Below, piece by piece: positions 1-34,505 of a DNA stretch of 34,505 nucleotides. The stretch comes from Thermoflexales bacterium. Lineage in GTDB: Bacteria > Chloroflexota > Anaerolineae > J036 > Brachytrichaceae. The notes under the pieces were generated by a model. It did not search any database. It was not told the DNA's origin and saw nothing but the letters and a program-made list of their open reading frames with translations. The position numbers were made by a program, and so were the translations under genes. Location of the stretch: positions 1-34,505 of the forward strand of contig JANWZM010000001.1 in NCBI GenBank assembly GCA_025054635.1, read 5' to 3'. The stretch's first letter is position 1; every line of letters begins with the position of its first letter.

Positions 1-1
1 A

Positions 2-160
2 GCTCAGGCAGAGCCAAAAACCAAGAAGCGCACGACCAAGGCTGCCAAAGAGGACGTGCCTGAGCGCAAGGGCAAAGCAGCCAAGCGCTCCAAGGCGGAG
101 AAGGCGAAACCTGCAGCGAAAACCCAGAAGCGCAGCAAAAAGCGCAGCAAGAGCAAATGA
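2..160 (+). CDS. C-terminal end of a protein with a Lys/Ala-rich basic tail (partial; possibly a topoisomerase-like tail, unproven)
   Basis: Frame 2 reads AQAEPKTKKRTTKAAKEDVPERKGKAAKRSKAEKAKPAAKTQKRSKKRSKSK*, and its TGA overlaps the next ATG (ATGA). Confidence 0.7.
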   Translation, partial: AQAEPKTKKRTTKAAKEDVPERKGKAAKRSKAEKAKPAAKTQKRSKKRSKSK

Positions 161-1785
161 GCGTGCTCCAGGCAGCGCTGATTGCGCTGATGTATGCCTT
201 TGCGCGGTCTGCGTTCAACGCTGGGCTTGGGGGCTATGTGCTCTCGCAACCGCTCGTGGCTGGCACGCTTGCAGGTGCGCTGCTCGGCGATCCGCTGCGC
301 GGGGCGCAAATTGGCGGTGCGTTCAACTTGGGCACACTTGCCCTGAGCCAGCTTCGCGTGCGCTTAGGACCAGACATCGCGCTAGTGGGTTACGTTGGCG
401 TGCCGCTGATGCTGTTGAGCGGGCTGCGCCCTGATGAGGAGGCGACCGCAGCGTTGTTCGGCGCGCTGCTCGTCTTCGGCACCGTCCTCAGCTTCGCGCG
501 CGGTCTGTTCAACACGCTGATCGCGCACTGGGTGGATTACTTCGCCGACCGGGGGCAAATTGAGGCCGTCGCCATTGTCAGCGTTGTGCCGACCCAGATC
601 TGGACGGTGCTCACCGCGTTCATCCCCGCATTCGGGATGCTGTTGTTTGATGCGCCTACGCTTGGCGGGATCGCTACCTCCATCCCGGCGTGGCTGCAAG
701 CCGCGCTGCGCCTGACGCAAACCTTGCTTGCAGCGCTCGGCATTGCCGCGAGCCTGCGACTGGTCGCGCAAGGGAGCGGGTTCGCATACTTTCTCCTCGG
801 TTGGGCGCTTGCGCCCTTTACTGGGCTTGTCCAAGCAACGCTGCTCGGCGTCAGCGCGGCGACGATCCATGCCTACCTAACGCGGCGGACGCTCAGCGCA
901 GGTCGGGATACGCTGGTGACGGACGTGCTGCCCTCTGAACAAAGCGAGGTTTACACCGCTCGGCGGCAGCTCGCCTGGGCTGAAGCACAAATGGCGTTCC
1001 TGCTGTGGATGTTCTTCCACGACGCGGGAGCAAACTTCGAGCGGCGGCAGAATCTGGGCTTCGCTGCAGCGCTGGCGCCTGTGGGGCGCGCGCTGTGCGA
1101 GACGCTAGAAGAGCGGATCGCGCTGCTTCGACGCACACTCACGCTGTTTGCAACGGAGTGGACGTTTGGTGCAGCGCTGGTCGGCGCCGTTGTTGCGCTG
1201 GAGGAGCGCCGCGCCAACGGCGAGGCGATCAACGACGCTGAGCTGGTCGGAGCAAAGCTAAGCGGCATGGCTGCCCTGAACGCGCTCGGCACGGCAATTA
1301 TGACCAACGGGCTGGCCTCGCTGTTGGTTGCGATCGGCGTGGACTTAGCGAACGCTGGCTCGCTGCTCGGCGTGGCGTTGTTTGTCGTCGTGCAGTCGCT
1401 TGCCGTGATCGGGGTTGGGTTTGCCAGCTTCAACCTCGGCTTCGGCTACGTGCGCCGCTTTGCGGAGCGCGCTCGGCTGAACAACTGGTTGCGCCCTGCC
1501 TTGTTCGGCGCGACTCGTCTAGGGGCATTTACGCTCGGCTTGCTTGTCCCGGTATTTGTGCCGCTGAGCTTGCCCGAGGGTGCAGCGTTGACCATTGGCT
1601 CAGTCGTTTGGTCGCCCCAGACGCGCGTGCTGGACGCCACCTTGCCGAACGGCATCCCCCTGTTGCTCACGCTGAGCTTGTGGGTGCTGCTGCGGCGGCG
1701 CTGGCAGCCGCTCACCCTATTTGGGGTGTGCCTCATCGCGGCTGTGTTCGGCGGGGCAGTGGCAGAGCTGCTCGGTTGGTTCTAG
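157..1785 (+). CDS. Fused PTS mannose/sorbose-family EIIC-EIID-like membrane protein
   Basis: N-half QPLVAGTLAGALLGDPLRGAQIGG resembles ManY/EIIC; C-half NFERRQNLGF...ALEERRANGEAINDAE resembles ManZ/EIID. ATGA overlap with the upstream CDS. Confidence 0.82.
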   Translation: MSVLQAALIALMYAFARSAFNAGLGGYVLSQPLVAGTLAGALLGDPLRGAQIGGAFNLGTLALSQLRVRLGPDIALVGYVGVPLMLLSGLRPDEEATAALFGALLVFGTVLSFARGLFNTLIAHWVDYFADRGQIEAVAIVSVVPTQIWTVLTAFIPAFGMLLFDAPTLGGIATSIPAWLQAALRLTQTLLAALGIAASLRLVAQGSGFAYFLLGWALAPFTGLVQATLLGVSAATIHAYLTRRTLSAGRDTLVTDVLPSEQSEVYTARRQLAWAEAQMAFLLWMFFHDAGANFERRQNLGFAAALAPVGRALCETLEERIALLRRTLTLFATEWTFGAALVGAVVALEERRANGEAINDAELVGAKLSGMAALNALGTAIMTNGLASLLVAIGVDLANAGSLLGVALFVVVQSLAVIGVGFASFNLGFGYVRRFAERARLNNWLRPALFGATRLGAFTLGLLVPVFVPLSLPEGAALTIGSVVWSPQTRVLDATLPNGIPLLLTLSLWVLLRRRWQPLTLFGVCLIAAVFGGAVAELLGWF

Positions 1786-1868
1786 CAAGCTACCCCCTTA
1801 CCTTCTCCCCAAGGCTTGCGAGCGCATGCGACGCGGTTAGCGGACTCTAAGGCAGAGCCCGTGATCTT

Positions 1869-1874
1869 TATAAT
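1869..1874 (+). promoter_or_regulatory. Candidate -10 box (TATAAT) upstream of the PfpI gene
   Basis: TATAAT at 1869-1874; AGGAGG Shine-Dalgarno just before ATG 1923. No clear -35. Confidence 0.4.
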
Positions 1875-1922
1875 GCCGCATACCCGAAATTTGTCACCCC
1901 CTTAGGACCCAGGAGGACAAGC

Positions 1923-2522
1923 ATGGCGAAGAAGATTCTCTTTCTGGTTGGCGACTACGTCGAGGACTACGAGGTGATGGTGCCGTTTCAGGCGCTGGCT
2001 GCGCTCGGCTACGAAGTCCATGCAGCCTGCCCCGACAAGGCGGCCGGCGACTTTGTGCGCACCGCCGTTCACGACTTTGAGGGCGATCAGACCTACAGCG
2101 AGAAGCGCGGTCACAATTTCACCCTCAACAAGACCTTCAGCGAGATCAACGAGGCTGACTACGACGCCCTGGTGATCCCTGGTGGGCGCGCGCCGGAGTA
2201 CATCCGCCTCAACAAACGCGTGCTGGAGATCACCCGCCATTTCTTCGAGACAAACAAGCCTGTTGCGGCAATTTGTCATGGGCTGCAAGTGCTCGCCGCG
2301 GCTGGTGTGCTCAAAGGGCGGCACTGCACAGCCTACCCTGCCGTCGGGCCAGACCTCGAGCTCAACGGCGCGGTTTACTGCGACATGGCGTCGCACGAGG
2401 CAATGACCGACGGCAACCTGGTCAGCGCTCCAGCGTGGCCTGCCCATCCGCAGTGGCTGAGCCAGTTCCTGAAGGTGCTCGGCGCACGTATCGAAATCGA
2501 GCCTGAGCCAGCCCTGGCGTAA
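1923..2522 (+). CDS. DJ-1/PfpI family protein
   Basis: [33 protein letters not shown] and nucleophile elbow AICHG; strong RBS AGGAGG. Confidence 0.92.
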
Positions 2523-2635
2523 GTTGTCATCTTAAAGCGCGGGCAGCCTAGTACACCGCCTCCCGCCGTGCGTGCAGGGTGCACGTTGTGCTCACGCTGG
2601 GCTGCGTGTGCTTCGTTTGAGTGTTGGAGGTGTGT

Positions 2636-3178
2636 GTGAACAAATTTCGTCTTGCCTTTGTGGCAACTCTCGGTTTCGCAGCAGCAGGATTGCTGAGCTC
2701 GAGCTGTGCGCAGCAGCCCCGCGTTGCTGAGCGGACGCCGACTGAGACGCGCGTGGTGTCCCCTTCTGCTGAGGAAGCAGGGCGCTACCTCATCCTGATG
2801 GGTGGGTGCAACGATTGCCATACGCTCGGTTGGGAGCAGTCCGGTGGGAAGATGCCTGAAAGCGAGTGGCTGACGGGCAGCCCAGTTGGCTACCGCGGGC
2901 CGTGGGGCACGACCTACGCGACAAACCTGCGCTTGTATGTGCAGGCGGTCAGCGAGGACGAGTGGGTGCGCATGTTCCGCGAACGCAATGAGCGTCCCCC
3001 CATGCCGTGGGTGAACTACCGCACCATCCACGAGAGCGACCTGCGGGCAATTTACCGCTTCATCCGCAGCCTCGGTCCAGCCGGCAAGCCAGAGCCAGAC
3101 TACGTGCCCCCGGACAAGGAGCCGATGACCCCCTACCTCTCCTTCGTGCCGATCATGCCTGCGAACGGCGGGCAGTGA
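2636..3178 (+). CDS. c-type cytochrome lipoprotein (single CXXCH haem motif)
   Basis: Lipobox LSSSC after a hydrophobic signal; CNDCH haem motif. The ORF track starts at GTG 2621, but GGAGG at 2626-2630 supports GTG 2636. Confidence 0.82.
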   Translation: MNKFRLAFVATLGFAAAGLLSSSCAQQPRVAERTPTETRVVSPSAEEAGRYLILMGGCNDCHTLGWEQSGGKMPESEWLTGSPVGYRGPWGTTYATNLRLYVQAVSEDEWVRMFRERNERPPMPWVNYRTIHESDLRAIYRFIRSLGPAGKPEPDYVPPDKEPMTPYLSFVPIMPANGGQ

Positions 3179-3214
3179 ACGCACTGGCTGCAAGCAAGCA
3201 GCGCGCTACGCGAT

Positions 3215-3252
3215 CTCACCCCCATTCCCTCTCCAAAGGGGATGGGGGTGAG
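3215..3252. repeat. REP-like hairpin / candidate bidirectional terminator between convergent genes
   Basis: CTCACCCCCATTCCC - 8 nt - GGGGATGGGGGTGAG; 15-bp arms with one T/G mismatch. Confidence 0.65.
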
Positions 3253-3314
3253 AGCTGAAACCCTATCCGTAACCTGGTTTTCGTCGAGGGGGAAGTCTCT
3301 TGGGTAGAGACCCA

Positions 3315-4991
3315 TCATCCATTCTGGTTGGCGCGCGCCCAAGCGTCCTTGAGGGTGACTGAACGGTTAAACACCAGGTGTCCCGGGCGCGAGTCGGGAT
3401 CGACAACGAAATACCCTAGCCGTTCGAATTGGTAGTGCTTGCCTACGGGCGAATCAGCCAAGCACGGCTCGGCAAACCCGGTGACTACTTCGAGCGAGCG
3501 TGGGTTCAGGTAATCGAGAAAGGTTTGCCCCTCTTCTGTGTTGTCGGGGTCAGGGCGCGTGAACAGGTGGTCGTAGAGCCGAGCTTCGATTGGGATTGCG
3601 TGAGCTGCGCTAACCCAGTGGATGGTTGCCTTGACCTTGCGCCCGTCGGGCGCGTTGCCACCACGCGTCTGCGGGTCGTAAGTACAGCGCAATTCGACGA
3701 TGTTCCCTTGGGCATCTTTAACAACGTCCACGCAGCGGATGAAGTACCCGTAGCGCAGGCGCACCTCGCGCCCTGGGGCTAAGCGGTAAAACTTCGGCGG
3801 CGGGTTCTCCATGAAGTCGTCCTGCTCGATATAGAGCACGCGGCTGAATGGCACAAGGCGAGTGCCTGCGCTGGGGTCTTCGGGGTTGTTTATCGCCTCA
3901 AGGTGCTCAACTTTGTCCTCGGGGTAATTCTCCAGCACCACGCGCAGCGGGCGCAACACAGCCATCACGCGCGGCGCAGTGCGGTTGAGCTCGTCGCGCA
4001 GGCTGTGCTCGAGCATGGCGATGTCAACCATGCTATCGGCTTTGGCAACACCGATGCGCGCGCAAAAGTCGCGGATGGCGCTCGGCGTGTAACCGCGCCG
4101 GCGCAAGCCGCGCAAAGTCGGCATCCGCGGGTCGTCCCACCCTGAGACGTAGCCTTCACGCACAAGCTGGATCAGCTTGCGCTTGCTCAGGACTGTGTAG
4201 CTGAGGTTGAGGCGTGCGAACTCGATCTGGCGTGGGGCGAAGATCTCTAGCTCGCGCAAGAACCACTCGTAAAGCGGGCGGTGGTCTTCGTACTCCAGCG
4301 AGCACAGTGAGTGGGTGATCCCCTCGATGCTGTCGCTCTGACCGTGGGCGAAGTCGTAGGTCGGGTAGATGCACCACTTCGTCCCTGTGCGGTGATGCGG
4401 GGCGCGGATGATCCGGTACATGACTGGGTCACGCAAGTTGATGTTGCCCGACGCCATGTCGATCTTCGCGCGCAGTGTGCGGCTGCCCTCTGGGAACTCG
4501 CCAGCACGCATTCGGGCAAACAAGTCCAGGTTTTCCTCGACGCTGCGGTTGCGCCACGGGCTTTCGCGCCCGGGGGTAGTCAGCGTGCCGCGATACTCGC
4601 GCAGCTCATCTGGCGAAAGGTCGCACACATACGCTTTGCCCTTCTTGATCAGCTTAACTGCGAACTCGTAGAGCTGCTCGAAATAATCGCTGGCGAAGAA
4701 AAGCCCATCCCACTGGTAACCCAACCAACGCACGTCTTCGATGATGGCGTCAACGTATTCCTGCTCCTCTTTAAGCGGGTTGGTATCGTCGAAGCGCAAG
4801 TTGCACGTGCCACCGAACTCTCTGGCGATCTCAAAGTCGATGTGCATTGCCTTGGCATGACCAATGTGCAAGTAGCCGTTGGGTTCAGGCGGAAAGCGCG
4901 TGCGAACGTAGGTAAATCGCCCAGAGGCTAGGTCTTCACGGACTGCGGTGCGAATAAAGTCGGACTTGACAGCAGTCGTCTCAGCGCTCAT
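3315..4991 (-). CDS. glnS: Glutaminyl-tRNA synthetase
   Basis: [29 protein letters not shown] and VLSKRK (KMSKS-like) motifs; full length. Confidence 0.96.
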
Positions 4992-5210
4992 CGGGAGCTA
5001 AGAGTATACCGTCTGGGAGATCTCTAAGAAGAGGGAATGGCTAAAAACGCGAAGTCTTGACAAAGACGACGCCCTGAAGACCTGCGCTGCGCCAGACGCG
5101 CCTGATTTCGGCAACCTGCAAACAACCACACCCTAGCCGCTACCGCCGAGTGTAGTGCGCCGTGCGTCGCTGCATTACGCGCTGTGCCTTGCTTCGAGCG
5201 CAGGCAACCG

Positions 5211-6434
5211 CTACAGCCGCTCGCTGAGCACAGCAGGCAGTGCTGCGTAGAAGTTCGTCGCTTGAACCACGTCGTCTAACCGCACCTGGTCGAGCACAGT
5301 GTGAGCGTGGCGCTCGTCGCCCGGTCCAAACCCAATGCAGGGGATGCCTGCAATGCCAGCCCAATACGTGCCGTTGGTTGAGAAGTCCCACTTGCCAGAG
5401 CTTGCTCGCTGCCCGAACACCAGCTCAGTTGTGTCGAGCGCAGCTCGAACCAGCGGATGTGACTCCTCCAGCGCCCAAGCAGGGTAGTACTTGTCAACCT
5501 CCAGCACAAACCCATTCCAGCTCGGCTCTGCATACTTGAGCATGCTCAACGCGACTTCAGCAGGGTCAACGCCACTGCGATCAATGATCGCCTGCACCTC
5601 AGCAAGCGCGCTTTCGACGGTATCGCCGAAGGTCAACCGGCGGTCGATGTAGAGTGTCGCCTGGTCGGGCACAGCGTTGATGCTGGCGGTGCTGACGCGC
5701 ATGTCGCTGACGGTGATCGTCCCTTTGCCCAAGAACGCATCCGTGCGCAGCGTGGCATCCAGGTCGCGGATGCCAGCGATGATCGGCAGAAGCTTGTAGA
5801 TAGCGTTGTCGCCTAGCCAGTTGCTTGCGGCGTGCGCGCTGCGCCCTTTAGCGACAACCTGCATCTCGACACGTCCCTTGTGTCCGCGATAGACTTGCAT
5901 TCGGGTTGGCTCGCCGATCACAACCACGTCGGGGCGCACTTTGGGGTCATGCTCGACAAACACGCGAGGAGCAATGCCGTCGCACCATTCCTCGATATTG
6001 CCAAAGTAGTAAGCCGTCCAGCCTTCCAGCAGTCCCAACTCGCGGGCGAGGGCGATGCCATAGACCATGCCAGGCGTGCTGTTTTTCTCATCGCATGCAC
6101 CGCGCGCGTAGAGAACACCATCTTCCACCTTGCCCTCAAACGGATCCCAGCCCCACTGCGAGCGGTCACCGATGCCAACTGTGTCAATGTGCGAGTCGAA
6201 CACGATCACGCGCGAACCGTTGCCAACCCGCCCGAGGAGGTTGCCCTGGACATCCCAGCGCACCTCGTCGTAGCCTAGCCGGCACATTTCCTCCCCGATG
6301 CGCTCGCCGACTGCTTTGATCTGCGAATCCATGCTGGGGATTGCACAAATCTCGCGCATCAGGCGAGTGATGTCGTCTCGATGCGCCTCCACGCGAGCGC
6401 GCAAGGCTTGAACGTGTTGAGGAGTAATCATCAC
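5211..6434 (-). CDS. M20 family metallopeptidase/hydrolase (YgeY-like)
   Basis: DSHIDTVGIGD, ARGACDEK, NIEEWCDG and VIGEPT metal-ligand blocks. Confidence 0.85.
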   Translation of the reverse strand: MMITPQHVQALRARVEAHRDDITRLMREICAIPSMDSQIKAVGERIGEEMCRLGYDEVRWDVQGNLLGRVGNGSRVIVFDSHIDTVGIGDRSQWGWDPFEGKVEDGVLYARGACDEKNSTPGMVYGIALARELGLLEGWTAYYFGNIEEWCDGIAPRVFVEHDPKVRPDVVVIGEPTRMQVYRGHKGRVEMQVVAKGRSAHAASNWLGDNAIYKLLPIIAGIRDLDATLRTDAFLGKGTITVSDMRVSTASINAVPDQATLYIDRRLTFGDTVESALAEVQAIIDRSGVDPAEVALSMLKYAEPSWNGFVLEVDKYYPAWALEESHPLVRAALDTTELVFGQRASSGKWDFSTNGTYWAGIAGIPCIGFGPGDERHAHTVLDQVRLDDVVQATNFYAALPAVLSERL

Positions 6435-6587
6435 AGCGCTTCATTCTAACGAGGTGGCAAGCAGAGAGCATGGAGGGAGTGTCTAGGCTCGAATACATGG
6501 TGCGTGGCATGTCGGTTTGCCCTCGCCCCTGCGTACCTCTACTCAAGAGAGGAAGGATACTTCACGCGCTGAACTACACTTACGCTC

Positions 6588-6669
6588 GAAGTGAGGGAGT
6601 GACGACTCTTGCAGGGCAAAACGTCTCGCTCTGCTCTCACTTCCGCCCCCTTTCCTGCAGGAGCGGGGG
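6588..6669. repeat. Nested inverted repeats / REP-like element upstream of rluD
   Basis: GAAGTGAG (6588-6595) pairs with CTCACTTC (6636-6643); CCCCCtttCCTGCAGGagcGGGGG at 6646-6669. Confidence 0.45.
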
Positions 6670-6696
6670 AGGGTGCGAGGCACTTCCCCGGGTTGT

Positions 6697-7629
6697 ATGC
6701 CAACTCGAATCCTCACCCTGACCACGAACGACAGGCTTGACCGCGCGCTCGCTGCTGTGCTGCCTGAGCTCAGCCGATCCGCCATACAGCGCTTGATTGA
6801 CCAAGGGCGCGTGCGCGTCAACGGCGCTCCGCGCCAAGCCTCCGCGCGCGTTCTCCCAGGCGACCAGGTGTGGATTGACCTGCCGGATCCTGAGCCTGAT
6901 TTGCCTCAGCCGGAGCGGCTTCCCCTCGCTGTTCTCTACGAGGACGCTTGTGTCGCTGTAATAGACAAGCCTGCCGGGATGGCGACCCATCCAGCCGCAG
7001 GCAAGCGCAGCGGCACGGTTGTCAACGCCTTGCTTGCGCGTTTCCCCCAGCTTGCCGCAGTTGGCGATCCCTGGCGTCCTGGGATCGTTCACCGCCTAGA
7101 CAAGGAGACCAGCGGCGTGCTCATTGTCGCCAAGACCGTCGAAGCCTTGTCCGCCTTGCAAGGGCAGTTCAAAGCACGCACAGTTCACAAAACCTATCTT
7201 GCGCTCTGTGTCGGTTGGGTTCAACCTGAAAGTGGTGTCATCCGCAGACCAATTGCACGTGACCCGCGCCACCGCCAGCGCATGGCTGTCATTGCTGGGG
7301 GGCGCGCGGCAGCGACGCAGTTCGGGGTGATTGAGACGTACGCCCTCGACGATAGTCAGTATCGCTACACCCTTTTGCGCGCCCACCCCCTCACTGGGCG
7401 CACCCATCAGATCCGCGTGCATCTAGCCGCGCTGGGCTTTCCCATCGTTGGGGATGCCACCTACGGTTCTCGAAAAGACCTCCTCACGCGCCGCTTTGCG
7501 CCTAGGCATCTGCTTCACGCAGCAGCGATTGAGTTTGTCTCTCCCGCAACAGGGGAAACTGTTCGAGTCGAAGCGCCGCTGCCAGCGGACATGCACGCCG
7601 CGCTCGAGCAGCTCAGGCGTGCAAAGTAG
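6697..7629 (+). CDS. rluD: RluA/RluD family pseudouridine synthase
   Basis: N-terminal S4-like domain, catalytic GIVHRLDKETSG, HPLTGRTHQIRVHLA. ATG 6697 preferred over GTG 6673. Confidence 0.94.
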   Translation: MPTRILTLTTNDRLDRALAAVLPELSRSAIQRLIDQGRVRVNGAPRQASARVLPGDQVWIDLPDPEPDLPQPERLPLAVLYEDACVAVIDKPAGMATHPAAGKRSGTVVNALLARFPQLAAVGDPWRPGIVHRLDKETSGVLIVAKTVEALSALQGQFKARTVHKTYLALCVGWVQPESGVIRRPIARDPRHRQRMAVIAGGRAAATQFGVIETYALDDSQYRYTLLRAHPLTGRTHQIRVHLAALGFPIVGDATYGSRKDLLTRRFAPRHLLHAAAIEFVSPATGETVRVEAPLPADMHAALEQLRRAK

Positions 7630-7681
7630 GAGGCGATAAGCCTAGCCAGGTTAACTCAGTTTCACTCAGCTTTTTAGCAGT

Positions 7682-8485
7682 TTGCAAGCTCGGCGTAAAC
7701 TGAGGGTCACAGTCAATTTTGTCAGTCGTACTTCTCGCTTGGAGCAAGCGCCCGTAGCATACAAGGCATCTGTGCCGAACCTATCGCGCCTATCGTCGGC
7801 GTCGGTCGCCGTATTGGTGCTGCTCAAAGAAATCTTTCTGCTCTCGCTAGAGGGCAGACGGGTTACGCTGATCATCCTGGCAAAACAGTTGGGAGTAACT
7901 CCCCCAGCGATCTCGCGCCGAGCGCAGAAGTTGGTGCGACGGGGCTTGCTGGCGCGCGATGGTGCGTGTGGGTTGCGCTTGACTGAGACTGGGCGAAGGC
8001 TTGCGCTATACGCACTGCGCAAACAGGAAATCTTTGAAGCCTTCTTGGTTTGTACGCTGGGTTACCGTTGGGAGGAGCTAGGTAACGCTGGCGAGAGCGC
8101 GCTGCGCATGGACGACGAGCTTATCGAGCGGATGTACGCGCGCTCAGGTCGCCCAGCGCGCTGTCCGCATGGGCTGCCGATCCCAACTAGGGAGGGTCAG
8201 TTTTCCCTCGGCAACACGGTAGCCCTAGCTGTGCTTTCCCCTGGGCAGGCTGCACGAGTTAGCCACGTGCTGACGCGCGAAGGCACGCTGCTGAGCTATC
8301 TCGCCGAGCTTGGTTTGCGCCCAGGCAACCATGTCACTGTAGTCGAGCACATCCCTTTCGGTGACTTGCTCAAGGTGCGTGTCAATCGGGACGCTGCTGA
8401 TCAAGAACACATCATCAGTGCGGCGCTTGCGCAAATCGTCTTCGCAGAGGTCAATCCAGCGCAGCCTAGTGACACTGCCCGCTGA
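7682..8485 (+). CDS. DtxR/MntR-like regulator with C-terminal FeoA/SH3-like domain and degenerate metal site
   Basis: wHTH LAKQLGVTPPAISRRAQKLVRRGLL...LTETGRRLALYALRKQEIFE; PHGLPIP motif. The track's 7682 start is TTG; GTG 7772 is an alternative. Confidence 0.82.
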   Translation: MQARRKLRVTVNFVSRTSRLEQAPVAYKASVPNLSRLSSASVAVLVLLKEIFLLSLEGRRVTLIILAKQLGVTPPAISRRAQKLVRRGLLARDGACGLRLTETGRRLALYALRKQEIFEAFLVCTLGYRWEELGNAGESALRMDDELIERMYARSGRPARCPHGLPIPTREGQFSLGNTVALAVLSPGQAARVSHVLTREGTLLSYLAELGLRPGNHVTVVEHIPFGDLLKVRVNRDAADQEHIISAALAQIVFAEVNPAQPSDTAR

Positions 8486-8502
8486 CTTAATGCGGAGCAG
8501 CC

Positions 8503-9939
8503 TCACCGAGCGCATGGGGTGTGCGTCTGTTGGCTCGCAGCGGCGAGCGCCAGCGCCAGACAAAACAGCATGACTGCGTTGTGAAAGTCAATGCTGAAGA
8601 AGTAGTGATCGAAGATGCCACCGATGAGCACACCAACGACGGCTGCATGTGCGCCGAGGAAGACCGCCGCGCGCGCGTCGTCTTGCGCTGCGCTGCGCCA
8701 GGCGCGAGCAGCGTAAGCGAACAAAACCAAGATCACCCCAGCAAAAGCGAGCAGACCAACCAGCCCCATCTGCTGTGCGATCAGCAGATACATCGAGGAC
8801 ACGCCGATATACAAGTCCACATCAGGAGTGCTGATAAAGCCGACGCCGAAGAGCGGGTAGCGCTCGATCAAGCGCAGGGCGTCCTTGTATTCCCCGAAGC
8901 GCATCTGCGTTGCCAGGTCGCGTCCCTGAAAGCCCTCAACGAAATGGACGACAAGGTCGCGCGTTTGTGGCAGCACCAGCACCAGCCCGATGCCCAGCGC
9001 AAGCAGCGCGAGGACGCTGCGGTAGCGCAGCATGCCCACCAGAGCTGCGGCGGCAGCAAACGCCAGCATCGCCCCACGCGAGACGGTCAACCCAAGCGCG
9101 AGGACAATCGCAGCTAGGCACAGCACGACGACGCCACGCGGCAGGAGAGGTCTGCGTGCGAAGGCTTGTGGCAGACCAATAGCCCCTACAACGAGCAAGA
9201 AGCCGCCGAAAGCGTTGGGGTCAATCCAAAGCCCTGTCGCGCGCTGCATCAGCGCGGGATCATCCCGAATGAAGCGCAGCACCTCTGGACCAGTCGGGTA
9301 GCCGAATGGGCGCAGGGCGGAAAGCGCACGGATGGCAAGGTCGTCTGGGATCAGGTAGAGCGCAATCCCGATCAGCGCTGATAGCCCGCCGATCAGCACG
9401 ACCAGCCGAACGACGAGACGCTCCAGTCCTGCTTGCGCAATCACCGATGCAAGCAAGAGCACACTGAGCAAACTGAGCAGCAACTCAACAAAGCGGCGAA
9501 GCACCAACGGTGTGAGCGCGCCATTCGGCAACCCGATGACAAATGTGATAACAGCAACCAGAACGAGCGCGAGCAGCGGCAAGGTGATCGGGAAACGCTG
9601 CAAGGGCAGAGCAGGCTTGCCAAGCATCGGGCGCAGCACCCAAGCTACCCATACACCGATCAGCGCCAGGTCGAGGAACGTCGGCGTGAAGACGAACCGC
9701 ACAGGCAGCGCGAAACGCGGCAACACGCCGATCACCACAACCAACAGGAACAGCGCTCGGCGCAGATCGGCTATACCCCACGCTGCGACGAGGGCGCCGC
9801 CGACGCCAGCAACCAGGAACAGGGGATTTGTGAAGACTGCTGCTGCACCGATTCCAACGCCAGCAAGTGCGGCGCAGAGCGCAACAACAGCCCACTCAGG
9901 AAAGTGAGCATGTCCTCTCGGCAGCGGCAGGGACGCCAT
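8503..9939 (-). CDS. O-antigen ligase/Wzy-like polytopic membrane protein
   Basis: Multiple hydrophobic segments; large loop with LIERYPLFGVGF...YLLIAQQMGLVGLLAF. Confidence 0.75.
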   Translation of the reverse strand: MASLPLPRGHAHFPEWAVVALCAALAGVGIGAAAVFTNPLFLVAGVGGALVAAWGIADLRRALFLLVVVIGVLPRFALPVRFVFTPTFLDLALIGVWVAWVLRPMLGKPALPLQRFPITLPLLALVLVAVITFVIGLPNGALTPLVLRRFVELLLSLLSVLLLASVIAQAGLERLVVRLVVLIGGLSALIGIALYLIPDDLAIRALSALRPFGYPTGPEVLRFIRDDPALMQRATGLWIDPNAFGGFLLVVGAIGLPQAFARRPLLPRGVVVLCLAAIVLALGLTVSRGAMLAFAAAAALVGMLRYRSVLALLALGIGLVLVLPQTRDLVVHFVEGFQGRDLATQMRFGEYKDALRLIERYPLFGVGFISTPDVDLYIGVSSMYLLIAQQMGLVGLLAFAGVILVLFAYAARAWRSAAQDDARAAVFLGAHAAVVGVLIGGIFDHYFFSIDFHNAVMLFCLALALAAASQQTHTPCAR

Positions 9940-9942
9940 GGC

Positions 9943-11214
9943 TCACGCAGCGCGGTCAAGTTGGACGCCGATCAAGCGACCAGCAGCATCGTATAGCCGC
10001 GGGCGGGACTGCCCTCGAATGGCTGGCGCGTCAACAACAACCCGGCGAATGTCGCGGCGCGACGGGACTTCGTACATCACGTCGAGCAGGACGCGCTCAA
10101 TAACCGCGCGCAAAGCCCGTGCGCCGCTGCCCTGCTGCAATGCCTCGTCGGCAGCCGCAGCCAGCGCATCGTCGGTGAAGCTCAGCTCAACCCCGTCCAA
10201 GCTCAGCAGGCGTTGGTACTGCTTGACGAGCGCGTTGCGCGGTCGAGTGAGCACATCGATCAGTGCAGCGCGATCGAGCGCCTCCAGGGTCACCACAACA
10301 GGCAGTCGCCCGATCAACTCGGGGATCAAGCCGTAGCGCCGCAAGTCTTGGGGCAAGACGCGAGCGAGCAAGCCTGACTGGGGCAGCGCTGAAGCCTGCG
10401 TTGGCAAGCTCATCCGCCGCCGAACCCCCAGCCGCTCAGCGATCAGTGCCTCCAATCCGTCGAAAGTGCCGCCGCAGATGAACAAGATGTCCGTCGTGTC
10501 TATCTTGATCATCTCGGCTTGAGGATGTTTGCGCCCGCCATAAGGGGGCACATACACCTGGCTGCCCTCAAGAATCTTGAGCAGCGCTTGCTGCACGCCC
10601 TCACCAGAGACATCGCGGGTGATGCTGGGGTTGTCGGCGGACTTGCGTGCGATCTTGTCGATCTCGTCAATATAGACGATCCCGCGCTGGGCGCGCGCAA
10701 CATCGCCTTCAGCCGCTTGCAGCAGACGGGTGAGGATGGTTTCAACGTCCTCGCCGACATAGCCTGCCTCAGTCAGCGCCGTGGCGTCAGCGATGCAGAA
10801 AGGGACATCGAGCAGCTTTGCCAAGGTCTGCGCCAGCAGCGTCTTGCCGCAGCCAGTCGGCCCGATGAGCAGCACATTGCTCTTGGCAATCTCGACATCC
10901 GTGAAGCGCGCTTTGTTCTCAATGCGCTTGTAGTGGTTGTACACAGCGACCGCGAGTGTGCGCTTTGCTTCCTCTTGACCAACGACGTGAGCGTCGAGAT
11001 GCTTGTAAATCCGGCGCGGGGTGAGAGCGGTCAACCCCGGACGAGTGCTTGACGCGGGGGGGCGAGTTTCGTCGTTGAGCAGGGCTTGGAAGGTGCGGAC
11101 GCACTCGTCGCAAATGAACACCCCTCGCGGACCTGCGATCAACCGATTGACGCTCAGCTCGCTCTTGCCGCAGAACGAGCAGCGCTGCGCTGGGGTCGCC
11201 GTCGCGCGGAGCAC
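9943..11214 (-). CDS. clpX: ClpX-like AAA+ unfoldase (IGF loop not conserved)
   Basis: N-terminal zinc finger CSFCGK...[65 protein letters not shown] to 11310; GTG 11214 gives a canonical N-terminus. Confidence 0.92.
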
Positions 11215-11378
11215 ATTCGCAAGTATAAGCCTGCTGACAAGGAGTGAATGGGAGACGACTGCGTAAATACACGCAAGGGCGTGTTGTCCCGCTCTTACCC
11301 TCTGTTCCACTTCCCATCGAAGGATAGGGAATTCGCATCTTGCTTTAAGTCCAGATACTCCCTGTAGAATCGCCCTGC

Positions 11379-12011
11379 ATGGACGACCTCAAGCGGATCG
11401 CTGACGAAGTGCGCGCTTGTCGCTTGTGTCCCCTAGGTGGCATGCGCAAGAACGCTGTCCCCGGCGAAGGCCCAGCAAACGCGGAAGTCATGTTGATCGG
11501 TGAAGGGCCAGGTTTCCACGAAGATCAGCAGGGGCGTCCGTTCGTCGGACCCTCTGGGCAATTCCTCAATGAGCTGCTTGCCATGGCGGGCTACCAGCGA
11601 GAGGAAGTGTTCATCACCAACGTGATCAAATGCCGCCCGCCGGGCAACCGCGATCCGCTGCCCGAGGAGATCGCTGCATGTGCGCACCACCTTGACCGGC
11701 AGATCGCGCTGATCAACCCCAAAGTGATCATCACGCTTGGGCGCTACTCAATGGCGAAGTTCTTCCCTGGCGCGAAGATCAGTGCAATCCATGGGCAGGC
11801 GCGCCGCGTGGACGGTCGAACCGTCGTCGCCATGTTTCACCCTGCGGCAGCGTTGCACCAACCTGCGCTGCGCGCTGCGATCGAAGAGGACTTCCGCCGC
11901 TTGCGCGACATTGTCCGCGAGGCAGAGCAAAAAGCCGAGCAGACAGAACAACCCGCTAAGCGCACCAGTGGCAACAGCGCGTCGGGCGGCGAACAACTCA
12001 GCCTGTTCTAG
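11379..12011 (+). CDS. Family 4-type uracil-DNA glycosylase
   Basis: [20 protein letters not shown]; Fe-S cysteines [26 protein letters not shown]. Confidence 0.92.
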
Positions 12012-12017
12012 GCAGCG

Positions 12018-12893
12018 ATGATCTCGCCTTGGATTCTAGCGGCTCGGCTGCGAACGCTGCCGGCTTCGGTTGCGCCGGTGCTGGTTGGCACTGCGCTGGC
12101 AGTGCGGCAGGGCATGTTTGACCTTCCGATATTCCTGGTCACCCTCGCCACAGCGCTTCTGCTGCAGGTTGGGGCTAACTATGCCAATGATGTCTTCGAC
12201 TACCTGAAGGGTGCAGATCGCCAGCGCGTCGGCCCAATGCGCGTCACGCAGAGCGGGCTGTTGACGCCAAGGCAGATGTTGATTGGGACAGGTGTTGTCT
12301 TTGGGCTGGCGGCACTGTTGGGTGTTTACCTGGTTCTCATCGGAGGTGCACCGATTGCGCTCGTTGGGATTGCCTCAATTGTCTTTGCGCTTGCTTACAC
12401 TGCTGGTCCAGTGCCGCTGGCGTATCGCGGTTTGGGCGAGGTCGCTGCCTTCCTGTTCTTTGGCTTAATTGCTGTCGGCGGCACATACTACCTGCAGACA
12501 AGAACCTACAACGTTGCAGCGCTTGTCGCTGGATTGCCGCAGGCGTGTCTTGCCGCTGCGATCCTGGTTGTGAACAACTTGCGCGACCTCGACACAGATC
12601 GCGCGGCGGGCAAACGCACCCTCGCGGTGCGCTTGGGCGACCGCGCCACGCGGGTTGAGTACCTCGCTCTGCTCAGCGGGGCGTTCCTCTCCTTAGCAGC
12701 ACTTCGGGGCGTCGGCGGGATCGGCTGGGGCTTCGCCTTGCCCTGGCTCGCAGCCCCCCTCGCAGCTAGATTGGGACGGGCGCTTTGGCAAACCCCGCGC
12801 AGCCCAGCGCTGAACCCTATCTTGGCGCAGACTGCCCAGCTCAACCTCGTCTTCGCTGTGCTGCTCGCAGCCGGGCTGCTTCTGCCGATCTAG
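12018..12893 (+). CDS. menA: UbiA-family prenyltransferase, likely 1,4-dihydroxy-2-naphthoate octaprenyltransferase
   Basis: NYANDVFDYLKGAD and NNLRDLDTDRAAGKRTLAVRLG motifs; polytopic. Confidence 0.9.
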   Translation: MISPWILAARLRTLPASVAPVLVGTALAVRQGMFDLPIFLVTLATALLLQVGANYANDVFDYLKGADRQRVGPMRVTQSGLLTPRQMLIGTGVVFGLAALLGVYLVLIGGAPIALVGIASIVFALAYTAGPVPLAYRGLGEVAAFLFFGLIAVGGTYYLQTRTYNVAALVAGLPQACLAAAILVVNNLRDLDTDRAAGKRTLAVRLGDRATRVEYLALLSGAFLSLAALRGVGGIGWGFALPWLAAPLAARLGRALWQTPRSPALNPILAQTAQLNLVFAVLLAAGLLLPI

Positions 12894-13787
12894 CTACAAA
12901 GGCTCAGGCGACTTGAAGTCGTAGAGCGCGCCTTCAACGCGCCAGCGCACCTTGTCCTGGTCAGAGATCAGCCAATCGCCCTCTCGCCGCACAGGTGCGC
13001 CAGAGATCGGGCTGCGGAAGATTGACTCGCACGGTGGCAATCTTGCCGCAGGTTGTCGCACTCCTGCGCGAAGGGACAAGAAAACGCTGGGCGCAAATAG
13101 CGCGCGCTGCCCAGCACGCTGCAGCATGGCATCCAAGGAGACCATCAAGCTCAGCGGTAGGATGCGCTTGAGAAGGTTCAAGCGCAGAAACGACACGGGC
13201 AGCGCCGACTGGACGACGAAGCCTGCTTGCTGTGCTTGGAGCTGCATCCAGCGCGGATGGAAGTCAAAGTGCAACGCGACAAACTCGACTGGCTCGGGCG
13301 TGTATGGGCTCCAAGGTTGGCGACGCAGCGCGTGGCGCAGCATCGCCTTTAGATTGCGCTTGTTGGCGAACTCCAGCACGAATGTCCCGCCCTCGGCTAA
13401 GACGCGACGGATCTGCTCGAGCGCGGCAGGCACATCAGCGAGATGGTGAACGACGCGGATCATCGTCGCGGCATCGAACGCGCCCGCCGCGAAGGGCAAG
13501 CGATACACATCAGCAACGACAAAGCGGAAGCGCGGGTCACTTCCCCAACGCGCAATGGCGTCGTGCAGCATCGAGCGCGCGTAGTCGAGCAGCACGACCT
13601 CCTCGTAGCCAGCATACAAGTCTGCCAAGCGACCAAAGCCAGCGCCTAGCTCAATCAGCCGCTTGCCCGACGACGGTAACAGGCGGCGCAGCGCCACGCG
13701 CTCGACAGCGTCTTCGTAGGCGCGGTCAGCGTTCTGCCAGAAGCGCACCCGATAGTCTGACCCTTCGTAGTCGCAGCATGCGCTCAT
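12894..13787 (-). CDS. Class I SAM-dependent methyltransferase with C-terminal Trm112-like segment
   Basis: LIELGAGFGRLADLY, VVADVYRLPFAAGAFDAATMIRVVHHL; tail SPISGAPVRREGDWLISDQDKVRWRVEG. Confidence 0.85.
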   Translation of the reverse strand: MSACCDYEGSDYRVRFWQNADRAYEDAVERVALRRLLPSSGKRLIELGAGFGRLADLYAGYEEVVLLDYARSMLHDAIARWGSDPRFRFVVADVYRLPFAAGAFDAATMIRVVHHLADVPAALEQIRRVLAEGGTFVLEFANKRNLKAMLRHALRRQPWSPYTPEPVEFVALHFDFHPRWMQLQAQQAGFVVQSALPVSFLRLNLLKRILPLSLMVSLDAMLQRAGQRALFAPSVFLSLRAGVRQPAARLPPCESIFRSPISGAPVRREGDWLISDQDKVRWRVEGALYDFKSPEPL

Positions 13788-14479
13788 GGGTGCGGCGGCA
13801 GCAGCTTCAGAACATCCCCCAAACGGCGCACACGGCGGGCGTAGTAGTGCTCGAAGACATCGCGCGGATCAACTAGGATGGCGTCCATGCCGACGTTCAG
13901 CGCGCCAACGACATCGGCAAAAAAGTTGTCACCGATGTAAACCGCCTCCTCTGGTGGCACGTCTCCAGCCATTTCCAGGGCGCGGTAGAAGATACGCGGC
14001 TCAGGTTTGTAACAGCCCGCTTGCCCCGCCGACAACGTGAAGTGAAAGAACTCGCGCAAGCCATACCGCTCAACAATCGGGTCAAGCGGCTCTTCGCGGT
14101 TTGAGACCAAGCCGACGATGAAGCCTGCTTGGTACAACGTGCTCAACACAGGGCGCGTGTCAGCGAAGACCACGTCCTGGGGGTCGTAGTCCTCGAACAA
14201 ATCTTGGATTTGCTGAGCACAAGTGGTGCAGTCGCGCACGTTCATCGCGTCGAGCAGGATTTGGTTGTAGTTCACCCAAAAGCTGCGCTTGTCGTAGCGC
14301 GCCAAGTCGATGTCAACCCGCGCGCTTGCCCAATAGCGGTGCGCCTCGCGCTCGCAGATTTTGATCTGCTTCTCGGACAAGGCGATGCCGACGCGCCCCG
14401 CGTACTCGATGAACGCCTCAAATCCCTCGGGCTGGTTTGCCCGCAACGTGCCGTCTAGGTCAAAGAGGATTGCCCGCAT
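13784..14479 (-). CDS. HAD family hydrolase
   Basis: FDLDGTL, GLVSNRE, KPEPRIF, YIGDNFFADVVGALNVGM. ATG 14479 preferred over the longer ORF. Confidence 0.9.
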   Translation of the reverse strand: MRAILFDLDGTLRANQPEGFEAFIEYAGRVGIALSEKQIKICEREAHRYWASARVDIDLARYDKRSFWVNYNQILLDAMNVRDCTTCAQQIQDLFEDYDPQDVVFADTRPVLSTLYQAGFIVGLVSNREEPLDPIVERYGLREFFHFTLSAGQAGCYKPEPRIFYRALEMAGDVPPEEAVYIGDNFFADVVGALNVGMDAILVDPRDVFEHYYARRVRRLGDVLKLLPPHP

Positions 14480-14486
14480 AGGAACT

Positions 14487-15491
14487 TCATGATGCGCGCA
14501 AGAATCGCTCGACAAGCCTTTCGTCCTTGCGCCAGCCTGGGCGTACCTTCACCCATAGTTCGAGGAAAACCCGTTGCCCAAGCTCACGCTCGATTTCGTG
14601 TCGGGCGCGCGTGCCGATTTGCTTGAGGCGCTCGCCCCCCCTGCCGATGACGATCATCTTTTGAGAATCGCGCTCGACGTAAAGTGTAGCCGCGATGAAC
14701 ACCACTCCGTTTGGGCGTTGCTGCCAGTCTTCAATTGCAACCGCAAGCACATGAGGCACTTCGTCCTCGAGGACGGCTAACGCCTGCTCGCGGACTAACT
14801 CGGCAGCGAGCATCTGTTGGCTTTGGTCGGTATGTTGCCCCGCAGGGAAGTAGCGCGGACCATAGGGCAGCCGCTCCAGTAACAGCGCCAGCAGCTTGTC
14901 CAGGTTGTCGCCGCGCAGAGCGGAGACCAACATCGCGGGCTGCTCGACAGGGCTGCCTTGATCAGTCAAGGGAGGCAGCTCAGCTTGCAGCAGCGCCTGA
15001 TGTGCCTCAACGTGCTCGGCAAGCTGCTGTGGCTTGACCAGGTCGGCTTTATTCATCGCCAGCAGTTTGGGCTGAGGAAGGGCACGGATGCGCTCGGCGA
15101 CACGCTGGTCGTCCTCGTTGGGCATGTGGCTGACGTCAGTCACAAACAGAACAATGTCGCAGTCCCTCAACGCGGCTTCTGCCTCGCCGACCATGAAGCG
15201 GTTGATCGCCTGGCGCGGCTGATGGATGCCGGGGGTGTCCACAAAGATCACTTGGGCTTCGGGCTGCGTGAGAATGCCCATCAAGCGGCGGCGGGTGGTT
15301 TGCGGCTTGGGTGAGATGATCGCCACTTTGTGACCAACAAGCGCGTTCACCAGGCTGGACTTGCCGACATTGGGCTTGCCGACAACCGCGACGAAGCCGG
15401 AGCGGTGGTCTGCGGGTAGGGCGTCTTGCTGACCGCTCAGGAACGCCTCGATGATGCTGCGGTTCTCGTCGTCGTGCGCTTCAGTGCTCAT
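14487..15491 (-). CDS. era: GTPase Era
   Basis: GKPNVGKSSLVNALVGHKVAIISPKPQTTRRR, DTPGIH, NKAD; C-terminal KH IGRGGERLKQIGTRARHEIE. Confidence 0.95.
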   Translation of the reverse strand: MSTEAHDDENRSIIEAFLSGQQDALPADHRSGFVAVVGKPNVGKSSLVNALVGHKVAIISPKPQTTRRRLMGILTQPEAQVIFVDTPGIHQPRQAINRFMVGEAEAALRDCDIVLFVTDVSHMPNEDDQRVAERIRALPQPKLLAMNKADLVKPQQLAEHVEAHQALLQAELPPLTDQGSPVEQPAMLVSALRGDNLDKLLALLLERLPYGPRYFPAGQHTDQSQQMLAAELVREQALAVLEDEVPHVLAVAIEDWQQRPNGVVFIAATLYVERDSQKMIVIGRGGERLKQIGTRARHEIERELGQRVFLELWVKVRPGWRKDERLVERFLRAS

Positions 15492-16899
15492 AAGCTAGTT
15501 GCTGCGCAGCGCGCCGAAAGGCGTCCAGGATGGCGTAGTAGCCCGTGCAGCGGCACAAGTTGCCGCTGATGCTTTCTTTGATCTGGGCTTCTGTCGGCTG
15601 CGGATGCTCCTCGAGCAGCGCGACGCCGCTCATGATGAAACCGGGGGTGCAGTAGCCGCACTGGACAGCGCCGGTGTCAATGAACGCCTGCTGCAGAGGG
15701 TGCAGCCCCTCGCCCTGGTTTAGCCCCTCGATGGTGACGACTTCTGCGCCGTGAGCGTGGGGGGCTGGCACTAGGCACGCCATCACTGCGCGCCCGTCCA
15801 AGATCACCGTGCAAGCGCCGCATTCGCCCTCGCTGCACCCTTCCTTCACGCCGACCGTGCCGCAGTCCTCGCGCAGCAGGCGCAGCAGCGTTTTGTGCTT
15901 GGCATCGGGGTTGTCAACTGTGTGCGCTTTGCCGTTGACAGTGAGCTGGATCGCGCCATTGAGCGGGCGCGGCGCGTGCACGGCGCTGCCGAGTTGCCGC
16001 AGCAACACGGGCGGCTCGCTCCAGCCGCGTCGCTCCTCCCCCGCAGCGATACGCTGGAGGGCGCGTTGCACGCACACCTTGACCATGTCGCGGCGATAGG
16101 CGGCGCTGCCGCGCACATCGTCAATCGGCGAGCTTGCCTCTGCTGCCAGTGCAGCCGCCTGGGCGATAGTCTGTGCATCGAGAGACTTGCCGCGCAGGGC
16201 TTGCTCAGCCCGCCGAGCGCGAATGATCGTCGGCGCGACTGCGCCCAGAGCAATCCGAGCCTCTGTGCAGCGACTGCCGTCCAGCGAGATAACCACCGCA
16301 CAGTTGACAATTGAGATCGCCTGAGCGCGCCGCAGACCGAGCTTAAGGAAGCAGCCGCGCTGGTCGGAGCGCAGCGCAGGGAAGCTGATATCAACCAGCA
16401 GCTCGTCTGGTTGCAGCAGTGTTTTGCGCACGCCCGTGTAAAAGGTCTCCAGCGGCAAAATGCGCTCGCCGCGTAGCGAGCGCAGCTTGACCACTGCGTC
16501 CAGCGCGATCAGCGGCGGGATGGTGTCGTTTGCGGGCGAAGCGGTGATCAGGTTGCCTGCGACGGTGGCGCGGTTGCGAATTTGCGGCGCGCCGACCTCG
16601 CGACATGCCTGCGCGAGCGGCAGAGCGCGATCCACGCACAGCGCGCTGCTCACTACGTCCGCGTGAGTGGTCAACGGGCCGAGGTGAATCCAGCCGTGCT
16701 CGTCTAGAGTGATCTCGCTGAGCGCAGGCAGACAGGCAATATCGATCAGCGTGCAAGGCGGACGCACGCCGCGGTCAAACTCAACCAGCAGATCCGTGCC
16801 GCCCGCGATCACGCGCGCTTGAGGCGCATGCTCCGCCAGCAGCGCAAGCGCCTGGTCGAGGGATTGTGGGATGAGATAGTCGCGCCACATCAGATACAC
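15481..16899 (-). CDS. Fused FAD-binding (CoxM/XdhB-like) and [2Fe-2S] (CoxS/XdhC-like) subunit of a molybdenum hydroxylase
   Basis: N-half VIAGGTDLLVEF...GAPQIRNRATVAGNLITASPANDT; C-half GCSEGECGACTVILDGRAVMAC and CGYCTPGFIMS...GNLCRCTGY. Confidence 0.94.
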   Translation of the reverse strand: MYLMWRDYLIPQSLDQALALLAEHAPQARVIAGGTDLLVEFDRGVRPPCTLIDIACLPALSEITLDEHGWIHLGPLTTHADVVSSALCVDRALPLAQACREVGAPQIRNRATVAGNLITASPANDTIPPLIALDAVVKLRSLRGERILPLETFYTGVRKTLLQPDELLVDISFPALRSDQRGCFLKLGLRRAQAISIVNCAVVISLDGSRCTEARIALGAVAPTIIRARRAEQALRGKSLDAQTIAQAAALAAEASSPIDDVRGSAAYRRDMVKVCVQRALQRIAAGEERRGWSEPPVLLRQLGSAVHAPRPLNGAIQLTVNGKAHTVDNPDAKHKTLLRLLREDCGTVGVKEGCSEGECGACTVILDGRAVMACLVPAPHAHGAEVVTIEGLNQGEGLHPLQQAFIDTGAVQCGYCTPGFIMSGVALLEEHPQPTEAQIKESISGNLCRCTGYYAILDAFRRAAQQLAYEH

Positions 16900-17106
16900 A
16901 CTTTACAACATCAGCTCGCCAGGGCATTTCGGCGGGAAGTTCACCCCATGCACCAGCAAGCGCTGAAAGCCTTGCGCGTGAGAGGACATTCTGACTCGAA
17001 AGCGCAAGCGATGCCTGCGCGCGACGCACACGCTGCAACAGCACCTGCGTCGTGAAGCACAGCCCAAACGGTCGCTCGAGCACATGACGCTGCTTGCGCG
17101 AAGGTC

Positions 17107-17172
17107 GCGCCTGAGAAGGCGCAGACGTAACCAGTTGAAGCAAATGATGCTAAGCCGAGGCACAACTCGGCT
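17107..17172. other. Two perfect hairpins in an ORF-poor intergenic region
   Basis: GCGCCT-GAGA-AGGCGC (17107-17122, GNRA-type loop) and AGCCGAG-gcacaa-CTCGGCT (17153-17172). Confidence 0.35.
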
Positions 17173-17298
17173 GTGTTGACGCGACAGACGCACTGTTTTG
17201 TTGGTGGCAGATAGTAGCGCTGCTCGTGCGCTGCCGGAGTAGGTTATGACTTGAGAGGCGAGGGCTTGAGAATGAGCTTCACTTAATCGGTTGCGACG

Positions 17299-18186
17299 GT
17301 GATAGTTAAGATTTGCGCGATGGATTGGAGCGGCGCGGTTTTGCCCACCCTCTCGCGCTGGTTTGTGCTATCTGCGTTCATTGCGCTTTTTGGTGCGTTG
17401 AGTTTCCCCCCTTTGGTCATGCGTGGCGGTTCTGTGGCTGCGCTGCGCGCGCAGATCCAGCCACATGCAAGGCGATGGGTCTCTGCTTGGATCGCCATCG
17501 CAGCTACAGCAAGCCTGCTTGACGCGCTCGCCCAACGGACAGGATGGAGCTTCATCACGCTTGGGGCGCGCGTGATCCTGCTCGGAGCGTTGTGGATGTG
17601 TGTGCGCCGGTCACTAACGCTTCCAACGCTGTTCTTCGGTGGGCTGTTGCTGCTCTCGCAGAGCTTTCAGGGGAATGCGGCGCGCGAGGCTGCCTGGGCG
17701 CTAGCGGTGTTGGCTGACTGGGTTCACCTGCTGTTCTCAGCCATTTGGCTTGGTGGCGTCGCGTTCCTTGCGGCTGTGGTGCTCCCGCAGGCACGGCGAG
17801 ACGCAGCTTCTCTACGTCCACTTGGCAGAACGGTCGAAGCGTTCTCACCGCTGGCAGTGATGAGCGTGCTCGCCATCGGTTTGACCGGCATCATGCAAAG
17901 CGCCAGCCTGATCGGCAGTGTTGAGGCACTCGCAGGCACATTACACGGCAGAGCACTGCTTGCCAAACTGGGCGGTTCTGCCGTGCTGATTGGATTTGGG
18001 GCATTCCATTTGCTGGTGATTAGCCCAAGGCTAAATGCATGGCGCGCGCAGGCAGAGACGCTCGCGCAAGCCGCACAGCGCTTCAGCGTGAGCCTTGTCG
18101 CCGAGGCTGCTACTGCGCTGTTCGTGATTGCTGCCGCGGCCGCGATGACCATCCTCCCTGCGGCGCGCGATGCCTTCCAGCCCTAA
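17299..18186 (+). CDS. CopD-domain membrane protein
   Basis: Polytopic; ADWVHLLFSAIWLGGVAFLAAVVLPQ and SPLAVMSVLAIGLTGIMQSAS resemble the CopD core. GTG 17299 or ATG 17320. Confidence 0.78.
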   Translation: MIVKICAMDWSGAVLPTLSRWFVLSAFIALFGALSFPPLVMRGGSVAALRAQIQPHARRWVSAWIAIAATASLLDALAQRTGWSFITLGARVILLGALWMCVRRSLTLPTLFFGGLLLLSQSFQGNAAREAAWALAVLADWVHLLFSAIWLGGVAFLAAVVLPQARRDAASLRPLGRTVEAFSPLAVMSVLAIGLTGIMQSASLIGSVEALAGTLHGRALLAKLGGSAVLIGFGAFHLLVISPRLNAWRAQAETLAQAAQRFSVSLVAEAATALFVIAAAAAMTILPAARDAFQP

Positions 18187-18202
18187 TGGAGCGACGGGAC
18201 GG

Positions 18203-18481
18203 CTAGTCGCTCTTCTCAGCGGTTGCCGCTGGCTCCTTGTCGGCTGTCTTCTCACCCTCGGCTTTGCCGTTCCCGTCGCCGTTTTTAGCTGCCTTGCTGC
18301 TCTGTCGGCTGTCCGTGATGTACCAACCGCTGCCCTTGAACGTAATGGCGACCTTGCTCACAACACGATAGACGCTCTCTCGGCTGCACTCTGGGCAGAC
18401 CCGAACTGGATCGTCGGTGAACCGTTGCACGCGCTCGAACTTGTAGCCACAGTCAGGACAAGCATACTGGTACGTTGGCAT
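18203..18481 (-). CDS. FmdB family zinc-ribbon protein
   Basis: MPTYQYACPDCGYKFERVQ...CPEC...FKGSGWYITDSR. Confidence 0.93.
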   Translation of the reverse strand: MPTYQYACPDCGYKFERVQRFTDDPVRVCPECSRESVYRVVSKVAITFKGSGWYITDSRQSSKAAKNGDGNGKAEGEKTADKEPAATAEKSD

Positions 18482-18599
18482 AGCGGCTCGGATTATAGGG
18501 ATCGCTGCGTTAGCAGAACATTAGGGGGAAGTAGGCTGACTTTAGTTGATGGGCTGAAGTCCTGCCCTGCGGTCAGCTATCGTCCTGTCCTCGTCCCCG

Positions 18600-18770
18600 C
18601 TCCTCATTGCGACCACGCCCAGCGCAATTGCCAGTGTGCCTTGACCTGAAGCGTGCCTGTTACGATGAATGCGGCAGTCACGACTGCAACAACAGTGCGG
18701 AACCACTCGGCAACACGGGCGTCCATCTGCCGAAAGGCAACCTCATCCACGACCTCGACCCAGGACTTAG
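18600..18770 (-). pseudogene. Mosaic pseudogene: DUF2892 fragment fused to a Crp/Fnr fragment
   Basis: 18600-18705 matches 19441-19547 (DUF2892) with a 5-nt insertion; 18703-18759 matches 19867-19923 (Crp) with about 3 differences in 57 nt. Confidence 0.85.
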
Positions 18771-18782
18771 GCATCAGCGGTG

Positions 18783-18882
18783 CTTGCCGCCGACGGCAAG
18801 GGGCTGCGCAGTAGCGCTGAGCAGCGCGCGGGCAGAGCCGCGCTGCGGAGGGTGACGGCGTACGCCACGCAGACGGGCGTGG
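18783..18882. other. Cluster of three perfect hairpins in non-coding DNA
   Basis: CTTGCCG-ccga-CGGCAAG (18783-18800); GCAGCGCG/CGCGCTGC (18821-18846); CCACGC-agacgg-GCGTGG (18865-18882). Confidence 0.35.
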
Positions 18883-19118
18883 TGCTAGCGCAGGAAGTAG
18901 TGCGCGCAAAGACACCAGCAACAAGATTGCGGCGTTGCCCAATGTGCTGGCACAGGTTGAACTGTGCGGTCAGGTGGGGAGTGACCGATGCGGCGCATGC
19001 ACAGAAGAAGCGCATTCAACCTATCCAGCGCCCATGTTTTTGAAGCAAAGCGGCAAGCAGCCCGCAAAGCACAGAGAAATGGCAGGGGGTAGGGCGCGCA
19101 CGGCGCACCTGCGTTCAA

Positions 19119-19153
19119 GCACGATGGGGCGCACACGATGCGCTCCATCGTGC
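19119..19153. other. Strong 15-bp stem hairpin in non-coding DNA
   Basis: GCACGATGGGGCGCA-cacga-TGCGCTCCATCGTGC; 15 bp with one G/T wobble and a 5-nt loop. Confidence 0.6.
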
Positions 19154-19367
19154 CTGTCGCTCCAAGCTGCTGTAGGGGCGCGTTGCACGCGCTCGCCTAG
19201 GGCGCGCTGCGCATGCCGCATGTTCACCCCTGCTCCTCTCACAGAGAGCTGCCTGACACAGACTCAGGGGCAAGGCAGCGCGAGGAGCGCCATGCACTTG
19301 GAGCTGAGCGCTGCTGAGGACTGAAAATAGCTACGGCGTGTGTGTCTCTCTCAGGGGGACGAGCCAC

Positions 19368-19571
19368 CTACTTCCGTGCGCCAGTGTTAATGCGGAACGG
19401 CAAGTAAGCCGGGCACACCCCGACCAGGCTGGTGAGCAAGAACATCACTGCGACTACGCCCAGCACAACTGCAAGCGTGCCCTGAAGCGTGCCCGTGACG
19501 ATGAGCGCAGCAATCACGACTGCAGCAACAGTGCGAACCACACGGTCAATCGTGCCCATGTTCTTAACCAT
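19368..19571 (-). CDS. DUF2892 (YgaP-like transmembrane) protein
   Basis: MGTIDRVVRTVAAVVIAALIVTGTLQ...LLTSLVGVCPAYLPFRINT. Confidence 0.88.
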   Translation of the reverse strand: MVKNMGTIDRVVRTVAAVVIAALIVTGTLQGTLAVVLGVVAVMFLLTSLVGVCPAYLPFRINTGARK

Positions 19572-19672
19572 CGCGCTTGAACCTCCTGAGCAGTTATTCT
19601 GATTGGAGTTTAGCAGGCAGGGTGCGGGCTGTCTGTGACTTTGTCACACTTGCTTCAGAACAACCGTTGCGC

Positions 19673-20404
19673 TCAGGCGACTTGCGCACGGCGCTGCAAG
19701 CTGTCTCGGTTGCGCAAAAGAATGAAACCTCTACCTGTCTCAACCATCCCATCTGCGACGAAGTCCTGCAAGATGCGGCTGACGACCTCGCGCGACGTGC
19801 CGAGGTCAGCTGCAATTGCTTGATGAGTGGCTTTCACTTGGTCGCTGCTGCCTGCATGCACGAGTAGCCACTCGGCAACACGGGCGTCCATTTGCCGAAA
19901 GGCGACCTCATCCACGACCTCGATCACTGCTGCCAGCCGCTGTGAGAGCAGGTTGAACACGTAGCTCCGCCAGAAGGCATAGCGGTCAATCCAAGTGCGG
20001 AATGCCTCGGCTGCAACCATCACTGCTTCAGCGTTTTCCTCAGCAACTGCAACAGCAGGAAACTGTCGGTTGCCCAGAATGCAGTTGATTGTCAGGATGC
20101 AACTCTCGCCGCGTTCGAAGCGATAGAGGGTGATCTCGCGCCCGGTTTCGCTGACCTTAAACACGCGCACCACACCTTTGAGCATGAATGCGAGCGCGTT
20201 GCACTCGTCGCCCTCCGCGAAGATCTGAGACCTTGCAGGCACTCTAATTACGGTCGCATGATCTCGAAAGTCGCAGAGGAGGCTGCTGCTCTGCGTAGCG
20301 AGCCCAGGAAGAGCGTTCAGGGCTTGTTTGAACTCTTGATCTGTAAGCACGATGAGCGCGTGGTGCGTTGACTTGCGCCTGGTAACGCTTGGGCGACTTG
20401 TCAA
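19673..20404 (-). CDS. Crp/Fnr family transcriptional regulator
   Basis: cNMP-fold (FAEGDECNALAFMLKGVVRVFKVSETGREITLYRF) plus HTH (THQAIAADLGTSREVVSRILQDF). TTG start overlaps the aquaporin stop. Confidence 0.92.
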   Translation of the reverse strand: MTSRPSVTRRKSTHHALIVLTDQEFKQALNALPGLATQSSSLLCDFRDHATVIRVPARSQIFAEGDECNALAFMLKGVVRVFKVSETGREITLYRFERGESCILTINCILGNRQFPAVAVAEENAEAVMVAAEAFRTWIDRYAFWRSYVFNLLSQRLAAVIEVVDEVAFRQMDARVAEWLLVHAGSSDQVKATHQAIAADLGTSREVVSRILQDFVADGMVETGRGFILLRNRDSLQRRAQVA

Positions 20405-21129
20405 GTGCGACGCCCCGTGTTCTTCTTTGGCGGCGTCGGCTCGCTCTTGCTTGGCTCGATCAGGCTGCTGTACACGATTGCAGCAAGTCCACCGCCAAGC
20501 ACTGGGCCGATCAAGTAAATCCAGATCTGGCTGAGGTCACCCGCGATCAACGCAGGGCCGAGCGATCGGGCTGGGTTGAGCGAGGCGCCAGTCAATGCGC
20601 CGCCAGCAAGGATGACGCCAGCCAGCGTCAAGCCGACCACAAGCCCAGCCAGATTGCCTGCGCGCCCCTTGACTGCAGCCTGCAGCACGACGAACGCAAG
20701 CAGGAAAGTCAACACCGCTTCTACGAACAGCGCGCCAATGCTGTTCACGTAAAGCGCGTTATACGAAAACGCGCCGAACTGGGCGGCAGGTCGCAGCCCC
20801 CCTTGTCCGATCAGCAACGCATTTAGCAGCAGCGCAGCGAGGATGCCAGCGACGAGCTGAACCACGACATAAATGCCTGCTCTAGCCCAGTCGATCCCTC
20901 CAGCGATGGCGGCAGCAAGCGTTACTGCTGGGTTGAGCAGCGCCCCACTGATGTGCCCTAGCGAATACGCAGCAAAGACCACGACCAAGCCATGAGCAAA
21001 GGCAGGCACCAGCGGCCCGCCCGCATACCCAGTCTGCGAGGAGACCCAAACGGCGGCTGAGCCGACGAACACAAGCGCAAACGTGCCGATGAACTCTGCA
21101 AGGAACGCTCTCAGGTCTTTAGAAGCCAT
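20401..21129 (-). CDS. MIP/aquaporin family channel
   Basis: Two NPA boxes: SGALLNPAVT and GASLNPARSLGPA; six-TM pattern. Confidence 0.94.
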   Translation of the reverse strand: MASKDLRAFLAEFIGTFALVFVGSAAVWVSSQTGYAGGPLVPAFAHGLVVVFAAYSLGHISGALLNPAVTLAAAIAGGIDWARAGIYVVVQLVAGILAALLLNALLIGQGGLRPAAQFGAFSYNALYVNSIGALFVEAVLTFLLAFVVLQAAVKGRAGNLAGLVVGLTLAGVILAGGALTGASLNPARSLGPALIAGDLSQIWIYLIGPVLGGGLAAIVYSSLIEPSKSEPTPPKKNTGRRT

Positions 21130-21184
21130 GATTGATTGATCTCCGATGATGAGTTTCTGTGTCCCAGTAGGGTGTCCAGACGAG

Positions 21185-22624
21185 CTAACAGGGCTGGGTT
21201 AGGAAGTGCAGGGCACGCACGGCGTCATCGCAGCGGTCTTCAGCAACGATGAAGCTGATGGCGCACTCGGATGACCCCTGGGCAATCGCATATACGTTGA
21301 TGTGATGCTCGCCGAGCGTGCCGAACACGCGCCCGCTGACGCCTGGGGTCTCCGAGATGCCTGCGCCAACTACAGTGATGATTGAGGCGCGGTCAAATGC
21401 CTCAACGCCGTCAATCTCGCGGTGCGCGATCTCATCTTGGAAGGTTTCCTTCAGCGCAGCAACGATGTTGGCGGCAGCAGCGCGCGGCACAACAAAGCAG
21501 ATGCTCTGCTCGCTCGACGCCTGCGAGATCATCAGTACGCTGGTGCCTGTGCGCGCGACAGTGCTGAACGTGCGCGCAGCGATGCCCGGAACGCCCTTCA
21601 TCCCTGAGCCGGCGACTGTGATCAGGCTGACGTTTTTGATCGCCGTGATCGCCTTGATTGCGCCGTCCGCCTTTGAAGCGTCTGCTTGGTAAACAATCAA
21701 CGTCCCAGGGTGAGTGGGGTTGAAGGTGTTCTTCACGCGCAGGGGGATGTTTTTCTCGATCAGCGGCGTGATGGTCATTGGGTGCAGCACAGAAGCGCCG
21801 AAGTAAGCCATCTCGCTGATCTCCTGTGCAGTGAGTGTGGCGATTGTGCGCGCCTCGGGGACGATGCGAGGGTCTGTCGTGAGCACGCCGTCCACGTCAG
21901 TGTAGTTGAAGACGATGTCGGCGTCGAGCACGGCTGCGATGATGCTGGCGCTGTAGTCGCTGCCGCCGCGCCCGAGCGTCGTGGGCACGCCGCTCTGCGT
22001 TGCACCGATGAACCCTGTGACGACCGGAACTAAGCCGCGCTCGAGCATCGGCAGCAGCCGCGCGCGCGTTCGCTCGCGGGTCAAATCCATCAGCGGGCTA
22101 GCGGACTGATAGCGGTCGTTGGTGACGATCAGCTCAGTCGCGTCAACGGCTTCAGCCGAGATGCCTGCGCTGCGCAGCGCGCCCGCAAGCACGCGCGCTG
22201 CCATGCGCTCGCCCAGCCCAGCGATTGTGTCGAGCGCACGCGGCGTGACTTCGCCGAGCACGCGCACGCTGGCGCATAGCGCCTCGAAGCCGTCCAGCAA
22301 GTCGTCAACTTCATTGCTGATGTCGCGGCGGTCATCCAGGTTTGTCACAAGCGCGTCAATCGCAGCGTGGTGCTTGTCGGCGAGCAAGCGACGGGTGCGT
22401 TGGTAGGTGTCGGCGTCGCCGCCAGCAGCGCTGCGCGCTGCGTTCAACAGCAGGTCGGTGACCTTGACCGTGTCCTGGGGATCAGGAGACTTACCCATCG
22501 CCGAGGTCACGACGACGACGTGGTCGTAACTGGAGACCGCCTCGCGGACGATATGCGTCACCTGGCGCATCGCCTGCGCGTCGCTCACCGAGGTGCCGCC
22601 AAATTTAAGAACAGCGATTGACAT
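21185..22624 (-). CDS. lysC: Aspartate kinase with C-terminal ACT domains
   Basis: AVLKFGGTSV, GRGGSDYSASIIAA, TDVDGVLTTDPR; ACT segments. Start at MSIAVLKFGG (22624). Confidence 0.94.
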   Translation of the reverse strand: MSIAVLKFGGTSVSDAQAMRQVTHIVREAVSSYDHVVVVTSAMGKSPDPQDTVKVTDLLLNAARSAAGGDADTYQRTRRLLADKHHAAIDALVTNLDDRRDISNEVDDLLDGFEALCASVRVLGEVTPRALDTIAGLGERMAARVLAGALRSAGISAEAVDATELIVTNDRYQSASPLMDLTRERTRARLLPMLERGLVPVVTGFIGATQSGVPTTLGRGGSDYSASIIAAVLDADIVFNYTDVDGVLTTDPRIVPEARTIATLTAQEISEMAYFGASVLHPMTITPLIEKNIPLRVKNTFNPTHPGTLIVYQADASKADGAIKAITAIKNVSLITVAGSGMKGVPGIAARTFSTVARTGTSVLMISQASSEQSICFVVPRAAAANIVAALKETFQDEIAHREIDGVEAFDRASIITVVGAGISETPGVSGRVFGTLGEHHINVYAIAQGSSECAISFIVAEDRCDDAVRALHFLTQPC

Positions 22625-22780
22625 GGGCTGTGCAGGTTTAAACCTAGTGAACTCAGAGACTGCGCCTGCTTGATCCTTAAGCGCTGGGATTATAGGGGTG
22701 ACCTGCCTCGCTGCAGCCTGCAAGAGGTAGTACCTGGCTAGTTACGCCGTTGCTTGCGACTGCGCGCTTGCAGGGACAGG

Positions 22781-23530
22781 CTATTCCCACTCCAACTCAA
22801 CCCACTGCACTTCAGTTGTCTCAACGAAGGCAAAGCCGTGCCGACGAGTTGAGGCGCGGTAGTTGTCGATCCAAGCCACGAACCCAAGTGGCTCGCTTGG
22901 TGGATGTGCTGCGCGCAGCACTTCAATCCCATCCACGCTGAAACGCGCTGCATCGGGACGCCAATCCAGCTCAAAGGCGTGCCACTCGGTGAGGTCAAGC
23001 GAGATCGGCGCTTCGCGCGCGCGTAAGGCATGTTTAGCAAACCCAGCTGCAACCTCGCGCACCAACGGCAGGCGCAGCACTGCGTTAGCAAGCGTCTGCG
23101 CCCCTCGCGCCTGAAGCAGACGTGTAATCCCCGGTCTACTGGCGTTTAGCACTGAGGCTTTCAAACCCCAACCAGGCATCCCTGGAGCGAGCGCGAGGTC
23201 GCTCTCGGGCGAGTTATAGAAGAACCACACGTGCTGGGGCGGCGCGATCACATCGCCGCCGCGCGTGAAGGGGTGATTCCAAAAGCCAAATCCTGCTGTG
23301 CCCTTCAACCTGCCCGCGGGGTGCGAGCAGCGCACCCGCACACACAGGCGCAGCGGGGGGTGGCTAATGAAGACACGCGGCAAGGCGTGAGGATAGTTGT
23401 CCAGTTGGGCGTCCGCGTAAGTTTGGCTGGAAGTTGGCGGCAGAACCAAACGCGCGCGATTGCCTGCTCGCTCAACGCGCCCGCCGCCGACCAAGTGATC
23501 CTTCAAGTCCTCCAATCGGATCGTGTTCAT
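22781..23530 (-). CDS. Concanavalin A-like/GH16-like fold protein, likely non-catalytic
   Basis: GTAGFGFWNHPF and EWHAFELDWRPDAARFSVDG resemble ConA/GH16 strands; no ExDxxE motif seen. ATGA overlap with argH. Confidence 0.6.
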   Translation of the reverse strand: MNTIRLEDLKDHLVGGGRVERAGNRARLVLPPTSSQTYADAQLDNYPHALPRVFISHPPLRLCVRVRCSHPAGRLKGTAGFGFWNHPFTRGGDVIAPPQHVWFFYNSPESDLALAPGMPGWGLKASVLNASRPGITRLLQARGAQTLANAVLRLPLVREVAAGFAKHALRAREAPISLDLTEWHAFELDWRPDAARFSVDGIEVLRAAHPPSEPLGFVAWIDNYRASTRRHGFAFVETTEVQWVELEWE

Positions 23531-24924
23531 GGCGTGTCCACGCGCTGCTTGAGCTGCATCCACTCCTGTCGCGCTGAGCGCAGTTGGCGGCGCACGGCTT
23601 CGGGCGCAGTTCCACCGTCAACAGCACGCGAGGCAAGTGACTGCCTGAAGTCGAAGACCTGCGCGACATCCGTCCCGAACTGCGGGGAGATCGAGCGCCA
23701 GTCGGAGGGAGTCAGGTCTTGCAGCGAGATGCCGCGCTGCTCAGCCAGCGCAACAGCGCGTCCAGTGAGGTGATGTGCCTCGCGGAACGGCACGCCTTTG
23801 CGCACCAGATACTCCGCGACGTCCGTCGCCAGCATCGCAGGCTCGAGCGCTGCCGCCATGCGCTCAGCGTTGACGCGCAAGGTGCGCACTGCGCCGGCAA
23901 CGACCGGCAGCGTGAGCCGTAGCGTGTCCAGCGAGTCAAACAGCGGCTCTTTGTCCTCCTGTAGGTCTTTGTTGTACGCCATCGGCAGCCCTTTGAGCAT
24001 CGTCAGCACGCTGACCAGATTGCCAATCAGCCGCCCACTCTTGCCCCGCGCGAGTTCCATGGCATCGGGGTTTTTCTTTTGGGGCATCAGGCTAGAGCCA
24101 GTGGCGAAGGCGTCGTCGAACGTGACGAAGCCGAACTCAGCCGTGGAGAACACGATCAAATCCTCGGCGAGCTGGGAGAGGTGAACGCCGATGAGCGCGC
24201 AATCGAACAGCAGCTCGGCGACGAAATCGCGGTCGCCGACACCATCAATCGAGTTTTGGGTGATGGCGTGGAAGCCAAGATCGCGCGCGAGCGCATGGCG
24301 GGCGATGCCAAAAGGGTTGCCAGCCAGCGCGCCAGAGCCAAGCGGCAGCGCCGCAGTGCGCCGTGCACAGTCCAACATCCGGTCAGCGTCGCGGGCAAGC
24401 GGCCAGAAGTGGCTTAGGCACCAGTGCGCAAACGAGACTGGCTGGGCACGCTGAAGGTGGGTGTAGCCTGGCATCAGGGTCTCGGTGTGCGGCTCAGCTT
24501 GCGTCAGCAGCGCCTCTTGCACCTTGAGCAGCGCGCCGATCAGCTCATAGGTTGCCTTGAGCGCGAACAACCGCAGGTCAGTCGCCACCTGATCGTTGCG
24601 GCTCCGCCCCGTGTGCAACTTGCCGGCAACCTCGCCGACGAGTTCCTTCAGCCGTCGTTCGACCGCAGTGTGGATGTCCTCATCTGTCGGCTGGACGGCG
24701 AACGCGCCTTGAGCAAACTCAGCGCGGATGGCGGCTAGCCCATCGAGCAGGGTGCGCAGCTCGTCATCCGTCAGTAGCCCTGCGCGCGCTAACGCACGCG
24801 CATACGCCATGCTCCCTGTGATGTCCGCCTCCCATAGTCGGATGTCGAAGCTGATGGAGTCGTTGAACTGTTTCATCTGAGCGTCCAGCGCGCCGCTGAA
24901 ACGCCCGCCCCAAAGTGTGCTCAT
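23527..24924 (-). CDS. argH: Argininosuccinate lyase
   Basis: LWGGRFSGALD, THLQRAQPVSFAHW, GSSLMPQKKNPDAMEL signature. Confidence 0.97.
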   Translation of the reverse strand: MSTLWGGRFSGALDAQMKQFNDSISFDIRLWEADITGSMAYARALARAGLLTDDELRTLLDGLAAIRAEFAQGAFAVQPTDEDIHTAVERRLKELVGEVAGKLHTGRSRNDQVATDLRLFALKATYELIGALLKVQEALLTQAEPHTETLMPGYTHLQRAQPVSFAHWCLSHFWPLARDADRMLDCARRTAALPLGSGALAGNPFGIARHALARDLGFHAITQNSIDGVGDRDFVAELLFDCALIGVHLSQLAEDLIVFSTAEFGFVTFDDAFATGSSLMPQKKNPDAMELARGKSGRLIGNLVSVLTMLKGLPMAYNKDLQEDKEPLFDSLDTLRLTLPVVAGAVRTLRVNAERMAAALEPAMLATDVAEYLVRKGVPFREAHHLTGRAVALAEQRGISLQDLTPSDWRSISPQFGTDVAQVFDFRQSLASRAVDGGTAPEAVRRQLRSARQEWMQLKQRVDTP

Positions 24925-25661
24925 GGCTGCTTCTCTTCAATCGGTCGCAGACGGTAGTCCGGCGCGCGGTTCTCAACCACGCGGCACAGGCTAGTGTCCT
25001 GCAAGCGCGAGGCGAGCCGCTCCTCGAACTGACTCGGGTGCACGTTGGTGGCGATCATCGTCGGCAGACGGTTGCGCCAGCGGTAGTCGAGAATCTCGAA
25101 GATCCAGCCCTCGCTCAGCGGCGAGTTTGCCTCTGCCCCCAAATCGTCGAGGATGAGCACGGGCGCGGCCTTGAACACCTGCTTGCGGCGCTCCAGCAGA
25201 CTGCCGCCGTCCTCGGTGCGCGTGTTCATTGCCTCGAACAGCGAGGCGATCAGGTCGGGCGCTGAGATAAACAGCGAGGGCACGCCGCGCGCCATCAGCG
25301 CGTTGTCCACTGCCGCGCACAAGTGCGACTTGCCGCAGCCCCGCGCGCCGTGTATCACAAGCCAGCTGTCTTCTGGGTCTTCGGCAAACCGTTGTGCTGC
25401 GCGCAGTGGGGTGAGCAGCAATGGCTCGGGGCGTCCGTTGAAGGTGGTTTGGAAGGTGTCGAACGTCTGCTGAGCCGAGAGCGCGCTGCGCGAAGCGTAG
25501 GCTTGCAGCGCGCTGACGCGCCACTCCTGCACCATGTGGCACTTCGGGCAGGGCTTGAGGTTGCCGTGCGCGTCCAGCACGAAGCGCCGGTTCTGGCAGT
25601 AGTCACATTCCGGTCCGCCGTCGCGCGGGGGCAGAGGTGCGTCGGGGTCGCTCAGGTTCAT
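24921..25661 (-). CDS. DnaC/DnaI-like helicase-loader ATPase with N-terminal zinc ribbon
   Basis: CDYCQNRRFV...CPKCH; Walker A GARGCGKSHL; LILDDLGAE. Overlaps argH and the DnaD-like gene. Confidence 0.85.
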   Translation of the reverse strand: MNLSDPDAPLPPRDGGPECDYCQNRRFVLDAHGNLKPCPKCHMVQEWRVSALQAYASRSALSAQQTFDTFQTTFNGRPEPLLLTPLRAAQRFAEDPEDSWLVIHGARGCGKSHLCAAVDNALMARGVPSLFISAPDLIASLFEAMNTRTEDGGSLLERRKQVFKAAPVLILDDLGAEANSPLSEGWIFEILDYRWRNRLPTMIATNVHPSQFEERLASRLQDTSLCRVVENRAPDYRLRPIEEKQP

Positions 25662-27085
25662 TTCGACTTCTTCTTCCTGTCGAAGAACGCATCAATCTGG
25701 GCAAGCTCCTCGTCCACTCTCTGGCGCGCAGCCTCGCGATCTGCCTCGGTGTAGGAGACCTGCGGGAGGCGTCGCCTACTAGCTCGCCCGCGGGCAGATT
25801 TGCCTACTGCGCTTGGCTCGTCCTCCACGACCTTGCGGATGTAATCCCAGCGTAAGGCGTTCGCCTCAGCCGCCTTGTCGAAGGCAGCCTGCCAACGGGC
25901 GAGGTCGCTGACGCGCTGCGCAAGCTCGTTGATCTGGGCAGCGATCTTCGGGTCGAGCTTCGGGTTGACGCGGCGGCGGTACTCGTCGAAGGCGAATCGT
26001 GCTGCCTCGTTAGCGGGCTCAGGCAGAAAGATGGAGGAGCTGGGGTCTTTGAGCAGTTTGCGGATGTAAGCCCAGCTCCGCTTGCCTCGCGCGCGCGCAT
26101 GCGCGAAGATGGCAGGCCACTGGTCGAGGGTGTTGTGCTCTTGCAGGATCGAGCGCATCTCCTCAACGATTGCGCTGCTTGGCGGGGCGCCGAACGCGGC
26201 TTCGTAGTATTGGATCGCCCGCTGAATCTGTGCGTCCGCCTGCACGTATCCAGACTGCAGTGCGAGCGCAGCCTCTTCGCGCTCCTGCAAGCGTGAGAGC
26301 AGCTCATCCATCCTCAAGACACCGTCGCGGACGATCTGCTTCAGCGCCTGGATGACGGTCGGCTCGCCGAACAACGCGATCGCGTGTTCGAGCAGTCTGT
26401 ATTCGTGCCCTGTGGGCAGACGCCCCACAAGGTCACGGAAGGCGATCACTCCAAGCGGCGCTGCACCAGCGCCTTGTTTGAAGTAGTAGAACGCCGAAGG
26501 CTGAGCAGGCGGCGTTGACTCGATGGTTTGGCGGCAGTGATACAGCGTGCGCGGAGGTAGGTTGGCTGGGCGCGGGTCGAGCAGCGCTGTTTGAATGCGG
26601 TCGAGCAGCTCTTCGAGCACATATCCATCGGCGAGCCACTCCTCGACAAGCTCAACCTCCGCGGGCGTTGGTACGTAGTCCTCAGCAAGCTCCAATTCGG
26701 CGACCCTCTGGCGCAGCGCCTCGACAGCGCGTTCCAAGTCGAGCCTGAGCGTCGCGGTCAAGCTGTCTCCGTTCGCGCCGGCAAGCTGCTCAGCCGCCTG
26801 ATTGCCGCTAGGTGTGTTGGGGAAGAAGCAGGCTTGCTCGCCGACCTGGGCGCAAACCAGCGCGCCGCGCTGGACCGCGCGCTGGAGCGACGGCTTGACG
26901 CTGAGCGCAGGGAAGCTCACCCCCTCCTGCACGAGCGGGTGACGCTGCACTTCTGCCTCGGTAACGAAGGGCGCGGCGCTTGGCTTCTGGCTGAGCAAGT
27001 GTAACGCTGCCAGGGTCACTTTTGCCTCGGTGAGATCGTCCACCTCAGGCAGAAAGCGGATGATGAAGTCCTCAATGAGATTCAT
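25658..27085 (-). CDS. DnaD-like replication initiation protein
   Basis: QRAIQYYEAAFGAPPSSAIVEEMRSILQE...WAYIRKLLKD (DnaD_2-like); second YIRKVV block near the C-terminus; lies between dnaB and the loader. Confidence 0.75.
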   Translation of the reverse strand: MNLIEDFIIRFLPEVDDLTEAKVTLAALHLLSQKPSAAPFVTEAEVQRHPLVQEGVSFPALSVKPSLQRAVQRGALVCAQVGEQACFFPNTPSGNQAAEQLAGANGDSLTATLRLDLERAVEALRQRVAELELAEDYVPTPAEVELVEEWLADGYVLEELLDRIQTALLDPRPANLPPRTLYHCRQTIESTPPAQPSAFYYFKQGAGAAPLGVIAFRDLVGRLPTGHEYRLLEHAIALFGEPTVIQALKQIVRDGVLRMDELLSRLQEREEAALALQSGYVQADAQIQRAIQYYEAAFGAPPSSAIVEEMRSILQEHNTLDQWPAIFAHARARGKRSWAYIRKLLKDPSSSIFLPEPANEAARFAFDEYRRRVNPKLDPKIAAQINELAQRVSDLARWQAAFDKAAEANALRWDYIRKVVEDEPSAVGKSARGRASRRRLPQVSYTEADREAARQRVDEELAQIDAFFDRKKKSK

Positions 27086-27087
27086 GG

Positions 27088-28428
27088 CTACAGTTCGACC
27101 CTCTCGCGCGCAAGGTTCTTGAACGAGGTCAGGCGCTTATCGAAGAACAGCATCACTTTGCCTGTCGGACCGTTGCGGTTCTTAGCGACGATGATTTCGG
27201 CTATGTTCTTATACTCCGTCATTTCATTGTATATCTCGTCACGATAGATAAAAATAACGATATCAGAGTCCTGCTCAATGCTCCCGCTCTCGCGCAGGTC
27301 GCTGAGCATTGGGCGCTTGTCGCTGCGCTGCTCGACAAGACGAGAGAGCTGGCTGCCAGCAATAAGCGGCACACGCAGCTCGCGGGCGATGGACTTGAGG
27401 GCACGCGAGATATAGCTGATCTCCTGCACGCGATTGTCGCCGCGGCCGTTTTGGTCGCCTTGCATCAGTTGCAGGTAATCAACGACGATGAGGTCAAGTC
27501 CGTACTCCTGGTAAATGCGACGGGCTTTGGTGCGCAGCTCGAGTGGGCTGAGCGAAGGCGTGTCGTCGAGGAAGATGTGCAAGTCGGCAAGCTGCATGGC
27601 GACGCGAGTGAGCAGCCCCCACTCCTCATCGCGCAGGTCAGCCATGCGCAACCGCTGCGAGTCAATTCCCGTCTCGCTGGCGACAAGGCGATGGACGAGC
27701 TGCTCAGTGCTCATTTCCAGGCTGAAGATGGCGACGCGCTGGCGGTAGCGGCGCGCAGCTTGATACGCAATGTTAAGCATCAGCGAGGTCTTTCCCACAC
27801 CCGGTCGTGCAGCGATGATGATCAAATCGCCCTTCTGCAAACCACCAGTCAGGCGGTCGAGGTCGTGAAAGCTGGTGGGGATGCCGAGCGGTTCGTTGCG
27901 GTGCTCGTGCATGTATTCCATCCGCTCGTAAAAGGCGCTGATCGCTTGACGAAGGGTCACCATGTGCCCTTCGCCGTGCCCCTCAGTGGCAGCGAAGATA
28001 GCCGCCTCGCTGCGCTCGACAACCTGCTCGATGGGCAGCGACTGGTCGTAGGCAATGCGCGCGACTTCGCTCGCAGCCGCGATCATGCGACGGCGCACTG
28101 CCAAATGCTCTACGGCTCGAGCATACGCCTCGACGTTGAGCGCCGTTGGGACAACCGTGGTCAAATAGGCAAGGAACGCCTCTCCGCCAACCTCCTCTAG
28201 CCGATTTGTCCGCGCAAGCTCCTGAGCGACGGTCAGTAAGTCAATCGGTTGACGCTGCTCTTGCAGGGTCAACATCGCCCGATAAATCCACTGGTGCTTG
28301 ATGACATAAAAATCCTCGGGTCTGAGGCGTGCCATCACGCGCGGCAATGACTCTGGTTCAATCAAGATGGAGCCGAGCACGGCTTCTTCAGTTTCGACGC
28401 TATGAGGAGGCAAAACGGGATCAGCCAT
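27088..28428 (-). CDS. dnaB: Replicative DNA helicase DnaB
   Basis: AARPGVGKTSLMLNIA, IFSLEMSTEQLVHRL, VDYLQLMQG, DLRESGSIEQDSDIV; no intein. Confidence 0.97.
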   Translation of the reverse strand: MADPVLPPHSVETEEAVLGSILIEPESLPRVMARLRPEDFYVIKHQWIYRAMLTLQEQRQPIDLLTVAQELARTNRLEEVGGEAFLAYLTTVVPTALNVEAYARAVEHLAVRRRMIAAASEVARIAYDQSLPIEQVVERSEAAIFAATEGHGEGHMVTLRQAISAFYERMEYMHEHRNEPLGIPTSFHDLDRLTGGLQKGDLIIIAARPGVGKTSLMLNIAYQAARRYRQRVAIFSLEMSTEQLVHRLVASETGIDSQRLRMADLRDEEWGLLTRVAMQLADLHIFLDDTPSLSPLELRTKARRIYQEYGLDLIVVDYLQLMQGDQNGRGDNRVQEISYISRALKSIARELRVPLIAGSQLSRLVEQRSDKRPMLSDLRESGSIEQDSDIVIFIYRDEIYNEMTEYKNIAEIIVAKNRNGPTGKVMLFFDKRLTSFKNLARERVEL

Positions 28429-28743
28429 CGGCAGCGGGAATTATCTACCCGTATTCCAACTCAGAACGCCCGAGAAGATTCTCAGCGGTGCACGAATTGT
28501 CTCGCTAGTTCGGTCGAGCCTCCGAGCAAGATTGCCAGGGGCGGGTGCTGAGTTCGGCTTTTGCAGCGACGACAACGACTGCGCTTGCAGCACAGAGATA
28601 AGGCTATCCAGTTCCGACTCGTGGAAATCCAGCGCTGATCGCAGTTGCACGAGGAGCGAAGGGGTGACGCCTCTGTGCGAGGGAGGGGCATCCTGTTGCC
28701 GTTGCCGCACTGCGTGCGCTCGCCTAGTGATGCCCCCCTGGGT

Positions 28744-30147
28744 TTATCCCCCGCTTGGGAACAACCCCAGCAAGCGCGCAAGGCTCGCAGTAACAAACGT
28801 CACGAGGAAGGCTGTGCCCAGTGTGATGACAACGCTGACTGCAGCCCAGAGGCGCGAGCGGGTCTCCTTGTAGATAGTGATGATCGTTGTTGCACAAGGG
28901 TTGTGCAGCAGCGAGAACAGCATCAGGTTCACCGCTGTCAGCAGCGTCCAGCCGTGTTGACCGACAAGCAGGGCGCGGATCGCCTCGGCGCCCTCGGGCG
29001 CCTCGATCATCCGACCAGCACCTGTGTAGATCATCATCATCGTCGGCACGACGATTTCATTGGCAGGGATGGCGATGATGTAAGCGAGAATGATCGTGCC
29101 GTCCAGCCCGAACAACCGCCCGAATCCGTCCAGCGCTTGGGCAATCGCGGATGCCAGGCTGGACTCGCCGAACGGGATGTTGCCGAGCACCCAGATCACC
29201 GCACCGGCAGGTGCAGCTGTGCTCATCGCGCGCAGCAACACAAAGATCGTCCGGTCAATCAGTGAGGTGTACAGAATCCGCAAGATGTTTGGGCGGCGGT
29301 AGGGGGGCAACTCCAGGGTGAAAGCGGAAGCTTCCCCGCGCAGCAGCGTCCGCGACAGCAGCCAGGACATCAGCAGGGTAAAGCCGACGCCGATCAGGAC
29401 AACCGCAACTACCGCGCTGGCAGCGATGAGCGCTGTTGCAGGCCCGCTGAACCCCGCTGCGACAAACACCGTCGCCAGCATGATCAAGGTGGGGAAGCGC
29501 CCGTTGCAGGGCACGAAGTTGTTCGTCAAGATGGCGATCAGTCGCTCGCGCGGCGAGTCAATGATTCGCGTAGCGACCACGCCTGCAGCGTTGCAGCCCA
29601 GCCCCATCGTCATCGTCAGCGCTTGCTTGCCATGCGCCCCAGCTCGCTTGAACAGCCAGTCCAGGTTGAACGCGACGCGCGGTAAGTAGCCCAAATCCTC
29701 TAGGATGGTGAACACCGGGAAGAAGATCGCCATCGGCGGGAACATCACCGAGACGACCCAAGCCAGCCCGAGGTACACCCCGTCCCAGACAAAGCCGGTC
29801 AGCCACCATGGCGCACCGACCTGCTCGAATAAGCTACGCCCCAGGTCACCCAAACCAAACAACAGATTTGCCAGTGCTTCAGAGAGGACGTTCGCTCCCG
29901 AGACTGTCAGCCAGACGACTACTGCGAGCAGCACGAGCATGACGAGCAGACCAGTCACCGGCCCGGTAACGATCTGATCAATCCACTGATCGAGGTCGCG
30001 TCCGCGCTGTCCTCTTGTGTGAACGGCACGACGGGCGATTCGGCTGGCTTCAGCGTAGAGCGTTTGCGCGATCGCGTCACGGAAGTCGGACGGCAGCGCG
30101 CGGCGCAACGCCTCTGCGCGGCTCAGCACGTGCTCAGGCGATGACAT
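28744..30147 (-). CDS. feoB: FeoB membrane (permease) portion, separate gene
   Basis: Gate/core motifs LGCNAAGVVATRIIDSPRERLIAILTNNFVPCNGRFP. ATG 30147 preceded by a GGAGGG Shine-Dalgarno. Confidence 0.92.
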   Translation of the reverse strand: MSSPEHVLSRAEALRRALPSDFRDAIAQTLYAEASRIARRAVHTRGQRGRDLDQWIDQIVTGPVTGLLVMLVLLAVVVWLTVSGANVLSEALANLLFGLGDLGRSLFEQVGAPWWLTGFVWDGVYLGLAWVVSVMFPPMAIFFPVFTILEDLGYLPRVAFNLDWLFKRAGAHGKQALTMTMGLGCNAAGVVATRIIDSPRERLIAILTNNFVPCNGRFPTLIMLATVFVAAGFSGPATALIAASAVVAVVLIGVGFTLLMSWLLSRTLLRGEASAFTLELPPYRRPNILRILYTSLIDRTIFVLLRAMSTAAPAGAVIWVLGNIPFGESSLASAIAQALDGFGRLFGLDGTIILAYIIAIPANEIVVPTMMMIYTGAGRMIEAPEGAEAIRALLVGQHGWTLLTAVNLMLFSLLHNPCATTIITIYKETRSRLWAAVSVVITLGTAFLVTFVTASLARLLGLFPSGG

Positions 30148-30163
30148 CTCGCACCCTCCCTCT

Positions 30164-30997
30164 CTACTGTTGTCCAACGACGGCGATTTGGCGACTCAAG
30201 CGCGACTCGGGCACGTGCTGGCGGCGGGCGATCTCTGCCAGTTCGCCGCTGAGCAGCGCTTGTTGCAGGCGCGCATCGCCATCAAGTAGGCGCAGCGCGA
30301 CCCACCGCGCGTTGGGCAACCCTGGCGCCAACGACTCAATCAGGGGGACAAGCTCGTCCAGCGCGGCTTGGAGCTGCGGGGTGTAGCACACGCGGCGAGG
30401 CTGAGTTTGCAGACGCCCGGCGATCACATCAGCAACGCTGCTGAGCAGCGCCATCACCCCCTCACCGGTGCGCGCGACGATCGGCACGGCTGGCACACCT
30501 AAGTCGCAGCTGAGCGCGCGCGTGTCCACCTCAATTCCCTTGCGCCGCGCTTCGTCGATTAGATTGACCGCGACGACCGCCTTGTCGGTGATCTCCAAAA
30601 TTTGCAAGATCAGGTTCAGGTTGCGTTCGAGCGCGGTCGCATCAGCGACGATGACCGTGCAGTCGGGCTGCCCAAACAGTAGAAAATTGCGCGCCACTTC
30701 CTCGTCCTGCGAGGTGGACAGCAGCGAGTAGGTGCCTGGCAGGTCAACCAGCTTGTAGCGAACGCCGTTGAACTGATACCCGCCCTCTGCTCGGCGGACG
30801 GTCTTGCCAGGCCAGTTGCCGGTGTGCTGCTTCAGTCCTGTCAGCGCGTTGAACAGCGTTGACTTGCCCGTGTTCGGGTTGCCCGCCAACGCGATAACGT
30901 GGTCGAAGCGATCCATCTTGATGCCCATGCGCTCCAGTTGGGCGAAGGCAGGGCAGGTCGCGCACGATTCGCTGGGGACAAATGCAGCGTTCTTCAT
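30164..30997 (-). CDS. feoB: FeoB G-domain (GTPase) portion, separate gene with N-terminal Cys motif
   Basis: ALAGNPNTGKSTLFNALTGLKQHTGNWPGKTV, DLPGTYSL, NLIDEA; N-terminal SCATCPAF; TAG stop before the permease gene. Confidence 0.94.
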   Translation of the reverse strand: MKNAAFVPSESCATCPAFAQLERMGIKMDRFDHVIALAGNPNTGKSTLFNALTGLKQHTGNWPGKTVRRAEGGYQFNGVRYKLVDLPGTYSLLSTSQDEEVARNFLLFGQPDCTVIVADATALERNLNLILQILEITDKAVVAVNLIDEARRKGIEVDTRALSCDLGVPAVPIVARTGEGVMALLSSVADVIAGRLQTQPRRVCYTPQLQAALDELVPLIESLAPGLPNARWVALRLLDGDARLQQALLSGELAEIARRQHVPESRLSRQIAVVGQQ

Positions 30998-30999
30998 CG

Positions 31000-32010
31000 T
31001 CAGTAATGCGCAATCGGTCGGACAAGGATGTGGTCAGCCTGCTCCTTGCGCAGAGCGATCAGCGTGCCTCGCACGCGATAAGCGCGCGGCTCACCGACGA
31101 ACGTCTGCATCTCTGGTCGGACGGTTGCGCCAACTGTCAGCCCGAGGTCGAGCAGCCGTCGGCGCGTCAGTCCTTGCAGTGCCGGGTCAATCTGGACAAC
31201 TTCACCCTCTCGGTGCAGGGGCAACTTCGAGAGCGGCAAGGCGTCGCCGTCGAAAACTCGCTCTGTCGGCAGCAGTGGGCTAACGCTGACGTTTGCGGCA
31301 ATGGCAGGTGCAAGACGATACTCGTTCTCGCCATCGCTGATGGTCAGACGCTGCGGGGTTCGCTCCAGCACGCGCACTGTCTGACCGAGCTTCAAGCCTG
31401 CCGCAGCGATCTGCTGGTAGGCAACTGCAGGCTCATCCTCGATGTGCACGATCCGCCCTGGCTCGTCCGTGGGCCAGTCGGTGAGCGGGCAAGACGCACG
31501 GCTTGGCATCTCGCCAGCGCGATCAGGGATCGGATCGCCGTGGGGATCTTGCTGAGGGTATCCCAGATTTGCTTCGAGTGCCTCAACCTCCGCCTCACTC
31601 AAGGTGTGCTCGCGACGGTGTGCCTCGGCGTGAATTTGTGCCAGCGGCATCCTCGCCTCATCTGCAAGGTAGCGCTCCCACAGCCGATGGGCGCGCAGCA
31701 CGTTCAACGCCCAGCGCTCACCAGCAGGCGTCAAGTGAAGCTGCTCCGCACGCGACTGGAGCAAGCCTTGCGCTTCCATCCGCTCAATCAGCCGAACGGT
31801 CTGCGCCCGAGACAGCCCCAGTGCCCCACTCAACGACTCTGGCGAAGCGTGCCGCCCCTGGTGCTCGCGGTTGAGCAAGTGCTTGAGCGCGTCCTCGACT
31901 TGCTCGCGCTCTTGCTGTGCTCGCCAGGCACGATAGCTCGCTGCAAGCCTGCTCCTTAATGCGAGGGCGAGCAACCCTGCGAGTAGCACAACAGGGATCA
32001 ACCACTCCAT
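31000..32010 (-). CDS. Membrane-anchored DtxR-family regulator with two C-terminal FeoA-like domains
   Basis: N-terminal TM (MEWLIPVVLLAGLLALAL), wHTH (ESLSGALGLSRAQTVRLIERMEAQGLL), metal site VLRAHRLWERYL...HAEAHRREH, PHGDPIP, FeoA RRRLLDLGLTVGATV; 2 nt from the feoB G-domain. Confidence 0.88.
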   Translation of the reverse strand: MEWLIPVVLLAGLLALALRSRLAASYRAWRAQQEREQVEDALKHLLNREHQGRHASPESLSGALGLSRAQTVRLIERMEAQGLLQSRAEQLHLTPAGERWALNVLRAHRLWERYLADEARMPLAQIHAEAHRREHTLSEAEVEALEANLGYPQQDPHGDPIPDRAGEMPSRASCPLTDWPTDEPGRIVHIEDEPAVAYQQIAAAGLKLGQTVRVLERTPQRLTISDGENEYRLAPAIAANVSVSPLLPTERVFDGDALPLSKLPLHREGEVVQIDPALQGLTRRRLLDLGLTVGATVRPEMQTFVGEPRAYRVRGTLIALRKEQADHILVRPIAHY

Positions 32011-32032
32011 AATTTAGGCTTGCCTAAATTAT
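32009..32032. promoter_or_regulatory. Perfect palindromic operator candidate (DtxR/IdeR-like box) over the feo operon start
   Basis: ATAATTTAGGC-TT-GCCTAAATTAT, 11-bp perfect arms; overlaps minus-strand -10 TATAAT (32033-32028) and the ATG (32010-32008). Confidence 0.82.
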
Positions 32033-32140
32033 AGCGCAGCGGCACTGCGTGCACCAAGCTGAGCTGCGGACAAAGCGCAACAAGACCTGATGGCGCAGGG
32101 TCTCTCAGTCATTTGTCTGTGCGGCGTATGATGTTCACGC

Positions 32141-33487
32141 ATGGCATCTGTCGTAGAGACTGCCCCTTATGCCGACCAGCGCGCCACAGGCGTTTACCAC
32201 CAAGTCGATGTTCCCCGCAACGTCGTTGCTTTCACTGCTGACATGGCAGCGTTCATGGTGGGCACATACTTCATTCCCGCCACCACTGTTCTGGTCGGCT
32301 TAGCTGCGCAGCTTACTGATGACAAGACGCTGATTGGCGCTGTGGGGATGGCTTGGCCTGTCTCGTGGTTTCTGCCGCAGCTCATTGCAGCACAAATCGT
32401 TCGGGGGAGACGGTGGCAGAAGCCCTACCTGGTTGTTCCGAGCCTGCTAGGGCGGAACGCGTTTCTGCTGATCGCGCTTTGGCTTCTGATTACCCAAGCC
32501 CAGGCGCCTGTGCTGACGATTTGGGTGTTGATCGGGGGCATTGCGCTGTTCAACCTATGCGATGCACTGGCTGGGGTTGCCTGGTTCGACATGCTCAGTC
32601 GGGCGCTCTCGCCGCGGGTGCGGGCGCGCGCTGTGTCTGTTGGCCAATTCGTGGGCGCTGTGCTTGGCGTTGGCGCTGGCATTATCGTTGAGCGTGTGCT
32701 CTCGCCACAAGGGTTGCCCTTCCCGCAAAACTACGCCCTCATCTTCGGCTGCACGTGGGTGTGCATGATGCTATCGCTGGGCTTGATCGCGCTGGTGCGC
32801 GAAACCCCGATGGACGAGACAGAAAGCGCCCACGCGCAGCGCCAAGGTTTTGTCCGTAGTCTGTTTGAGGCGTTGCGCACAGATCGCCTGTTCGTGCGAG
32901 TGCTTGTGGTGCGCTTGTTGACTGGGGTTGAGCTGATGGCAGCCTCGTTCTACTTGGTCTTCGCTCGCGATCAGCTCGGGTTAGGGAATTCAGCCACAGG
33001 CATTTTCAACATGGCGCTCATCATCGGGGGGATTGTAGGGATCGCGCTGTTTGGCTGGGTCGCTGATCGCTTCACGGCGCTCGGCGTGCTTCGCACAGCC
33101 GCGTTCATGCAGTTGCTTGCCCCATGCATTGCGTTCGCGTTCGTCTTCGTCAGCGCGGATGGGATATGGCAACTTGTCGGGTTGATCGCGTTCGTGATCG
33201 TGTTTGCCTTGCGCGGTGCGATAGAGCACTCGTTAGTGATAGGCGTCGTCGGCTACCTGCTTGACGCGGCTGCGGAGCGCCACCGAGCGATGTATGTCGG
33301 CGCGCTGAACACCCTTGGCGGCATTGTCGCGCTCTCTCCGCTGCTTGGCGGCGTCTGGCTGGATGGGCTTTCAGCAACTGGGCAGGGTGAGCTAGGGTAC
33401 GCCGTGATGTTTGGCGGCGTTGCGCTGATTGCTGGCACGGGGGCGTGGCTCAGCCTGAAGCTGCCGCGCGTTTCCAGACAACCTTGA
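32141..33487 (+). CDS. MFS transporter
   Basis: Twelve-TM-like hydrophobic pattern; GIVGIALFGWVADRFTALGVL loop. Confidence 0.85.
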   Translation: MASVVETAPYADQRATGVYHQVDVPRNVVAFTADMAAFMVGTYFIPATTVLVGLAAQLTDDKTLIGAVGMAWPVSWFLPQLIAAQIVRGRRWQKPYLVVPSLLGRNAFLLIALWLLITQAQAPVLTIWVLIGGIALFNLCDALAGVAWFDMLSRALSPRVRARAVSVGQFVGAVLGVGAGIIVERVLSPQGLPFPQNYALIFGCTWVCMMLSLGLIALVRETPMDETESAHAQRQGFVRSLFEALRTDRLFVRVLVVRLLTGVELMAASFYLVFARDQLGLGNSATGIFNMALIIGGIVGIALFGWVADRFTALGVLRTAAFMQLLAPCIAFAFVFVSADGIWQLVGLIAFVIVFALRGAIEHSLVIGVVGYLLDAAAERHRAMYVGALNTLGGIVALSPLLGGVWLDGLSATGQGELGYAVMFGGVALIAGTGAWLSLKLPRVSRQP

Positions 33488-33496
33488 GCGCAGCCT

Positions 33497-34375
33497 TCAA
33501 GCGCGCAGTGCCGCGGCGAGGGCTTGGACGTGCTCTGGGCGCGTGCCGCAGCACCCGCCAATCAGTGTTGCGCCAGCAGCGCACCATCGCTGCGCGGCTT
33601 CAGCGTAGGCTTCTGGCGTATCGCCGCCGTCCATCGTCCACTCGCCTGTGTCTGGATCCACGCGCCCGGCGTTCGCATAAGCGCCAATCGGGATGTCAAG
33701 CGGCGTGACTGCGCGCAGCAGGCGCACGGCTGATTCAGTCTGCGCCGTCGGCACACAGTTCACGAGGATGGCTTGCGGCGCAAACGCCAGCACCGCGCGC
33801 ACAGCGTCAGCGAGCGACTCGCCACTGAGCAGATCGTTCTGGGCGTTAAGGGTAAAGCTCACCCAAAATGGCTTGCCTGTCGCCATAGCTGCGCGCGCTG
33901 CAGCGCAAGCCTCGCGGAGCGTGTTCTGGGTCTCAATCAGGATCAGGTCCACACTTGCATCGGCGAGGTCACGGGCAAGCATAGCGTGCTCATCGTCGAG
34001 CGTTGCTTGGTCGGGGACAAGCTCGGGCATGTAGCAATCCTCGACAGGAGCGATGCTGCCTGCCAGGCGCACGATGCCGGTTGCATCTGCCTGAGCGATT
34101 GCAGCGCGCGCCAGGGCAACGGCGCGAAAGGTCAGCTCACGGGCGCGGTGAGCCATGTCTGCTTTTGCCAGCGCGCGCACGTTGGTGCGGAAGGTGTTTG
34201 CGGTGATCACCTGCGCCCCAGCGCGCACATACTCCACGTGAATTTGCTGAACGAGCGCTGGCGCCTCGTCCAGCGCGCGCGCAGACCACAGAGGTAGCGC
34301 GATGTTCGCGCCTCTGCGCCCAAGCTCAGTGCCCATCGCGCCATCGAGAAGTATCGGCTTCACTGCCTGGGTCAT
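33497..34375 (-). CDS. Homocysteine S-methyltransferase family protein
   Basis: LLDGAMGTEL; Zn ligands VNC and GGCCGTRPEHV. Confidence 0.92.
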   Translation of the reverse strand: MTQAVKPILLDGAMGTELGRRGANIALPLWSARALDEAPALVQQIHVEYVRAGAQVITANTFRTNVRALAKADMAHRARELTFRAVALARAAIAQADATGIVRLAGSIAPVEDCYMPELVPDQATLDDEHAMLARDLADASVDLILIETQNTLREACAAARAAMATGKPFWVSFTLNAQNDLLSGESLADAVRAVLAFAPQAILVNCVPTAQTESAVRLLRAVTPLDIPIGAYANAGRVDPDTGEWTMDGGDTPEAYAEAAQRWCAAGATLIGGCCGTRPEHVQALAAALRA

Positions 34376-34378
34376 TCC

Positions 34379-34505
34379 TCAATCATCCACCACGACACTC
34401 CCGAGCTTGACCTCTCCAGCGCCAAAGCGTGTTGGGCGGCGCTGCCCCGTGTTCGGGTCGTACCGACCGACAAGCAAGGTCAGCGCGCCGCGGTAGTTGT
34501 CGGGC
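34379..34505 (-). CDS. C-terminal end of a protein of unknown function (partial)
   Basis: Minus frame reads PDNYRGALTLLVGRYDPNTGQRRPTRFGAGEVKLGSVVVDD*. Confidence 0.6.
   Translation of the reverse strand, partial: PDNYRGALTLLVGRYDPNTGQRRPTRFGAGEVKLGSVVVDD

Follow-up and report, generated by a model that had tools for sequence, protein, structure and literature searches.

Background

PgMntR of Porphyromonas gingivalis combines a DtxR-type winged helix with a dimerisation domain and two FeoA domains, has its gene in the FB2 (Mn) transporter operon and binds manganese as well as iron (PMC4805248). FeoA has been shown to bind and stabilise the GTP-bound FeoB (PMC8980893), and in Klebsiella FeoC was described to bind the G domain of FeoB (Hung 2012, as cited in PMC8980893). 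The control of FeoB after its synthesis and the role of FeoA are open questions in the field. Apart from PgMntR, nothing on membrane-anchored DtxR proteins, DtxR-Nramp fusions or related architectures was found in the open-licence PMC papers.

Domain architecture of the TM-DtxR-SH3-FeoA protein

The reading frame at 31000..32010 (-) of the window, by which the whole analysed stretch of 34,505 nucleotides is meant, encodes a predicted protein of 336 aa (hereafter the TM protein) that was delimited by ORF and Pfam analysis, alignment to solved structures and AlphaFold2. It starts with an ATG at 32010, which is preceded by an in-frame TAA two codons upstream, and full-length orthologues were detected in relatives by protein search. 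The domain E-values and the at least 500 relatives rule out a chance ORF or artefact. The long antisense ORF at 30982-31959 (+) was ascribed to the high GC content.

The protein belongs to the DtxR/MntR superfamily by descent, as indicated by its Fe_dep_repr_C domain (PF02742), its metal ligands and the fold of its winged helix and SH3 domain. The DtxR-type winged helix-turn-helix (residues 35-93; 31732..31908 (-)), which carries D40 on its helix 1, was recognised by alignment, conservation and AlphaFold2/Foldseek; Pfam Fe_dep_repress (PF01325) gave no match to this winged helix. Solved DtxR/MntR proteins align to the chain (8pvt, E 9.7e-24; 5zr4, E 3e-22), and the AlphaFold2 model, which was built on 56 relatives, has a mean pLDDT of 94.6 and matches MntR, SloR, IdeR and DtxR in Foldseek (5zr6, E 2.8e-16). 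The winged helix noted in a preliminary description of the locus is thus present despite the missing Pfam match.

The metal-binding and dimerisation domain (residues 94-163; 31522..31731 (-)) is defined by conservation and by Fe_dep_repr_C (E 1.7e-23). Pfam FeoA (PF04023) matches two stretches of the protein, the best being residues 259-332 with a whole-protein E of 2.8e-24, and a FeoA search of the whole genome placed each domain alone above the curated cut-off (31015-31236 and 31276-31488). With 85.4 bits against a cut-off of 23 and a gene located beside those of FeoB-N and FeoB-C, the protein qualifies as a member of the FeoA family. The two FeoA-like domains described beforehand stand insofar as both score as FeoA; the first one, however (residues 184-245; 31276..31461 (-); FeoA search, AlphaFold2 and conservation), which carries the family-specific motif H189-x-E191-D192-E193, is the usual third, SH3-like domain of DtxR proteins, so that only the second, true FeoA domain (residues 259-332; 31015..31236 (-)) is extra.

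An N-terminal transmembrane helix (residues 4-22; 31945..32001 (-)) is predicted by hydropathy and AlphaFold2. The Kyte-Doolittle maximum over 19 residues reaches 1.94, and values of at least 1.6 ahead of the winged helix were found in 75 of 79 relatives (from the best 80 of at least 502); the other four comprise two with 1.58, one cut by a contig end and one with an uncertain start. In the AlphaFold2 model residues 4-50 form a single unbroken helix, in which the anchor continues into the D40-carrying helix 1 of the winged helix. These results agree with the hydrophobic helix initially reported, and by hydropathy alone, namely by a conserved hydrophobic helix of approximately 19 residues, the prediction of an integral membrane protein is supported. 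GTG and TTG codons inside the hydrophobic segment would fit a soluble twin-FeoA DtxR with its real start downstream of this stretch. Such an artefact is nevertheless highly improbable, considering the in-frame TAA right before the ATG, the conservation of the helix in the relatives, its fusion with helix 1 in the model, and a -10-like box and an operator (see below) that are placed for the ATG at 32010 and for the starts in congeners. A true start behind the hydrophobic segment, which the preliminary description had named as an outcome speaking against its reading, was therefore not borne out.

Metal site

The ligand residues of the dimerisation domain are H108, E112, H127, H131, E134, H135, D155 and H157. 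The motifs RAHRLWERY and HAEAHRREH were both found, and the metal site was rightly considered intact, with its full set of ligands. Conservation was counted over 81 TM sequences: H108, E112, H127, H135, D155 and H157 as well as E191, D192 and E193 are invariant, and E134 and H189 are each kept in 79. The residues H189, E191, D192 and E193 are unconserved in soluble DtxR partners, from which the H-x-E-D-E motif is missing. Position 40 is occupied by D in 72 sequences and by N in eight (D40 conservation 90%), and position 131 varies between His, Glu, Gln and Asp; save these two, the metal ligands are 97-100% conserved in the TM family.

The designation as an iron sensor is not established, as the equivalents of Met10 and Cys102 characterising the iron-specific DtxR/IdeR-type site are replaced by Asp40 and His131 in the TM protein. 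The combination of D40 with H, E, Q or D at position 131 argues against a DtxR-type iron-only site, and judged by these residues the site resembles those of MntR and PgMntR more closely than the iron site of DtxR with its Met10 and Cys102. Since PgMntR binds both metals, the metal of the TM sensor is left as Mn or Fe.

Distribution, split FeoB and transporter fusions

When one genome from each species was scanned under profile guidance, at least 502 relatives were detected, of which the best 80, mostly from metagenome-assembled genomes, were kept. These 80 belong mainly to the Chloroflexota and Acidobacteriota, and some are labelled Planctomycetota, Gemmatimonadota, Methylomirabilota and others. 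An architecture unique to the window genome was consequently rejected, given that at least 500 candidate loci were detected across several phyla. While it appears to be undescribed in the open-licence PMC papers, as initially suggested, this number of loci makes it widespread rather than unique. One locus labelled Acidimicrobiia (L123) clusters closely with one from the Acidobacteriota by both its TM and its soluble protein and may represent a misbinned contig or a transfer.

In the window feoB is split into a stand-alone G domain, FeoB-N (30164..30997 (-); FeoB_N, E 5.4e-59; FeoB_Cyto, E 7.7e-07), and a membrane permease half, FeoB-C, with the Pfam domains Gate and FeoB_C (28744..30177 (-), ATG 30147 being the likelier start). 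The feoB-N ATG at 30997 follows the TM gene after a gap of 2 nt, confirming the spacing given in the preliminary description. The general gene order is that of an often present soluble DtxR, the TM-DtxR-FeoA2 protein, FeoB-N and FeoB-C. Among the best 80 of at least 502 loci, FeoB-N is located directly 3' of the TM gene in all 76 intact ones, and nearly all loci encode a split FeoB; an unsplit FeoB accompanies the TM module at L036, L039, L120 and L122. The proposed coupling of the FeoA fusion with FeoB is supported by this constant order and by the fusion of the same module to Nramp.

The FeoB-N of the window carries an N-terminal CxxC motif (C-x-x-C-P; here CATC, 30953..30964 (-)) ahead of its G domain. 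The motif is conserved in 74 of 76 relatives (L073-L151) and is possibly a metal, Fe-S or redox site.

Two congeners encode the FeoB halves at separate loci (L034 5146-5994 and L184 2361-3947; L035 7113-7937 and L185 2205-3599), FeoB-N staying with the TM protein in both and the permease half lying elsewhere. A loss of the permease from these genomes was rejected, as it is present in both with 80-82% identity. An aldehyde dehydrogenase gene follows FeoB-N in the two congeners. The window genome additionally encodes an ordinary stand-alone FeoA and an unsplit FeoB (L186 1696-4008, G000:C232), suggesting that the split system may serve a different metal or condition. The FeoB on C232 has no N-terminal CxxC.

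In three genomes the TM-DtxR-FeoA-FeoA module and a complete Nramp transporter form one polypeptide of 757-777 aa: L047 (G057; 4714-6987 (-); Nramp, E 1.6e-124) in addition to L190 (G117; 1521-3854 (+)) and L191 (G136; 854-3148 (+)). A fourth candidate (G152:C254) turned out to be a soluble DtxR beside a separate Nramp gene. Phylogenetically, the TM proteins group with the Nramp fusions in a single clade (support 100/99), within which the fusions are nested. Its sister group (86/81) consists of the soluble twin-FeoA DtxRs of L050, L058 and L059, which have DtxR-like helices; the one in L058 adjoins a FeoB gene. This topology would suggest a path from a soluble DtxR via a soluble twin-FeoA DtxR to a membrane-anchored protein with relaxed DNA helix and finally to the transporter fusion, an order that is provisional, since the tree was midpoint-rooted and its sister node is moderately supported.

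Recognition helix, operator and soluble DtxR proteins

Residues 67-77 (31780..31812 (-)), which align to residues 37-47 of IdeR/DtxR, form a degenerate recognition helix as judged by conservation. Soluble DtxR proteins encoded near 59 of the best 80 (of at least 502) TM loci served as paired control. The pairwise identity of the TM proteins is 0.29 in the recognition helix versus 0.70 in the dimerisation domain (ratio 0.41, bootstrap 0.39-0.44), compared with 0.63 versus 0.67 in the soluble proteins of the 59 loci (ratio 0.94). Out of 114 windows of 11 residues, the recognition helix is the most variable one in the TM proteins and ranks 79th in the soluble ones, where APASVTGM is the usual sequence. 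The Pfam DtxR DNA-binding domain (PF01325) was recognised in 39 of 39 soluble partners but in only 3 of 56 TM relatives; a match to Fe_dep_repress (1.6e-7) persists in L043, a relative that branches early. The TM protein thus has neither the recognisable PF01325 domain nor the constrained recognition helix of a functional DtxR repressor, and is apparently relieved of DNA reading, with relaxed constraint on this helix. A variable recognition helix is no proof of lost DNA binding, however; the winged-helix fold is retained and predicted with high confidence.

The palindrome ATAATTTAGGC-TT-GCCTAAATTAT (32009..32032, without strand), which touches the start codon, is a predicted DtxR-type operator according to its sequence and motif comparison. 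Its core TTTAGG-N4-CCTAAA (32013-32028) is perfect in the window genome, and a TATAAT -10-like hexamer (32028..32033 (-)), approximately 17 nt before the ATG, overlaps the operator, an arrangement that recurs at the congener loci L034 and L035. A sigma-70 scan detected no match to the full promoter consensus. In 78 loci (from the best 80 of at least 502) the core was found with up to one mismatch in 24, versus 0.6% of shuffles, and with up to two mismatches in 35, versus approximately 5% expected. Elsewhere in the genome the operator has a single near-match (L188 2048-2063, G000:C272), located beyond an ORF end near a contig end. The divergent MFS gene at 32141-33487 (+) was dismissed as a member of the system, since this neighbour is unconserved in L034 and L035.

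At loci with TTTAGG-N4-CCTAAA the soluble recognition helices are 0.72 identical and the TM helices 0.27. A second operator class, TTTTGA-N4-TCAAAA, was detected upstream of the TM gene at divergently arranged loci of Acidobacteriota-like genomes (L123, L126, L129, L137, L140, L150), where the soluble DtxR is divergent from the TM gene and has the helix APGTATTM. As the soluble helix changes with the operator and the TM helix is unconstrained, it is the soluble DtxR that tracks the operator, and the palindrome at 32009-32032 is probably bound by a soluble DtxR. Within the genus to which the window belongs, the operon lacks a soluble DtxR, and contig C238 of the window genome encodes one with the helix TPASVTGM. 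Going solely by the PASVTGM helix, this protein is probably the repressor of the operon in this genome. A further, divergent soluble DtxR-type regulator is encoded in the window at 7682-8485 (+), has the recognition helix VTPPAISRR and adjoins a pseudouridine synthase-like gene.

Proposed function and alternative explanations

The preliminary description considered that the polypeptide could repress its operon. In such a model a membrane-tethered DtxR, with a topology like that of ToxR/CadC, would when metal-loaded bind its own operator and also act as FeoA for FeoB. Such a dual role would suit the retained winged-helix fold, the perfect palindrome touching the start codon and the operon in the window, which has no soluble DtxR; moreover, PgMntR, a soluble twin-FeoA relative, binds the promoter of its own operon (PMC4805248). 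However, no part of the sensor is less conserved than the recognition helix, which is unconstrained although the operator is conserved, the PF01325 match is gone in 53 of 56 relatives, most relatives (among the best 80 of at least 502) are accompanied by a separate soluble DtxR whose helix is conserved, and the window genome itself encodes one with the same PASVTGM helix. Repression by the TM protein therefore seems unlikely.

Alternatively, the anchor and FeoA could bring the stand-alone G domain to the separate permease half, the DtxR part being a remnant with little sensing. A tether of this kind would be useful given the FeoB halves that are split in nearly all loci (best 80 of at least 502) and even lie apart in two congeners. 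Yet conservation is highest at the metal ligands, which a mere remnant would not keep, and the TM module is also found with an unsplit FeoB (four loci) and in fusions to Nramp, a transporter devoid of a G domain, so that a pure scaffold is a decidedly poor prospect.

We rather favour, as fairly probable, that the TM protein is a membrane-anchored metal sensor which arose from a twin-FeoA DtxR/MntR repressor and is now a regulatory subunit of the split FeoB. Evident from the sequences are a predicted membrane helix, conserved metal ligands, a second FeoA domain, an obligate operon linkage to FeoB and a relaxed recognition helix. Cytosolic Fe(II) or Mn(II) would bind among D40 of helix 1, H108, E112, H127, H131, E134 and H135 of the dimerisation domain and H189, E191, D192 and E193 of the SH3 domain. 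Since the transmembrane helix runs unbroken into helix 1, the anchor would become locked or tilted once metal is bound. The FeoA domain would then be repositioned on the FeoB G domain with the shared helix as a lever, perhaps along with the winged helix, much as with FeoC. The sensor would thereby set how FeoA2 meets FeoB-N according to the cytosolic metal, and hence the GTP turnover of FeoB and transport, plentiful metal most likely shutting import. Transcription of the operon would be left to a separate soluble DtxR on TTTAGG-N4-CCTAAA, here probably the C238 protein.

There is about an even chance that these proteins constitute a widespread undescribed class of membrane-anchored, DtxR-derived sensors without DNA binding, whose metal-ligand helix crosses the membrane and which gate transporters directly, FeoB as a FeoA-bearing subunit acting with a CxxC G domain and Nramp as a built-in domain. 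From a FeoA naturally fused to a sensor whose ligand chemistry is known, one would predict gating of FeoB, and of one Nramp, by cytosolic metal, for which TM-DtxR-FeoA/FeoB would offer a compact test system. It would also clearly exemplify how a transcription factor has apparently turned into a transporter subunit while a paralogue in the same operon keeps DNA binding.

Comparison with known systems

PgMntR shares with the TM protein the winged helix, the dimerisation domain, two FeoA domains and the location in a transporter operon. All of its 12 listed metal positions have counterparts with matching spacing, D19 corresponding to D40 and positions 85, 89, 104, 108, 111, 112, 132, 134, 166, 169 and 170 each to the position shifted by +23; 11 are identical, and Cys108 is His131 in the TM protein. 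PgMntR is soluble and promoter-binding, whereas the TM protein is equipped with a membrane helix and its recognition helix is degenerate. The IdeR/DtxR and MntR/DR2539 repressors resemble it in fold and metal-ligand framework; the TM protein adds the membrane helix and a second FeoA domain and has neither a conserved recognition helix nor Met10/Cys102.

As in FeoA and the FeoA-FeoB fusions, e.g. of Bacteroides fragilis (PMC8980893), the second domain is a true FeoA whose gene accompanies that of FeoB, but here it is joined to a metal sensor and anchor instead of to FeoB, which is split. FeoC is small and soluble and has a winged-helix fold. The resemblance of the TM protein to it would be one of role, not of any sequence relationship shown: that of a Feo-operon winged helix which probably acts on FeoB rather than on DNA.

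Follow-up and report, generated by a model that had tools for sequence, protein, structure and literature searches.

The perfect palindrome that heads a split feoB operon in the window analysed here (the whole stretch of 34,505 nucleotides) is a genuine, widely conserved DtxR-family operator, for which binding by a regulator is predicted; on present evidence it is probably an MntR-type operator, read by a soluble MntR and controlling a manganese (possibly manganese and iron) importer built on a two-piece FeoB. The unit and its immediate surroundings comprise the following features:

28744..30177, minus strand: membrane half of FeoB, a separate gene (Gate 1.1e-28, FeoB_C 8.4e-15)
30164..30997, minus strand: N-terminal GTPase half of FeoB, a separate gene here and in relatives (FeoB_N 5.4e-59)
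31000..32010, minus strand: membrane-anchored DtxR-FeoA fusion, hereafter mDtxR (domain search, AF2 model, fold matches)
32009..32032, no strand assigned: operator, a perfect 11-2-11 palindrome, unique in the window and in its own genome, with conserved counterparts heading orthologous operons
32019..32022, minus strand: predicted transcription start region, placed from the position of the -10 box; many genes of this genome have similar near-leaderless -10 boxes
32028..32033, minus strand: -10 hexamer TATAAT, five of whose six bases fall within the upstream arm of the palindrome, with the same junction in congeners
32141..33487, plus strand: MFS gene in divergent orientation, at 108 bp from the box (MFS_1 1.6e-9), probably outside the unit

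The first gene of the operon encodes mDtxR, a protein of 336 aa with an N-terminal transmembrane helix followed by a wHTH, a DtxR metal-binding and dimerisation domain, an SH3-like domain and a FeoA domain. The earlier identification of this gene product as a membrane-anchored DtxR-type protein is borne out by the domain search, by the AF2 model (mean pLDDT 81), in which the wHTH fold is modelled, and by the best fold matches, which are Mn-dependent repressors and IdeR. The order mDtxR, GTPase half, membrane half is shared with relatives, including three Gemmatimonadota genomes, and the splitting of FeoB (28744-30997, minus strand) is itself a conserved arrangement (loci L001-L004 and L025-L036). 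The membrane half carries the core motif GLGCNAAG...PCNGRFP and finds no match in the PDB. Control of the divergent MFS gene by the box was considered and rejected, as this neighbourhood is not conserved: no MFS relative stands beside the operon in the congeners (L026 and L027).

The palindrome at 32009-32032 reads ATAATTTAGGC TT GCCTAAATTAT, two perfect 11-bp arms around a 2-nt centre, exactly as the first-pass annotation had described it, and its core reads TTTAGGC-AA-GCCTAAA on the minus strand. It is the only perfect inverted repeat of the window with arms of at least 11 and a loop no longer than 6, a kind of repeat expected by chance at a mean of 0.07 per simulated window (30 first-order Markov sequences of equal length). 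The DtxR/IdeR box is TTAGGTTAGCCTAACCTAA; the half-sites TTAGG...CCTAA and their 4-nt gap are arranged here like a single dimer site in the tox operator, but the second, offset half-site is missing, so that only one dimer site is left, and both the targets and the metal ligands described below point to manganese. The 2.69 Mb assembly contains the exact pattern TTTAGN6CTAAA a single time, at this very site, and the wider set of box-bearing iron genes that had been envisaged was not found in this genome. Searching the whole genome for TTTAGGCNNGCCTAAA with 3 mismatches allowed is uninformative, since this returns fewer matches than the reversed control (44 against 55); the relaxed core with 1 mismatch is likewise rarer than its control (9 against 25), so that the exact site alone counts in this genome.

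With at most one mismatch, TTTAGN6CTAAA lies directly upstream of 42 of the 75 orthologous operons (reversed control, 3 of 75); in 14 more it precedes the soluble DtxR gene that itself precedes mDtxR, and in another two (G280 and G179) it lies beyond the stretch first fetched, so that about 58 of the 75 operons are headed by the box in all. Eight genomes, this one (G000) among them, have one box each, always at this operon (the others being G003, G073, G105, G081, G085, G192 and G240). In both sequenced congeners the single box of the genome stands before this operon, the ATG follows it after 0-1 nt, and the TATAAT-TTAG junction is identical. Conservation in the congeners and over about 58 of 75 operons marks the palindrome as a genuine DtxR-family operator, which agrees with the original proposal of such an operator lying over promoter and start. 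At three Gemmatimonadota loci there are two boxes, the second abutting the ATG. In two loci of another family (L035 and L040, genomes G105 and G081) the ATG abuts the box, and the 6-nt spacer of the box is Shine-Dalgarno-like (GGGGAGG or AGGAGG), so that operator and ribosome-binding site would coincide there. Long perfect palindromes with arms of 17-30 bp and no relation to the box sequence are seen upstream of mDtxR (L039, L048 and L040).

The claim that TATAAT and the start codon each lie in one arm is confirmed to within a base: on the minus strand the hexamer runs from 32033 to 32028, with its first T one base beyond the arm, and the start codon of mDtxR occupies 32010-32008, with A and T within the opposite arm and G immediately beyond it. 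The usual spacing between a -10 box and the transcription start is 6-7 nt; transcription would thus begin near 32021, and the leader, about 9-12 nt long, would have no Shine-Dalgarno sequence, in agreement with the very short leader proposed earlier. The hexamer begins 23 nt 5' of the mDtxR ATG; -10 signals in this genome peak at 14 and 17, and no good sigma-70 -35 partner for it was found in a promoter scan. A -10-like hexamer stands 11-25 nt before the ATG in 19 of 150 sampled genes of this genome, and the -10/ATG geometry of the operon is not special in it. Such -10 signals near starts, with a TAtaaT pattern, are described in Chloroflexi among others (PMC3160421). In another genus (g68; loci L081, L085, L086 and L092) there is no box, and the mDtxR ATG is preceded at about 13-16 nt by a TATAAT-like hexamer, which makes leaderless transcripts likely.

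Perfect inverted repeats can also form hairpins, and eight other perfect repeats with arms of at least 11 occur in 252 kb sampled from this genome; it is nevertheless highly improbable that the palindrome works as RNA (a hairpin or attenuator) or is a chance repeat. With the -10 box inside one arm, the transcript would carry the other arm alone, and no run of T follows the palindrome. Moreover, over 56 aligned boxes the core is constant and both arms are near-invariant, at variable distances from the start.

The question then is which protein reads the box. The first-pass annotation had proposed autorepression by the membrane protein, namely that mDtxR binds the palindrome, represses its own operon and senses Fe(II) or Mn(II). 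The metal and dimer domain of mDtxR is intact, its wHTH is recognisable in the model, and the palindrome, the only such site in the genome, stands before the very operon that encodes mDtxR; this reading is still rather unlikely, as the DNA-binding part of mDtxR diverges over a constant box. Its recognition helix shows a mean pairwise identity of 29%, against 58% for the metal domain, and is often acidic, with a net charge of zero or below in 77% of cases; such hypervariability opposite an unchanging box speaks against mDtxR as its general reader. PF01325 is recognised in ten out of ten soluble paralogues but only in 5 of 55 mDtxR orthologues, and there weakly (best E 0.0016), with no match in the mDtxR of the window. 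In comparison, the recognition helix of the soluble MntR-like paralogue, encoded in this genome on contig C238, is near-invariant, V(S/T)AASVTGML(K/R)KLAEL.

The distribution of the box follows the soluble paralogue as well: the box is present in 51 of 55 genomes that have this paralogue and in 4 of 15 that do not (p=7e-7 with genomes treated as independent; 51 of 54 and 4 of 16 if the borderline genome G194 is rescored as lacking it). The four box-bearing genomes without it (G081, G116, G190 and G295) are assemblies only 78-91% complete, whereas the box is absent from the genomes without it that are at least 95% complete (G131, G199, G079 and G160). Two of the four reverse exceptions are G027 and G117, where MntR, TroA and mDtxR form one cluster whose head lies upstream, at MntR-TroA. 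A point in favour of autorepression comes from G081, where no PF02742 protein other than mDtxR was found and the mDtxR ATG directly adjoins the box, but this assembly is 90% complete and its congener G105 has the soluble paralogue. Within the window's genus, the mDtxR helix is moderately to fairly conserved, and in the window protein it is slightly basic (net +1), so that mDtxR of this genus may still bind DNA.

The identity of the metal is suggested by what the box controls in relatives and by what the operon replaces. In eight same-family genomes that lack the operon (G041, G138, G208, G228, G119, G156, G099 and G248), the box lies just upstream of a gene for a TroA-like substrate-binding protein (SBP), whose closest solved chain is TroA itself (3.8e-93), and in two others of the family (G185 and G197) it lies upstream of an NRAMP (MntH) gene. 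TroA-type proteins can carry zinc too. The boxes before TroA genes are paired in five of these genomes, 31-34 bp apart (L118-L122; G208, G119, G228, G138 and G041), a spacing that suggests cooperative binding of two dimers. No NRAMP was found in the window's genus, which has a single ZnuA-family SBP, with a His-rich loop in this genome's copy.

Replacement was assessed over 144 members of the class that have a soluble MntR-like paralogue, 56 with mDtxR and 88 without. TroA or a high-scoring NRAMP accompanies 9 of the 56 and 60 of the 88, respectively (p=8e-10), in a contingency test that treats genomes as independent, with score thresholds for presence chosen by the analyst and many genomes incomplete; counted per genus, a rough correction for relatedness, the difference is weaker but still significant (6 of 34 against 30 of 51, p=3e-4). 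Swaps are also seen inside single genera (g34, g40, g42, g53 and g105), where mDtxR occurs in one species and TroA or NRAMP in a second. The gene for the soluble MntR-like protein is an immediate neighbour of mDtxR in 18 genomes, of TroA in 9 and of NRAMP in 12. There are furthermore apparent DtxR-NRAMP fusions, in which a single open frame of 765-787 aa holds both an mDtxR-like stretch and an NRAMP transporter:

G112, contig C61, 884-3064: DtxR-NRAMP open frame
G092, contig C332, 1611-3767: DtxR-NRAMP open frame
G030, contig C1, 1746600-1748741: DtxR-NRAMP open frame

Taken together, the box targets, the replacement pattern, the gene linkage and the DtxR-NRAMP frames point to manganese, and the original iron reading becomes less likely, the family's box preceding the TroA and NRAMP importers that the operon replaces.

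The metal ligands fit neither classical model in full. In mDtxR, Asp40, His108, Glu112, His127, Glu134 and His135 are kept in essentially all 75 sequences, and the PF02742 equivalents of His79, Glu83, His98, Glu105 and His106 are retained across them. The position of DtxR Met10 is Asp in mDtxR and Asp (Asn in some) in the soluble paralogue; that of Cys102 is Glu, Asp or His in 70 of 75 mDtxR sequences, His in the window protein and Glu or Asp in the soluble paralogue, so that both proteins lack the Met10/Cys102 ligands of the IdeR type. The canonical site of Bacillus subtilis MntR (Asp8, Glu11, His77, Glu99, Glu102 and His103) is likewise incomplete, the other ligands being present: Lys stands at the Glu11 position of both, and that of Glu99 is His in the window protein and Glu in the soluble paralogue. 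DR2539 of Deinococcus radiodurans (PDB 8pvt and 8pw0), the closest solved relative of the window mDtxR by sequence, also has Lys at the Glu11 position and answers to both manganese and iron (PMC3327659), which makes a dual response possible for the present operator. Membership of the FeoB family and this precedent are what favour an IdeR-type iron operator, with the soluble paralogue sensing Fe(II) and the split FeoB importing iron. Against the absent IdeR-type ligands and the TroA and NRAMP targets of the box, that reading is unlikely; in addition, the second, classical FeoB of this genome (contig C232, core GCNVPA...SCPARL) has neither a Fur-type nor a DtxR box in the 183 bp read before it.

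In the favoured manganese scheme, the operator lies over the -10 box, the putative transcription start and the start codon. With enough Mn(II) (and possibly also Fe(II)) in the cell, the soluble MntR from C238 would bind it as a dimer loaded with metal and block RNA polymerase; when the metal is scarce, this repressor would leave, and a short-leader mRNA for mDtxR and the two-piece FeoB would be made. The operon would thereby serve as the manganese importer, a role played by TroABC or MntH in related genomes, and mDtxR would more likely serve FeoB as a metal sensor on the transporter side, or as its FeoA partner, than act as the main reader of the box.

Annotation assigns FeoB proteins to iron transport almost as a matter of course. 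It may be proposed, tentatively, that this operon represents a widespread manganese importer in which a two-piece FeoB is joined by a membrane-tethered DtxR-FeoA protein that has given up DNA binding to become a manganese sensor at the transporter, while a soluble MntR reads the box over promoter and start, the whole swapping with TroABC and MntH among close relatives. If this is true, the metal assignments of feo operons would change in many uncultivated bacteria. The operator and the swap pattern would together allow a large FeoB subgroup to be called manganese-type from sequence alone, and the operon would offer a concrete test of how FeoA and a membrane-bound DtxR module affect the FeoB channel.

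No description of a unit combining a membrane DtxR-FeoA protein with a split FeoB was found in a literature search of partial coverage. The unit is best read as analogous to PgMntR/FeoB2 of Porphyromonas gingivalis, which would be its nearest precedent; PgMntR is a DtxR-family regulator with twin C-terminal FeoA domains, encoded in one operon with a manganese-carrying FeoB, whose promoter it binds, and having Asp in place of DtxR Met10 (PMC4805248). Twin FeoA-type domains on a DtxR protein encoded beside feoB are found in mDtxR too. By comparison, mDtxR is anchored, while no membrane anchor is mentioned for PgMntR; PgMntR binds the promoter itself, whereas here the box is more probably read by a separate, soluble MntR; and in the present operon FeoB is split and the operator is defined (PMC4805248). 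DR2539 represses mntH at an inverted repeat in a manner dependent on Mn and Fe, but is soluble and has an NRAMP rather than a FeoB as its target (PMC3327659). In Treponema, TroR is a DtxR-type Mn/Fe repressor of the TroABC importer, and the T. pallidum tro operator overlaps its promoter as the present one does, though the operator sequence is another and no FeoB is involved (PMC2628430); the tro operator of T. denticola was considered as a match to the box and rejected, its sequence being different. Within the window itself, a further, degenerate gene of the DtxR family lies at 7823-8359 on the plus strand, with its metal ligands largely lost.
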